Source of the DNA: Acholeplasmataceae bacterium
Lineage (GTDB): Bacteria; Bacillota_I; Bacilli_A; Acholeplasmatales; UBA5453
Direction: 5' to 3'
DNA: 57,164 nucleotides
Assembly (NCBI GenBank): GCA_012837645.1
Contig: DUQU01000016.1
Location: 1 to 57,164, forward strand
A program made the position numbers and the translations under genes. Below the pieces are notes generated by a model, which was given only the letters and a program-made list of their open reading frames with translations, did not search any database and was not told the DNA's origin. Shown in pieces: positions 1 to 57,164 of this stretch (its first letter is position 1; each line of letters opens with the position of its first letter).

Positions 1-84
1 AAAGTATTATTTAAACAGTCGTTTTTTTAAAATATAAATATAGTGCCAACATGACTTATAAGAAAATATCCTATCAAACCCTTT

Positions 85-960
85 ATGAATATTTCCGAAC
101 TACAAAATATAAAATCAAAGTTTAAACAAAAATGTATTGTGTCAAAAATATAAAACGGCGCTGACACTATTGTAAGCAAGCGTTATATTGTTAAATTTAA
201 AATAAATTTAGAAAACGGATTATTGAATAATCACATTTCAGAACATCTTGGTTCAAATATTTTCAATTTAATAGGAATCCCAGCGCAAATAACGATGCTA
301 GGTAAATATAATAATCGACCGGTTGTTCTCTGTAAAGATTTTAATCAAGATAATGAAGTTTTTGTGCCTTTTAACGGCGTAGGTGAATCTTCGTTAGAAA
401 GGGATAAAGAGCTTTATCAATATACATATGATGATATTACTAGAATGCTTCAAGAAAATTCTAAAATAACAAATGTTGATGAAACAATTAATATATTTTG
501 GGATATGTACATTATTGACGCTTTTATCGGAAATTTTGATCGACATGGAACAAACTGGGGTTTTCTTAAAAAAAACAATACCTACTGTTTTGCTCCTGTA
601 TTTGACAATGGGTCATCATTATTTCCAAGAAGAAACAATGATAAACTCCTTAATGAAAGATTTGAGAACGAAGAAAGATTACAAGAAATTACTTTCAAAT
701 ATCCAACTTCACAAATAAGAATAAACAAAGCTAAAAGCTCTTATTATGAAGTTATTAATAGTTTACAGTTTAAAGATTGTAATGAAGCGTTAAAAAGAAT
801 TTATAAAAAGATTGATTTAAATAAAATAAATAGTTTTATTAATTCCCAAGAGCTATTAACAAAACTACAAAAGAAATTTTATATAAAAATACTAGAGTAC
901 CGATATAACATGATTATTAAAGCGTCATATCTAAAGTTAGAAGGAAAATTCAATGAATGA
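85..960 (+). pseudogene. HipA/CtkA-like protein kinase with premature stop
   Basis: Reads as a HipA-fold Ser/Thr kinase of the short, CtkA-like type. The catalytic loop is visible (IGNFDRHGTNWG), followed by the metal-binding segment (FAPVFDNGSSLF). An ATG at 85 opens a frame of 292 codons, but codon 23 (151-153) is TAA. Directly after it comes NGADT...YIVKF, which resembles the nucleotide-loop and lysine strand (YNGANG...K) of this family, so coding clearly starts upstream of the stop; one T-to-A change from TAT (Tyr) would explain it. The frame reopens with a possible TTG start at 223 (245 aa), but that product would lack the ATP-binding strands. No good ribosome site precedes 85 or 223. 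The last codons overlap the next gene by 8 bases. Likely a pseudogene; a base error is the alternative. Confidence 0.7.
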
Positions 961-1579
961 AATAATAATGAAAATAGATAATGTAAAAGTAATATATCAA
1001 AACTTTGGCTATATCACTTATAAATATAATAAGTCACTTTATTTTAAGGTTGCTAAGTTAATATATGAAAGATTTGAAGGTGAATCTTTTCAATATACCT
1101 TTGAACCTTTTTACGATGTCTTGGATATCTTAAAAATCGGTATTCCTGGGATTGATTTATCGTTAAGGAGAAAAGTGTATTATCGTTCTAATATAACCCC
1201 GGTATTCATAAGTGAACGCATAACTCCAAAGAACAGAGTAAACTTAAGAGATAAACTTAAAAGGCAAGGGATGGATTATTATCAACCATTTTTATTAGCT
1301 CTTGATTCTAAATTCAGTTATTCAGGTGATAAATTGAGTTTAAAAAGCCAAGATTTTTTTAATAGGGAAGTATCTTCTTATAAAAATATAAAAGATCTTT
1401 ATAAAAATATCCCATTAACCCTAAAAAACCTTGCTGCTAGAAATATTTTTATGATAGATGATACTAAAATTACCGATCAAAACAGATATTACTACTTAAA
1501 GATTTATTTAGGTCTTTATAAAAACATAACAGAATACTATGTTGAGAAAAATAAGAAGAGTAGAGGCAGAAACAAGTAA
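953..1579 (+). CDS. Unknown partner protein of the kinase, probably truncated
   Basis: A 208-aa protein that I do not recognise. It starts inside the end of the kinase gene (8-base overlap), so the two are translationally coupled. It is basic, rich in Tyr, Lys and Phe, and has no signal peptide or membrane span. The end is Arg/Lys-rich (KKSRGRNK) and then stops. Immediately after, in the frame one base back, 45 more codons run from about 1576 to 1716 and read as a helix-turn-helix like that at the C-terminus of serine recombinases (key residues SINEAISRSGL and STFYRRLKEL). A one-base change near 1570-1580 would join them into a protein of about 254 aa with a basic linker before the DNA-binding tail. 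By analogy with HipB, a DNA-binding partner of a HipA-like kinase could be an antitoxin and autoregulator; that is inference only. Confidence 0.6.
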   Translation: MNEIIMKIDNVKVIYQNFGYITYKYNKSLYFKVAKLIYERFEGESFQYTFEPFYDVLDILKIGIPGIDLSLRRKVYYRSNITPVFISERITPKNRVNLRDKLKRQGMDYYQPFLLALDSKFSYSGDKLSLKSQDFFNREVSSYKNIKDLYKNIPLTLKNLAARNIFMIDDTKITDQNRYYYLKIYLGLYKNITEYYVEKNKKSRGRNK

Positions 1580-1716
1580 TTTCTGATGAACTCTTGACTG
1601 AAATAAGAAACCAGCATTTGCATGGTATTATAAGTATTAATGAAGCGATATCGAGAAGTGGATTAGGTTCAAAATCAACGTTTTATCGTAGACTTAAAGA
1701 ACTTGAAAAAAAATAG
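1579..1716 (+). pseudogene. Detached helix-turn-helix tail of the kinase partner
   Basis: An open stretch of 46 codons ending in TAG at 1714-1716. It has no start codon or ribosome site of its own. The peptide begins ISDELLTEIRNQ and contains SINEAISRSGLGSK followed by STFYRRLKEL, the layout of a recombinase-type helix-turn-helix. The preceding gene ends in RGRNK, matching the basic linker that normally sits just before such a domain. Best read as the frameshifted C-terminus of gene 953..1579 rather than a separate gene. Confidence 0.6.
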
Positions 1717-2048
1717 ATTATTTTTATTTTATAATTTTGTAAAGCGTTTTTTTATTTATCTTTATCGTTAATAAAATTCAATTAAATCGTTATCTTTCGC
1801 CACGAGTCTTAATCAAATATCTAATCGTTGAATTGGTGAAATATTTCAAAACAGCTTTCGTAGTAATATATACATAACTTTAAGAAAACTATAAAAATTT
1901 TTAGCACACTAAAACTCTAATTGCTCAAATCCATCTAACCACTCAACAAAATATTAGTTCAAAAAGAAGACAATCGCAGCCCTAAAAGAAAAAGATTAAA
2001 AAACAATAATTTCATTAAAGTTAACTAAAAACTATCTAAAAAGCACTT
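1717..2048. other. Gene-free AT-rich gap
   Basis: Both strands are broken by frequent stops, and I see no ORF, RNA gene or clear terminator. It separates the plus-strand kinase pair from the minus-strand oxidoreductase. Given the broken genes on both sides, it may be eroded coding sequence, but nothing recognisable remains. Confidence 0.5.
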
Positions 2049-3265
2049 TTATAATTCTTTAAAAGGGATATTTAAGTTTGAAAACTTAACTTCATCAACT
2101 TTGCTGTTTTTTTCTAAAAAGCTTTCTACATCAGCACGTTTTTCGCTTTTATTAGCGAATAATACTGCAAGCGGATAATTATCTTTGTCTAAATATGCTA
2201 ATGTAAATTTACCACTATTTAAATCTCCTCTTTTAACAATTTTATCCCAAGATAAAGCATGGCCAAGATATTCAAAGGTTTCCTCATATTGGTCGGTCCA
2301 AAAATACGGAATTGCATGGTAAACCTCACTATCTTCTTTAATAATATTATGGGCGACTACTTTTGCTTGATTATAAGCGTGTTCCCAATGTTCAACATGA
2401 ATTAGTTTGCCTTTATAAGGCCAAACAGTTGCATCTCCAATGGCGTAAATATCGGAAAGAGAAGTTTTTCCATATTGATCAACGATAATGCCTCTTTCCA
2501 CCTTTAAATCTGGATGGCTTAACGTAGTATTAGGAATAACACCAATTCCAATAATTGCCATTTCAGCATTTATTTTAGTACCGTCTTTAGTTAAAACTGC
2601 TTTTAAATTGCCTTTTTCATCCTTAATACACTCAGTAACAAATTTCTCAGTAATAATCTTAACTCCCTTTTTTTCATGCATCTTAACAAAGTAACTTGAA
2701 GCTTCATCACCCAAAATTCTACTTAATGGTTTCTCTAATGCCTCTACAACCGTGACATTTTTACCAAGTTGATTAAAACTAGAAGCGAGTTCTAAACCGA
2801 TAAAACCAGCCCCGATAATTAAAACATCATGGCTATTTCGCGACCACCTTTTAATATTAAGGGCATTTTGATAGTTTCTTAAATAAAAGATCCCTTTTGC
2901 ATCGCTTCCCTTAACGTCGAGATGTCTTAATTTCGAACCCATCGCGAGCACCAATTTATCATAAAATATCTTTTCATTATCAGCAGTCTTAATAAAAGAC
3001 TTTCCATAATTAAGCTCCGTAACTAATTTACCTAACTTTAAGGTAATATCGTTTTAATCATAAAAATCTTGACCTTTAAAAAGCGGCGCTTTTGTTAAAT
3101 CCTCGTCTTTCATCCAATTCTTAGAAAGAGGATAAAGATTATATGGTAGAGTGCTTTCCTGGTCAAGCAAAGTAATCGGTTCTTGAAAGCCTTTCTTCCT
3201 TAATTCTTTTAAAAGATGATAACCAGCAATACTGGCGCACCAACAATAACAACCCCATGTTTCAT
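2049..3265 (-). pseudogene. FAD/NAD(P)-dependent ferredoxin-reductase-like oxidoreductase, disrupted
   Basis: Related to pyridine-nucleotide disulfide oxidoreductases of the BphA4/rubredoxin reductase type. The start at 3265 has a strong ribosome site (AAAGGAG). The first nine codons read MKHGVVIVG, the beginning of the FAD-binding fold, but the frame is then lost; one missing base near 3234-3241 restores SIAGYHLLKEL and the N-terminal domain. A second lesion is a TAA at 3054-3056 in the restored frame, between QDFYD and NDITLKLG. The remaining 301 codons from 2954 carry the NAD-binding motif GAGFIGLELASS, the second FAD motif IYAIGDA and a C-terminal domain with PYFWTDQYEET. Adding one base gives 406 codons, normal for the family. 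Two independent lesions favour a real pseudogene. The 301-codon remnant alone lacks the first FAD-binding segment. Confidence 0.75.
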
Positions 3266-3358
3266 TTTGATTCTCCTTTCCAAATTTTATCTTTAAATAA
3301 AATTTACTTTCCTTTTTAATCTCGTTATCATATTAAAGATAATAAAATTTTATTAATT

Positions 3359-4126
3359 TCACCTCTCACTTGAGGTTTTTTTCATTAAAATATCTAAGCC
3401 GCCACTAACATCAATCACAGCTCTGCTTAAATAATCGGAGTCTTCTTCGCATAAAAACGCGATTACTCTCCCAACATCTTCTCCTGTCGCATTTCGCATC
3501 TTAAAAGGATTTTCAACTTCTTTAATAGTTAATTCTTTAAACTCACTTTTAATATCTCCTGGAGAAACCACATTAGCAGTAATTCCATAATCTCTTTCTT
3601 CTAAAGCTAAAGTTTTTGTCAAAGAAATGACAGCTGACTTAGCAGCCGCGAAAACACCTCGGTACTTCCAAGGAGCGTTATTACTACCCCCATTAAAACC
3701 TAAAACAACAATTCTTCCCCACTTACTTTTTCGCATCCCAGGTAGCACTTCTTTAAGTAAATAAAAATAACTATTTAAATTACCCTTAATTAAATAATCC
3801 CATTCTTGGTAATTATAATCGTGGATAGTTTTATCTTCTCTAATAAAAGGTCCGGCATTGTGAATTAAAATATCGACATCTCCGAGTTTTTCTTTAATCA
3901 TTTTAAACATTCTTCCGACATCTTCTTTTAAGCTAACATCTGCTTGGATAGCTAAAGTAGCGACTTGATAAGTTTCCTTTAAATAATTAGCTAACATAAG
4001 TGCTTCTTTTTTACTAGAACGATAATTAATTACGATATTATAGCCTTTTTTAGCGAGCAAAGTAGCTATTTGGACACCAATCCCTTTAGCGCTACCCGTA
4101 ATCAAAGCGAGACGTGACTTACTCAT
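3359..4126 (-). CDS. Short-chain dehydrogenase/reductase, possibly in pterin metabolism
   Basis: An intact 255-aa Rossmann-fold reductase. The N-terminal cofactor motif is TGSAKGIG; Arg-Ser after the second strand (NYRSSKK) suggests NADPH. NAG is present as HNAGPF, and PGD follows the active-site helix. The catalytic Tyr-x-x-x-Lys appears as FAAAK, so Phe occupies the Tyr position and the nearest Tyr is four residues earlier (WKYRGVF). The start lies 5 bases after the folE stop, so it was probably cotranscribed with folE; a pteridine or dihydromonapterin-type reductase is a natural but unproven role. The Phe could mean altered chemistry or be a subfamily feature. Neighbours on both sides are broken, yet this gene has no visible lesion. 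Confidence 0.75.
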   Translation of the reverse strand: MSKSRLALITGSAKGIGVQIATLLAKKGYNIVINYRSSKKEALMLANYLKETYQVATLAIQADVSLKEDVGRMFKMIKEKLGDVDILIHNAGPFIREDKTIHDYNYQEWDYLIKGNLNSYFYLLKEVLPGMRKSKWGRIVVLGFNGGSNNAPWKYRGVFAAAKSAVISLTKTLALEERDYGITANVVSPGDIKSEFKELTIKEVENPFKMRNATGEDVGRVIAFLCEEDSDYLSRAVIDVSGGLDILMKKTSSER

Positions 4127-4130
4127 AAAT

Positions 4131-4763
4131 TTATCCTTTAATTAATGATAAAAACTCCGCTCTTGGCGCTGCTTGCTTTTCAAAGATTCCTCTCACTGCC
4201 GAAGTAGTTGTTAATGAAGTCCCTTTTTTAATCCCACGACTACACATACACATATGCTTCGCCTCAATAACAACTATCGCTCCCAAAGGTTCCAGTTTTT
4301 CTACAAGCGCATTAATTATTTCCGTAGTTAATCTTTCTTGAACTTGAAAACGTCTCGCATAACCTTCAACTACTCGAGCTATTTTAGAAAGACCTGTCAA
4401 CTTCTTATGAGGGACATAACCGACATGAACTACTCCAAAAAACGGCGCCAAATGATGCTCACAAAGCGAATAAAACTCAATATCCTTAACAATTATTAAC
4501 TCTTTATTAGGAATATCAAAGAGCGTCTCTAAATGCTTTTTAGGATCTTCGCGGTAGCCTTCTGAATATTATAAAAAAGCCTTTATAACTCGCTGTGGAG
4601 TTTCCAAAAGCCCGTTTCTACTTGGATCATCCCCACATAGTTCCAATAGTTCTTTTAAAGCCATTTTAATCGTTTCTACTTGTTTTAATTTTTTATCTAA
4701 TTGATCTGGATTATTAACTAACCCAGGAAAATTTTTAAATAGTAATTCTTCTTCTTTTCTCAT
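4131..4763 (-). pseudogene. folE: GTP cyclohydrolase I with an in-frame TAA
   Basis: Would convert GTP to 7,8-dihydroneopterin triphosphate, the first step of folate/pterin synthesis. The whole 211-codon frame from ATG 4763 to the stop at 4131 is collinear with FolE, except that codon 65 (4569-4571) is TAA. It lies between RVIKAFL and YSEGYREDP, where the family usually has an acidic or polar residue, so GAA to TAA is the simplest lesion. The zinc and active-site features are all present: CEHHLAPF, and the second cysteine in MCMCSRGIKK. Downstream of the stop, translation could restart only at a TTG at 4451, giving a 106-aa fragment without the first zinc ligands. Its upstream region has a good promoter, so loss may be recent, or this may be a base error. 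The SDR gene follows at once. Confidence 0.85.
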
Positions 4764-5146
4764 CTCAATATCTTAAGATGTTTTACCAAAAAAACATCGT
4801 TCTCCTTCCAGCCAAGGAAACTAAGATTTTAGATATTTGGTTTTTAAATATAAAGATGGTAAGTGAAAATAAATATCCTTATTTAACTCTCTCCTTGTAA
4901 GTTAATTTTAGCGCGGTCGGCTTGATTGTCAAATCATTTGCTTGCATATTATTAAATAAAAACAGTTTAATTAAAAGAACAAACAAGGACTATTATTATC
5001 ACCAATATAATAAATAGGAAAAAACCAATCCTTATTTGGTTGTTAGATTAAACATCAAGTCTATTCGGATAGAGATAAATTTTCAATACAAAATTAATTT
5101 CAATTTAAAACAGGAAAAAAAGCTTTTCTATTTTTCTGAAGGCGAT
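4764..5146. other. folE leader and intergenic region
   Basis: No gene of normal size. On the minus strand it holds the folE promoter (4905-4932) and a leader of about 130 bases. The leader contains a perfect ribosome site (GGAAGGAG) placed before an ATG at 4797 that opens only four codons (MFFW, then TAA). The same bases form an 8-bp hairpin, GATGTTTT/AAAACATC, at 4777-4798. folE itself, starting at 4763, has no strong ribosome site. From 4933 to 5146 I see only AT-rich sequence downstream of the membrane-protein gene. A THF or other known riboswitch could not be matched. Confidence 0.4.
4905..4932 (-). promoter_or_regulatory. Promoter of folE-SDR
   Basis: A consensus -35 TTGACA (4927-4932) is separated by 16 bases from a -10 TAAAAT (4905-4910) on the minus strand. 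The spacer is unusually GC-rich for this DNA. Transcription would begin about 130 bases upstream of the folE ATG. Confidence 0.6.
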
Positions 5147-5932
5147 TTAAACCGTTGTTAGTTTTTTTGAATCTTTAAAAACGATAAAGTTAATTAAAGT
5201 CGCTAACATAATCGCTGCGATATCTAAAAAGGCTGCCAAAAAACGATAAGGGTTCAAGATTTTATCGATTGTATATTCACTTAAATAATAACCAAAAAAG
5301 ATAATTACCGCCATTAAAAAAATCCAAAAAACAGTCTTTTTAAAAGACAATTTGCTCATATCAAACAAAAGCCCGAAAACAACTCCAATCGCCGCCCCTG
5401 ACATGATGAGCCAAACTGCCCCACTAAAAACAAATAAATCAGCTTTATTAACATCAATAAGCAAATAAATTATTCTTAATATTACCCAAGCAAAAAAGTA
5501 AATAAAAGCTGACAAAAAGGCGTCAGTAGGCTGATAACGATAACTCCTTTCGCTGGAAAGATAACCTAAAAAGATCCCATAAATAAGCATGGGAATAAAA
5601 AAGATTAGTATTTTTCTAAAATAGCCAATAAAGTCTACATCAATAGTTGGTTCAAACTTTAAGGCGAACCACACTAAAGTAATACTCATACTATAAATAA
5701 CACCTTTAAAGAGCTTATGAGCAGGAATATATTTTTTAACATAAATAAAAACAATCGTTAAGACAACAAAAACAACAATGTTAATAAATAAATAATTATA
5801 ATGAAAAACCTCCAAGCGAGGATTATCAAGTTTTAAAAAAGCTAAAAAATTATCATCAACTAAAACTTGTGTTAATAGCTTCACTACTGTCGATAACAAA
5901 CTAATCCAAACAACTTTTAAAAATGTCTTCAT
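5147..5932 (-). CDS. Multi-pass membrane protein of unknown function
   Basis: A 261-aa, very hydrophobic protein with about seven membrane segments: one near the start, one after the YNYLFIN segment, and then pairs separated by short charged loops (KKYIPAHK, SSERSYRYQP, DMSKLSFKK). No transporter, enzyme or family signature was recognised. The start is preceded by GAGGTAAAG. It stands alone between the folE leader and the divergently transcribed feo operon, so context gives no role. The reading frame, composition and hydrophobic pattern make it a real gene. Confidence 0.6.
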   Translation of the reverse strand: MKTFLKVVWISLLSTVVKLLTQVLVDDNFLAFLKLDNPRLEVFHYNYLFINIVVFVVLTIVFIYVKKYIPAHKLFKGVIYSMSITLVWFALKFEPTIDVDFIGYFRKILIFFIPMLIYGIFLGYLSSERSYRYQPTDAFLSAFIYFFAWVILRIIYLLIDVNKADLFVFSGAVWLIMSGAAIGVVFGLLFDMSKLSFKKTVFWIFLMAVIIFFGYYLSEYTIDKILNPYRFLAAFLDIAAIMLATLINFIVFKDSKKLTTV

Positions 5933-6054
5933 CTTTACCTCTTTTTATCCTCCTGGATAATAAAATTATATCACAGGAAGGGTAGTTTTAATAATCGCTA
6001 TTTTAACTAATACTATCATATTTAGAACGCAATTTATAATTTTTATGATTTCAT

Positions 6055-6083
6055 TTGAAAAAGAATCTTCCTTTCGCTATGAT
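6055..6083 (+). promoter_or_regulatory. Promoter of feoAB
   Basis: TTGAAA (6055-6060), a 17-base spacer and TATGAT (6078-6083) form a near-consensus sigma-A promoter about 32 bases before the feoA ATG. The TTG that could be taken as an upstream feoA start is this -35 box. No convincing Fur box was seen around it. Confidence 0.7.
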
Positions 6084-6114
6084 AAATGCGGTGAGAAAAT
6101 TGGTAAGTTTAAAT

Positions 6115-6327
6115 ATGTTAAAAATTGGGCAAACACTCTCTGTTAGAGAATTATCCGGCCCCAAAGATATTAAATATAAATTATATGACTTAGGTATAAC
6201 CAAAGGTGTTAAATTAACCTTAATATCTAAATCTCCACTTGGAGATCCCTTTAATATTTTAGTAAGAGGTTATAATCTCGCTATCGAAAAAGAATTAGCC
6301 ATTAAAATTAAGGGCACTCTTTTATGA
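6115..6327 (+). CDS. feoA: Ferrous iron transport protein A
   Basis: A 70-aa SH3-like FeoA that is thought to assist FeoB at the inner face of the membrane. It begins MLKIGQTLSVREL and contains DLGITKGVKLTLISKSPLGDP, the typical FeoA pattern, and ends IEKELAIKIKG. The ATG at 6115 gives normal FeoA length and lies downstream of the promoter at 6055-6083. An upstream TTG at 6055 in the same frame would add 20 residues encoded by the promoter itself and is rejected. The ribosome site is weak (GGTAAG). The gene ends in TGA overlapping the feoB ATG by four bases. Confidence 0.85.
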   Translation: MLKIGQTLSVRELSGPKDIKYKLYDLGITKGVKLTLISKSPLGDPFNILVRGYNLAIEKELAIKIKGTLL

Positions 6328-8270
6328 GAGTTGTTTTAGTTGGCAATCAAAATAGCGGTAAATCAACACTTTTTAATTTACTAACCAAAAAACATCAAAA
6401 AATAGCTAACTATCCTGGCGCGACAGTCGATTTTATGGAAGGCTATACAAAAGATAAAAGCATTCATTTTACTGATTTACCAGGAGTTTTTTCTTTGACT
6501 CCTTACTCGCCTGAACAAGAAATTACTTTAAATTATTTACTAAACCAAGACTATGATCTTATTTTAAACGTTATTGACGTTACTCAATTAGAACGCAGCC
6601 TTTATTTAACTACTCAATTAAGTGATTTAGATAAACCGGTTGTTGTTGCTTTAAATATGAGTGACATCTTAAAACAAAACGGAGAAAACATTCACTTGGA
6701 AACGTTGGAAAAACGCTTTGGAATGAGTTTTATTAAAATAAGCGCTACTAAAAATGATGGCATCTTTGATCTTTTATGTTTAATTTCAAGTAAAGATTAT
6801 TTAAAACATAAACACCCTCTTTATCCCCAAGAAATTGAAACAGAAATAACTAAAATTATTCCTTCATTAAATACCGATAATAAACGCTATTATGCTTTAA
6901 AATTATTAGAAAATCATGAGTCTTTCAATGACGTTATCGCCGAAAGCCACGCTAACATTGCTAGTTTTACTACAGATCTTTATGAATATCTTGCTCATCA
7001 CCGTTATAACTTTATTGAAGGCCTTTTAAAAAGAGCTTTCGTTAAGTTAACTAAATATGATAAGAGAACTGCCAAGATTGACAAAATACTTTTAAATAAA
7101 TACTTGGCGATTCCTATCTTTTTATTAATAATGTTTTTTATTTACACTTTTAGTGTTGGCTTTATTGGTTCTCGGAGTGTCGATTTTATGGAAACCAGTA
7201 TCGACAACCTCTCTAACTTTTTAAGAACTTGGCTTAGTGGTCTTAACGCTTCCTCTTGGTCTATTAGTCTCTTGGTTGATGGCGTTATTAATGGAGTGGG
7301 AGCGATGGCAGCTTTTATCCCTCAGTTGATAGTTTTATTTATTTTTATCAACCTTTTAGAAGCGACTGGCTATATGACAAGAATCGCTTTCTTTTTAAAT
7401 AAATTATTTCGCCGTTTTGGACTTTCCGGGAGAGCTTTAATTCCTTTTATTTTAGGCAGTGGTTGTAGTGTTCCTGCCATTATGTCTTCTAGGACGATTG
7501 CTAATAAAAAAGAACGTGATATGACTATCATTTTAACTCCAATGGTACCTTGTAGTGCTAAACTGCCGATTATAACTTTATTTGGAAGTTTCTTTTTTAA
7601 GCAATATGCTGGTTTAATAACTTTTTTACTTTATTTAACTTCTATTTTAGTTATTCTCCTAATGGCTATTATTATGAAATATCTTTTTAAAGTTAAAACT
7701 ACTACTGGTTATCTTTCGGAAATGCCAACTTATAAGCTTCCTAAACCAAAGTATCTCTTTAGGGACGTTATTAATCAGGTTTGGGACTTTATTAAAAACG
7801 CTACTACTATTATTTTATTGGCTAGTCTTGTAATTTGGGTTTTGCTTTCCTTTAATTTTAAGTTTCAGTATGGCGTTCCTATTGAAAAAAGTATTTTAGC
7901 TTATTTGGGTAATATTTTAGCTTATTTATTTTATCCTTTATTTGGTGAGTTATCATGGGCTTCAAGTGTTTCTATTTTACAAGGTTTGGTGGCTAAAGAG
8001 CAAGTGGTTAGTTCGATGAAAGTAATTGCTAGTGTCTCTAATAGCAGTTCTATTTTAACTGCTAGTGTCTTTACCTTCTTTACGACTGCGAGTGCTTTAA
8101 GTTTTATGATTTTTAATTTATTTAGCGCTCCTTGTATCGCTTCTATCGCCGCTATGAAGGGTGAATTAGGCAGCACTAAAAAAACATTTTATGCCGTTTT
8201 ATTTCAAACCGGCTTCGCTTATTTATTTGCTAGTTTAATATTTTGGATTTTACATTGGGGAGGGTTTTAA
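6324..8270 (+). CDS. feoB: Ferrous iron transport protein B
   Basis: A 648-aa inner-membrane Fe2+ transporter with an N-terminal GTPase domain. Residues 1 to about 165 hold G1 GNQNSGKS, G2 ATVDF, G3 DLPG and G4 NMSD. A helical linker follows, then about 8-10 membrane helices from residue 250. Two gate-like repeats are visible: GSGCSVPAIMSSRTI and the later LVAKEQVVSSM segment. The start overlaps the end of feoA (ATGA), so translation is coupled, and a small Cys-rich partner follows two bases after the stop. Length is slightly below the common 670-770 aa but all core parts are present. Regulation by iron through the Fur-like protein encoded at 17626 is plausible, but no operator was identified. 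Confidence 0.95.
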   Translation: MRVVLVGNQNSGKSTLFNLLTKKHQKIANYPGATVDFMEGYTKDKSIHFTDLPGVFSLTPYSPEQEITLNYLLNQDYDLILNVIDVTQLERSLYLTTQLSDLDKPVVVALNMSDILKQNGENIHLETLEKRFGMSFIKISATKNDGIFDLLCLISSKDYLKHKHPLYPQEIETEITKIIPSLNTDNKRYYALKLLENHESFNDVIAESHANIASFTTDLYEYLAHHRYNFIEGLLKRAFVKLTKYDKRTAKIDKILLNKYLAIPIFLLIMFFIYTFSVGFIGSRSVDFMETSIDNLSNFLRTWLSGLNASSWSISLLVDGVINGVGAMAAFIPQLIVLFIFINLLEATGYMTRIAFFLNKLFRRFGLSGRALIPFILGSGCSVPAIMSSRTIANKKERDMTIILTPMVPCSAKLPIITLFGSFFFKQYAGLITFLLYLTSILVILLMAIIMKYLFKVKTTTGYLSEMPTYKLPKPKYLFRDVINQVWDFIKNATTIILLASLVIWVLLSFNFKFQYGVPIEKSILAYLGNILAYLFYPLFGELSWASSVSILQGLVAKEQVVSSMKVIASVSNSSSILTASVFTFFTTASALSFMIFNLFSAPCIASIAAMKGELGSTKKTFYAVLFQTGFAYLFASLIFWILHWGGF

Positions 8271-8272
8271 TA

Positions 8273-8449
8273 ATGGTTATTGATTATTTGATTTTAGCGT
8301 TTGTCTTAGTACTTGTTGCTTTAATCGTTTACTTCCGTTTTATTAAAAAGGGTAGTACAGGCACTTGTAATTGTTATAAAGCTAAGACTTGTGGGCTTAA
8401 ACTTAATGAATTAAAGGATTTATTTAAGGAAAACAATTTAAACAACTAA
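8273..8449 (+). CDS. FeoB-associated Cys-rich membrane protein
   Basis: A 58-aa protein with one N-terminal membrane helix (LAFVLVLVALIVYF), a basic stop-transfer segment (RFIKK) and a cytoplasmic cysteine cluster CNCYKAKTCGL. This matches the small Cys-rich proteins found after feoB in Firmicutes, thought to play a FeoC-like accessory role. The ATG at 8273 follows GGGAGG at a proper distance and sits two bases after the feoB stop. A TTG at 8243 in the same frame lies inside feoB and is not needed. Confidence 0.8.
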   Translation: MVIDYLILAFVLVLVALIVYFRFIKKGSTGTCNCYKAKTCGLKLNELKDLFKENNLNN

Positions 8450-8498
8450 TAGATATCTTGTTTAGTTTTTTCGTGATATACTTATTACGGTGATATAA

Positions 8499-9059
8499 AT
8501 GGAGTGGTTAATCGATATTTTAACTAAAACTGATCCTTTAATATTGATTTTAATTTTTGTTTTTAAAATTATTGAAGTTACTGTTTCGACCTTAAGAATT
8601 ATTTTAATTAATAAAGGATTTAGAAAAATCGGCGTTATTTTGGCAGCTGTGGAAATCATCTTATGGCTAATACTAGCTAGTACCGTTATTACTGGAATTT
8701 CCGAAAGTCCAATGAAAGGTGTTGCTTATGGTCTAGGTTTTATTTTTGGTGTCTTCACTGGTTCTATTTTAGAAGAAAAGCTAGCTTTTGGAAAAGTTTT
8801 AATTCAAGCTATCACCCCAATAGAAAACGGTCATATTATTGCAGCCTCATTAAGGAAAAATGGCTATGGTGTAACAATTTTAGATGGTAAGGGCAAGGAA
8901 GAAAAAAGGCTTATACTGATGATTTTAGCTAATAGAAGAGATATTAGTATTGCTGTTTCAACTATCAAAGAAATTGAGCCCACTGCGATGATAGTGTCTC
9001 ATGAAACTGTTAATCTAGCTGGTGGATTTACTCAAAAAATACGTCATTTATTTAAATAG
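8499..9059 (+). CDS. UPF0316 / DUF2179-DUF5698 membrane protein
   Basis: A 186-aa protein with three N-terminal membrane helices, carrying FKIIEVTVSTLRIILINKG and LEEKLAFG, and a C-terminal soluble DUF2179-like domain (GVTILDGKGKEEKRLILMI, IVSHETVNLAGGF). This two-part layout is the conserved UPF0316 family, whose function is unknown; DUF2179 occurs in many membrane proteins as a possible ligand-binding unit. It starts after GGTGAT and is 49 bases from the feo operon, possibly cotranscribed. A terminator follows directly at its stop codon. Confidence 0.75.
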   Translation: MEWLIDILTKTDPLILILIFVFKIIEVTVSTLRIILINKGFRKIGVILAAVEIILWLILASTVITGISESPMKGVAYGLGFIFGVFTGSILEEKLAFGKVLIQAITPIENGHIIAASLRKNGYGVTILDGKGKEEKRLILMILANRRDISIAVSTIKEIEPTAMIVSHETVNLAGGFTQKIRHLFK

Positions 9060-9082
9060 AGAACTTAAATGTTCTTTTTTTT
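9060..9082 (+). terminator. Rho-independent terminator
   Basis: Stem AGAAC/GTTCT around the loop TTAAAT, followed by seven Ts, immediately after the UPF0316 stop. The stem is short but the T-run is clean. Confidence 0.6.
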
Positions 9083-9111
9083 ACGATATTTTACCATCTT
9101 TAACATTTAAC

Positions 9112-9140
9112 TTGAACTTAAGGTAACTTTACTTTAAACT
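9112..9140 (+). promoter_or_regulatory. Probable promoter of the aquaporin gene
   Basis: TTGAAC (9112-9117), a 17-base spacer and TAAACT (9135-9140) lie 35 bases before the aquaporin ATG and after the preceding terminator. The -10 is one or two bases off consensus. Confidence 0.45.
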
Positions 9141-9174
9141 TAATAATAAACAATTATAGAAGGAGAGTTTTAAA

Positions 9175-9807
9175 ATGATAAAAAGATTACTAAAAGAATT
9201 ACTTGGAACCTTTATTTTGGTTTTTATGGGAACTATCACAGCCGCATTAACTAATAACGTAATCGCGATTGCTTTCGCTTTTGGAATCGCTGTTATTATC
9301 GCTGCTACTGTTTTTGGAGGGGACTTTAATCCCGCTGTTTCTTTAGCAAAATGGATTAAAGAAGAAATCTCTTTAAAAGAATTTGGCCTTTTGGTTGTAA
9401 CCCAGTTTAGCGGTGCTATTATTGCTTCTTTATTTATTTTTCTCTTACTCAACGGCAATAATACCGGATTAGGTGCTAACTTAGTCGATGCTAGTCTTTC
9501 TAGCAATGCTGGTGTAATTATCGCCTTGGTTGTGGAAATTGTTTTAACATTTATTTTTGTTTTAACTGTTTTAGTAGCGGTAAAAAAAGAGCAGATTTAT
9601 CCACCTTTATTAATCGGTGTTGTTTTAATTGGTATCGTTATTGCTGGTTTTTATATTACTGGAACATCAGTAAATCCTGCTCGCAGTTTCGCTCCCGCTA
9701 TTTTTGTTGGGGGAAGAGCACTAAAAGAAGTTTGGGTTTTTATTGTCGGTCCTCTTTTAGGGGGAACGTTGGCAGCCTTGGTAGATCTCTTTTTAATTAC
9801 CGATTAG
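9175..9807 (+). CDS. Aquaporin / MIP-family channel
   Basis: A 210-aa six-helix channel with both NPA boxes: FNPAVSLA (about residues 51-58) and SVNPARSFAP (about 165-174, including the filter Arg). Bacterial AqpZ has His in helix 5 of the aromatic/arginine filter; counting back from NPAR, the matching residue here is Val, so it may pass solutes besides water. The first box is preceded by GGD rather than the usual G-x-H. These assignments rest on eye alignment. The start has AGGAGAG seven bases upstream. It is a single-gene unit with its own promoter and terminator. Water versus glycerol selectivity cannot be decided from sequence alone. Confidence 0.88.
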   Translation: MIKRLLKELLGTFILVFMGTITAALTNNVIAIAFAFGIAVIIAATVFGGDFNPAVSLAKWIKEEISLKEFGLLVVTQFSGAIIASLFIFLLLNGNNTGLGANLVDASLSSNAGVIIALVVEIVLTFIFVLTVLVAVKKEQIYPPLLIGVVLIGIVIAGFYITGTSVNPARSFAPAIFVGGRALKEVWVFIVGPLLGGTLAALVDLFLITD

Positions 9808-9843
9808 TCAAAACTTAAAAAAATCTTAATTGCTGAAACATTA

Positions 9844-9880
9844 AAGTCTCTTTATTACTTTAGATAAGAGGCTTTTTTTA
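9844..9880. terminator. Terminator, probably bidirectional
   Basis: AGTCTCTTTAT pairs with ATAAGAGGCT around a loop of about ten bases, followed by seven Ts on the plus strand. It lies between the convergent aquaporin and recD2 genes and can serve both. Confidence 0.6.
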
Positions 9881-9915
9881 AATATCTTAGGATTTTTATT
9901 TTTTATTACAATAGC

Positions 9916-12114
9916 TTACATAAAGTCAAAAGGAGTAATTGGTTTTGTTTTTTCTTCTTCCTCTTCTTCTTTTAAGTAGTTTATTAACATCGTTTGCCTT
10001 TTTTCATTTAAAATTTTGGCGGCTTTAACAATTAAGTCCATCTCTCCTAGCAAATAAAGATGAGTTTTGGCGCGGGTAATTCCCGTATATAATAACTCTT
10101 TTCTTAACATTCCTTGATATTGTCTAGACAAAGGCATAAAAACAATTTTATATTCTGAGCCTTGCGATTTATGAACACTAATGGCGTAAGCTAAATTTAA
10201 TTGATTAAGCTCTTGCTGATGGTATTTTACTTCATTACCATCAAAATCAACTATCATTATTTTACCATCACGAGTTTCATAAATATCTTTAACCTTACCA
10301 ATATCACCATTCATAATATTTTTTTCAGGAACATTAACTAGTTGAATCACTTTATCGTTTTGATAAAATGTTATCGCCCCGCTTTGAATGCTTAAGCCTG
10401 TTTTCGTGATGAGATGGTTTTGACAAATATTATTAAAATTATCAATTCCCATTCCTCCCTTATAAAGTGGGATTAAAACCTGAATATCATCATATAAACT
10501 ATAATTTTCTTTTAAAGCTTGATCTAACAAAGTTAAAATATTTGCAAAAATATCTTTTTGCTCGATTTTAATAAATTTAATATCATCACTGGAGTGATAA
10601 TGAAAGTTTTCTACCGTTTGTTCGTTAATATGATTAGCAAGACTGATAATTCCGCTATCTTGAGCTTGACGATGGATTTCATGAAGTTCTTTCGTTACTA
10701 TCATATTAGAATCGATCATATCACCTAAAACATGACCAGGACCGACGCTTGGTAGCTGATCCTTATCACCCACAAAAACGACTATCGCTTTATTATTTAT
10801 CGATTTTAATAATTGATCCATTAAATAAATGTCGATCATTGAAGACTCGTCAACAACAATTAAACTCTGCGGCAAAAGGTTGCTTTCGTCATAATAAAAT
10901 TTACCTTCATAGTCATAGCCTAAAAGTTTATGAATTGTAAAAGCAGGAATTCCCATTACTTCTTGCATTCGTCTTGATGCTCTTCCAGTGGGAGCACACA
11001 AACCAATATAATTAGCAATCGATGTTTCATAAATATTTAAGTTATAAAGTTTACTATAAACTAGCATTAACCCTTGAAGAATTGTTGTTTTTCCTGTTCC
11101 TGGACCACCAGTTATAATCGTTAATGGATTAGTTAAAGCGGTCACTATCGCTTCTTTTTGTTCCTTAGTATAAGAGATTTTTAAGCGTTTTTCTACAATT
11201 TCTACTTCCGAGATGATAAGGTCTTTATCGACTTCAATCTCACGGTTAAATTTGAGTAAATTAGTGGCGATATTTTTTTCCTTAAAATAAATCTCTTTAA
11301 TGGTATATAGACCATCAATAACCATAATCGCTGCTTTCGCAATTAAAGTTTCTAACCCTTCATCAATTAACTTGTCGGCAATATTTTTTAAAACTGTTCT
11401 TACTGCATACAGCAATTGGTCTAAAGTTAAATACGTATGCCCTTTAGCAAATATATAAGCGTTAAGAGCGTAAATTATGCCGGCTTCAATTCTTCTTTTA
11501 TCATCAAAAGGAATACCCATTTTTAAAGCAATTTTATCAACCCTTAAAAAACTAAATCCGACAATATCTTCAATAATTTGATAAGGATTTTCAGCTAAAA
11601 CCATTAAGGTTTCTTTTTGATAGAAGGAATAAAGTTTAGAAGCCATATCTAAAGGAATTTCTCTTTTTATCAATTCCATCATAATTTTATCGTGTTCTTG
11701 ATCTTTTTTTAATTCTTGATATAACCTTTCTATTTGTAAAGGTGTAAAGAGCAATGCTTTTAAAACAGTTTTATCAGCTAATATTTTTTCAATCGCTTCT
11801 AAACCTAAATGTTTAACTATCCTTGCAGCTCTTACCGGTCCAATCCCTGTAAAAATTGGACTGGATAAATAGTTGATTAAAGCATTATAATCTTGCTTAC
11901 TCGATTTTTCATAACTTAAAACTTGGTATTGAATTCCATATGTTTTATGATTTACTTCTTTAGTTTCAAACTTATAAAAAACATCTATAACAAGCGGCGG
12001 TAAATAACCAACTATCGTCTCAATTTCACCATTTTCTAATTCAATTTTATAAATGGAATAACTATTTTCCTTATTATAATAAAGTTGTTGAATTACAATT
12101 CCTTCTAAAATCAA
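9916..12114 (-). CDS. recD2: RecD2-type ATP-dependent 5'-3' DNA helicase
   Basis: A 732-aa SF1B helicase of the RecD/TraA group, not tied to RecBC. The N-terminal OB-like and helix-hairpin-helix regions (GIGPVRAARIVKHLG) precede the motor. Motor motifs: Walker A TGGPGTGKTT, motif Ia CAPTGRASRRM, Walker B VVDESSMID, motif III VGDKDQLPSVGPG and a C-terminal UvrD-like box SVHKSQGSEYK. The start is TTG at 12114, overlapping the TGA of the preceding MFS gene, with an AAGGTGG ribosome site in that gene's end. It is the last gene of the nadD-nadE-mnmA-MFS-recD2 operon. The C-terminus is a run of Glu and Lys. Role: DNA repair and replication-fork maintenance. Confidence 0.93.
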   Translation of the reverse strand: MILEGIVIQQLYYNKENSYSIYKIELENGEIETIVGYLPPLVIDVFYKFETKEVNHKTYGIQYQVLSYEKSSKQDYNALINYLSSPIFTGIGPVRAARIVKHLGLEAIEKILADKTVLKALLFTPLQIERLYQELKKDQEHDKIMMELIKREIPLDMASKLYSFYQKETLMVLAENPYQIIEDIVGFSFLRVDKIALKMGIPFDDKRRIEAGIIYALNAYIFAKGHTYLTLDQLLYAVRTVLKNIADKLIDEGLETLIAKAAIMVIDGLYTIKEIYFKEKNIATNLLKFNREIEVDKDLIISEVEIVEKRLKISYTKEQKEAIVTALTNPLTIITGGPGTGKTTILQGLMLVYSKLYNLNIYETSIANYIGLCAPTGRASRRMQEVMGIPAFTIHKLLGYDYEGKFYYDESNLLPQSLIVVDESSMIDIYLMDQLLKSINNKAIVVFVGDKDQLPSVGPGHVLGDMIDSNMIVTKELHEIHRQAQDSGIISLANHINEQTVENFHYHSSDDIKFIKIEQKDIFANILTLLDQALKENYSLYDDIQVLIPLYKGGMGIDNFNNICQNHLITKTGLSIQSGAITFYQNDKVIQLVNVPEKNIMNGDIGKVKDIYETRDGKIMIVDFDGNEVKYHQQELNQLNLAYAISVHKSQGSEYKIVFMPLSRQYQGMLRKELLYTGITRAKTHLYLLGEMDLIVKAAKILNEKRQTMLINYLKEEEEEEKTKPITPFDFM

Positions 12115-13274
12115 GTTTTCGCACCACCTTTGTTTTGATAACCCATTAACATTAAACTAGCTAACATTAATAGACTTGCTAAAATAATGAACAAATAAAA
12201 ATTAATAACCCCATAAAGAACACCAGCTATTGCTGGACCTAAAACCGCCCCTAAAGCTAACGCACTTTGCCGCAGCCCCATTAATGCACCAGTGTTTATC
12301 ACTTTTTGTTCATTTAAATGAGCGATCATCGCTGGTTCATAAACAGTTTTGAATCCAGTATAAACCATAAAAAGCGAAAAGATAAAATAAATAACCCCCT
12401 CTTGAGGTAGAATAAATGTTAAAAAACTAAATAATCCAGCCCCCATAAGACTAATTACCACGATTTTAAGTCCTTGATATTTTCTTAATAAAAAGGGAAC
12501 TACTACTAAAGAAACAAAAATAGTTATAATACCCGTCACGAAATTAACAACTCCAATTGTCGATGTTAAATGGTTTAAATCTGTTAAATAAAGATCTAAA
12601 TAACGGGCAAAACTAATAAAAGAAATGTTGGCTATCATCACCACTATAAACAATAAATATAATCCCTTAGGTAAGGTCTTTATTTCTTTTAAAGCGGGAA
12701 ACAATTTCCTTTTTTCCTGCTTTTGATCTTCTTTATTTTCAAATAAGAAAAATGCTAGTAAAAAAAGTATCATTGAAAAACCAGCTTGTAAATAAAATAT
12801 ATTTTTTAGGTCATCAAAATAATCACCTAATAAACCACCAATCAAATATCCGAAGGAACCTCCCAAGACAACTAAGGCTAAATAAATTGAAAGTTGCGTT
12901 TTTTTATTGTTAATGGGCATTTCTAAAAGGTAAGTAAGAGTTAACACTTGAAAAGAAGCTGTAAAAATACCAGCCGTAAAACGAACTAATAAAATTAAAT
13001 ATTGATTATCAAAATAACCAAATAAAAACTGGCTAAGACCATAACCTAAAAAACCGATACCAATTAAGATACCTTTTGTTTTAGTATTGCCTAAGTTTCC
13101 CCAAAAAGGGGCCGCTAAAAAGATTCCTAAATTCATTGCTGCGAAAAAGAGACCAAAAAAATAGTCATCAACTTTTAAAACTCTTAAATAGGCAGGAGTA
13201 ATTGGATGAACTAAATTAGTAACTAACCCTAATAAAAATGCAAAAAATTGCAAATATATAATTCTTTTAAGCAC
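12111..13274 (-). CDS. MFS-type transporter
   Basis: A 387-aa protein with about 12 membrane helices and a short central cytoplasmic loop (ENKEDQKQEKRKLFP), the major facilitator plan. The second-helix region has APFWGNLGNTKTKG, the loop 2-3 motif of drug/proton antiporters (G-x-L-x-D-x-x-x-x-R-like). This suggests an exporter, but the substrate is unknown. Its ATG shares one base with the mnmA stop, and its TGA overlaps the recD2 start, so translation is coupled through the operon. Confidence 0.82.
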   Translation of the reverse strand: MLKRIIYLQFFAFLLGLVTNLVHPITPAYLRVLKVDDYFFGLFFAAMNLGIFLAAPFWGNLGNTKTKGILIGIGFLGYGLSQFLFGYFDNQYLILLVRFTAGIFTASFQVLTLTYLLEMPINNKKTQLSIYLALVVLGGSFGYLIGGLLGDYFDDLKNIFYLQAGFSMILFLLAFFLFENKEDQKQEKRKLFPALKEIKTLPKGLYLLFIVVMIANISFISFARYLDLYLTDLNHLTSTIGVVNFVTGIITIFVSLVVVPFLLRKYQGLKIVVISLMGAGLFSFLTFILPQEGVIYFIFSLFMVYTGFKTVYEPAMIAHLNEQKVINTGALMGLRQSALALGAVLGPAIAGVLYGVINFYLFIILASLLMLASLMLMGYQNKGGAKT

Positions 13275-14404
13275 TAGTAAAGTCGCCTTTCTTGATCAAA
13301 ATAAACTTGATCGATAAAGCCGCCGCCAACACAAACTTCTCCTTCATAAAAGGCAGCTGCTTGTCCGGGAGTAACAGCTCTTTCTTGGTCTGGATAAATA
13401 ACTTTTAGGGTAGTTTCATCTAACCATTCTAAAGTAACTTTAACATCTTCGCTTCGGTATCTAAATTTTGCTGTAAAGAAGCGGTTTTCCAAGTCTTTAT
13501 CACCTCTAAAAACAACATCTTTTACAATGCAATTATTTGAATATAAATACTCATTATGATAACCTTGGCCGACATATAAAACATTCGCGCTTAAATCTTT
13601 TCCAATCACGAACCATGGTGCTGGTGGATAGTCTTTCAAACCACCAATATCGAGCCCTTTTCGTTGCCCGATCGTATAATTATAAAGCCCATTATGTTCT
13701 TTAATTACTTTACCATCAATTGTCTTCATCAAACCCTTTTGAGCCGGTAAATAATTTGCCAAAAAAAGTTCAAAATCACGTTCTCCAATAAAACAAATTC
13801 CGGTACTATCTTTTTTATCATAAACAGCTAACTTTTGTTGAAAGGCTCGTTCTCGAACTTCTTTTTTAGAAAGTTCACCTATTGGAAATAGAACTCTTTT
13901 TAACTGTTCGCTAGTTAACTGCGATAAAAAATAAGATTGATCTTTGTTGTTGTCTTTTCCTCTTAATAAATGTGTTACGCCAGCTCTTTCTTCTTTTCGA
14001 GCATAGTGTCCCATCGCGATATAATCAGCATCTTTGCTAAAAGCATATTCTAAAAATGATTTAAACTTTATTTCATTATTACATAAAATATCGGGGTTGG
14101 GAGTTCTTCCCTTTTGATATTCTGCTAAAAAATAAGCAAATACCTTTTGCCAATATTCTTTTATAAAATCTATTTTAGTTAATTTAACTTTTAATTTCTT
14201 TGCCACTTTTAAAGCATCTTCATAATCAATCGTTTGAGCGCATTTTTCAAACTTTGAAGTCGGATTCCCTTTAATGTCATTATTAATAGCGGAATCCCAA
14301 TTTTGCATAAAAACAGCTTCGACTTGGTAACCCTTTTCCAACAGCAAAGCTAAGGCGACCGCCGAATCAACTCCCCCTGATAAACCCAGTATTACTTTTT
14401 TCAT
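13274..14404 (-). CDS. mnmA: tRNA-specific 2-thiouridylase
   Basis: A 376-aa enzyme that makes the 2-thio group of U34 in Lys, Glu and Gln tRNAs. The PP-loop ATP motif SGGVDS sits at residues 9-14. The two catalytic cysteines are visible in NPDILCNNEIKF and in STGICFIGERDF, and the C-terminal part carries the conserved GQRKGLDIGG and TPGQAAAFYEGE. Length is standard. The ATG overlaps the nadE stop by four bases. No cysteine desulfurase gene is nearby. Confidence 0.96.
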   Translation of the reverse strand: MKKVILGLSGGVDSAVALALLLEKGYQVEAVFMQNWDSAINNDIKGNPTSKFEKCAQTIDYEDALKVAKKLKVKLTKIDFIKEYWQKVFAYFLAEYQKGRTPNPDILCNNEIKFKSFLEYAFSKDADYIAMGHYARKEERAGVTHLLRGKDNNKDQSYFLSQLTSEQLKRVLFPIGELSKKEVRERAFQQKLAVYDKKDSTGICFIGERDFELFLANYLPAQKGLMKTIDGKVIKEHNGLYNYTIGQRKGLDIGGLKDYPPAPWFVIGKDLSANVLYVGQGYHNEYLYSNNCIVKDVVFRGDKDLENRFFTAKFRYRSEDVKVTLEWLDETTLKVIYPDQERAVTPGQAAAFYEGEVCVGGGFIDQVYFDQERRLY

Positions 14405-16215
14405 TCACTGTCACTAGCCATTTTAAAATGATTACGAGCGGAAAGAGATAATTCTGTGACTTGAGGTCCGTCAGGAATAACTTGCCTTTTAAACTGGGCG
14501 GTTTTAAAACGTTTTAAAAAGGATTTAACAAAGGATTCTGCTGCCTTGTTTTCGTAGGAGAAAGCTTCTTTTAATAAAAATATTAACCGTTTTTCACTAT
14601 CCCCACAAACTAAATGACGATAAATTAAAAAATCATTTATTAAATAACTACCTACTATTTCTTCAGAATATTGATTATCTTTTAACTCTGGTGAAATCGG
14701 TGTTTGCAAAATACTGACAACTACATCATATAAATGAGGATAATAACTAAGATATTCTTTGAGATGACGTTGAACCATTGTTTTTGGCAACCCAGCGTTT
14801 ATCGCATACATACTCATTTGATCAGCATTGTATGTCATAAATCCCAAAGCAATTTCAGAAAGATTTCCCGTTCCTAAAACAATACCATGGTGCTTATTTG
14901 CTAAGTTCATCAAAGTTTGAGTTCTGATTCGCGCTTGAACATTTTCATAAGTAACATCAGTTTTGTTATCATGAGCAATCATTTTAAGTTGTTCTTCAAC
15001 TTCAACATCGATATTTATTTCTTGGAAAGGCACCGCTAACGCTTTGATTAAAGTAAGAGCATTTTGGTAAGTTTTTTCACTAGTATGAACGCTTGGCATT
15101 ACCACAGCCATTATTTTTTCTTTACTTAAATTCATTTTATTAATCGTATCATAAGCTACCAAAAGAGCCAAGCTAGAATCCAATCCTCCCGAAACACCAA
15201 TAATTATACGAGGATTATTTAAATGCTTGATTCTTTTTTCTAAAGCTTTGGTTTGAATAAATCGAACAGCCTCAAAATCATAATCGACTAAAAAAGGTAT
15301 TTGAGCAATTTTACTATCAAAAGTAAAATCATCATCAGTACTAATAGCCACTTTAATAATTTTATAATTATTTAAATTATTTTTCTTTTTATTAGCTTTC
15401 CGGCGACGATACTCTATCTCTTTTAAATCAAGATCTGATGTTAAACGATTTTTAAGATCATAAACACTTTTATTTTCTATCCGCCCAAAAACGGCATGAT
15501 AATGAAAACCACTATAAAGACCATCACCAGTAGATTCATCATTACTACTAGCTAAAAACAAATAAGCTCCCTCATATAAAAATGACTTCGCTTTAACATT
15601 AGTTTCAATAATTTTATCGAGTCCTAAATAAGCTAAATTTGTCGATAGATTAATAATTAGATTAGCACCATTTAAATAAAGTTCTTCACCGCTTGTAGTT
15701 AGCTCGCTAACATTATTATTAAACTCAAAACCAAAACTAACATTGTGATCTTCTGCTTTAAAAATAAGATTATTAAGAGGAACTTCCTGTCCTAAAATAG
15801 TAACTTTATCACTCGCTAATTCTAAACTACTTTTAAACCATCTGCTTTCATTAAAAAAGTTATTATTAACTAAATCTTTTTTAACAATAGCACCTAAAAT
15901 AACATCTTTTTGAAAAACAACCAAGACATTATACAACTCACTATTTATTATTAAAGGCATGCCAAGAGCGATAATTTTATTAAACTTCTCTTTTAATAAA
16001 CCATTTAAAGCCCTTAAAGACTCATCATACAATTGTTCTTGATAAAACAAGTCTCCGCATGAATAACCAGTTAAAGATAATTCTGGAAAAACAAGCAAAG
16101 AAGCCTTATTTCTTTTTATTTCCTCTTTGATAATCTCACCATTTAAAATTGGCTTTCCCACTTTAATTGCAGGTGAAATTGTAGAAACTTTTAAAAAACC
16201 TTCTTTAAACATCAT
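14401..16215 (-). CDS. nadE: NAD+ synthetase of glutamine-dependent type with altered glutaminase site
   Basis: A 604-aa two-domain NadE: an N-terminal nitrilase-fold glutaminase (about residues 1-270) and a C-terminal synthetase with PP-loop GVSGGLDSS. It makes NAD+ from NaAD. In the glutaminase domain, the catalytic Glu (FPE, residue 45) and Lys (residue 112 in IVKKDL) are kept. The nucleophilic Cys of the usual FGVEICEDLW segment is replaced: here the aligned stretch is FGFEFNNNVS with Asn at position 166. The flanks align well (FKA before, ANLIINLS after), so this is a substitution, not a misread domain. The enzyme probably cannot use glutamine and may depend on free ammonia. It follows nadD, the enzyme before it in the pathway. 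The start can be either of two adjacent ATGs. Confidence 0.92.
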   Translation of the reverse strand: MMFKEGFLKVSTISPAIKVGKPILNGEIIKEEIKRNKASLLVFPELSLTGYSCGDLFYQEQLYDESLRALNGLLKEKFNKIIALGMPLIINSELYNVLVVFQKDVILGAIVKKDLVNNNFFNESRWFKSSLELASDKVTILGQEVPLNNLIFKAEDHNVSFGFEFNNNVSELTTSGEELYLNGANLIINLSTNLAYLGLDKIIETNVKAKSFLYEGAYLFLASSNDESTGDGLYSGFHYHAVFGRIENKSVYDLKNRLTSDLDLKEIEYRRRKANKKKNNLNNYKIIKVAISTDDDFTFDSKIAQIPFLVDYDFEAVRFIQTKALEKRIKHLNNPRIIIGVSGGLDSSLALLVAYDTINKMNLSKEKIMAVVMPSVHTSEKTYQNALTLIKALAVPFQEINIDVEVEEQLKMIAHDNKTDVTYENVQARIRTQTLMNLANKHHGIVLGTGNLSEIALGFMTYNADQMSMYAINAGLPKTMVQRHLKEYLSYYPHLYDVVVSILQTPISPELKDNQYSEEIVGSYLINDFLIYRHLVCGDSEKRLIFLLKEAFSYENKAAESFVKSFLKRFKTAQFKRQVIPDGPQVTELSLSARNHFKMASDSE

Positions 16216-16783
16216 TATTTACCCCATATAAATTATGCTTTAAAATATATTCATAAACCTTTTTATCTAATAAATCCGCTTCCGTTTTTGGATTAGAACG
16301 AAAGTGAGAACTCGATAAAGGCAAATTACAGTTTACAATTGTGAAGTTATCTTTTTGAGAAGGAAAATTATTGTTAATATATTTCTCAATTAAAATATTA
16401 TCTCTTTTGACAACTATCAATTTAAACTCTTTAATAATTTTTTCATAGTCAACCCATTTATTAATGTAAAGCAAGTTATCAGCGCCTAATAAAAAGTAGA
16501 CATCTTCTTGATATAATTCTTTTATTTGTAAGAGACTTTGATAAGTACCTTCATAGTTTTCTTTGTTTTCTAAAGATGAAACTTGATATATTTTTTCCTT
16601 AAAAACCAACTTTAACATTTCTTGACGCAAAGAAAAATCAACAAAATCTTTTTTCCACGTATAAGAATCTCCCGTAGGTAAAACAATTATTTTTGTTGGC
16701 TTAAATAACGATTTAATTTTTTCCGCAATTTCTTTATGGGCTTTCGTAGGCGGATTAAAGGTCCCTCCAAATACAACTATCAT
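16205..16783 (-). CDS. nadD: Nicotinate-nucleotide adenylyltransferase
   Basis: A 192-aa nucleotidyltransferase that converts NaMN and ATP to NaAD, the substrate of the next gene, nadE. The N-terminal motif is GGTFNPPTKAH, where T-x-x-H stands for the usual (H/T)xGH with Gly replaced by Ala. The adenylate motif near the end is SSSHFRSNP, in place of ISSTxIR. LLGADNLLYI is the conserved substrate loop. The ATG at 16783 is chosen because AAGGTGG precedes it; an in-frame GTG at 16792 overlaps that ribosome site. The stop lies inside the start of nadE. First gene of the operon. Some NadDs carry a C-terminal HD hydrolase, but this one does not. Confidence 0.92.
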   Translation of the reverse strand: MIVVFGGTFNPPTKAHKEIAEKIKSLFKPTKIIVLPTGDSYTWKKDFVDFSLRQEMLKLVFKEKIYQVSSLENKENYEGTYQSLLQIKELYQEDVYFLLGADNLLYINKWVDYEKIIKEFKLIVVKRDNILIEKYINNNFPSQKDNFTIVNCNLPLSSSHFRSNPKTEADLLDKKVYEYILKHNLYGVNNDV

Positions 16784-16859
16784 AAACACCACCTTTAATT
16801 ATATCACAACTTCCAATAAAAATATTATGTTATAATATTCCTAACTAGGAGATTTGATA

Positions 16860-17633
16860 ATGCCAGCAAATAATAATATTGATGAAAAAGAACACACTTA
16901 TCAAACCATTAAAGCAAAACCAGTCACATTAAAAGATGATTTCCTCTTTTTCAACAATAAGTGGTATTTCACTTTTTTTAGTGCCCTTCTTAAATTAATT
17001 ATTAAAGTCTTTTTAATTTATCTTATTGGACCCCTGGTTTTCGGCTTTAAAGTACGCAACAAAAAGAAGTTAAAAGAAAATAAGAAAAGCGGCCATATTT
17101 TTATTTCCAATCATATTCACCCTCTCGATTCCTTTCTAATTGGTACTTATTTGTTTCCAAAACGTGCTTATTTTACAATGTTAGAATCTAACTTAGGGCT
17201 TCCTTTTATTGGCAAATTGATGCGCTTTTTGGGCGGCGTACCAATACCTACCAAAAGAGCACAATTAGCCAACTTTGAAACTGAAATGGGAATAGCTTTA
17301 AAAAAGAAACATTTTGTTGGTTTTTTTCCCGAATCGGCCTTAAAACCTTATCATCCTTCCATTAGAAACTTTAAAAAAGGGGCAATTCATTTCGCTTTAA
17401 AGATGGAAGTTGCTATAATACCCATGGTAATGATTTTAAAAAAGCCAAAAGGTATTTACAAGCTTTATAAAAGAAAACCTTTAATTGAATTGCATATTTT
17501 AGATCGTTATTTAATTACTACAAAGGGAACAAAAAGGGAAACTGTTAATTATCACCTTGAAGCCTTGCAAAAAATTGTTAGCACTTATTTTAACGAACAT
17601 AGTGATATTAAGGAGGACAACACTAATGGATAA
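16860..17633 (+). CDS. 1-acyl-glycerol-3-phosphate acyltransferase-like (PlsC family)
   Basis: A 257-aa membrane-associated acyltransferase. One hydrophobic segment (LIIKVFLIYLIGPLVF) precedes the catalytic motif SNHIHPLD (H-x4-D), then GGVPIPTKRA and FFPESAL, where the common E-G is E-S. Likely acylates lysophosphatidate or a related lipid head. The ATG at 16860 follows AGGAGA seven bases upstream; a TTG two codons earlier is less likely. A TATAAT at 16831-16836 can serve as -10. The last eight bases overlap the Fur-family gene, which has its ribosome site inside this gene. Confidence 0.82.
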   Translation: MPANNNIDEKEHTYQTIKAKPVTLKDDFLFFNNKWYFTFFSALLKLIIKVFLIYLIGPLVFGFKVRNKKKLKENKKSGHIFISNHIHPLDSFLIGTYLFPKRAYFTMLESNLGLPFIGKLMRFLGGVPIPTKRAQLANFETEMGIALKKKHFVGFFPESALKPYHPSIRNFKKGAIHFALKMEVAIIPMVMILKKPKGIYKLYKRKPLIELHILDRYLITTKGTKRETVNYHLEALQKIVSTYFNEHSDIKEDNTNG

Positions 17634-18045
17634 AAAAGAAAACTATTTTCATAAACTCAGAAAAAGAAATTTACGAATTACAAAACCAAGAAAGGCCTTA
17701 ATCGAAATATTACAAGATAACCACTTAACTTTTAAAGAAATTCAGTTAGCTTTAGCTGAAAGAGGTTTTACTAATGTTTCTACTATTTATAATAACTTAG
17801 ATTTTTTAATTGAAGAAAAAATCGCTGTTGAGCTGTATATTGGCGGTGTTAAATATTATGACTTAGCGATCGACAACCCAATGCATAACGCTGATAGTCA
17901 TGTTCACATTTTAATTAAAGACAACAACCAAATTGTCGAAATAAACAATCCTGATATTTATGAATACATTAAAAAAAGGCCTGAATTAAAAGACCTTACA
18001 ATTGATTATATTAGAATTGCGATTGGTGCTAAATTAAAGAAATAA
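17626..18045 (+). CDS. Fur-family transcriptional regulator without CxxC zinc site
   Basis: A 139-aa Fur/PerR/Zur-like protein. The winged-helix part is clear: RITKPRKALIEIL, HLTFKEIQLAL and the recognition helix NVSTIYNNLDFL. The dimer half has the ligand-like HVHI followed by IVEINNPDIYEYI. Neither CxxC pair of the structural zinc site is present, and the protein has no cysteine at all. The metal sensed cannot be assigned; a PerR- or Fur-like role in iron control would fit the feo operon at 6 kb. The ATG at 17626 has a strong site (AAGGAGG). An upstream in-frame ATG at 17557 lies inside the acyltransferase gene and is rejected. Confidence 0.8.
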   Translation: MDKKENYFHKLRKRNLRITKPRKALIEILQDNHLTFKEIQLALAERGFTNVSTIYNNLDFLIEEKIAVELYIGGVKYYDLAIDNPMHNADSHVHILIKDNNQIVEINNPDIYEYIKKRPELKDLTIDYIRIAIGAKLKK

Positions 18046-18055
18046 TAATTTTAAA

Positions 18056-18943
18056 TTAATTTTTAATAATCGCTCTTAAAATTGCAGATTTACTACGAGG
18101 ATTAGATTTTACCTCCTTTATTGAAGGTAGAATCTTTTTTTTATAATATTTAAAAGGCATTTCCTTCGGTAATGTCGGCAATCCTTTAATTATTTTTTCT
18201 TCCGTAACTGCTTTAAATTTATCTTTGACAATCTTATCTTCTAAAGAATGGAAAGTTAAACAAGCTATCCTTCCTCCTTGGTTAAGAACTTCCAAGGCAT
18301 CATCCAACATCAGCTTTAAAACTGTTAATTCATCATTTAAATAAATTCTTAAGGCTTGAAAAACTTGTTTAGCAGAATGCCCTTTCCTAACTTTAAATTT
18401 ATCAGTAATCTTAACTAGATCAAAACTAGTTTTTAATGGTCTTTTTTTAATAATTTCAGTTACTAATGGTTTCGCGTAATAAATCTCACCATACTCTTTT
18501 AAAATATTAATAAGTTGAGCTTCTGAATAACTATTTAAAATACTTTCAGCAGTTAACGGATTATCCCTATCCATACGCATATCTAACGGCCCATCAACCA
18601 TATATGAAAAACCACGTTGAGAATTATCTATTTGAAGAGAACTAACTCCTAAATCGATTAAAATGCCATCGACTTTTTCAATTCCTTCTTTCTTAAGATT
18701 CGCTTTAAAATCTTTAAAGTTTGCTTTAATTATTTTAAAATTATGATAATCTTTTAAATTTTCCTTAGCTTTGTTAATCGCCTCTTGGTCCTGATCAAAA
18801 CCATATAAAAAGCCACTCCCATTAAGCTCCTTTAAAATCGCTTTACTATGCCCACCCAAGCCTATTGTCAAGTCCAAATAAATCCCATTTTTTTTAATAT
18901 TTAAAGCTTTAATTGTTTCCGTTAATAAAACTGGTATATGCAT
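18056..18943 (-). CDS. rsmH: 16S rRNA (cytosine-1402 N4)-methyltransferase
   Basis: A 295-aa SAM-dependent methyltransferase. The SAM motif LDLTIGLGGHS starts at residue 22, followed by FDQDQEAI and the family signature IDLGVSSLQID, SQRGFSYMVDGPLDMRMD and LTFHSLEDKIVKD. It normally sits in the dcw cluster after mraZ, but here it is placed after rpmF with no mraZ or ftsL visible. The ATG has GAGGG upstream. A strong terminator after rpmF separates it from that operon, so it must have its own promoter in the short gap 18944-18984. Confidence 0.95.
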   Translation of the reverse strand: MHIPVLLTETIKALNIKKNGIYLDLTIGLGGHSKAILKELNGSGFLYGFDQDQEAINKAKENLKDYHNFKIIKANFKDFKANLKKEGIEKVDGILIDLGVSSLQIDNSQRGFSYMVDGPLDMRMDRDNPLTAESILNSYSEAQLINILKEYGEIYYAKPLVTEIIKKRPLKTSFDLVKITDKFKVRKGHSAKQVFQALRIYLNDELTVLKLMLDDALEVLNQGGRIACLTFHSLEDKIVKDKFKAVTEEKIIKGLPTLPKEMPFKYYKKKILPSIKEVKSNPRSKSAILRAIIKN

Positions 18944-18984
18944 ATTATCCCTCGCGTTATTTTAACTTTTAAACCCTTTAATGT

Positions 18985-19012
18985 AAAGAAAAAGATGCTT
19001 CTCGCATCTTTT
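18985..19012 (-). terminator. Terminator after rpmF
   Basis: A perfect 9-bp stem AAAAGATGC/GCATCTTTT with a 5-base loop, followed on the minus strand by a T-rich tract. It ends the DUF177-rpmF unit before rsmH. Confidence 0.75.
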
Positions 19013-19020
19013 CTTAACAT

Positions 19021-19203
19021 CTATTCAGATGTCTCTTTAACTAATCTTTTCCCTTTGTATTCACCTGTTAACGGGGAGACACGATGCGGCATAATTAAAT
19101 CGCCAGTATCTTTGTCAACAACAAGGGTGGGTTTAGTTAATTTTTGATGAGTACGACGTTTTCTTTTTCTCGTCTTACCCGTTCTTCTAAACGGTACAGC
19201 CAT
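19021..19203 (-). CDS. rpmF: 50S ribosomal protein L32
   Basis: A 60-aa basic ribosomal protein beginning [19 protein letters not shown], the L32 signature, then [15 protein letters not shown]. The zinc-binding cysteines found in some L32 proteins are absent, so this is the zinc-independent form. It lies two bases after the DUF177 gene, an arrangement conserved in many bacteria, and is followed by a strong terminator. Confidence 0.95.
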
Positions 19204-19205
19204 TA

Positions 19206-19577
19206 CTATTTCTCCTTCTCATATACGATTAAAGGCATTTCCGCGACAAACCAGCCCCAAACCAACTCGTATAAATCTATTTTACCATCTTTGATTTGAT
19301 ACTCTGTTTTATCATTGTTAGCTAATTCGTCTTCGATTTGAACCTCTACTCTTTTTTTTATCAAATTTAATGTATCCGCAGCAACAAATGTTACCTCCGC
19401 CACAGCTTTTAAATTAAAACTTAAATAATTATCATCTAAAAATCTATAATTTCCTTTAACGTGACAAGGGCCAATCTTCGTTACTTCACTCAACAATTCT
19501 ACTTCCTTATTGAAATCTAAACTTAAATCTATCCCTTCAGTTTGATGTTGTTTTAAATACAAAAGTGTGTAAGTCAT
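19206..19577 (-). CDS. DUF177 / YceD family protein
   Basis: A 123-aa protein of the DUF177 family, which is encoded upstream of rpmF in most bacteria and is linked to 23S rRNA accumulation and ribosome assembly. The conserved pattern is visible in [13 protein letters not shown], followed by [14 protein letters not shown] and, near the end, [17 protein letters not shown]. The ATG at 19577 is chosen because GGTGAT precedes it and the bases further upstream form a consensus promoter; an in-frame start at 19625 would run through that promoter. Confidence 0.85.
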
Positions 19578-19596
19578 TTTATCACCAACATTGGCA

Positions 19597-19625
19597 ATTG
19601 TAACAAAACAATTATTTTTTGTCAA
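19597..19625 (-). promoter_or_regulatory. Promoter of DUF177-rpmF
   Basis: TTGACA (19620-19625), a 17-base spacer and TACAAT (19597-19602) on the minus strand. The predicted transcript starts about 13 bases before the ATG. The -35 box follows the terminator of the preceding gene directly. Confidence 0.8.
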
Positions 19626-19652
19626 GAAAAAAACCTACCCTGAAGTAGGTTT
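19626..19652 (-). terminator. Terminator after gene 19656..20240
   Basis: An 8-bp stem AAACCTAC/GTAGGTTT with a 6-base loop and a T-run on the minus strand. It ends one base before the TTGACA of the next promoter. Confidence 0.75.
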
Positions 19653-19655
19653 GAA

Positions 19656-20240
19656 TTAAACAATCTTTTCTCGCAAGAACCGTACTACTCCATTTAATAA
19701 ATCTTTTACTTCTTGATCTAATTCAAAGTTTTCATCTGCCGTTTTACCATCGACAATTGAATTACGCAAAACTAAATTAATATCTTTCATTCCTTCTACT
19801 GACAATTTTAATTCATAAATGTGAAAATTACGTTTTTCAATATTGCGAAATAATAATGAGGTTTGCACAGAAGTAATCCTTTTATAGGGAATACTTAAAC
19901 CAGCATCATTATATATTTCACCAACTCTATGGTCGATTATCGCAGTATAAAAATGAAGTAAATCATCGCCAAAAGCTAATAAGAAGTATCTTCCAATATC
20001 GAATCTAATTTTATCTTTAAAATAAATTAATTTAGAATCAATTTCTCTCGTTAAGGCTTCGGGAGCATCTGTCGCAATCGGTGTATGAGCTTGAATATCT
20101 TCATCGCTTAAATATAAAAAAGCTTTTGCGCGCTCAAATGCGACTTCTAAATCTTTATCAACATGAAAGTCATACTTATCTCGTAATCTTTTTCTTTTAC
20201 GCTTAAAAAACCTTTTCATTTCTTTATCTCTTTTAGTCAT
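19656..20240 (-). CDS. Hypothetical protein with PH-like C-terminal region
   Basis: A 194-aa soluble protein not recognised as a named family. The first 25 residues are strongly basic (KRFFKRKRKRLRDK), which could bind membrane or nucleic acid. From about residue 70 alternating beta-strand patterns (LLAFGDDLLHFYTAII, ITSVQTSLLF, FHIYELKLSVE, INLVLRNS) resemble a bacterial pleckstrin-homology fold, and a helix ends the protein. The ATG at 20240 is directly behind GGAGGGTGAA; a TTG four codons upstream is part of that site. It forms a single-gene unit ended by a clean terminator, downstream of secG. Confidence 0.6.
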   Translation of the reverse strand: MTKRDKEMKRFFKRKRKRLRDKYDFHVDKDLEVAFERAKAFLYLSDEDIQAHTPIATDAPEALTREIDSKLIYFKDKIRFDIGRYFLLAFGDDLLHFYTAIIDHRVGEIYNDAGLSIPYKRITSVQTSLLFRNIEKRNFHIYELKLSVEGMKDINLVLRNSIVDGKTADENFELDQEVKDLLNGVVRFLREKIV

Positions 20241-20313
20241 TTCACCCTCCAAATTTGTTACTATAATTTATTTTACCAATAATAAATTATTTAGTCAATT
20301 TTAACTACAGATT

Positions 20314-20538
20314 TTAGTGTAAGGCTAAAGATAAAAAAATTAAACCAATAAATAGAAAGGCGAACACAAAGGTGGAACGCATTAAAAAGAGCTCAAAGCC
20401 ACGTGTTTTTTGTTGTTTAAATAAGTCCGACTTCTCACCACTAAAAGCATCAGAAATATTATCTTGTGCTTCTTGAATCGCAACGGTTAGAATCAACAAT
20501 ATTACTACTACTAAAATTAAATAATCTACCCAGATCAT
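20314..20538 (-). CDS. secG: Preprotein translocase subunit SecG
   Basis: A 74-aa protein with two membrane helices (LILVVVILLILTVAIQ and FVFAFLFIGLIFLSLAL) joined by a loop with DAFSGEKSDLFKQQKTRGFELFLMR. This matches the SecG pattern of a Gly/Ser-rich loop ending in RG-x-x-x-FL-x-R. It is part of SecYEG and aids protein export. The ribosome site is AGGAGGT. It has its own consensus promoter. In many Firmicutes rnr and smpB follow secG; here they do not. Confidence 0.8.
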   Translation of the reverse strand: MIWVDYLILVVVILLILTVAIQEAQDNISDAFSGEKSDLFKQQKTRGFELFLMRSTFVFAFLFIGLIFLSLALH

Positions 20539-20563
20539 AATTACCTCCTAAAAACATATAAAT

Positions 20564-20592
20564 ATTTTATCAATATCCTGCTCGTTTGTCAA
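20564..20592 (-). promoter_or_regulatory. Promoter of secG
   Basis: TTGACA (20587-20592), a 17-base spacer and TAAAAT (20564-20569) on the minus strand, about 25 bases before the secG start. Confidence 0.8.
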
Positions 20593-20712
20593 ATAATTAT
20601 CGTTTTTATCAAAATGGCTCTTTTAAGGAAAATATCGCCTCAAAATGCCCTTAAAAAAAGCAATATTTTTCCAAATTTGCCTTGTCTTTAAATTACTTAA
20701 AAAGTTAAAAAT

Positions 20713-20795
20713 TAACTTCTAAAAGAAGTTTTACTTTTTTAAAAGGTAAAATAATGTATAATATTGATATACTAATTATTCATTAGTATAGGAGG
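20713..20795 (+). promoter_or_regulatory. Leader with two inverted repeats before the O-antigen-ligase-like gene
   Basis: AACTTCT-AAA-AGAAGTT (20713-20729) is a perfect palindrome followed by a T-rich tract, so it could be a terminator or an operator. TATAAT at 20757-20762 is a probable -10 without a good -35. A second perfect 9-bp stem, TATACTAAT/ATTAGTATA (20768-20790), abuts the ribosome site GGAGG (20791-20795) and could affect translation or mRNA stability. Confidence 0.45.
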
Positions 20796-20800
20796 CCCCT

Positions 20801-22234
20801 ATGAAAAGGTTTAATAACTTTTTAGAAAGCCATTTATATTTACTCGTTATTAGTGTTGGCGCTTTTGTTGGCTGGTTTATAAAATTTGATTTAACTATTT
20901 TAAATACCTCAATATCAATAAATGAGCTTTTTATTATTGGTTATTTGTTTTGGGGATTAATCATTTTAACCTTTGTTGAGGATACAAAACATCTTATTTT
21001 AGTTTATATTAGTACTTTATTGATGTTTAATTCTAAGGATCTAGGCCTTGAATATCTCAATGGTTTTAACGCTATCTATGTAATGGTTGCGCTTTTGATT
21101 ATTGGCGTTATTATTCACCTCATTAGATTTAAGCCTAAATTAAAATGGGGCACTATGAGTATTGGTTTTGGATTATTAGCTTTAAGTTATTTTTTACCTT
21201 TCATTTATAGTGAAATTAAGTTTTCATTAACAGCACTAGCGATCTCCTTTGTCGGAGTTATTTATTTAATCTTTTATTGGTTTTTTAAAAGCACCTCTAC
21301 TACTAAAACAAATGATTTGTTAACTTACTTGTTTTTCGCTAGCATTACCATTATGCTTCAAATCTACTCTGTTGTTATTTACAATTATTTAACGATGAGC
21401 GGAATCCCCTTTTTAGAAAAAATGGAAAAAGGATTAAATAGTCATTGGGGAAATAGCAATTTTGGTTATGGAAACATCAATGATGTCATTATCTTTTTTA
21501 CTATTACTTTTGCCGGTCAAATTTATTTTCTCCACAAATATCGCCATCGTATTTTTATATGGATCTTCCCTATTTTATCTATTTACGCTACTTATTTAAG
21601 TGGCTCTAGAGGCGGTTGGCTCTCTTGGTTAATTTTATGTTTAATTGTTTATTTTTTCTTTTTGATAAAGGGAAATCGCCAACAAAGAATCTTAGTAAAT
21701 CTTACTTTAGTGTTAGCTTTCATCCCTTTTATGATTAATCCTGGACTTTTTAATGTCGTTATTGCCCGTTTAAAACTAAATAGCGATAATCTCAATCAAT
21801 TTACTTCCGGAAGGATAACTTTGTATAAACAAGCCTTAGAAATCTTTAAAGAATTCCCTTTATTTGGAGCGGGATGGTCTTACCAATTAGAGGCTAACAA
21901 TGATAACCGGATTCAAATTTTCCATTCTACTATTTTCCAAACCTTAGCGATTTCAGGAATTTTTGGGCTCATATCGTTAATCATTTATCTTTTAACTTCA
22001 ATTTTCCTTTTTATTCGTAAAATGAGTTTCGCTGTGGCAGTTTTATTATTTTCTTGGCTAGCTACAATGATTCACGGCCTCTTTGATAACACTGTTCATA
22101 TGTTGATTTATACGATTTTATGTATTTTCATCTTAGTCGCTGTTGAAAATGAAGCTACCACGAAACCGCAATACTCTCTTAAAAAAATTGTTTATCGAAA
22201 AGATAAAAAAAATCAATTAAATCTTTTTCAGTAA
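20801..22234 (+). CDS. O-antigen ligase / Wzy-type polymerase family membrane protein
   Basis: A 477-aa protein with about 11-12 membrane helices. The Wzy_C/WaaL-type signature is present: LSGSRGGWLSW, then a large external loop with SGRITLYKQALEIFKEFPLFGAGW. Such proteins join or polymerise lipid-linked glycans. No other glycan genes lie nearby, so the acceptor is unknown; in a Gram-positive-like cell it could act on a capsule or glycolipid. The ATG follows GGAGG. The gene converges with the MgtE pair six bases past its stop. Confidence 0.78.
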   Translation: MKRFNNFLESHLYLLVISVGAFVGWFIKFDLTILNTSISINELFIIGYLFWGLIILTFVEDTKHLILVYISTLLMFNSKDLGLEYLNGFNAIYVMVALLIIGVIIHLIRFKPKLKWGTMSIGFGLLALSYFLPFIYSEIKFSLTALAISFVGVIYLIFYWFFKSTSTTKTNDLLTYLFFASITIMLQIYSVVIYNYLTMSGIPFLEKMEKGLNSHWGNSNFGYGNINDVIIFFTITFAGQIYFLHKYRHRIFIWIFPILSIYATYLSGSRGGWLSWLILCLIVYFFFLIKGNRQQRILVNLTLVLAFIPFMINPGLFNVVIARLKLNSDNLNQFTSGRITLYKQALEIFKEFPLFGAGWSYQLEANNDNRIQIFHSTIFQTLAISGIFGLISLIIYLLTSIFLFIRKMSFAVAVLLFSWLATMIHGLFDNTVHMLIYTILCIFILVAVENEATTKPQYSLKKIVYRKDKKNQLNLFQ

Positions 22235-22240
22235 TTATTC

Positions 22241-23218
22241 TCAAGCTAAATATGGCAATAATGCAGTTGCTAAAGATAAATAAATTATTAAACTAAAAAC
22301 ATCATTAATGGTTGTCATAAAGGGACCCGACGCGACACTTGGGTCTACTTTTAGTTTCTTAAATAAAATTGGTGTTAAAGCTCCGGAAAGAGTCCCAATT
22401 ATTAAACCAGCAAAAAGCGACACCGCGACAATTCCACTAATTAAAAGGCTAGGTTCTCTTAAAATTACTAAAAAGATATAAGCGGAGAAAAACCCAAATA
22501 CCCCACAAAAGATACTATTTAAAAACCCTATTAATAGTTCTTTTTTTACATATTTTCTGAGTGGTGCTTTTGGCTCTTTGGCAATTTTAATTACCGTCGA
22601 GGCTAATGATTGTGTAGATACATTACCCGCCATATCCAATAACATTGTTTGAAAATAGACTAAAACAACCACGCTTTTAATAGTTTCTTCAAAAGAACCA
22701 ATAACACTTGAAGTTAATAACGACAAAAGCAATAACGCTAGTAGCCAAGGTAGTCGTGAAAATGTTTTTTGAAAGGCGTTTGCATCAATAGAGTTTTCTT
22801 TGATTAAGGCGATATTGCGGTATTGTTGTAAAGTTTCTTCCTTTAAAGAATCAAGGGCGCTTTCCGCTGTGAAAACCGCTTTAATAGCTCCTTGTTTATT
22901 TAAAATAGGAATCATTTCTAAGTCATACTTTTGAATAATATCGATCGCTTCATAAATTGGTGTTTCTTCTTTTAATGAGAAAAACTTGGTTTGCATAATA
23001 TCTTTGATTAATTCTGTTTTCCTCGCAATTATTAAGTCTTTTAAAGGGAGCGCACCAACTAATTTGCTTTTTTTATCTAAGACATATAAATAATCAATAA
23101 GCGTTTCTTCTTTACTTTCATCGATAATCATTTTCATCGTTTCTTTTACTGTTTTATCACCGTTAATTGTTAAATAATTATAATGATAAAATTGATTTAA
23201 AGTTTTATTATTAATCAT
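22241..23218 (-). CDS. Short MgtE-like magnesium transporter lacking the N domain
   Basis: A 325-aa paralogue of the preceding gene product. It starts almost directly in the CBS pair (residues about 10-130, DYLYVLDKKSKLVGALPL and DLEMIPILNKQGAIKAVF), then has the five-helix MgtE membrane domain with LDMAGNVSTQSLAS and DPSVASGPFMTTINDV. The acidic N domain, which with CBS closes the pore at high Mg2+ in MgtE, is missing. Its ATG overlaps the stop of the full-length gene by four bases, so the two are made together. MgtE works as a dimer, so a mixed dimer with asymmetric Mg2+ gating is possible; that is inference. Confidence 0.85.
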   Translation of the reverse strand: MINNKTLNQFYHYNYLTINGDKTVKETMKMIIDESKEETLIDYLYVLDKKSKLVGALPLKDLIIARKTELIKDIMQTKFFSLKEETPIYEAIDIIQKYDLEMIPILNKQGAIKAVFTAESALDSLKEETLQQYRNIALIKENSIDANAFQKTFSRLPWLLALLLLSLLTSSVIGSFEETIKSVVVLVYFQTMLLDMAGNVSTQSLASTVIKIAKEPKAPLRKYVKKELLIGFLNSIFCGVFGFFSAYIFLVILREPSLLISGIVAVSLFAGLIIGTLSGALTPILFKKLKVDPSVASGPFMTTINDVFSLIIYLSLATALLPYLA

Positions 23219-24546
23219 AAGAACACCTCAATTAAAAAGAGCGCTAAACTATAATAAACGATAATGCTGCCAATATCGATAATCGTCGTAATTAGAGGAC
23301 CACTTGCGTTGGCGGGGTCAATGCCCAGTGCATCTAAAAACTTCGGTAAGAGGGTTGCGAAAAGAGTAGCGCTTATTAAATTTAAAAATAAGGAGATTCC
23401 GATAATCAAACCAAATACCAAGCCATTATAATCTAAATTAGGATTAATAAAAACAAACAAAGAGGAGATGATAAAACCACCAATACCGATTATTATTCCC
23501 GTTAAAGCTGCTGATAGGATCTCATTTTTAAAATGGTGCTGATACTTAATATCTAAATCTAAATTCATCACTATGAGACTTGTTGATAAAGACTGAGTCC
23601 CTAAATTACCCGCAACATCCAATAAGAGCGGCTGAAACATTATTAAAACCGTATAAAGAGCGATAATGCTTTCGAATCTGCTCATTATAATCGCGATTGG
23701 TAATGTCATCACCAATAAAATTAAAAGCCATGGTAAACGCGCTAAAGAGCTTTTAAAAATCCCTACATTTGCTGGTTCATGCAAAGCCGATAACTTTCTT
23801 ACGTCCTCATGAGCTTCTATTTCATAGACGTCAATCGCGTCATCCAAAGTAATCATCCCTAAAAGTTGATGATGAGATGACAAAACAGGCATTTGATAAA
23901 TCCCTTCTTCTTGAATTAACTGTGAGACTTCGTCCAAATCATCATAATCCAAAACAAACAAGCTGGGCTCATAAAGTTTTTCAATTTTAAGAGGGGATTT
24001 TGCTTTAATTAACTTTTTCAGAGGAACAATCCCCAAAAAAGAATTAAATTTATCAACTACGAATAAAGTTTGAATAGTCTCTACATGAGGAGCTTCTTTT
24101 ATCAATAACTGCATCGCTTCTTTAATTTCCATCTCGGGGCTTAACTTAATTAAATTAGGAGACATCCTGGAACCCGCTTCATCTTCTTCGTAATCTTTTA
24201 AACTTTGAAATTCTTCTTTTGTTGTTTCGTCTAAATCGGTTACCCATTCTTTTAAAACGGCTTCATCCAATTCTTTTAAAATGTCCGTTAAATCATCAGG
24301 CTCTAAATAATTGATAATATTAATAGCTTGATTTTTAGGCAAAGACTCTAACAATACGCTAGCTTGGTAAGGGGATAAATAAGAAATTAAAATAGCCTTA
24401 TTTTTAAAAGTCAATAAAGAAAATAATTCCTCTTGGTCTTCTAGTTCTAAATTATTAAATAATTCCGCAGTATCATAGCCGTGCAAGTTTTTTAAAAAGA
24501 ATTTCTTTTCTTTTTTAGTTAATTTTAAATAATTATCTTTCATCAT
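23215..24546 (-). CDS. mgtE: Magnesium transporter MgtE
   Basis: A 443-aa channel-like Mg2+ transporter with three parts: a helical N domain (residues 1 to about 135, with repeats such as LLESLPKNQAINIINYL), a CBS pair (about 136-260, ending LLGMITLDDAIDVYE) and five membrane helices with DVAGNLGTQSLS and DPANASGPLITTIIDIG. The ATG at 24546 follows GGGAGG; a GTG four codons upstream is part of that ribosome site. A TATAAT (24565-24570) lies between the gene and the preceding terminator. No M-box riboswitch fits in the short leader. Confidence 0.93.
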   Translation of the reverse strand: MMKDNYLKLTKKEKKFFLKNLHGYDTAELFNNLELEDQEELFSLLTFKNKAILISYLSPYQASVLLESLPKNQAINIINYLEPDDLTDILKELDEAVLKEWVTDLDETTKEEFQSLKDYEEDEAGSRMSPNLIKLSPEMEIKEAMQLLIKEAPHVETIQTLFVVDKFNSFLGIVPLKKLIKAKSPLKIEKLYEPSLFVLDYDDLDEVSQLIQEEGIYQMPVLSSHHQLLGMITLDDAIDVYEIEAHEDVRKLSALHEPANVGIFKSSLARLPWLLILLVMTLPIAIIMSRFESIIALYTVLIMFQPLLLDVAGNLGTQSLSTSLIVMNLDLDIKYQHHFKNEILSAALTGIIIGIGGFIISSLFVFINPNLDYNGLVFGLIIGISLFLNLISATLFATLLPKFLDALGIDPANASGPLITTIIDIGSIIVYYSLALFLIEVFL

Positions 24547-24564
24547 TTTGCCTCCCACTAAATA

Positions 24565-24570
24565 ATTATA
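24565..24570 (-). promoter_or_regulatory. Probable -10 box of the mgtE operon
   Basis: A consensus TATAAT about 20 bases before the mgtE ATG, just downstream of the ABC operon terminator. The -35 region is only T-rich, so the promoter is tentative. Confidence 0.45.
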
Positions 24571-24584
24571 CTAAAGAAGTTAAA

Positions 24585-24612
24585 AAAATAGAAACCCGAA
24601 GATTTCTATTTT
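24585..24612 (-). terminator. Terminator of the first ABC exporter operon
   Basis: A perfect 10-bp stem AAAATAGAAA/TTTCTATTTT with an 8-base loop and a following T-run on the minus strand. Confidence 0.8.
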
Positions 24613-24643
24613 CTCTTAAGATACTATTTTAATTATAATTTTC

Positions 24644-26446
24644 TTATTTGTATTGCAGTTCATACAAACTATAATAAATCTTACCTAGAGCCAATAACTC
24701 TTGGTGAGTTCCAGCTTCTTTAATTTCACCTTTTTGCATTACATAAATGCGGTCCGCTTTTTGAATCGTTGATAAACGGTGAGCAACAACAATCATCGTG
24801 GAGATTTTCATCATCTTTTCTAATGAATTTTGAATAATTTCTTCTGTTTCACTATCGATATTAGCAGTCGCTTCATCTAAAATCATGATCGTTGGTTCAT
24901 AAACCAAAGCCCGTGCAAATGACAATAATTGCCTTTGTCCAGTAGAAAAGTTATTACCTCTTTCTCTCACGATATGTTCATATTTACCGTCTAAAGATTC
25001 AATAAAACTATCCGCTCCAACATATTCGCTCGCTTTAATAACATCATCTAAAGAAATCTCATCATCTTTAAAGGCGATATTAGATTTTATCGAACCAGTA
25101 AATAAGAAAACATCTTGAGGCATTTGACCAATCTCACTTCTCAAACTATCGAGTTTAATCTTTTTAATGTCGATACCGTCGATTAAAATTTGACCTTTAA
25201 TAATATCATAATTTCTCACAATTAAATTCATAATCGTCGTCTTGCCAGAACCGGTCGCGCCCACAAAAGCAATCGTTTCATTAGCGTTGATTTTAAAGGA
25301 AACATCTTTTAAAACCCACTCATCTTTCACATAATAAAACCAAACATTTTTAAACTCAATCTCCCCTTTAAAATCTTTTAATTCAATCGCGCCTTCACTA
25401 TCGACAATTTCAGGAACAGTTCCTAAAACATCAAAGATTTTCTCAGAACTAGCGAAAGAGCTTTGTAAGACGTTAAAGTTTTCACTTAAGTTTTGCAAAG
25501 GACGATAAAAATCATTAGCATAAGTGTACATCGTAACTAACACCGCTGCTAAAGCAACTAATTGGTCTTTAGTGGCACCGGCTTCAATCGCTTTTATAAT
25601 TTCAATTCCCAAAAAATATATTACAATTAAAGAAGCCAACATCGAAAATAAAAACATTAAAGGACGATAAACAGCAAACATCATCATCTCTCTTAAATGC
25701 TCTCTTCTTAAGTTTTTATTATTTATTGTAAATTCTTCTTTTTTTCTTACCTCTTGATTAAAGATTTGAGTCAGTTTAATTCCACTTAAATTTTCTTGGA
25801 GGTAAGCATTAATTTCCGTATTTCTATTTCTAACTCGACGGTATTGTTTTCTCGCAATCGCCCGATAACCAAAAGTTATTATCGCTACAAAAGGCAATGT
25901 TATTCCCATTATTAAAGTAATTTTGACATTAAAAATTAACATAATAATAAATTGAACAATCATCAAAAGAGTATTTCTAATTAAGTTTACTAACACCGAA
26001 GTATACATCTCCGATAAAGTGTTTGTATCATTAGTAACTCTCGTTATTAATTTACCAATCGGTATTTGATTGAATTGATTTAACGACAACTTTTCGATAT
26101 GTTCAAAAACTTCTTTTCTTAACTGCTTAACGATTTGTTGGCCAGCATCTTGTAAAAGAATTTGTTGGAAATAAACCATCACGACAGCTGACCCAACCGC
26201 GATCAACATCGCTAAAATTATCAAACCGATATAAATAAATTTTTGATTATTAGTAAAAGTTTCATTACCGATAACTCTAATAATAAACCCTAATAACATT
26301 GGAGAAATACTGGAAAGACCTACATCAATTAAAATTAATGCTAAGGCAATAATAAAGTTTTTCTTAAAAGGACCAGCATAACCTAAAAGCCGTTTAAAAA
26401 TATGTGAATCGCTTTGTTTACGAGTATATTCTTCAAAATCACGCAT
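24644..26446 (-). CDS. ABC exporter subunit with the catalytic Walker B Glu
   Basis: A 600-aa half-transporter: six membrane helices (about residues 30-330) and an ATPase domain with Walker A GATGSGKTT, Walker B MILDEATANID and a non-canonical signature FSTGQRQLLSFARAL. In heterodimeric type IV exporters, one subunit keeps the Glu and the other keeps the canonical signature; this is the Glu-bearing partner of 26439..28583. The genes overlap by eight bases. The pair resembles YheI/YheH (BmrC/BmrD), multidrug exporters. Substrate unknown. Confidence 0.9.
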   Translation of the reverse strand: MRDFEEYTRKQSDSHIFKRLLGYAGPFKKNFIIALALILIDVGLSSISPMLLGFIIRVIGNETFTNNQKFIYIGLIILAMLIAVGSAVVMVYFQQILLQDAGQQIVKQLRKEVFEHIEKLSLNQFNQIPIGKLITRVTNDTNTLSEMYTSVLVNLIRNTLLMIVQFIIMLIFNVKITLIMGITLPFVAIITFGYRAIARKQYRRVRNRNTEINAYLQENLSGIKLTQIFNQEVRKKEEFTINNKNLRREHLREMMMFAVYRPLMFLFSMLASLIVIYFLGIEIIKAIEAGATKDQLVALAAVLVTMYTYANDFYRPLQNLSENFNVLQSSFASSEKIFDVLGTVPEIVDSEGAIELKDFKGEIEFKNVWFYYVKDEWVLKDVSFKINANETIAFVGATGSGKTTIMNLIVRNYDIIKGQILIDGIDIKKIKLDSLRSEIGQMPQDVFLFTGSIKSNIAFKDDEISLDDVIKASEYVGADSFIESLDGKYEHIVRERGNNFSTGQRQLLSFARALVYEPTIMILDEATANIDSETEEIIQNSLEKMMKISTMIVVAHRLSTIQKADRIYVMQKGEIKEAGTHQELLALGKIYYSLYELQYK

Positions 26447-28583
26447 CTCCCATCACCCGACCTTCCAAGGTTTGTCTTCTTACCATATCTTGATAAAGCT
26501 CCGAAGACTTCATTAACTCATCATGAGTCCCCACAGCTTTTAATTGGCCTTGGTCAAGCAAAATAATTTTATCCAATTTACGAACCGTAGAAATCCGATG
26601 AGCAATTAAAATTGTTGTTTTACCTTTCCTAACCCGTTCTAAATTAGCCAAAATTGCTTCTTCTGTATTGGTATCTACCGCACTAACAGAATCATCTAAA
26701 ATCAAAATGGGTGCTTCTTTCGCAAGCGCCCTCGCAATCGAAATACGCTGTTTTTGACCTCCAGAAACTGTCACTCCACGTTCCCCTAAAGTAGTTTTAA
26801 ATCCATCTTTAAACTCTGCGATATTATCATAGACATCAGAAAGCTTCGCCGCCTCCACAATTCTATCAAAGGCCATCTCCCCCTCGGAAAAAGCAATATT
26901 TTCAGCAATCGTAGTCGAATATAAAAAGTTATCTTGAGGGACATAAGCGATATTATTTCTCACATTTTGAATATTTAATGACATAATGTCGTAATGATCT
27001 AAATAAATAGAATCATTATCAACATTGTAAGTCCTTAACAACAAATCAACGAAAGTAGATTTACCAGAACCTGTTCTTCCTAAAACACCCACAGATTCTC
27101 CCGCTTTAATCTCAACATTGATATTTTTTAAAATCAAAGTATTAGGCGCGTCCGGATAAGCAAAAGAAAGATTGTTAAAAGTAATACTTCCCTTTAATTC
27201 TTCCTCCTTTTGATGTTTAATTAACTGATATTTTAAAAATCCTTCTTCATTTTGGAGCTTCTCATCATCAAAATCTATCACATTAACTTTATAATAAATG
27301 ACTTCAGGAAGAAGACCTTCATAATAACCTTCATAATGATAAGGGTTAAACAAATTCTTTTTTAAAGGAATGTTTAACTCTAAACCATATAACTCTAAAC
27401 TGACAGTTTTTATCGCCCTAATTTCTTCATTTAAATAAATATTAAACTGAACTTTATGGTCTTCTTTTGAAAAACCAAGCGGATAATCTTTACTAATAAC
27501 AATACTTTTAGCTGTTTTTTCGCCTAAATAAAATTTCGCATAAGGCTGATGTCTAACCGCATCTTCTTTTTGTTTTAAAGCATTTAAATAAAAGTTTAAA
27601 ATATTAGTATCATCTTTAATCAACGGTTTAGCATCTAAAAAGCCACTTATTCGTTGATAAGAAGCCATCGCTTGGCTCCTTAAATTAGCGAATTGAGTTA
27701 AAGCCATCACCGGCCAAATTAAAGTCCCAAACAAAGTAAAAAACTCGAATAAATGTCCCACTTTAAATTGAGCAGGATTTATAATTGCTAAATAAGAACC
27801 AAAACCAAAGATAGCAGCGATTGTTAAATTAATAAAAACCGTTATTACGATATTTACCCAAATCATCGTCCTCACAAAATCCATATGTTTGTTGTAAAAG
27901 TCATCATTAATTTCTTCAAAAAGTAGCGCTTCTTTAACTTCTTTAACAAAACCTTTAATAATCGCGATTCCTGAAAATGATTCTTGAGTAAACTCATTCA
28001 TATACTCAAAAGCATCTTGTCTAAGTCTAAACTTCATTCTCATTTTTCTAATAATAATAAAACCAACAATTCCTAAAAATATCAATGGTATCGTAGAAAA
28101 CAGCGTTAATTTCCAATCCATTTTTAACATTCTAGAAACTACTAAAATAGCTAAAAATAAGCTATCAAAAAGCATTAAGGTTCCTCTACCAAAAGAGGCT
28201 CTAATCGTCTCCGCATCATTGGAGAAAAACGCCATTATCGCACCAACTTTGTGAGTCTGATAATAAGGCTGGTCTAAAATTAAAGCATGATCGAAAAGTT
28301 GCGCTCGGAGATCATATAAGATTTGCCTAGAAGTCCCCATCACGAAAATGCGCCAAAAAAACCTTCCCACCACCATTATTAAGACAATAGTAATAAATTC
28401 TTTTACAAACTTAGACATATATTGTTGCGTCACTAAACCTTCTTCAAAATGGTTGACTAATTGTCCTAAATTTTTGGGGATTTGTAATTGGAACCAATCT
28501 ACTACTAATAAGGCCGCGACGCCTAAAAGAAGCAATATCCCATACTTTAAATAATATTTATTTATGTGTTTACCAAAAATCAA
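26439..28583 (-). CDS. ABC exporter subunit with degenerate ATPase site and a large linker insert
   Basis: A 714-aa half-transporter. Membrane helices occupy residues about 12-300. The ATPase domain from about 465 has Walker A GRTGSGKST, the canonical signature VSGGQKQRISIARAL and Walker B LILDDSVSAVD, where Asp replaces the catalytic Glu. Between the two domains, residues about 325-462 form an insert of roughly 120 residues more than the usual linker, with beta-strand-like segments (VQFNIYLNEEIRAIKTVSLELYG). BmrD-type subunits are also longer than their partners, so the insert may be a family trait. The TTG start has AGGGAG upstream. First gene of the two-gene operon. Confidence 0.88.
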   Translation of the reverse strand: MIFGKHINKYYLKYGILLLLGVAALLVVDWFQLQIPKNLGQLVNHFEEGLVTQQYMSKFVKEFITIVLIMVVGRFFWRIFVMGTSRQILYDLRAQLFDHALILDQPYYQTHKVGAIMAFFSNDAETIRASFGRGTLMLFDSLFLAILVVSRMLKMDWKLTLFSTIPLIFLGIVGFIIIRKMRMKFRLRQDAFEYMNEFTQESFSGIAIIKGFVKEVKEALLFEEINDDFYNKHMDFVRTMIWVNIVITVFINLTIAAIFGFGSYLAIINPAQFKVGHLFEFFTLFGTLIWPVMALTQFANLRSQAMASYQRISGFLDAKPLIKDDTNILNFYLNALKQKEDAVRHQPYAKFYLGEKTAKSIVISKDYPLGFSKEDHKVQFNIYLNEEIRAIKTVSLELYGLELNIPLKKNLFNPYHYEGYYEGLLPEVIYYKVNVIDFDDEKLQNEEGFLKYQLIKHQKEEELKGSITFNNLSFAYPDAPNTLILKNINVEIKAGESVGVLGRTGSGKSTFVDLLLRTYNVDNDSIYLDHYDIMSLNIQNVRNNIAYVPQDNFLYSTTIAENIAFSEGEMAFDRIVEAAKLSDVYDNIAEFKDGFKTTLGERGVTVSGGQKQRISIARALAKEAPILILDDSVSAVDTNTEEAILANLERVRKGKTTILIAHRISTVRKLDKIILLDQGQLKAVGTHDELMKSSELYQDMVRRQTLEGRVMGDA

Positions 28584-28663
28584 TTAAGTCACTCCCTCTT
28601 TATAACGCCTATTAATTATTATATCATAGTAAAAAGATTTATTAATACTTTATTACCGATTCT

Positions 28664-28672
28664 TGCTATAAT
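28664..28672 (+). promoter_or_regulatory. Extended -10 promoter of pepT
   Basis: TGCTATAAT: a consensus -10 (28667-28672) with the upstream TGn element (28664-28666), 15 bases before the pepT ATG. No good -35 box, which is common for extended -10 promoters. Confidence 0.6.
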
Positions 28673-28687
28673 GGTAGTGGTGATAAA

Positions 28688-29887
28688 ATGGAAATAGTAA
28701 AAAGATTTATTAGTTATGCAAAAATGGATACTCAATCCGATCCTAACTCTTTAACATTCCCTTCTACCTCTAAGCAAAAAGAGTTAGCAAGGCTACTTTT
28801 AAAAGAATTAGAACAATTAAAGATTTCTGCTTTTAAGGACGAATACGGTTATCTTTATGGCAAAGTCCCTAAAACAGTACCCAATAAACCCAGTATTGGC
28901 TTTATTGCACATATGGATACCTCTTTTGACGCCCCAGGTTTTCCTGTTAAACCGCGTATCATTAAAAACTATGATGGTTCAACTATCAAGTTAAATGAAA
29001 CACTCTCAATGGATAAAGAAACTTTCCCTGCTTTAAAAGAAGTTATCAATGATGATCTTATCGTCACCGATGGCAATACCTTATTAGGAGCTGATAATAA
29101 AGCCGGCATCGCCATTATTATGGATTTTTTACAAGTTTTAAAAGAAAGCAAACTAGAACATGGTGATATTTATATCGCCTTTACTCCTGATGAAGAAATT
29201 GGCCAAGGAACGAAATATTTTAACTATGATTTTTTTAAAGCCGACTTTGCTTATACTGTTGATGGTGGGAAGGTCGGTACCGTAGAATATGAAAACTTTA
29301 ACGCTGCTAGTGCAAAAGTGACTTTCACCGGGAAATCAATTCATCCTGGTGATGCTAAAAACAGGCTCGTTAACGCGCTTCAAGTGGCCTTCAAGTTTAA
29401 TAGTATGTTGCCGCCTTTTTTAGATCCAGCTAATACCGAAAATAAAGAAGGTTTCAACCATTTAACTAGCGCTTCAGGAACTGTTGAAAAAGCGGAATTA
29501 AATTATATTATTAGAAATCATGATTATGACTTGTTTTTACATCAACAACGAGATTTCCATAAAATTAAAGACTATTTAAATGATTATTATGGCTATCAAA
29601 TTTGTGAAGTCGAAATTAATGAATCTTATTTAAACATGTATGAGATTTTAAAAAAGGATTTAACTCCGATAAAATTAGCCACTCAAGCAATCAAAAATAT
29701 CGGTTTAACTCCTACAAGCCCACCAATACGAGGTGGCACCGATGGAGCCCGCTTAACTTATCAAGGATTGCCTTGTCCTAACTTAGGAACTGGCGGCTTT
29801 AATTTCCATAGTCGCTTTGAGTTTTTAAGTATTAATCAAATGAAAAAAGCAGTTCTTATTTTAAAAGAAATCGTTAAAATTGCTTAA
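28688..29887 (+). CDS. pepT: Peptidase T (tripeptide aminopeptidase)
   Basis: A 399-aa cytoplasmic M20-family metallopeptidase that removes the N-terminal residue of tripeptides. Zinc ligands and active-site residues are visible in FIAHMDTS, GADNKAGIA, PDEEIGQG and VDGG, with the late His in NFHSRFEF. The length is close to the usual 405-410. The ATG follows GGTGAT. It is a single-gene unit with its own promoter and shared terminator. An M20 relative with another substrate is possible, but the TDGARLTYQGLPCPNLGTGG end is typical of PepT. Confidence 0.94.
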   Translation: MEIVKRFISYAKMDTQSDPNSLTFPSTSKQKELARLLLKELEQLKISAFKDEYGYLYGKVPKTVPNKPSIGFIAHMDTSFDAPGFPVKPRIIKNYDGSTIKLNETLSMDKETFPALKEVINDDLIVTDGNTLLGADNKAGIAIIMDFLQVLKESKLEHGDIYIAFTPDEEIGQGTKYFNYDFFKADFAYTVDGGKVGTVEYENFNAASAKVTFTGKSIHPGDAKNRLVNALQVAFKFNSMLPPFLDPANTENKEGFNHLTSASGTVEKAELNYIIRNHDYDLFLHQQRDFHKIKDYLNDYYGYQICEVEINESYLNMYEILKKDLTPIKLATQAIKNIGLTPTSPPIRGGTDGARLTYQGLPCPNLGTGGFNFHSRFEFLSINQMKKAVLILKEIVKIA

Positions 29888-29888
29888 T

Positions 29889-29911
29889 AAAAGGGGAAAA
29901 CTCCCCTTTTT
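29889..29911. terminator. Bidirectional terminator between pepT and the esterase gene
   Basis: An 8-bp stem AAAAGGGG/CCCCTTTT with a 6-base loop between two convergent genes. T-runs follow on both strands. It overlaps the esterase stop codon. Confidence 0.75.
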
Positions 29912-30632
29912 AAATGCCAAAATATTTAATAACTGCTTTAATTTCTCGATCCCAAAACTCCCAATTATGATCACCGGGAGTTAGATTCAAATGATGTTTA
30001 ATTCCTTTTTTAACTAATTCTTCTTTAAATTTAATACTATCATCTAAAAGACCGTCGCTATTCCCACAAGAAAGATAGATGTCGACATCTAAGTTTGCTT
30101 TTAAAAGGTTAAACAAATCAAAATCATGAGGCATTACTTCAGGAAAGATCGCTCTTCCTTTTAAATAGTTTTCTCTTATTCTTTGATAATGTTTTCCCAA
30201 ATCTAAAACACCACTTAAAGAAGCTCCCTTACTATAAAGATGAGAATATTTTAACAAAGAGCGGATTGCCCCATAACCGCCCATTGAAAGCCCAACAATA
30301 CTAGTGTTTTCTCTTTTAAAAACTAAGTTTAAAGTTTCTTTAATTATTTTATGCAACTCTCTATTTAAAAAGTTTTCATATGGATCGTTGAAAAGACCAT
30401 TTAAATACCAACTGTTTTCACCACTGGGCATCACGACGACAATATTTTTACCTTCTAAATATTTTTCTAATCTCGTATATCTTAACCAATTTGTATAATT
30501 GCCCATATAACCATGTAATAAAATCATTAAATGAAGCGGAGCTTTCTTATCGATTTCATTAGGTTTATAAATATTAATATCGATGTCACGCTGTAAATAT
30601 TTGCTAGTCGTCATCAAATGTATTAAAGCCAT
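29910..30632 (-). CDS. Alpha/beta-hydrolase esterase (esterase D / tributyrin esterase type)
   Basis: A 240-aa cytoplasmic hydrolase. The nucleophile elbow is GLSMGGYG, the oxyanion region is ILLHGYMGNYTNW, the acid is likely in CGNSDGLLDDS and the catalytic His in PGDHNWEFW. The closest known group is the EstA/FrmB-like esterases acting on short acyl esters or S-formylglutathione. No formaldehyde-pathway gene is near, so a general short-chain esterase is more likely. Start at ATG 30632. It is separated from the gcv operon by a large hairpin. Confidence 0.85.
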   Translation of the reverse strand: MALIHLMTTSKYLQRDIDINIYKPNEIDKKAPLHLMILLHGYMGNYTNWLRYTRLEKYLEGKNIVVVMPSGENSWYLNGLFNDPYENFLNRELHKIIKETLNLVFKRENTSIVGLSMGGYGAIRSLLKYSHLYSKGASLSGVLDLGKHYQRIRENYLKGRAIFPEVMPHDFDLFNLLKANLDVDIYLSCGNSDGLLDDSIKFKEELVKKGIKHHLNLTPGDHNWEFWDREIKAVIKYFGI

Positions 30633-30729
30633 CTTATCACATCCCTTTGTATAAATATTATACCTTATTTATCTCGTTACGCTGTTAATAACTTTATTTC
30701 TTTATTATCTTTTTGATTTTAAAGATAAG

Positions 30730-30797
30730 AAAATGATTCCCTCTTTATCAACTCTCCTTTTCATTATTGAGAGTGTCTATTTTAAGGGAATCATTTT
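30730..30797 (-). terminator. Large branched hairpin after the glycine cleavage operon
   Basis: AAAATGATTCCC (30730-30741) pairs perfectly with GGGAATCATTTT (30786-30797). Inside, ACTCTC pairs with GAGAGT, giving a two-stem structure. On the minus strand it is followed by a T-rich tract, so it probably ends the gcv operon. Being 98 bases before the esterase start, it could also act in that gene's leader. Confidence 0.65.
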
Positions 30798-30817
30798 ATT
30801 TTAGTTATTTATAATTT

Positions 30818-32256
30818 TTATTCTAAATCACTATATTTTAAAATTGGCTTCCTTACTGCTAAAACCTCATCCAATCTTCTTACTACCGTTCTATGTGGTG
30901 CTGATTTGACTATTTCTGGATTTTCTCGAGCTTCTTTAGCAATTACTTTCATTATTTCAATAAAATGATCTAAAGTTTCTTTTGATTCGGTTTCCACTGG
31001 TTCAATCATCATCGCTTCTTTAACTATCAATGGAAAATAGATAGTAGGAGGATGAACCCCGTAGTCTAATAATCTTTTCGCGATATCCAACGTCTTGACA
31101 CCTGAACTTTTATCTATTAACCCATCAAAAACAACTTCATGCATACAAATCTTATCTACCGCTAATAAATAATCATCTTTTAATGATTCTTTAAGATAAT
31201 TAGTATTTAAAACGGCTAATTTACCTAAGTTTTTAATCTTATTCCCTAGGGTCTTTAAATAAGCATTAGTTTTAACAACGACACTAAAGTTTCCAAAAAA
31301 CTGTCCCACTTTGCCGATTGAATGTTTAGGCTCTAAAAAACGATACTCTTCATCTTCTTTAATAACTACAGGACCTGGTAAATAATCTTTTAAATGACTC
31401 ACTACACCAACTGGACCAGCACCGGGACCACCGCCGCCATGGGGGGTGGAAAATGTTTTATGAACATTTAAATGAATAATATCAAAGCCCATCATTCCTG
31501 GCTTGGCAACACCAAGTAATGGATTTAAATTAGCTCCATCGTAATATAGTAAACCACCAATATCATGAATGAGTTTTGACATCGTTAAAATATCGGGTTC
31601 AAAAATTCCTAATGTATTAGGATTGGTAAGCATAATCCCCGCTATTTCATCGGATAAAACAGACTTCAAAGAATCGATATTAACGGTTCCGTCTGGGTTA
31701 GACTTAACTTCAATTACATCAAAGCCGGCCACTGCTGCACTAGCTGGATTAGTCCCATGAGCAGAATCGGGAACAATTATTTTAGTTCTTTTATAATCTT
31801 CTCTTAATTGATGATATTTTTTAATTATCCAAAGTCCAACTAATTCACCATGAGCTCCAGCAAAAGGAGCGAAAGTAAAATTATCCATTCCTGTTACATC
31901 CGCTAACATCCTATCGGTTTCATAAATTACTTCTAAAGCGCCTTGAGCATATTGCGGTGGCGTTAAAGGATGAATATTATGAAAACCAGGTAAATTAGCA
32001 ATTGCTTCATTAATTTTAGGATTATATTTCATTGTACAAGAACCTAAAGGATAAAACCGGTATCAACACCAAAGTTTTTTTGGCTAAGGTTAGTATAATG
32101 TCTAACGACATCCGGCTCAGAGGCTTCAGGTAAATTAAGCGCTTCTTCTCTTAATAATTGTTGGGGTAAATTCGCTAAATTATTAGTCTCAATATTAAGA
32201 TCATGACCTCTTCTTCCTTTTTTAGAAATTTCAAATATTAATTTATCGTAACTCAT
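30818..32256 (-). pseudogene. gcvPB: Glycine dehydrogenase (decarboxylating) subunit 2, frameshifted
   Basis: The C-terminal half of the P-protein, which binds PLP and releases CO2 from glycine. The PLP lysine motif [14 protein letters not shown] is intact. The frame breaks near 32044-32055: after GVDTGF the sequence should read [21 protein letters not shown] is present, but one base back, and adding one T to the four-T run there restores the frame. The restored length is 480 codons, normal for GcvPB. As read, the first frame stops after 70 residues; the second (404 aa) can restart at ATG 32032. A one-base change in a homopolymer is the most common sequencing error, and the rest of the operon is intact, so an artefact is quite possible. 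The ATG at 32256 has GAGGTG and overlaps gcvPA. Confidence 0.85.
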
Positions 32257-33556
32257 CAATCATCACCTCAACAAATTTATCAATTGCTTTTTTAGGGTAT
32301 TTTTCCGTTACTGCAAATAATAATTTATCTTTCGCAATCGGAAGCCCTATTAAATATCCTTTTTTCAACATCTTTTCTTCAAATTTAAAAGCATCAAATT
32401 TAGTTTTTATTACAAACTCTTTTAAAAAGGGACCTTCATAAGCCGCTTCAAAATAACCAGTTTTTAACAATTCATTATACAAATAATGGCTGTTTGTATA
32501 GGAAGCTTCATTTACCTTAACCAAACCGTCTTTACCCATTAAGGCAGTATACATAACAACCCAAAGTGCCATCAGCGACTGATTGGAACAAATATTTGAG
32601 TTAGCTTTTTCTCTTCTAATATGTTGCTCGCGCGCTTGAAGAGTTAAAACAAAAGCTCTCTTACCATCAACGTCTTTAGTAACGCCGCAAATTCTTCCTG
32701 GCATCTTTCTTACTAATTTTTTAGTTGTCGCCAAATATCCTACATATGGACCTCCAAATTGAAGTGGGATTCCCAAAGGTTGGGCTTCACCAACAGCGAT
32801 ATCAGCTCCATTTGAAAAAGGAGATTTTAAAACAGCTAAAGTTTGAGGGTCACTATTAATAATGAAAAGTCCTCCTTTTTCCTTAATTACATCAGAAAAA
32901 CCATTATAATCCTCAATCAAGCCATAATAATTTGGAGATTGCACAATAACTCCAGCAAAATCGTTTTCATTTTTGATAAAATCTAACGATGGATAACCTG
33001 CCTTTTCTTCAATTTCAACAACATCAATATCGCGATATTGAGCATAAGTTTTAACCACTTTAATCGTTTCCGGATGAACGGTTTTACTTATTAAAACTTT
33101 CTTCCTTTTCGTGTGACTAACAGCCATCAACATCGCTTCCGCAGTTGAAGTCGCTCCATCATACATCGAGGCATTGGCAACTTCCATCCCCGTTAATTCA
33201 GCAATAAAAGATTGAAACTCAAATATATATTGTAGCGTTCCTTGCGATATTTCTGGTTGATATGGTGTATATGAAGTTAAAAACTCACTTCTGGATACTA
33301 AATTATAAATCATTGCTGGAGTGTAGTGATCATACGCCCCTGCCCCTCTAAAGATTTTTAAATTAGCATTTTTTTGAGCTTTTTCACCCATCTCTAATAG
33401 TAATTGATGTTCGCTAAGCGGTTCTTTTAAGTTATACTCTAACTTTTCTTTTATTTCCTGAGGAACATCAACAAATAAGTCATCTAAAGATTTAACATTA
33501 ATGACTTTTAACATTTGCTCGATATCTTCTTTAGTATGAGGAAAATATTTAAACAT
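32243..33556 (-). CDS. gcvPA: Glycine dehydrogenase (decarboxylating) subunit 1
   Basis: The 437-aa N-terminal half of the P-protein of the glycine cleavage system, forming the enzyme with GcvPB. Typical stretches are FPHTKEDIEQML, GAYDHYTPAMI, SRSEFLTSYTPYQPEISQG, ANASMYDGATSTAEA and RKMPGRICGVTKDVDGKRAFVLTLQAREQHIRREKA (given here by its ends). Length is normal and no lesion is seen. It lies three bases after gcvH, and its end overlaps the gcvPB start. Confidence 0.95.
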   Translation of the reverse strand: MFKYFPHTKEDIEQMLKVINVKSLDDLFVDVPQEIKEKLEYNLKEPLSEHQLLLEMGEKAQKNANLKIFRGAGAYDHYTPAMIYNLVSRSEFLTSYTPYQPEISQGTLQYIFEFQSFIAELTGMEVANASMYDGATSTAEAMLMAVSHTKRKKVLISKTVHPETIKVVKTYAQYRDIDVVEIEEKAGYPSLDFIKNENDFAGVIVQSPNYYGLIEDYNGFSDVIKEKGGLFIINSDPQTLAVLKSPFSNGADIAVGEAQPLGIPLQFGGPYVGYLATTKKLVRKMPGRICGVTKDVDGKRAFVLTLQAREQHIRREKANSNICSNQSLMALWVVMYTALMGKDGLVKVNEASYTNSHYLYNELLKTGYFEAAYEGPFLKEFVIKTKFDAFKFEEKMLKKGYLIGLPIAKDKLLFAVTEKYPKKAIDKFVEVMIDELR

Positions 33557-33559
33557 CTT

Positions 33560-33913
33560 TTACGCCTCTTCGTATTCTGCTGGTTTTAATAATGATTTTA
33601 ATTCTTCTTCATCAAAATCTTCAATCTCAATAATAAATTCATTTAAAGGATCTTCATTTAACAATTCTGGTTCATCTTCTAATTTTTCATTTACTTTAGA
33701 AATTTTACCACCAATAGGCATGTTTAAGTCGCTAGCTGCCTTTACTGATTCGATCGCTCCAAAAGCTTCATCTTTATCAAATTGATCGCCAACACTAGGT
33801 AAATCTAAATAAACGATATCTCCTAATTCTTCAGCTGCTTTTTTAGAAATTCCAATTAAAGCCTTTTTGCCCTCTACTTTAATCCATTCATCTGTTTTTG
33901 TATAAAATCTCAT
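33560..33913 (-). CDS. gcvH: Glycine cleavage system H protein
   Basis: A 117-aa lipoyl carrier that shuttles the aminomethyl group between P-, T- and L-proteins. The lipoylated lysine lies in GAIESVKAASDLNMP. The acidic C-terminus and the N-terminal YTKTDEWIKVEGKKALIGIS are typical. A GAGGTGG ribosome site precedes the ATG. The lplA-like gene at the head of this operon could attach its lipoate. Confidence 0.95.
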   Translation of the reverse strand: MRFYTKTDEWIKVEGKKALIGISKKAAEELGDIVYLDLPSVGDQFDKDEAFGAIESVKAASDLNMPIGGKISKVNEKLEDEPELLNEDPLNEFIIEIEDFDEEELKSLLKPAEYEEA

Positions 33914-33931
33914 TTCTTTCCACCTCTTCTT

Positions 33932-35008
33932 TTATTTTTTTAAATATCTTTTACTTCTAATCCGTGCTTTTACACGCTTGTTTCTAATTCCAATTTCTAC
34001 TACACTACCATTTTTATAGTTAGCATTTATTAAGGCATTAGCATAAGTATCCTTAGTCCCGGGAATCATAAAACCACTAGTAATGTAGCCTATTTTTTCC
34101 TCTCCATCATAAAGGGGATAGCCTTGTCTCGCCACTCCTCGCTCTAATAAAACTAATCCCACTACTCTTTTAGTTTGAGCCGCTTTTATTTTTAGTAAAG
34201 CACCTTTGCCGATAAAGTCTTCTTTTTCAAAATCAATAGCAAAATTAAGTCCCGCTTCTACCGGAGAAATAAAGTTTGTTATTTCATGACCGAAAAGTGG
34301 TAACCCAGCTTCAAATCTTAAAGTATCGCGAGCGCCTAAACCAGCTGGAACGACACCAACATCTAACAATTGAACAGTTAATTTATAAATTTCACTAGTT
34401 GATCCATAAACCTCAAAACCATCCTCTCCAGTGTAACCACTTCGAGAAACAATCAAGTTGTCTAATTTTGTAAAAGTTAAATATTTTAAATCGATTTCAC
34501 CTAAGACTTTAGAAAGCATCTTTAAAGATTCTGGTCCTTGAATACTAATAACCGCAACCTCTTCACCTTCATCAATTATTTCAGCTTCAAACTTCTTTTC
34601 TTTTAAAACAGCATTTAAATGTTCATATACAACTTCTTGGTTAGAAGCATTGCAAACAAGCCATAAATCTTCGCTATTAAACTTGTAAACGAGCATATCA
34701 TCGATTACTCCACCGCTTTCTAAACAAAAAATATGATACTGAATTTGCTTGTCGTTGATCTTTTTAATATTATTAGTAGAAACATAATTTAAAAAGTCGC
34801 TCGCTTCTTTACCTTTTATTCTAATTTCTCCCATATGAGAAACGTCGAATAACCCTGCCTTAGTTCTCACCGCTTGATGCTCATAAACAATACCCTCTTT
34901 AAAATTAACCGGCATGTAATAACCACCAAACTCCGTAAAATTAGCACCCATTTCTTTAAAAATTGGATACAATGGGGTTGTTTTTAACCCAAATGGTACA
35001 TCCTTCAT
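33932..35008 (-). CDS. gcvT: Glycine cleavage system T protein (aminomethyltransferase)
   Basis: A 358-aa enzyme that transfers the methylene group from H-protein to tetrahydrofolate and releases ammonia. Conserved segments: FGGYYMPVNF, GLFDVSHMGEI, VSRSGYTGEDGFEVY, LGARDTLRFEAGLPLFGHE and ISPVEAGL. Length is normal. It depends on folate, so the broken folE at 4.1 kb would imply folate uptake or another pterin source. The ribosome site is GGGAGG. It is five bases after lplA. Confidence 0.95.
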   Translation of the reverse strand: MKDVPFGLKTTPLYPIFKEMGANFTEFGGYYMPVNFKEGIVYEHQAVRTKAGLFDVSHMGEIRIKGKEASDFLNYVSTNNIKKINDKQIQYHIFCLESGGVIDDMLVYKFNSEDLWLVCNASNQEVVYEHLNAVLKEKKFEAEIIDEGEEVAVISIQGPESLKMLSKVLGEIDLKYLTFTKLDNLIVSRSGYTGEDGFEVYGSTSEIYKLTVQLLDVGVVPAGLGARDTLRFEAGLPLFGHEITNFISPVEAGLNFAIDFEKEDFIGKGALLKIKAAQTKRVVGLVLLERGVARQGYPLYDGEEKIGYITSGFMIPGTKDTYANALINANYKNGSVVEIGIRNKRVKARIRSKRYLKK

Positions 35009-35013
35009 AATTG

Positions 35014-35964
35014 TTACCTCCCTCTTATTAATTCTTTCATCTCATTATCGCTCATCCCTTCAATATAAGTACCAGTGTTTTTAATATTAAGGGTGTTGAT
35101 GTTTTGTTTTATAATAGTTTTTTGGTAAGTTTCTAAACTTTCTTTTTCAAAAAAATCTCCATATATTTTAATATCTTTAATAATATTGTTTTTAACTAAT
35201 AATTGGACTTCAATTTCTCCAAATGGATATCGCTTTCTTCTTACTACCTCATAAGCGGGATTTTTTCCATAAATATATTCCTCGCTATTAAATTCTTCTA
35301 AGTATTGGGCTATTTTCTTTTCATCAAGTTCAGTTAAATAATAGTTATTTTCAGCAAAATAATCTTCCATGGCTTCTCTAAATTCTGCTCTACTCAAACC
35401 TATAAATTCTTTTAAATTGATTACTCGCGAACGAACCGATTTAATACCTTTGCTTTTTAATTTCTCTTCTGAAGGGTTTAAAACAGTACTCAAAATACTC
35501 ATATCAGTGTCAAATAAAATTGTTCCATGTAAGACGTTACCTAACTTAGTTTGATAGTAAGCATTCCCAGAAAACTTATAACCATCATATACTAAGTCAT
35601 TCCTTCCTGAGTAAGACACTTTTAAATAAGGTTTTAAAAAGTCAATAATCTTGTCTAAAAAAAGCTGGTACATTTCATCTTTGCTTTTTTTAGAAATAAA
35701 ACTATATTTTAAGCAACCATAATCACTAAAAACTGCCCCACCACCAGAAGGTCTTCTAAAAACATTAACCTCTTTTTCTTTTAATGCCTTTAAATTAACT
35801 TCTTTTTCAAGTAGTTGATGCTTACCGATAATAACTGCAGGATAAACATCCCACAAAAAACAAATATCATCATTAAATTCGGCTAACTTTTCTAACATTA
35901 ACTTTTCTAAAGCAAAATAAAAAGGATCAATTCTTTTTTCTATCGCTAATTTGACAAATATCAT
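35014..35964 (-). CDS. lplA: Lipoate-protein ligase
   Basis: A 316-aa ligase that activates lipoate with ATP and attaches it to lipoyl domains such as GcvH. The signature RRPSGGGAVFSD is at about residues 90-101, and the second motif GRNDLVYDGYKFSGNAYY follows. A C-terminal accessory domain is present (from about residue 240), as in full-length LplA. It heads the gcv operon, so the cell likely scavenges lipoate to load GcvH. The ribosome site is GAAGGATTT. Confidence 0.9.
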   Translation of the reverse strand: MIFVKLAIEKRIDPFYFALEKLMLEKLAEFNDDICFLWDVYPAVIIGKHQLLEKEVNLKALKEKEVNVFRRPSGGGAVFSDYGCLKYSFISKKSKDEMYQLFLDKIIDFLKPYLKVSYSGRNDLVYDGYKFSGNAYYQTKLGNVLHGTILFDTDMSILSTVLNPSEEKLKSKGIKSVRSRVINLKEFIGLSRAEFREAMEDYFAENNYYLTELDEKKIAQYLEEFNSEEYIYGKNPAYEVVRRKRYPFGEIEVQLLVKNNIIKDIKIYGDFFEKESLETYQKTIIKQNINTLNIKNTGTYIEGMSDNEMKELIRGR

Positions 35965-35995
35965 CTTAAAATCCTTCTAAAATTAACTTAGTAAA

Positions 35996-36077
35996 CTAAA
36001 GCGTTTCCATAAATGATTATAGCACATATCTTTTAAAAAAGTATTTAAAATGAACACTTATAAACAAACCGCTTTCA
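35996..36077 (-). promoter_or_regulatory. Promoter of the lplA-gcv operon with two cre-like sites
   Basis: On the minus strand TGCTATAAT (extended -10; TATAAT at 36016-36021) lies about 50 bases before lplA. Two 14-base sequences near the catabolite-repression consensus flank it: TGAAAGCGGTTTGT (36064-36077) upstream and TGGAAACGCTTTAG (35996-36009) downstream. Each has two or three mismatches to the published cre consensus. No CcpA gene is visible in the window. No glycine riboswitch was found. Confidence 0.4.
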
Positions 36078-36118
36078 AAGTCTTAAAATTACTGAAAAAT
36101 AGCAGAAAGAAAATGAGT

Positions 36119-38071
36119 CTAACTAATTTTATATTCAGCTTTTAATTCAAATAACAAATCGCGATACTCGGCTGCTTTTTCAAAATCCAACTCTCGGGCT
36201 GCATTTTTCATAAGGCGTTCCAATTCATTAATTTCTCTAATCGCTTCTTTTTTAGTGCGCGCTTTTTTTACCTTTTCAATTACTTTAATGGAAATACTTT
36301 CTCTAATTTCTTTAGCAATTGTTTTAGGAGTTAAATTGTTGATTGTATTAAAGTTTTCTTGAATTTTCCTTCTTCTTTCTGTTTCTTTAAGAGCGCTATC
36401 CATAGCGTTACTAATCGCATCTGCATACATAATTACTTTTCCAGATTCATTTCGTGCTGCTCTACCAATTGTTTGAATTAAACTTCTTTCACTTCTTAAA
36501 AACCCCTGTTTATCCGCATCTAAAATAGCCACTAAAGAAACTTCAGGCAAATCTAAACCTTCTCTTAATAAATTAATTCCTATCAAAACGTCATAAACCC
36601 CAAGTCTTAAGTCTCTTAAAATTTCAATTCTTTCTAACGACTTAATTTCACTATGTAAATAAGCAACTTTTAGTCCTAAAGTTTTAAAATACGAAGTTAG
36701 GTCTTCGCTCATTCTAATTGTAAGAGTCGTTACTAGAGTACGCTCATTATTAAGAATTCGTTTTTGAATTTCTCCATATAAATCATCTATTTGACCTTCC
36801 GTATTTCTTACTTCAACAATAGGATCTAATAAGAATGTTGGTCTAATAATTTGTTCAACAATAGGAGAACTATTGTTAAGTTCATAATCACCAGGCGTGG
36901 CTGATAAATAAATAACTTTATCCGTTTTTTCTTTAAATTCAGTAAAATTCAAAGGCCTATTATCAAGAGCACTTGGCAACCTAAAGCCATAATCCACCAA
37001 AGTTTGCTTTCTTGATCTATCACCGTTATACATTCCCCTCACTTGAGGGAGAGTAACATGCGATTCATCGACAATGAGAAGGTAATCACCTTTAAAAAAA
37101 TCCATTAAAGTTGCGGGGGTTTCTCCTTCCGCTCTTAAAGCAATGTGGCGAGCATAGTTTTCAATCCCGGGACAGATTCCAATTTCGGTTAAAAGTTCTA
37201 AATCGTATTTAGTACGCATTGAAATTCGTTCCTTTTCTAAAAGTTTGTTTTCTAACTGAAAATATTGAATTCTCTCTTCTAATTCAACTTTAATTCTCCT
37301 TAAAGTTTCAGCCATCTTTTCTTTGTTAGTCATAAAGTGAGTCGCCGGAAAAATGGTTACAAATTCTAATGTTTCTAAAACACTGCCTGTCAAAACATCA
37401 AACCTTCTTATTCTTTCGATCTCATCACCAAAAAACTCTATTCTAATTCCCTCTTTTTGGACGTTGGAGGGAATCACTTCTAAAATATCACCTCGCACTC
37501 TAAAAGTGCCACGGTGAAAATCAATATCATTTCTTTCATACGTTAACTCAATTAATCTATTTAAAAGATCGTTTTGATTAACGTTATCTCCTTTTCTTAA
37601 AAAGATAATCCCTCTTTCATAATCTTCCGGATCACCAATTCCATAAATACAACTCACAGAAGCAACAACAATAACGTCATCGCGCTCCAATAAAGAAGCT
37701 GTCGTACTATGTCTTAATTCATCAATTTCGTCGTTAATAGAAGCGTCTTTTTCAATATATGTATCACTTCTTACCACGTAAGCTTCGGGCTGATAATAAT
37801 CATAATAAGAAATAAAATATTCTACTCTATTGTTAGGAAACAGAGCTTTTAGTTCACCGTAAAGTTGCCCTGCTAAAGTTTTATTATGTGCTAACACAAG
37901 AGTTTTTTTACCTAAGTTTTTTATAATATTAGCAATCGTAAAAGTTTTACCCGTGCCTGTCGCACCCAATAATATTTGTTCGTTAATTCCAACTTTAAAA
38001 TTGTTCATTAATTTACTAATCGCTTCTGGTTGGTCACCACTAGGTTTAAAATTAGTTACTAAATCGAACAT
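36119..38071 (-). CDS. uvrB: Excinuclease ABC subunit B
   Basis: A 650-aa nucleotide-excision repair helicase-like protein that loads on damage with UvrA and recruits UvrC. Walker A GATGTGKT, the beta-hairpin [24 protein letters not shown], and the C-terminal UvrC-binding motif [20 protein letters not shown] are present. The ATG at 38071 follows AAAGGAGA; an in-frame start 26 codons upstream would run through the promoter region. uvrA is not adjacent. Its promoter contains a perfect palindrome (38124-38139). Confidence 0.96.
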
Positions 38072-38120
38072 AAAAATCTCCTTTAAAAGTAAAACACTAT
38101 CTTCCTTCATTTTCTCATTT

Positions 38121-38149
38121 ATTCTATCATTTATGATAGTTTTAAACAA
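38121..38149 (-). promoter_or_regulatory. uvrB promoter with palindromic operator-like site
   Basis: TTGTTT (38144-38149), 17 bases, TAGAAT (38121-38126) on the minus strand. CTATCATTTATGATAG (38124-38139), a perfect 16-base palindrome, occupies the spacer and touches the -10, the usual place for a repressor site. It does not match the GAAC-N4-GTTC LexA box of Bacillus. Confidence 0.6.
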
Positions 38150-38313
38150 GATTTTAGAATCAAATCTTTAGTGTGTTAGTACTATTGTTTTAGTATTAAA
38201 ATCATTAAGTCTTATTACTTTAACTAATTCTATAATTTTTCTTTATATAGATATGTAAGTGTAAAATCACTCTTTTTACTTCCTGAATATTTTCTTTCTT
38301 TAATATCAGCGCT

Positions 38314-39270
38314 TTAAGCAATTTTAGGGACTAAAGAATACAATTTTTGGATAGTATCGGTTGTTTCTCTTTGCAGCGCTTCTTTAAATGTATAGCTGAC
38401 CAATTCTTCATGTCTAGTCCCAATCGCTAAACCATATTGTTTATTTCTAATTAAATCAATTGCATAAGCTCCCATAATGCCGGCAAGTATTCTATCATTA
38501 GGGACTGGAGAACCGCCCCTTTGCACATAACCCAACACAGTTGCCCGACAAGAAAAACCACTTTTTTCTGTTATTTCTTTCGCAAATTCATGAACGTTAA
38601 TAAGATTTTCTGTCACCACAATAATAGCGTTTCTGCGCCCCTCTTTTTTATGTTGTTTTAAAGAGGCAATAATTGTGTTTTTATCAATTTTATTTTCTGG
38701 TGTAATAATAAATTCCGCTCCAGTCGAAAGCCCTGCATATAAAGCTAAATCTCCTTTGTGTCTTCCCATTGTTTCGATAATTGAGGCTCTTTGATGACTT
38801 GAAGATGTATCTTTAATTTTGTCGATATCGTCAACAATCGTTTTTAGGGCGGTATGAAATCCAATAGTATAATCGGTACCCCAGATATCATTATCGATAG
38901 AAGCAGGGATCCCTATGACAGGAAAACCAGTCTCTTTAATTGCTTTAGCACCCCGATAAGTTCCATCCCCGCCAATAACTATCAAGCAATCAATTTTTTG
39001 GCTAATTAAATTATTAACTGCTTTTAAAACTGTCTCTTCCCTAAAAAAATCGTCATAACGAGCTGTTCCTAAAACTGTTCCCCCTCTAGATAATATTTCT
39101 GAAACATCTTTTCTAGTCATTTTCTTATATTTAGAAGTCGCAAGACCTCTAAAGCCATCTAAAACCGCATAAGGCTCTATTTGATAATAAAGAGCGGTTC
39201 TAACCACAGACCTAATCGCCGCGTTCATTCCAGGTGCGTCGCCTCCGGAAGTTAAAATTGCAATTTTCAT
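38314..39270 (-). CDS. pfkA: ATP-dependent 6-phosphofructokinase
   Basis: A 318-aa glycolytic enzyme making fructose 1,6-bisphosphate. ILTSGGDAPGMNA (residues 4-16) and IGGDGTYRGA hold the ATP site; the Gly after GGD is typical of ATP users. PASIDNDIWGTD carries the catalytic Asp in TIDND-like form, and GYVQRGGSP is the effector/substrate segment. The ATG follows GAGGTG. Divergent from the PPi-type enzyme 160 bases away. Confidence 0.95.
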   Translation of the reverse strand: MKIAILTSGGDAPGMNAAIRSVVRTALYYQIEPYAVLDGFRGLATSKYKKMTRKDVSEILSRGGTVLGTARYDDFFREETVLKAVNNLISQKIDCLIVIGGDGTYRGAKAIKETGFPVIGIPASIDNDIWGTDYTIGFHTALKTIVDDIDKIKDTSSSHQRASIIETMGRHKGDLALYAGLSTGAEFIITPENKIDKNTIIASLKQHKKEGRRNAIIVVTENLINVHEFAKEITEKSGFSCRATVLGYVQRGGSPVPNDRILAGIMGAYAIDLIRNKQYGLAIGTRHEELVSYTFKEALQRETTDTIQKLYSLVPKIA

Positions 39271-39294
39271 TAATTAATCACCTCACCAACTCCG

Positions 39295-39324
39295 ATTATA
39301 TCATAATCTAAAAGTGAGTTTAAA
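39295..39324 (-). promoter_or_regulatory. Promoter of pfkA
   Basis: TTTAAA (39319-39324), an 18-base spacer and a consensus TATAAT (39295-39300) on the minus strand, about 25 bases before the ATG. The -35 is weak. Confidence 0.55.
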
Positions 39325-39389
39325 AATACTTTTTAACTTTTATTGCTTCAATTTTTCTTTTGAATTCTTCTTTAATTTTCCTTATTTTA

Positions 39390-39398
39390 TGCTATGAT
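39390..39398 (+). promoter_or_regulatory. Extended -10 promoter of the PPi-PFK gene
   Basis: TGCTATGAT: a -10 (39393-39398) with TGn element, 35 bases before the ATG. The -35 region is poor. Confidence 0.5.
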
Positions 39399-39432
39399 AG
39401 ATAAGAAGATTATTTTAAGGAGTGAGATAAAA

Positions 39433-40674
39433 ATGAAAAAACTAATTGGAGCGGCGATTCTCGGCCAATCTGGAGGACCAACAAGTGTTATAAATGCTAG
39501 CGCAGCTGGTGTTTTTTTGGAGGCTTTGGAACATGAGGAAATTACTCATGTTTATGGTGCAAAACACGGAATAAAAGGGATTTTAGAAGAGGAGTTTTAT
39601 GACATTGGTAAAGAAGATTTAAAAGAATTAGAACTCTTAAAGACAACCCCTTCTTCATCGATTGGATCTGTGAGATATAAGTTAAAAGATATTACTAAAG
39701 ACGATAGCGACTATCGACGTTTACTAGCAGTTTTTAAGAAATATAATATTCGCTATTTTTTCTATAATGGTGGTAACGACTCGATGGACACCGCTAATAA
39801 AATTTCTAAATTCTTTAAAGAACACGATTATGAATGTCGAGTAATGGGAGTGCCTAAAACAATTGACAATGATTTATATGGTACCGACCATACCCCGGGT
39901 TATGCTAGCGCTGCTAAATATGTCGCTACGACTCTTATGGAGTTATATCACGATGCGAGAGTTTACGATACACCGATGTGTACTATTGTTGAGATTATGG
40001 GAAGAAATGCCGGTTGGTTAACTGCTGCAGCTCAACTAGCAGTTTTAAAGGGACAAGGTCCTGATTTAATTTATTTACCAGAACATGTTTTTGATTATGA
40101 CGAATTTTTAGATGATGTCGGTACTGTTTTAAAAGAAAACGGAAAAGCTATCGTCGCCATTTCTGAAGGATTAAAAGACAAAGACGGGAAATATATCCCT
40201 GAACATTTTAGCGACCTTTCTACTGATTCTTTTGGCCACGCTCAATTAGGCGGTGCAGCAACTATTTTAGCTAATGAGGTTGCTAAAAAGTACGATGTTA
40301 AAGTTAGAGGTATTGAGTTTTCTTTATTACAAAGATCAGCGCAACATTTAGTTAGTGCTGTTGACGTTAACGAAGCTTTCCAAGCAGGAAAAGAAGCTGT
40401 TAAACAAGCGCTCTTAGGAAAAACAGATTATATGATTGGCTTCGAAAGGGTAAGTAACGATCCTTATAAAATTAATTATATTTTAATCCCTTTAGAAAAA
40501 GTTGCTAATGAAGAAAAGAAACTTCCTTTAGAGTGGATCGAACCTCATGGAAAAGGCTTAAAACAGCCTTTTATAGATTATGTGCTTCCGCTTATTCAAG
40601 GCGATTATAAAGCGCCACTCGAAGACGGCTTACCGCGTTTTGCTAAACTTAAAAAAGTCTTAGCGAAGAAATAA
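39433..40674 (+). CDS. Diphosphate (PPi)-type 6-phosphofructokinase
   Basis: A 413-aa group II/III phosphofructokinase. GQSGGPTSVINAS opens the fold. NGGNDSMDTA has Asp where ATP enzymes have Gly, and VPKTIDNDL has Lys at the other diagnostic position; these two residues mark PPi users. The reaction is reversible and saves ATP. The ATG at 39433 follows AAGGAG; an in-frame ATG at 39394 lies inside the promoter. It is followed after 16 bases by the cation exchanger, probably in one operon. A plain ATP enzyme is unlikely given both residues. Confidence 0.9.
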   Translation: MKKLIGAAILGQSGGPTSVINASAAGVFLEALEHEEITHVYGAKHGIKGILEEEFYDIGKEDLKELELLKTTPSSSIGSVRYKLKDITKDDSDYRRLLAVFKKYNIRYFFYNGGNDSMDTANKISKFFKEHDYECRVMGVPKTIDNDLYGTDHTPGYASAAKYVATTLMELYHDARVYDTPMCTIVEIMGRNAGWLTAAAQLAVLKGQGPDLIYLPEHVFDYDEFLDDVGTVLKENGKAIVAISEGLKDKDGKYIPEHFSDLSTDSFGHAQLGGAATILANEVAKKYDVKVRGIEFSLLQRSAQHLVSAVDVNEAFQAGKEAVKQALLGKTDYMIGFERVSNDPYKINYILIPLEKVANEEKKLPLEWIEPHGKGLKQPFIDYVLPLIQGDYKAPLEDGLPRFAKLKKVLAKK

Positions 40675-40690
40675 TTTAGCGAGGAAAAAT

Positions 40691-41695
40691 ATGCTCGATA
40701 TGCCCATTTGGCTTGCCTTTATCGTTCTTATTATTGGTTTTATTATCTTAATTAAAGGTGCTGATATTTTTGTTTCCGGCGCTTCTAATATCGCTCATTT
40801 TTTGGGCGTTTCTACCCTAGTTATCGGTTTGACGGTTGTTGCTTTTGGAACATCTTTACCTGAAACTGCAGTCAGTATCTCCGCACAAATTTTTGGTTTA
40901 GATGATGTCTCATTAGGAAACGTTATCGGCTCTAATATTTTTAATTTACTGCCGATTTTAGGAATTAGTGCCCTTATTTATCCTTTAATTGTAAAAAAAG
41001 ACATCATTAAAAGGGATCTACCGGTGTCAATAGGGGCTACTTTACTACTTATTTTGATGTTCTTTTTCTTTTCTTACCATAACAAAAAAGCGATTACTCG
41101 TTATGAAGGAATAATCTTAATAAGTTTTTTAATTATTTATCTAATTTATATTGTGAGAAAATCGCTTCGAGAAACCGAAGCGCTTCAAGAATACAACCGC
41201 TTAAATAACATTCCCGCTGAAGAAAATGTTACCACGCTTTCTAAAAAAAAGGCGATAATCTATACCATTATTGGTCTTATAAGTGTTACTGGTGGGGGAA
41301 TATTAGTTACCGAAGGAGCCAAAGAAGTTGCCTTATTCTTCGGGATGAGTGAGTGGTTGGTTGGTCTTACTATCGTTTCTTTAGGAACGAGTTTACCAGA
41401 ACTAATCACTTCATTAACTGCCGCTTACAAAAAAGAAGTCGACATTGCAGTTGGTAATGTTGTTGGCTCTAATTTTTTTAATTTACTCTTTATTTTAGGA
41501 AGCGCTGCTTTAATTAAACCTTTAACTTTTAATAGCGCTGCTTTATTTGATTTAATCTTTTTAGCAGCGGCCAGTTTAATTGTTTTATTGCTTGTTTTAA
41601 GGAAAAAAACCATTGGCAAACTAGAGGGTTCAATTATGATTTTAATGTCTTTAGGTTATTTTACTTATATTATTGTTAGAGAAATAGCTTTTTAA
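40691..41695 (+). CDS. Cation/Ca2+ exchanger (Na+/Ca2+ antiporter, YrbG/CaCA family)
   Basis: A 334-aa protein with about ten membrane helices in two inverted halves. Each half has the alpha-repeat: VVAFGTSLPETAVS with GNVIGSNIFNLL, and IVSLGTSLPELITS with GNVVGSNFFNLL. These acidic residues bind Ca2+/Na+. Likely expels Ca2+. The ribosome site GAGGAAAA precedes the ATG. Its stop touches the convergent dnaE end. Confidence 0.92.
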   Translation: MLDMPIWLAFIVLIIGFIILIKGADIFVSGASNIAHFLGVSTLVIGLTVVAFGTSLPETAVSISAQIFGLDDVSLGNVIGSNIFNLLPILGISALIYPLIVKKDIIKRDLPVSIGATLLLILMFFFFSYHNKKAITRYEGIILISFLIIYLIYIVRKSLRETEALQEYNRLNNIPAEENVTTLSKKKAIIYTIIGLISVTGGGILVTEGAKEVALFFGMSEWLVGLTIVSLGTSLPELITSLTAAYKKEVDIAVGNVVGSNFFNLLFILGSAALIKPLTFNSAALFDLIFLAAASLIVLLLVLRKKTIGKLEGSIMILMSLGYFTYIIVREIAF

Positions 41696-44623
41696 TTATA
41701 GTATTGCCTCTTTAATGTTTCTTAATGACCATTTTTCACCTTGATAAGTGATTTTTGTTAAAGAAACAAAGTAAACATTTCCTATTACTAACTTTTCTTT
41801 AAGGTTCTGATAAACGCGCGGAAAGACTGTCACGTCAATTGAGTCAACTCCATCAGATAAAACAATAAAGGCCATTTCATCACCATTTTTAGTGGTGATT
41901 TTTTTTACTTCTGTCAAATAAGCTAAACTGTTTTCTTGTTGTTTTAAAAATGACAATTCTGAAAGTTTCCTAATTTGATATCTTTTAAAGAAGGACTCAT
42001 AAATTTGATAAAAGGAGTGCGAAAGTTCAAAACCAAGCATTTCTATTTCTTTTTCACGTAAATAAAACTGATCATATTCAGGATATGTTACCTCTTTAAT
42101 ATCAAGTCCGGTACTCTTATAAAGATCAATTAAAGTAGATTGTTCTTCAAAAAGGGTGCGCTTATTTAAACCAAACTGATCTAAGGCTCCACTAAAAATT
42201 AAGGCTTCCATGGTCCTCGTGTTTAACTCATTTGCCATTCTAGTTTTAAAAGATGAATAATTTTTAAAAAGACCTTTTTCTCTTTCTTCAATTATTTTTG
42301 TAGTAATGGCTAAACCGATATTTTTAATTTTTGTTAAAGGAAAAATCAAACTATTCCCTTCCCTCTCAAATTTATCTGTTGACTTATTAATTGCTGGTGG
42401 TAAAATTTCTATTTTTCGTTTTCTTAAATTGTTAATTATTGTTTTGGTTGCCTTATCGCTAACCGCTTGATAAGATAATAAAACTTGCATGAAGCTGAGA
42501 TAATAATTCGCCTTTAAGTAAGCCATTTGATAGGCAATCATTGCATATGAGACCGAATGAGACTTATTAAAGCCATAATCTGCAAATTTTAAAATATAAT
42601 CATAAATTTCAACTGCTAACTTTTCGGCTTTACCGTTTTCAACACTTCTTTTAATAAAAACAGCCTTTTCTCTTGCAAGTATTTCATGATCTTTCTTAGC
42701 GATACCGACCCTTAATAAGTCCGCTTCTTCTAAACTATAACCCGCAAATAACTGAGCAATTTGCATTATTTGTTCTTGATAAACGATAATTCCATAAGTA
42801 TCTTTTAAAACACTTTTTAAACTTTCATCAAGATAACTAAAAGGAGCGCCATTCCTTCTTTTGATATAAAGATCAATGTTTTCCATTGGTCCTGGTCTAT
42901 ATAAAGCTAAAAGTGCCACTAAATCATTGAAATTAGTTGGTTGTAACTTTTTTAAAACAGCTCTCATTCCTGCTGATTCCAATTGAAACAAGCCAGTTGT
43001 TTCCCCACTTTGTAAAAGTTGAAAGGTTTTTTTATCAGTTAATGGTAATGCCTTTAAGTTGATTTCTTTTTTAATATCTTTTTTAATTAATTTTAATACT
43101 TCAGTAATAATGGTAAGATTACGAATTCCTAAAAAATCCATTTTTAAGAGCCCTAATCGCTCTAAGTCTTCAAATTCAAACTGAGTTTGGTTAATAAGTG
43201 GCCCCTTTTGAAGGGGGATTTTAAACCTTAAATCTTTATTCGCTAAAATAATTCCAGCAGCGTGCGTTCCTGTTTGCCTTGGAATGCCATCTAACTTATC
43301 GGCTATTCTTTTAATTGTTGCGAGGTTTTCATCAAGTTTTTGGCTGCTATTTATTTGTTTGGAAATTTGCTCAACTTGATAATGTTTATAACCTTTAATT
43401 TTTATAATATCTCTTAAAGAACTCTTTTTTGCATAACGAGAAAAAGTGTTAATTGAAAAAACATGATTCTTACCATATTTTTCTTCAACATACAAAATAA
43501 CTTCATCTCTTTTATCATCGGGAAAGTCTAAATCAATGTCCGGCATTGAACGTCGTGACTTATTTAAAAAACGTTCAAAAAGTAAACCATGTTTTAAGGG
43601 ATCAATTTCGGTAATATTTAAACAATAACTCACTAAACTTCCAGCCGCTGAACCTCTTCCTGGCCCTACTAAAATTTGATTTCGTTTTGCATAATTAACA
43701 AAATCAGCTACTATTAAAAAATAATTTTGATAACCAAGTTCGGTGATTACATTTAATTCATGAGTTAATCTTTTTTGATATTCTGGCAGTTTTTGTGGGG
43801 GTATTTGCTTTTTTTCTAAACCTTGATGAGCGGCTTTAATCAACATCGTTTTGTCGTCCTTATCCAATGCGGGGAGGGGATATTTTTCTGGTTGATATTT
43901 AAAGCTTACCAACTTCATTACCGCTTTTAAATTGCTAAAAACTTCTGGATAATCCAAATAACGATTTTTTAATTCTGTTAGTGTTAAAAAAGATAAATCG
44001 TGTTTGAAATCAAATTGAAAGAGTTCACTCAAAGTTTCATAAACTTCCTCATCTTCTTTTAAGTAAGCCATAAAATTGACCGGTAAAAGGGGGATTCCTA
44101 ACTCTTTTCCGAGTTCTTTTAAGCGGGGTGCGACTATTATTTCATCATTAAAAGTTTGTAAGGAAAGCCCTAAATAAAAGTTATCAAAATTTTCCTGATA
44201 AGAACTTAATTTCGCCTTCGCCTCTAGTCGATAATCATAATGAAGATGACTATAAATAATACTTTTATGGCCCGCCGTCATGATTAATAAATCCTTTTGG
44301 TATTGTTTAAATACTTCAAAAGGTATCAGAGCTTCTTTTAGTTGACAATAAGAACTTAAAATAATTAAATTTTCATAACCATTTTTATTTAAAGCATATA
44401 CTAAAAAACTATCTTGATAATCTAAAAAGCTAACTTCCAATAATAGTCCAATTAAGTATGGTTGCGGATTATTAAAAAGTTTTATCGCTGAATATAAATA
44501 ATTACCATCGCTTAAGGCGATAAAAGGGTAATTTGCTTTTTTTGCTTCTTTAAAAATATCAGTTAGTTTAAAGGCACTTCTATTTAAGTAATATTCACTT
44601 AAAAAACCAAAGGATCCAATCAC
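41696..44623 (-). CDS. dnaE: DNA polymerase III alpha subunit, DnaE type, with degenerate PHP domain
   Basis: A 975-aa C-family replicative polymerase. Catalytic aspartates are in MPDIDLDFPDD, with GRGSAAGSLVSYCL, the finger region and YQEQIMQIAQ. Helix-hairpin-helix and OB domains follow (VFPRVYQNL near the C-terminus). The N-terminal PHP region keeps the fold, but HxH is replaced (LSEYYLNRSAF) and ALTDHG reads ALSDGN, so metal binding and proofreading activity are probably lost. It is shorter than the roughly 1,110-1,160 aa of most DnaEs. Low-GC bacteria usually also have PolC, not in this window. The start is GTG at 44623 after GGGGAG. Confidence 0.93.
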   Translation of the reverse strand: MIGSFGFLSEYYLNRSAFKLTDIFKEAKKANYPFIALSDGNYLYSAIKLFNNPQPYLIGLLLEVSFLDYQDSFLVYALNKNGYENLIILSSYCQLKEALIPFEVFKQYQKDLLIMTAGHKSIIYSHLHYDYRLEAKAKLSSYQENFDNFYLGLSLQTFNDEIIVAPRLKELGKELGIPLLPVNFMAYLKEDEEVYETLSELFQFDFKHDLSFLTLTELKNRYLDYPEVFSNLKAVMKLVSFKYQPEKYPLPALDKDDKTMLIKAAHQGLEKKQIPPQKLPEYQKRLTHELNVITELGYQNYFLIVADFVNYAKRNQILVGPGRGSAAGSLVSYCLNITEIDPLKHGLLFERFLNKSRRSMPDIDLDFPDDKRDEVILYVEEKYGKNHVFSINTFSRYAKKSSLRDIIKIKGYKHYQVEQISKQINSSQKLDENLATIKRIADKLDGIPRQTGTHAAGIILANKDLRFKIPLQKGPLINQTQFEFEDLERLGLLKMDFLGIRNLTIITEVLKLIKKDIKKEINLKALPLTDKKTFQLLQSGETTGLFQLESAGMRAVLKKLQPTNFNDLVALLALYRPGPMENIDLYIKRRNGAPFSYLDESLKSVLKDTYGIIVYQEQIMQIAQLFAGYSLEEADLLRVGIAKKDHEILAREKAVFIKRSVENGKAEKLAVEIYDYILKFADYGFNKSHSVSYAMIAYQMAYLKANYYLSFMQVLLSYQAVSDKATKTIINNLRKRKIEILPPAINKSTDKFEREGNSLIFPLTKIKNIGLAITTKIIEEREKGLFKNYSSFKTRMANELNTRTMEALIFSGALDQFGLNKRTLFEEQSTLIDLYKSTGLDIKEVTYPEYDQFYLREKEIEMLGFELSHSFYQIYESFFKRYQIRKLSELSFLKQQENSLAYLTEVKKITTKNGDEMAFIVLSDGVDSIDVTVFPRVYQNLKEKLVIGNVYFVSLTKITYQGEKWSLRNIKEAIL

Positions 44624-44663
44624 GATATCTCCCCTTCTTTATAATTAGTATATCACAATTTTA

Positions 44664-46049
44664 TTAACTGTGTTTACGCCTTTTATAAAGAAAGATGCTC
44701 ATTATAATTAATCCAATTGCGAGCATAGCTGAAGCTCCAACAATCAATTCTTTTGTTATTTTACTGTTTATTTCTGCGCTTCCGGTTACTGTAATATTTC
44801 TCGTAAAAAAACTACAATTACCTTCTTCATCTTTAATTTGATAAATAACATAGTATTTGCCTGGTTGAGGTTGATAATTGGTTTCATAAATAGAAATTAA
44901 TAAATCATCTTCTTGACTATAGTTATCACTTGTTTCTAAGCCTTCTAATAAATCAATGTTCTCCTTTTCATCGGTAATAATATCATTAGCTTCGATAATT
45001 GGCGGCGTACTATCGATAATAAAGACAGTTAAAGTTTTAGTAGTTTTATTTAATGAACTATCCAAAACTTCAAAAGTTACTTGATATTCACCTAACTCTT
45101 GATAATTGATTTCTTCTTTAATAACGACATCTTCAAATGTTAACACATCATAATTATCACTAACTTTAACAAGTTCAGAGAAAACGATCGGTTCTGAATA
45201 TATTTCTAAGTAAATATGGTCATTTAAGAGGGTCAATTCTGGTGCGATTTCATCGATAACTCTAATCGTTTTAGTCGCTTTACTAACATTATTAGAGCTA
45301 TCTTTAGCGGTGACGGTAATAACGGTTTCTCCTAAAACTGTCAAGGGGTTCGAAAAAGAATAATTAATCATTAAATAATCATCGTAGTTATCTTCAATAC
45401 TAAAATAATCTTCAATTGTAAAGTTTGTTTTCACTTGATAATCAATAATTGTAGTTTTTTTAATAGTAGGGGGATAAGGATCAATTATAGTCAATTCGGC
45501 ATTTTTTATGACTTTATTATTTGATGAGTCACTTACAATAAAAATAATTTGATAACTTCCGATTTCGTTATAGGAGACATTAGAATCATCAATTTCAATA
45601 CTTAGATCTGCTTGGGGCGTATAATTGTCGACTACATTTATTCCTTTTTCATAATTAGGTTTATTACCGTCAATAATCATTTTGAAATCTTTTACTGATA
45701 TTACAGTAGGAGCTTCATTATCGACAACATGAAAATAAAACGCCTTCATCTCTTTTTTGTTATATTTTGGAGAAACCGCCCTAAAATAATGGGTATATGT
45801 TTTAAGATGACTAGTTGTAATTGTGGAGACGAAGGTATATTCCACTCCGTTTGTCTCAACAAAAAAACGGTCATCATCATAACCTTCTTTTAATTTTATT
45901 TGCTTCTCAAGAGCGTTAATATAAGCGTTTATATCACTAAAAACATCGACCTCAATGATCGTCTTTGGCCATGAGAAAATGCTTTCTTGAGCAGCGATTT
46001 TAATGGGAACGAAAACTAAAAAACTTATTAGAAATATCCATCTTTTCAT
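44664..46049 (-). CDS. Secreted, membrane-anchored protein with Ig-like repeats
   Basis: A 461-aa surface protein. A signal peptide (KRWIFLISFLVFVPIKIAAQ) opens it, and a single membrane helix near the end (IVGASAMLAIGLIIMSIFLY) with a basic tail anchors it. Between them are about four repeats of roughly 75-80 residues, each introduced by D-x-x-x-P (DNEAPTV, DPYPPTI, DEIAPEL, DSTPPII) and containing V-x-D-N-Y and D-S-S-x-N-K. This is the HYR/DUF5011 (Cry22-like) Ig fold common in bacterial surface proteins. Role in adhesion or structure is inferred. The ribosome site AAGGTGG is part of a hairpin (46057-46075). Confidence 0.75.
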   Translation of the reverse strand: MKRWIFLISFLVFVPIKIAAQESIFSWPKTIIEVDVFSDINAYINALEKQIKLKEGYDDDRFFVETNGVEYTFVSTITTSHLKTYTHYFRAVSPKYNKKEMKAFYFHVVDNEAPTVISVKDFKMIIDGNKPNYEKGINVVDNYTPQADLSIEIDDSNVSYNEIGSYQIIFIVSDSSNNKVIKNAELTIIDPYPPTIKKTTIIDYQVKTNFTIEDYFSIEDNYDDYLMINYSFSNPLTVLGETVITVTAKDSSNNVSKATKTIRVIDEIAPELTLLNDHIYLEIYSEPIVFSELVKVSDNYDVLTFEDVVIKEEINYQELGEYQVTFEVLDSSLNKTTKTLTVFIIDSTPPIIEANDIITDEKENIDLLEGLETSDNYSQEDDLLISIYETNYQPQPGKYYVIYQIKDEEGNCSFFTRNITVTGSAEINSKITKELIVGASAMLAIGLIIMSIFLYKRRKHS

Positions 46050-46056
46050 TTTATCA

Positions 46057-46075
46057 CCACCTTATATATAGGCGG
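46057..46075 (-). promoter_or_regulatory. Hairpin covering the ribosome site of the Ig-repeat gene
   Basis: In the minus-strand RNA CCGCCT pairs with AGGTGG (one G-U pair) around an AT-rich 7-base loop. AGGTGG is the ribosome-binding site of gene 44664..46049, eight bases before its ATG. Folding would hide it, so translation may be temperature- or factor-dependent. Confidence 0.5.
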
Positions 46076-46096
46076 CTTTTAATTTTTTACTTTAAT

Positions 46097-47929
46097 TTAA
46101 ATTAAATCTTTTAACTGCTCTTCTTTAGTTGCGAAAAATTGAGTTTTATAAAGATCAAAATAAGGGCCGCGATTATTAATTAACGTTTGATGATTACCGC
46201 TTTCAATTATTTTTCCCTGGTCAATATAAATAATTAAGTCGCTTTCTACAATCGTCGATAACCGATGGGCGATAATGATGCTCGTTCTTGTTTTTAATAA
46301 TTGATCAATGGCGAAAATGATTTCTTTTTCTTTGGCACTATCGATACTTGATGTTGCTTCATCTAAAATAAATATTTTAGGATTCACAATTAATGCTCTC
46401 GCAAAGCTAATAAGTTGTTTTTCGCCTAAAGAAAGTTTGTTGCCGCTTTCACCAACCTCACTTTGATAACCTAAAGGTAAGTTTCTAATAAATTGGTCAG
46501 CACCAACTAATTTTGCAGCACTTTTAACTTCGTCTTCGGTGGCGCTTAAGTTTCCATAGCGAATATTATCAAAAATTGTCCCAGTAAATAAATAAGGTGT
46601 TTGTAAAACATAACCAATATTACTCCTAAGCCAGTGTATAGATCTTTTTTGATAATCGACATCATCAATTAATATTTTGCCTCTTACTGGTTGGTAAAAT
46701 CTCATTATTAAATTAGCAATACTCGTTTTACCACCTCCAGTTGGTCCTACTAGTGCCACCCTCGTGCCTGGATTAATTGTTAAATTAAAATTTTTTAAAA
46801 TGATTTCCTTTTCTTGATAATAAAAATCAACATTTAAAAATTCTATCTTGCCGATTATAGGTTCCCAATTAGCATAGTTAGGTTGCTCTTTATTACCATA
46901 TTTTAAAATCACTTCTTTACTATCTTTCACTGTCGTATCTTTTTCTATTAATTCGATAATTCTTTCTGCGGCTGCTTGAGCTTGTTGTAATTGTGCTAAA
47001 ATACGAGCGATATTATTGATAGGGTTAAAAAAACTAGTGGTATAGTCGACAAATAAATAAAAAGTACCAATAGTAAGTGCGCCAACAGTGATATTTAAGA
47101 CCATTTTTGAGCCTTGATACATCACCAATGCTAACACTAAATAGCTAATCATTAAAACAAGAGGAGTAAAAAGCGAGCTCCAGACTACTGCCTTAATTGT
47201 TTTTTCTTTTAAGTTTTGTGTTTGGCTCCCAAAATCCTTCGAAAGACGAGTTTCAATAGCTAAGCTTTTACTAGTATTAGCCGCTAAAAACGATTCATTA
47301 AAAGCTCTTGTGACTTCTGAATTCAATTTTCGGGCTTTGCGAAAATATTTTAAAATCTTCTTCCTGAAAAAATATGCTATAACCATCATAAGAGGAAGAG
47401 AAATAAAAATAATCAATGCCAACTTAACATTAAAAATAAATAGTATTACTAAAATGGTTAACATTAGAGCTAAACTCCAAAAAACATCTACTAATCCCCA
47501 ACTAATAATTTCAGCCAGTCTTCTGGAATCACTAGTCATTCTAGCCATTATCCATCCTTGAGGTGTTTTATCATAATAATCAAGAGATAGTTTTTGTAAA
47601 TTTTCAAAAGCTTTTTTTCTTAATTGATAATTGGTTTCCACTTCAATTTTAGTCGCCAAAGAAATAAAAGCCCATACAGAAAGGCCTAATAAAAAGGCTG
47701 ATATAAATAATAAGGTTATATAAAGAGGAAGAGTAGTGAAAATCTTTTTATCAAAATACGTATCGATAGCATAAGCTCCAAAAAGGGGAATAGAAATATC
47801 TAAAATACCGGTGAAAACTACTACTACAACTAATAAAATCGCTGTCTTTTTCTCTTTAAAAACAACTTTTAATATTTTCTTCCAAATTTGATAATTTACT
47901 TTTTTTAAATAATCATCTTCATAATTCAT
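46097..47929 (-). CDS. ABC exporter subunit with the catalytic Walker B Glu (second pair)
   Basis: A 610-aa half-transporter with six membrane helices and an ATPase domain: Walker A GPTGGGKTS, a degenerate signature LSLGEKQLISFARAL and Walker B FILDEATSSID with the catalytic Glu. It pairs with 47919..49742, with which it overlaps by 11 bases. The ATG at 47929 is preceded by GAGGG; an in-frame TTG five codons earlier overlaps that site. Probably a lipid or drug exporter; the substrate is unknown. Confidence 0.9.
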   Translation of the reverse strand: MNYEDDYLKKVNYQIWKKILKVVFKEKKTAILLVVVVVFTGILDISIPLFGAYAIDTYFDKKIFTTLPLYITLLFISAFLLGLSVWAFISLATKIEVETNYQLRKKAFENLQKLSLDYYDKTPQGWIMARMTSDSRRLAEIISWGLVDVFWSLALMLTILVILFIFNVKLALIIFISLPLMMVIAYFFRKKILKYFRKARKLNSEVTRAFNESFLAANTSKSLAIETRLSKDFGSQTQNLKEKTIKAVVWSSLFTPLVLMISYLVLALVMYQGSKMVLNITVGALTIGTFYLFVDYTTSFFNPINNIARILAQLQQAQAAAERIIELIEKDTTVKDSKEVILKYGNKEQPNYANWEPIIGKIEFLNVDFYYQEKEIILKNFNLTINPGTRVALVGPTGGGKTSIANLIMRFYQPVRGKILIDDVDYQKRSIHWLRSNIGYVLQTPYLFTGTIFDNIRYGNLSATEDEVKSAAKLVGADQFIRNLPLGYQSEVGESGNKLSLGEKQLISFARALIVNPKIFILDEATSSIDSAKEKEIIFAIDQLLKTRTSIIIAHRLSTIVESDLIIYIDQGKIIESGNHQTLINNRGPYFDLYKTQFFATKEEQLKDLI

Positions 47930-49742
47930 CTTGATATCCCTCAATTAAGTTTAAAAACTCTTTTTCCAAACTGCCTTGAATTTCCCACAAATCTTGATAG
48001 AGACCTTTTTGGTTTTTTAAAGATTGATGATTGCCAATTGCACTTACTTGACCATTTTCTAGCACAATTATTTTATCAGCTTCTTTAGCTGTCGTAATTC
48101 TATGAGTAATGATAATAATAGTTTGCCGATGATCTTTTTTCAACGTTTTTCTAATCTCGACATCCGTTTTGACATCAACAGCACTTAAAGAATCATCGAA
48201 AATTAAAATTGGCTTTTCTTCAATTAAGACCCTTGCGATACCAATTCTTTGTTTTTGACCACCCGATAACATCACTCCTCTTTCTCCAACCATCGTTTGA
48301 TAGCCCGCTTTAAAACTAGCAATTTCATCACTTAAATTAGCCACATTAGCTGCTTGATAAACTTTTTCTTCAGTAATTTTATGGTTGGTAATTGCGATAT
48401 TATCATAAATACTTTTACCATATAAAAATGGTTCTTGCATTACTAAACCGATATTTTTTCTTAAATAATGTTTTTCAATCTCTTTTATTGGAACTTCTCC
48501 AAACAATATCTCGCCACTACTAACTTCTAACATTCGCAACAACAAATACACTAAAGTGCTTTTTCCAGAGCCTGTTTTCCCAATAATAGCGACAGTTTCT
48601 CCTTCATTAATTTCAAAATTAACGTTTTTTAATAATTCATTATTACTATCTTTAAATTGAAAAGAAACATTTTTAAAAGTAAACCCCTGATTTAAAGGTG
48701 GCTTTAAATCACCATTTTCGAGAAATTCACTTTCTTGTTCTAAGATTTCATAAATGCGGTCAGAACTAACTAAAGCTTTGGCAAAATCGCCAATCATCCA
48801 ACCTAAACCTCTAATCGGCCACACAATCATTCCAATTAAAAGTAAAGTAGCAACTAATCCATCAGCACTCATTCTCTCATTTCTCACAAAAAAGATTGCA
48901 ACTATTATAATAGTGCTATATTGTAACATCGAAAAGATATCAGAACTACCCCAATACAATGCCCTTTTTTTATTATATTTCTTTTGACTACTTACATATT
49001 CTAAATTAGCTTTTTCTAATTTTTCCTCTTCATATTTTTCATTTGCAAATGCTTTTACAACTTTGACTGCCTCTAAATTTTCTTGGATAACTGTAATCAT
49101 CTTTGCTTCATTTTCTTCTATTATTTTAAAACTTTTATTCACATAAATAAAATAAACAATGGACGCTCCAGCACTGATTGGTAAAAATACTAAAATAATC
49201 AACAGCATTATCGGGCTAATAAAATAGAGTTGTAATGAACCAAAAATGATTGTAGCCAATAAAGTAAAAAATTCCCCTATTCTTTCGCTTAAGAAAAAAC
49301 CGATCGTTTCAATATCGGTTGTTACTCTTTGAATTAAATCACCTATATCAGCTTTTTTATGGTATGAATACTCTAAGCTTTGTAGATGATTAAAAAGTTG
49401 ATTGCGAAGATTAAATTGGATTTCCTCAGAAAGTTTTCCTACCAAAAAAGTTTCAAAAAAAGAGATTGTAAACCGCACTGTTTGAAATCCTGCTAACATC
49501 ATTACGATTTTAATAACGGTTGTTATACCTTCATTGGGCCATAAAAACTCACTAACAAAGCGAGGAAAATTAACTTGATAAATAGTTTCTCTTAAAGGAT
49601 CTCTTAAAAAAGCAAATAAATATTGGCTAAATAGTGGTACATATGAATATGTAAAACGATTAAAAATCGATAAAACAATAATTACAAGCAATAACCACTT
49701 GAATACTTTTACAAAACTAAATAGCCTTTTAACCTTTTTCAT
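47919..49742 (-). CDS. ABC exporter subunit with degenerate ATPase site (second pair)
   Basis: A 607-aa half-transporter. Walker A GKTGSGKST, the canonical signature LSGGQKQRIGIARVL and Walker B LIFDDSLSAVD, with Asp in place of the catalytic Glu. The domain linker is of usual length, unlike that of 26439..28583. The ATG at 49742 is chosen because an upstream in-frame TTG at 49787 is the -35 box of its promoter. It lies downstream of the XRE regulator gene, which may control it. Confidence 0.9.
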   Translation of the reverse strand: MKKVKRLFSFVKVFKWLLLVIIVLSIFNRFTYSYVPLFSQYLFAFLRDPLRETIYQVNFPRFVSEFLWPNEGITTVIKIVMMLAGFQTVRFTISFFETFLVGKLSEEIQFNLRNQLFNHLQSLEYSYHKKADIGDLIQRVTTDIETIGFFLSERIGEFFTLLATIIFGSLQLYFISPIMLLIILVFLPISAGASIVYFIYVNKSFKIIEENEAKMITVIQENLEAVKVVKAFANEKYEEEKLEKANLEYVSSQKKYNKKRALYWGSSDIFSMLQYSTIIIVAIFFVRNERMSADGLVATLLLIGMIVWPIRGLGWMIGDFAKALVSSDRIYEILEQESEFLENGDLKPPLNQGFTFKNVSFQFKDSNNELLKNVNFEINEGETVAIIGKTGSGKSTLVYLLLRMLEVSSGEILFGEVPIKEIEKHYLRKNIGLVMQEPFLYGKSIYDNIAITNHKITEEKVYQAANVANLSDEIASFKAGYQTMVGERGVMLSGGQKQRIGIARVLIEEKPILIFDDSLSAVDVKTDVEIRKTLKKDHRQTIIIITHRITTAKEADKIIVLENGQVSAIGNHQSLKNQKGLYQDLWEIQGSLEKEFLNLIEGYQDEL

Positions 49743-49758
49743 CTTTACTACCCCACTT

Positions 49759-49787
49759 ATTTTAAGAGTAAAATAAAGAAAGGTCAA
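49759..49787 (-). promoter_or_regulatory. Promoter of the second ABC exporter operon
   Basis: TTGACC (49782-49787), a 17-base spacer and TAAAAT (49759-49764) on the minus strand, 17 bases before the ATG. It begins 15 bases after the stop codon of the XRE regulator gene. Confidence 0.75.
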
Positions 49788-49801
49788 GCACTTAATACTT
49801 T

Positions 49802-50974
49802 TTATAAATTAAACTTTCTTTTCGCTACTAATTCATTGATTAGATTTACTTCTTTATACTTAAATTCTTTTAATAAAATTTCTTTTAACTTATTGGCGAA
49901 AAAGCAAAGACCATAATAATGTTGCGTTATCGCCTCACAAGAAAATATTTTTTCTTTTAAAAAATTACAATAATCGGCTTCATCGTCATACTTAATTGTA
50001 AAATAATCTAATAATGCTGTTTCAAAGATAGTATTTAAGAATTTAACTTTCGGCAATAGTTTAATAACATTATTATCATCTTCCTGATAATCATAATATA
50101 GTAATAGTGCTAAATCATCGCTGAGTGGTAACTTTTTAAAATCATTAAACTTTTCATTTAGCACTAGAGAAATTCTTTTACTCCTTTGATATAACTTTTC
50201 ATCAATTAAATAAAAATCATTAGGTTTATAAAAATAGGCCAAAGCACTAATATACTCGGTGCGAACGGCCTTAATTTTTGTTAGTTTATTATGTAAAAAC
50301 AAGTACTTCAGGTAGTTATCTTTCGCCTCTTGAAGGACGTGAAGATCAGCTTGCATTAAAGCGAGTTCAAATTTCAGTTTTGCATGCCAATGTGATAAAT
50401 ATGAGTTGGTTAAGTAGACGCTTTTAATTTCAATAAATATTTTTTGAGCATTTAAATAATCTTCATCGTTAATATGATAACGGATTAACGAAAGTAAAAA
50501 GATTACAAATTCTAAATTGGTCATTTGATCCACACTATACATTAAAAGACTAATTTCTTCAGAAACCGATTGATGAGCTCCTTTATTAGTTTTAAGAGCG
50601 AAATTAATTAGTTTTGCTTGAAAATCATTACGTTCATTTAAATAACTAAAAAGTTGTTTTTGATAATTTTTAATTGCTAAAATATCTTTAATTGTTTTTA
50701 AATACCATTTATCCATTACTAAACTTGATTCAAATGCTTTTTCATTAATTTCCAATGTTTCTAATACTCCTTTAATCGTTGTTAAATTAGGGGTAATAAG
50801 ATTGTTTTCTACTTTCGAGATATAACTAACTGAGACACCAACAATATCGCTTAATTTTTGTAAAGTTTTATTGCGTTCTTTTCTTTTAAGCTTAATTGTA
50901 GTACCTAGTTTTCCTTCGGTCTTCGAATCATTAACCATCTTATTTCTTATCTTTTTTAATATTATATTTTCCAT
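49802..50974 (-). CDS. XRE-family regulator with helical C-terminal domain
   Basis: A 390-aa protein. Residues about 23-80 form a Cro/C1-type helix-turn-helix (TIKLKRKERNKTLQKLSDIV, then SVSYISKVENN and TPNLTTIKGVL). The remaining 300 residues are helical with TPR-like spacing, as in Rgg/PlcR-type regulators that read peptides; no peptide gene is visible nearby. It stands directly upstream of the ABC pair, in the same direction. The ribosome site AGGAGGTGA precedes the ATG. The TPR reading is by pattern only. Confidence 0.75.
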   Translation of the reverse strand: MENIILKKIRNKMVNDSKTEGKLGTTIKLKRKERNKTLQKLSDIVGVSVSYISKVENNLITPNLTTIKGVLETLEINEKAFESSLVMDKWYLKTIKDILAIKNYQKQLFSYLNERNDFQAKLINFALKTNKGAHQSVSEEISLLMYSVDQMTNLEFVIFLLSLIRYHINDEDYLNAQKIFIEIKSVYLTNSYLSHWHAKLKFELALMQADLHVLQEAKDNYLKYLFLHNKLTKIKAVRTEYISALAYFYKPNDFYLIDEKLYQRSKRISLVLNEKFNDFKKLPLSDDLALLLYYDYQEDDNNVIKLLPKVKFLNTIFETALLDYFTIKYDDEADYCNFLKEKIFSCEAITQHYYGLCFFANKLKEILLKEFKYKEVNLINELVAKRKFNL

Positions 50975-51095
50975 CTCTGCTTCACCTCCTCTATATTTTT
51001 AATTCAAACAAATAAATTGTCAAATAAGTTTTGATAAAAAAAAACGAAAAACATCATTTAGAGTGCTTTTCAGTTTTCTTTTAGTAAATTATTTT

Positions 51096-51731
51096 TTATT
51101 TTAATAAATTTTTATTTTCATATTGGCAAACAGCTATCAATGGGCATTGATAACATTTAGGCTTCCTTGCTTGACAATGATAACGACCAAAGAAAATTAA
51201 TTGATGGTGAAGTTTTTGTAATTTATCTTGGGGAAATAGCTGCACTAATTTGTTTTCAACTGCTAATGTATCATCATCTTCTTTAGCTAATCCTAGTCTT
51301 TTAGAGACTCGCGCAACATGAGTATCCACGGCAATAACAGCCTGATTAAAAGCATTCGCTAAAACAACATTAGCTGTTTTTCTTCCCACCCCAGGCAACG
51401 CTTCTAATTCTTTTCTATTATTAGGAATTTCACCATTATGGTGAGTTTCGATTAACTCGGCTGTCTTAATAATGTTTCTTGCTTTTGTGCGATAAAGTCC
51501 AATTGTTTTAATAATATTTTCAACATCTTTTAAAACAGCCTCTTTTAACAACTTGGGAGTCGGATATTTCTTAAATAAAATAGGGGTCACTTTATTAACG
51601 GCGATATCGGTTGTCTGAGCAGATAAAATAACAGCCACTAGCAGTTCAAAGTTGTTTCGGTAAAATAGTTCTGCTTTGGCATTAGGATACATTTTTTCTA
51701 AGGTTGTTAGAATAAGTTCGATTTTGTTCAC
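51096..51731 (-). CDS. nth: Endonuclease III (DNA glycosylase/AP lyase)
   Basis: A 211-aa base-excision repair enzyme for oxidised pyrimidines. The helix-hairpin-helix LPGVGRKTANVV has the catalytic Lys, and VDTHVARVSKRLG the catalytic Asp. The [4Fe-4S] cluster is C-x6-C-x2-C-x5-C (CQARKPKCYQCPLIAVC). It overlaps the DnaD gene by four bases, an arrangement found in Firmicutes. Confidence 0.96.
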   Translation of the reverse strand: MNKIELILTTLEKMYPNAKAELFYRNNFELLVAVILSAQTTDIAVNKVTPILFKKYPTPKLLKEAVLKDVENIIKTIGLYRTKARNIIKTAELIETHHNGEIPNNRKELEALPGVGRKTANVVLANAFNQAVIAVDTHVARVSKRLGLAKEDDDTLAVENKLVQLFPQDKLQKLHHQLIFFGRYHCQARKPKCYQCPLIAVCQYENKNLLK

Positions 51732-52348
51732 GCCTTACCAACCAGTTTTCTTAATATTTCTGCTGTTTTTTCATCAATTGTTGATGTCTCATTAAAAGCT
51801 TCACTTCTTAAAATTCGATCGAGATAATTAACAGTTGTTTTTTTATGTTCGAGCGTTAATTCTAAAGCTTCATAAATTTCATTTTTAGAAAAACCTTCAC
51901 TAAACCATTGCCGGACAATTTCAAATGCAGTTGGCGAGAGAGGCTTCGCAAATGCTCTTTCTAGTTCCTTAATGATATATTCTTGATCACTGATAGTTTT
52001 TTCTTCTTTTTGCTTATTAATCTCTTCCATAATTAGAGTTGTTATTTTATCAAAAAAAGGCATCAAAGAAAAAATCTCGCCAAGTTTCCCTTCACTCTTC
52101 CTCTCGAGTTCAATGGTTATTAATTCTTTTTCAAATAAAGAGTTAATAATCTCTCCGACTTGATTCATTTTATAGCCGCTTAAACGCGCTAAATAATTAG
52201 TTGATAAATTATACCTTTTTCGTTCCGCTAATAATAATAAATGTTCCATTATTAAATACTCGTCGGCAGTTAAATTAAAATTTTGATGATATTTAAACAA
52301 TAATTTTTGATAGTCAATTAAACCTTCTTCAAATAATTTTATTAACAT
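51728..52348 (-). CDS. dnaD: DnaD-domain replication protein
   Basis: A 206-aa protein. Residues about 1-95 form a winged-helix-like part (NLSTNYLARLSGYKMNQVGEIINSL). Residues about 125-195 are the DnaD/DnaB-like domain: AFAKPLSPTAFEIVRQWFSEGFSKNEIYEALELTL and VNYLDRIL, the family signature given by its ends. DnaD acts in primosome loading at DnaA-dependent origins. The nth neighbour supports dnaD. Confidence 0.88.
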   Translation of the reverse strand: MLIKLFEEGLIDYQKLLFKYHQNFNLTADEYLIMEHLLLLAERKRYNLSTNYLARLSGYKMNQVGEIINSLFEKELITIELERKSEGKLGEIFSLMPFFDKITTLIMEEINKQKEEKTISDQEYIIKELERAFAKPLSPTAFEIVRQWFSEGFSKNEIYEALELTLEHKKTTVNYLDRILRSEAFNETSTIDEKTAEILRKLVGKA

Positions 52349-52352
52349 CTTT

Positions 52353-53012
52353 TTACTCCTTCGCTACCTTTTTTAAAGCTTCTTTAGCTGCTTCTTGTTC
52401 GGCTTCTTTTTTAGTTTTCGCAACTCCAATTCCTAAAGTTAAATTATCCATTTTAACACTAACTGTAAAAGTTTTATCGTGTGCTGGTCCTTCTTCTTTT
52501 TCTACTTGATAAGTAATATTTCTTCTTTCAATTTGAACTAGTTCTTGTAAGGTTGATTTGTAATCTACTATTTTTACTTTTTCAATATAAGGAACAACCA
52601 ACTTTAAAAACAAATCTTTTACTTGTTGAAATCCAAACTCTAAATAAACAGCCCCAAATAAAGCTTCAAAAGCATCAGCGATAATAGCAGGATTACTTTT
52701 CCCACCTAATTGCACCACTCCTTTGCCTAATAAAAGATAATCGGCGAGACTAATTTGTTCTCCATAAAAAGCAAGTGCCTCTTCGCAAACTAGTTCTGCT
52801 CGCTTTTTAGACATTTCACCTTCGCTCATCTTGTTAGTGAAAAATAAATGTTCCCCCATTAATAAGCCGATAATTGCATCTCCTAAAAATTCTAATCTCT
52901 CATTATCTAAAACTAAATTTTCATTAGCATAACTAGAGTGGGTAAGGGCTTGTTGAAGCAATTCTTGGTTCTTAAACTTGACTTGTAGTTTTTCTTCTAA
53001 CTTGCTATTCAC
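52353..53012 (-). CDS. rnc: Ribonuclease III
   Basis: A 219-aa double-strand-specific RNase for rRNA processing. NERLEFLGDAI carries the catalytic acids, and a second acidic site is ADAFEALFGAVYLE. A dsRNA-binding domain fills the end (TLQELVQIERRN, VAKTKKEAEQEAAKEAL). GTG start at 53012, just after plsX. The common acpP gene between plsX and rnc is absent here. Confidence 0.95.
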   Translation of the reverse strand: MNSKLEEKLQVKFKNQELLQQALTHSSYANENLVLDNERLEFLGDAIIGLLMGEHLFFTNKMSEGEMSKKRAELVCEEALAFYGEQISLADYLLLGKGVVQLGGKSNPAIIADAFEALFGAVYLEFGFQQVKDLFLKLVVPYIEKVKIVDYKSTLQELVQIERRNITYQVEKEEGPAHDKTFTVSVKMDNLTLGIGVAKTKKEAEQEAAKEALKKVAKE

Positions 53013-53014
53013 AG

Positions 53015-54013
53015 TTACACATTAATCTCCTTTAAAACTCTTTCAACTTTTTCGACTACTTGATTTTTAATGAAGGTTCTAGCTTGTCTAATTGCGTTAT
53101 AAAAGGCAACCTCATTACTGGATCCGTGAGCTTTTATAACTGGCGCTTTTAATCCAAAAATCATCGCTCCACCAATTTCGCTAGCATCAAAACGCTTTTT
53201 AAATCTTGTTAGATTTTTGTTCATAAATAGCGCTCCTATTTTCCCAAAAAAAGACGACTTAATTTCTTCTTTTAAAATTAATCCCATTGTCTTAGCAGTA
53301 CCTTCAATTGTTTTTAAAACAACATTACCGGTAAAACCATCCGTAATTAAAATATCAGCCTCACTAGTAAGAACTTTATCAGCCTCAACGTTGCCATAAA
53401 ACTGAAAATGATTGCTGGTTTTAAGTAGCTCATAACTAGCTAAATCTTGAGCTCTTCCTTTTCCTTTTTCTTCACCAATATTTATTAATCCTACTAGAGG
53501 TCTTTGTTTTTGAAAATAATTTTGAAAAACGATCGCTGCGAAAATTGCTAACTCGTAAATATGTTCTGGTTTTAATTCTACATTAGCTCCAGCATCTAAA
53601 AGAATTTTCCCCTTTTTATCTAAAGATGGAATAATCGGCGCGATTGCAATTCTTTGCATCTCAGGAAGCTTTTTAACAATAAGGTGGCCACCAACCACTA
53701 ATGCTTGAGTAGGACCGGCAGAAACAATTCCTTCCGTTACACCTTCTTTAACACTATTTAAAGCCATCACTAGCGAAGCATCCTTTTGATTTCTAATCGC
53801 TCTAATGGGATTAGTTTCTCCCATCGCAATAACAGAATCTGCTTGAATTAAGGTTATTCTTTCTTTAGTAGTTAGGTATTTTTCCATTTTAGGAATATCA
53901 CCATATAAATATAGTTCTAAATCATTAAAGTTTTTAAGCGCTTCTAAAGCCCCTTTAACAACCACTTCTGGCCCATAATCTCCGCCCATACCATCGATCG
54001 CTATTTTAATCAT
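53015..54013 (-). CDS. plsX: Phosphate acyltransferase
   Basis: A 332-aa enzyme that makes acyl-phosphate from acyl-ACP for phospholipid synthesis. It begins IAIDGMGGDYGPEVVVKG. Other conserved parts are NPIRAIRNQKDASLV, AGPTQALV and TDGFTGNVVLKTIEGTA. The acyl-phosphate is normally used by PlsY; the PlsC-type enzyme at 16.9 kb would act next. Ribosome site AAGGAG precedes the ATG. Confidence 0.95.
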   Translation of the reverse strand: MIKIAIDGMGGDYGPEVVVKGALEALKNFNDLELYLYGDIPKMEKYLTTKERITLIQADSVIAMGETNPIRAIRNQKDASLVMALNSVKEGVTEGIVSAGPTQALVVGGHLIVKKLPEMQRIAIAPIIPSLDKKGKILLDAGANVELKPEHIYELAIFAAIVFQNYFQKQRPLVGLINIGEEKGKGRAQDLASYELLKTSNHFQFYGNVEADKVLTSEADILITDGFTGNVVLKTIEGTAKTMGLILKEEIKSSFFGKIGALFMNKNLTRFKKRFDASEIGGAMIFGLKAPVIKAHGSSNEVAFYNAIRQARTFIKNQVVEKVERVLKEINV

Positions 54014-54088
54014 ATTTTTAACTCCTTTTAACTATTTTTTTCATTACTAACTCTATTTTATCATACCTTTTATTAATGTTAGTGGCTA

Positions 54089-55984
54089 TCATTTTGAAAA
54101 AACATCTTCTTTCGCCTTTAAAAATAATTTAAAATCATCATTTAAATTGGCATATTTAAAATCGATCATTCCACTTTGTTTTAGACCTAAAAATTCACCT
54201 GGACCGCGATGTTCTAAATCATATTCTGATAATAAGAAACCATCATCTGTATTTTTAAAGATTGTTAAACGTTCTAAATCACTATCATCACTTAAAACAT
54301 AACAATAACTTTGTAACTCGCTTCTTCCTACTCTTCCTCTTAATTGATGAAGTTGGGAAAGACCGAAATATTTACCATCATAAATAATCATCATCGTCGC
54401 TTCTTTAACATCAACACCTACTTCAACGACTGTCGTAGAAACTAAAATCATTCCTTTGTTATTTTTAAAAGTCGCCATTACTGCTTCTTTTTCTAAAGCT
54501 GGTAATTTACCATGGATGAGTAAGACTTTATCATAAAAAATAGCAGCCAATCTTTCATACATCGTATAAACAGTTTCTCCTCTTGTTTCGCTTTCAATAG
54601 AAGGCATGACAACGTAAGCATTATGATTTAAATTGATCTCCTTTTTTAAATGTTCAATGACACTATCAAATTTTGATTGATGGAGATAGTACGTTATAAT
54701 CGGTTTTCGATCACGAGGCTTTTCTTTAATATTAGAAATCTCCATGTCTCCTAAAATAACCGTTCCTAAAGTACGTGGAATTGGTGTCGCTGTTAAATAG
54801 CAAAGATCCGCTTCGCCTTTATTAGCCAATGTTTCACGTGCTAAAACACCAAAACGATGTTGCTCGTCAATAACTACAAAACCTAAATTAGAAAACTTCG
54901 TATCATCCGTTATTAAAGCATGAGTTCCGACAACTAAATCAATTTCTCCTGAGTTAATTCTGGCTTTAAGTTTGCTTTTTTCTTTAGTTGAACTCGTTAA
55001 CAAGGCGACTTCTAAATCGGGAAAATACTTTAAAAAAGTTTGATAATGTTGAAAAGCTAAAATTTCTGTCGGTGCCATAAAGGCACTTTGAAAACCAGCA
55101 GTTTTCATGCCGTAAATAGCAATCCCAACTACAATTGTTTTCCCACTACCAACATCACCTTGAATTAGCCTTTTTTTAAGATGAGGAGCCTTAAAATCTT
55201 TAAATAAATCATTCGTCGCCGCTTTTTGATTGTCAGTTAATTCAAAAGGAATTCTCTCGATAAACTCTTTCACTATATTTAAATCATAGTCGCGGGCTTT
55301 TTTAATAACTTTGTTATCAGATTTAAATTGTTGATAGATTTTCTCTTGGAAAAAGAATGCTTCTTCATATTTAAGTCGATATAAAGCTTTATCTAAAGCT
55401 TCTTTATTGGATGGAAAGTGTAGTATCCTAACCATTTCATAGCGGCTTAACAATCCTCTTTTTACAATGATATCTGAAGGCAAATTTTCCGCGATATAAA
55501 ACCATTTATTTTGATAAATTTGATAAACTATTTTACTAATATTAGAATCATAAATACCATCGATTTGATAATTTGGCTTTAATTCTCTTTTTAACGGTTT
55601 TAAAATAATGTTAATAGCGTTAATTTCTTTTTGACGCTTTTTAAATTGACCTCTTACTTGAATTTCCATTCCTTCTTTAAGACTTTCTTTTAAATATCCT
55701 CTTCTATAAGCGACAATATTATATAGTTCATTATCAACTAATAATTTAAACCTCAAACTCTCTAGATTATTACGGTGTTTAATAATTATTGGTAAGGATG
55801 CTACCTCGCCAACGACGGTAACTTCGGTTTTATCGACAGCCAATAATAAAGACGTTTCTTTAAAAGAAAGATATTTTTTAGGAAAATATAAAATTAAGTC
55901 TTGGCTAGTAAAAATATTATAACTATTAAATATTTCTTGATATTTTTTACCTACTCCACTAACTTCCTTAATGGAAACTTTCAT
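54089..55984 (-). CDS. recG: ATP-dependent DNA helicase RecG
   Basis: A 631-aa SF2 helicase that remodels stalled forks and branched DNA. The N-terminal wedge/OB domain is at about residues 50-140. Motor motifs: Walker A GDVGSGKT, DEQHRFGV, TATPIPRT, then VEVGVDVKEATMM, QLRGRVGR and the C-terminal RecG motif EYDLEHRGPGEFLGLKQSG. Slightly shorter than the usual 670-690 aa. The ATG overlaps the aroC stop by four bases. Confidence 0.95.
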   Translation of the reverse strand: MKVSIKEVSGVGKKYQEIFNSYNIFTSQDLILYFPKKYLSFKETSLLLAVDKTEVTVVGEVASLPIIIKHRNNLESLRFKLLVDNELYNIVAYRRGYLKESLKEGMEIQVRGQFKKRQKEINAINIILKPLKRELKPNYQIDGIYDSNISKIVYQIYQNKWFYIAENLPSDIIVKRGLLSRYEMVRILHFPSNKEALDKALYRLKYEEAFFFQEKIYQQFKSDNKVIKKARDYDLNIVKEFIERIPFELTDNQKAATNDLFKDFKAPHLKKRLIQGDVGSGKTIVVGIAIYGMKTAGFQSAFMAPTEILAFQHYQTFLKYFPDLEVALLTSSTKEKSKLKARINSGEIDLVVGTHALITDDTKFSNLGFVVIDEQHRFGVLARETLANKGEADLCYLTATPIPRTLGTVILGDMEISNIKEKPRDRKPIITYYLHQSKFDSVIEHLKKEINLNHNAYVVMPSIESETRGETVYTMYERLAAIFYDKVLLIHGKLPALEKEAVMATFKNNKGMILVSTTVVEVGVDVKEATMMIIYDGKYFGLSQLHQLRGRVGRSELQSYCYVLSDDSDLERLTIFKNTDDGFLLSEYDLEHRGPGEFLGLKQSGMIDFKYANLNDDFKLFLKAKEDVFSK

Positions 55985-56979
55985 GTCAGCTCCTTTAACA
56001 ATTTGTTTTGCAAACTTAAATCTAATAAGACTGCCAAAATAGTATTTTCAATTACAACTTTGATTCTTTCTCCGATAAAGAAATCATGATCACCCTCAAT
56101 TGTTAAGCTAGTCATTTTCTTTTTAGTAAAATCAAAAGTTTCAAGTGGTTTTTTAAGGGAACTAATTGGTCTCGTAATAGTATTAATAATGAGGTCGTTA
56201 CCATTAGTTATTCCACCTACAATCCCTCCACTATGGTTGGTTTTAGTTTTCCCTTCTTCATTAATAAAACTATCAAGATAGTCACTACCTAAAAAACTCG
56301 CACTCTTAAAACCCTCTCCAATACTAACACCTTTAATACTAGGTATACTAAATAGAGCTTGACTAATTAAACTGTCCGCTCCTCCAAAAAAAGGCTCCCC
56401 TAAACCAATTTCCACATTACTAATAGTGGTTTTTAAAACAGCACCAACTGTTTCATTTAAAGTTTCAATCGTTTTTAAATATTGTTCTAGTTTAGTTAAA
56501 TCTTTTAAAGCACCTACTTGCACTAATTCCGTTTTTATTATCACTTTAGTTAAAATCATTTTTGCCAAAGCACCAGCAATAACAAGTCCAATTGTCAACC
56601 TGCCACTAAAATGTCCAGAGCCCGGCAAATTTTGATAACCATGATATTTCTTTTTAGCGACGAAATCGATATGACTGGGCCGATGAATTTCTTGATATTT
56701 TTGATAATGTTCGCTTTTAAAAGCATTATTTTCTACTCTAAATAAAAGCGGCGTTCCAGTTGTATAACCATTATAAACACCACTTTCAACTGTATAGTGG
56801 TCTTTTTCTTTTCTCTTCGTTTCGCTAAAGTGAGATGGCATTCTTCTTTTTAAATCTTTTTTTATTAAGGCGTCATCGATTTTAACACCCACTGGCATTC
56901 CCTCAATTAAAACTCCTAAAGATTTTCCATGTGATTCACCATAAATATTAATTTTAAAAATTTTACCTAAACTATTCAT
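55981..56979 (-). CDS. aroC: Chorismate synthase
   Basis: A 332-aa FMN-dependent enzyme making chorismate from EPSP, the last shikimate step. Signatures: YGESHGKSLGVLIEGMPVG, RRMPSHFSETKRKEKD, RPSHIDF and GSGHFSGRLT, and SGGIVGGITNG. It is somewhat shorter than the usual 350-390 aa, but both ends look complete. Its ATG lies within the end of aroE, so the two are coupled. Confidence 0.94.
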   Translation of the reverse strand: MNSLGKIFKINIYGESHGKSLGVLIEGMPVGVKIDDALIKKDLKRRMPSHFSETKRKEKDHYTVESGVYNGYTTGTPLLFRVENNAFKSEHYQKYQEIHRPSHIDFVAKKKYHGYQNLPGSGHFSGRLTIGLVIAGALAKMILTKVIIKTELVQVGALKDLTKLEQYLKTIETLNETVGAVLKTTISNVEIGLGEPFFGGADSLISQALFSIPSIKGVSIGEGFKSASFLGSDYLDSFINEEGKTKTNHSGGIVGGITNGNDLIINTITRPISSLKKPLETFDFTKKKMTSLTIEGDHDFFIGERIKVVIENTILAVLLDLSLQNKLLKELT

Positions 56980-57164
56980 TTATTAATACCTCTTTTATAT
57001 ATTGTATAGTTTTTTGATCACTTTTCAAAACTTTATTAAACCAAAGCGACTCTGAATAAATTGCTTGGCGGATTAACATTTCAAGGCCATTAACACTTCT
57101 TTTGGCGCTTTTCATTAAAGGTGTTAACGGAGGATTATAAACTAAATCGATTACTAAATCTATT
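56972..57164 (-). CDS. aroE: Shikimate dehydrogenase, C-terminal part (cut by the window edge)
   Basis: The last 63 codons of a gene running off the window. The peptide starts IDLVIDLVYNPPLTPLM and continues NGLEMLIRQAIYSESLWF, the conserved C-terminal AroE segment (YNPxxTxLL...G...GLxMLVxQA). It ends in TAG at 56972-56974, overlapping the aroC start by eight bases. AroE reduces 3-dehydroshikimate. The N-terminal part with the catalytic Lys/Asp is outside the window. Confidence 0.85.
   Translation of the reverse strand, partial: IDLVIDLVYNPPLTPLMKSAKRSVNGLEMLIRQAIYSESLWFNKVLKSDQKTIQYIKEVLINE

Follow-up and report, generated by a model that had tools for sequence, protein, structure and literature searches.

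The only NAD synthetase (NadE) encoded in the genome represented by the window (the whole 57,164-nucleotide stretch of DNA that was analysed) is probably an ammonia-dependent enzyme, a descendant of the two-domain, glutamine-type NadE in which a dead nitrilase domain has been kept as the core of the oligomer. In such an enzyme NAD would be made from deamido-NAD, ATP, and free ammonia. The ammonia would reach the synthetase site directly, and glutamine would not be its source. The nitrilase-like domain would be catalytically dead, having lost the coupling between a Glu of the YRE loop and a Lys of the ammonia tunnel, and the reason for its retention would be that the octamer of two-domain NadE is built around a glutaminase core.

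The nadE gene occupies an open frame on the minus strand with bounds of exactly 14401-16215. It is overlapped by the upstream nadD, and mnmA comes next downstream:

16205-16792, minus strand: nadD, for the previous step of NAD synthesis, upstream in the nadE operon (Pfam CTP_transf_like; conserved order)
14401-16215, minus strand: nadE, two-domain NAD synthetase, 604 aa (open frame, translation, NF002730, Pfam)
13274-14404, minus strand: mnmA, tRNA 2-thiouridylase, next gene downstream of nadE (Pfam tRNA_Me_trans; conserved order)

The nadD-nadE-mnmA order recurs across the family; thus, this nadE is the orthologue rather than an additional copy. Since a search of the genome also found it to be the sole NAD synthetase gene, an essential step must go through its product. 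The protein has the fused architecture, with a nitrilase-type N-terminal and an NAD synthetase C-terminal portion, and M. tuberculosis NadE can be aligned along its whole length. It narrowly passes the NCBI model for NAD(+) synthase, NF002730 (482.6 bits against a cut-off of 473). The Pfam NAD_synthase match is strong (115.8 bits), and the CN_hydrolase match (30.5 bits) takes in residues 31-113 only, a fragment of the domain. An AlphaFold model built from three sequences had a mean pLDDT of 46.6 and was set aside. The initial annotation of this DNA had proposed derivation from a glutamine-dependent form, and both synteny and phylogeny bear this out.

Within the N-terminal half, the following features can be placed (M. 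tuberculosis residues in parentheses):

15391-16215, minus strand: nitrilase-like glutaminase domain, residues 1-275, catalytically degenerate (13/40 conserved positions changed; alignment to M. tuberculosis NadE)
16081-16083, minus strand: Glu45, the kept catalytic Glu (Glu52; alignment)
15880-15882, minus strand: Lys112, the kept catalytic Lys (Lys121; alignment)
15856-15858, minus strand: Phe120, replacing the YRE-loop Glu (Glu129, partner of the tunnel Lys; alignment, literature)
15718-15720, minus strand: Asn166, codon AAT, replacing the nucleophile Cys (Cys176; alignment)
15712-15717, minus strand: Asn167-Asn168, equivalents of Glu177 and Asp178, the latter invariant in 184 Cys-retaining proteins
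15706-15708, minus strand: Ser170, replacing the Trp/Phe glutamine gate (Phe180; alignment)
15637-15639, minus strand: Asn193, replacing an invariant Ser (Ser203; alignment)

From 160 genomes scanned in the order and 395 in the class, 195 two-domain NadE proteins were aligned, after phytoplasma-like sequences, fragments, and duplicates had been removed. The nucleophile Cys is kept in 184 and lacking in 11, among them the window protein with its Asn. All 184 also have Glu52, Lys121, Asp178, Ser203, and Lys209, which excludes misalignment or chance. As had been read from the motifs, the Cys of FGVEICEDLW is Asn166 in FGFEFNNNVS, which sits in the Cys176 column; Glu45 and Lys112 do remain, and the domain is kept in full. 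The Glu-Lys-Cys triad is thus incomplete. There is no other Cys at the site. Cys53, a candidate substitute nucleophile, was rejected, since it is common to relatives that also keep the nucleophile. The NadE of a species of the same genus reads EICNDMW, with the Cys in place, and wherever else in the family the gene is complete, its product keeps the Cys too.

The decay is broader than the initial annotation had described and extends across the domain. With conservation in ≥93% of the Cys-retaining proteins of the order as the threshold, 40 glutaminase-half and 72 synthetase-half positions qualify; the window protein is changed at 13 of the former and 6 of the latter. In Cys-retaining proteins the glutaminase positions show a median of 0 changes (maximum 6) and the synthetase positions a median of 1 (maximum 7). 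The changes strike the glutamine site (Asp178, Trp/Phe180, and Ser203) and the YRE loop (Glu129), and Lys209 (all M. tuberculosis numbering) is lost as well. At the level of sequence, then, glutaminase chemistry is lost in its nucleophile, its glutamine-site residues, and its YRE loop.

A local frameshift or sequencing error behind Asn166 was rejected because conserved positions are lost domain-wide. A wider suspicion, that nadE is a decaying pseudogene or Asn166 an assembly error, draws on the representation of the species by a single genome (n = 1) in one fragmented assembly, and on the nearby gcvPB, which is frameshifted at a T run. However, the frame is fully open, the synthetase motifs are intact, the gene order is conserved, and no other NAD synthetase is encoded; in addition, the changes span the domain rather than one base, and there are seven other independent cases of Cys loss. 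Decay or error is thus highly improbable.

The synthetase half contains:

14404-15252, minus strand: synthetase domain, residues 322-604, active-site motifs intact (6/72 conserved positions changed; motifs)
15175-15192, minus strand: SGGLDS ATP-pyrophosphatase motif, residues 342-347 (motif alignment)
14461-14463, minus strand: Gln585, replacing the conserved ammonia-tunnel Lys (Lys644; alignment, motifs, literature)

The description of this half as canonical in the initial annotation is correct for the active-site motifs but not for the tunnel. The extended C-terminal loop, which contacts the glutaminase domain in glutamine-dependent NadE (PMC3376133), can be aligned to its end, and the conserved tunnel Lys within it is Gln585. 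Glu129 has been reported to be hydrogen-bonded to Lys644, which sits where the ammonia tunnel narrows at constriction 2A (PMC6946656). In the alignment both partners of this pair are gone from the window protein (Phe120 and Gln585), a double loss that would be expected to remove the coupling between glutaminase and synthetase.

The suggested look for a separate glutaminase yielded none of the nitrilase type or of PF04960 in the genome: nadE itself is the only CN_hydrolase match, so that there is no separate nitrilase-type subunit. The only PF00117 protein has a 557-aa frame, the size of CTP synthase. Two-subunit NAD synthetases do exist (PMC3376133), and two Cys-less genomes of genus g97 (G247 and G467) contain a stand-alone nitrilase of 274-278 aa; a glutaminase subunit that docks on NadE and supplies glutamine nitrogen in trans is nevertheless quite unlikely here, given the genome content just described and the disappearance of the tunnel-coupling residues. 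From the loss of the glutaminase site and the lack of a substitute subunit among the families searched, the window NadE is probably dependent on ammonia. The stand-alone proteins of the g97 Cys-to-Asn genomes (G247:C29:235-969 and G467:C67:45725-46459) are of the nitrilase family and could be either unrelated amidases or separate glutaminases.

Two-domain NAD synthetases also take free ammonia, but their Km for it can be high, as in human NadE, for which it is 42 mM (PMC6946656). Neither glutamine synthetase nor an Amt transporter was found in the genome. Both are also missing from close Cys-retaining relatives; thus, their absence does not discriminate. Glycine cleavage is an ammonia-releasing reaction, and the window contains an operon for it (30818-35008). 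The operon was rejected as a special ammonia source, since it is widespread in the order, most Cys-retaining relatives have it, and the Cys-less G025 and G159 have no match. Within it, gcvPB (30818-32260, minus strand) has its first ~75 codons in another frame, with the break at the T run; the shift is either genuine or an assembly artefact.

The other Cys-less proteins carry various residues at the nucleophile position. G159 has Asp, with Glu52 changed to Lys and Lys121 to Glu; G495 has Ser, with Glu52 changed to Ala and Lys121 to Asn. The three species of genus g8 have Asp, Asp, and Gly, the two of genus g97 both have Asn, and G163, G291, and G301 each have Gly. On a tree of 132 synthetase domains, from which the Lys644 column was excluded, the Cys state needs 8 changes, all 8 forced by well-supported branches. 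Thus, Cys has been lost independently at least eight times in the sampled members of the class. Some losses look young, such as that in G301, in which Cys and Ser203 are lost and the remainder is mostly kept; there (L235, on G301:C8) Cys has become Gly, Ser203 has become Cys, and the other glutaminase motifs are intact, apparently a very recent event.

Several residues tend to be lost along with Cys. In eight independent pairs the Trp180 gate was lost with it in seven (sign test, p 0.016), and the YRE Glu and Ser203 in six each (p 0.031 for either); the reverse was never seen. None of the 184 Cys-retaining proteins has lost Lys644 (Lys in 181, Arg in 3). Its loss accompanies that of Cys in all three lineages of the order, where per-lineage rates predict ~0.07 synthetase positions changed in all three by chance. 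The idea that Lys644 is always lost together with Cys was rejected, since class-wide this holds in only 3-4 of the 8 independent pairs (sign test, p 0.125-0.25). Taken alone, the loss of Lys644 in the three lineages of the order is suggestive only.

The retained Glu45 and Lys112, together with purifying selection in the dead lineages, might indicate that the domain is still, or has become, a hydrolase of another kind, whose nucleophile or substrate differs. However, because the site residue varies (Asn, Asp, Gly, or Ser) and Glu or Lys is also lost in some lineages, no new conserved site is visible, and several further glutamine-site residues are gone. Such an activity is very unlikely, and a catalytically dead domain attached to an ammonia-using synthetase is still the favored interpretation.

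Two other kinds of NadE were observed. In L067/L220 (G100:C1:845900-848600, a one-contig genome) the nucleophile Cys is kept, the catalytic Glu is absent from the N-terminal frame, and SGGLDY stands in place of SGGLDS, through either decay or sequencing error. In genus g20 of the same order (G104, G107, and others) some species have only a short NadE of ~240-260 aa instead of the two-domain protein, which suggests that ammonia use has also been reached via gene replacement.

Deletion of the glutaminase domain was not seen in any of the 11 Cys-less proteins, whose frames are 596-640 aa long. The ratio of glutaminase to synthetase change has a median of 2.33 in Cys-less and 1.18 in Cys-retaining proteins (p = 1.7e-4), and along the end branch of the window NadE the glutaminase half has a value of 1.31 against 0.54 for the synthetase half. 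Faster change of the glutaminase half after Cys loss is what relaxed constraint would be expected to produce. For pairs in which both species are Cys-less, the dead domain has dN/dS values of 0.14 (L062-L063), 0.22 (L167-L176), and 0.43 (L062-L064), and the glutaminase domain in Cys-retaining pairs has values of roughly 0.04-0.18; these estimates are rough, with synonymous sites near saturation in some pairs. The dead domain in the Cys-less pairs is relaxed yet far below neutral, and purifying selection persists, as measured in lineages other than that of the window species, which has no close relative.

The core of octameric NadE is a double layer of glutaminase tetramers, and the synthetase units lie at the edges (PMC6946656). 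The most economical explanation would therefore be that the dead domain is kept as a structural oligomer core. The initial annotation had offered structure or regulation as the reason for retention. Non-catalytic retention agrees with the purifying selection and with eight losses accompanied by no deletion; for regulation no evidence emerged. In some regulated enzymes, such as CPS1, a dead glutaminase (GATase) domain can be important, and continued purifying selection would also be compatible with a domain whose main role is allosteric, sensing a ligand such as glutamine or ammonium and thereby gating the synthetase. However, the residues that were lost are those of the glutamine site and the YRE loop, the very ones that carry signals between the sites, and a sensor is accordingly given little probability. 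Retention as an oligomer core thus remains the preferred reading.

The reverse arrangement is found in genus g15 of the same order (L034-L061), whose genomes of 0.3-0.9 Mb are, by inference from their size and from the position of the genus in the order, phytoplasma-like. All 27 of the 27 readable g15 proteins keep the glutaminase residues, Glu129, and Lys644. Their synthetase half, by contrast, differs at 46-53 of the 72 conserved positions and has lost the SGGxDS site; Pfam NAD_synthase was absent in both of the two tested. A search of 14 g15 genomes for a second NAD synthetase was negative: the matches were either weak and next to nadE, where mnmA lies, or elsewhere with low scores. Phytoplasma NadE is listed in a review as a glutamine-dependent NAD synthetase and as their only NAD-making protein (PMC3322544). 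The g15 residues show what would be the mirror image of the window case, a glutaminase that is intact and a synthetase that is destroyed. A joint reading would hold that NadE of small-genome Bacilli has repeatedly become an ammonia enzyme, its glutaminase killed and never discarded, that the dead domain has acquired a new function, for instance sensing for regulation or funnelling ammonia in, and that the phytoplasma-like "NadE" is a glutaminase no longer making NAD. Taken as a whole, this combination is unlikely.

These losses matter for annotation, which reads a fused glutaminase domain as glutamine use; the window protein passes the NCBI NAD(+) synthase model. With at least eight independent losses in one class, the fused-domain rule fails repeatedly. 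The losses also constitute a natural experiment, in which residues that decay with the nucleophile and residues that stay separate glutamine chemistry from assembly, and their pattern suggests that the coupling involves the Glu129-Lys644 contact. A family study from 2012 classes fused NadE as glutamine-utilising (PMC3376133), and no mention of inactive glutaminase domains was found in its main text. Nor was a description of a Cys-less two-domain NadE found in the open-access literature, subscription papers having been mostly outside the search.

Compared with the octameric NadE-Gln exemplified by M. tuberculosis NadE (NF002730/PRK02628), the window protein has the same two domains, a full-length alignment, the synthetase motifs, and the extended C-terminal loop, but lacks the nucleophile Cys, several glutamine-site residues, the YRE-loop Glu, and the tunnel Lys. 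It is a descendant of the glutamine-dependent family that fails the family's catalytic triad. With the single-domain NadE-NH3 (type N; PMC3376133) it would share the predicted use of free ammonia. Type N consists of the synthetase alone, with no glutaminase domain or extended loop, whereas the window protein, at 604 aa, has a 275-residue N-terminal domain and the C-terminal loop and falls outside the short family. It also differs from types C and R, the two-subunit, glutamine-utilising enzymes, whose separate nitrilase-type subunit is absent from the window genome. The closest functional parallel is human CPS1, an amidotransferase in which the glutaminase Cys is replaced (Ser294), the dead domain is kept, and free ammonia is used (PMC4655335). 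CPS1 belongs to an unrelated protein family, and its glutaminase is of class I rather than the nitrilase type.
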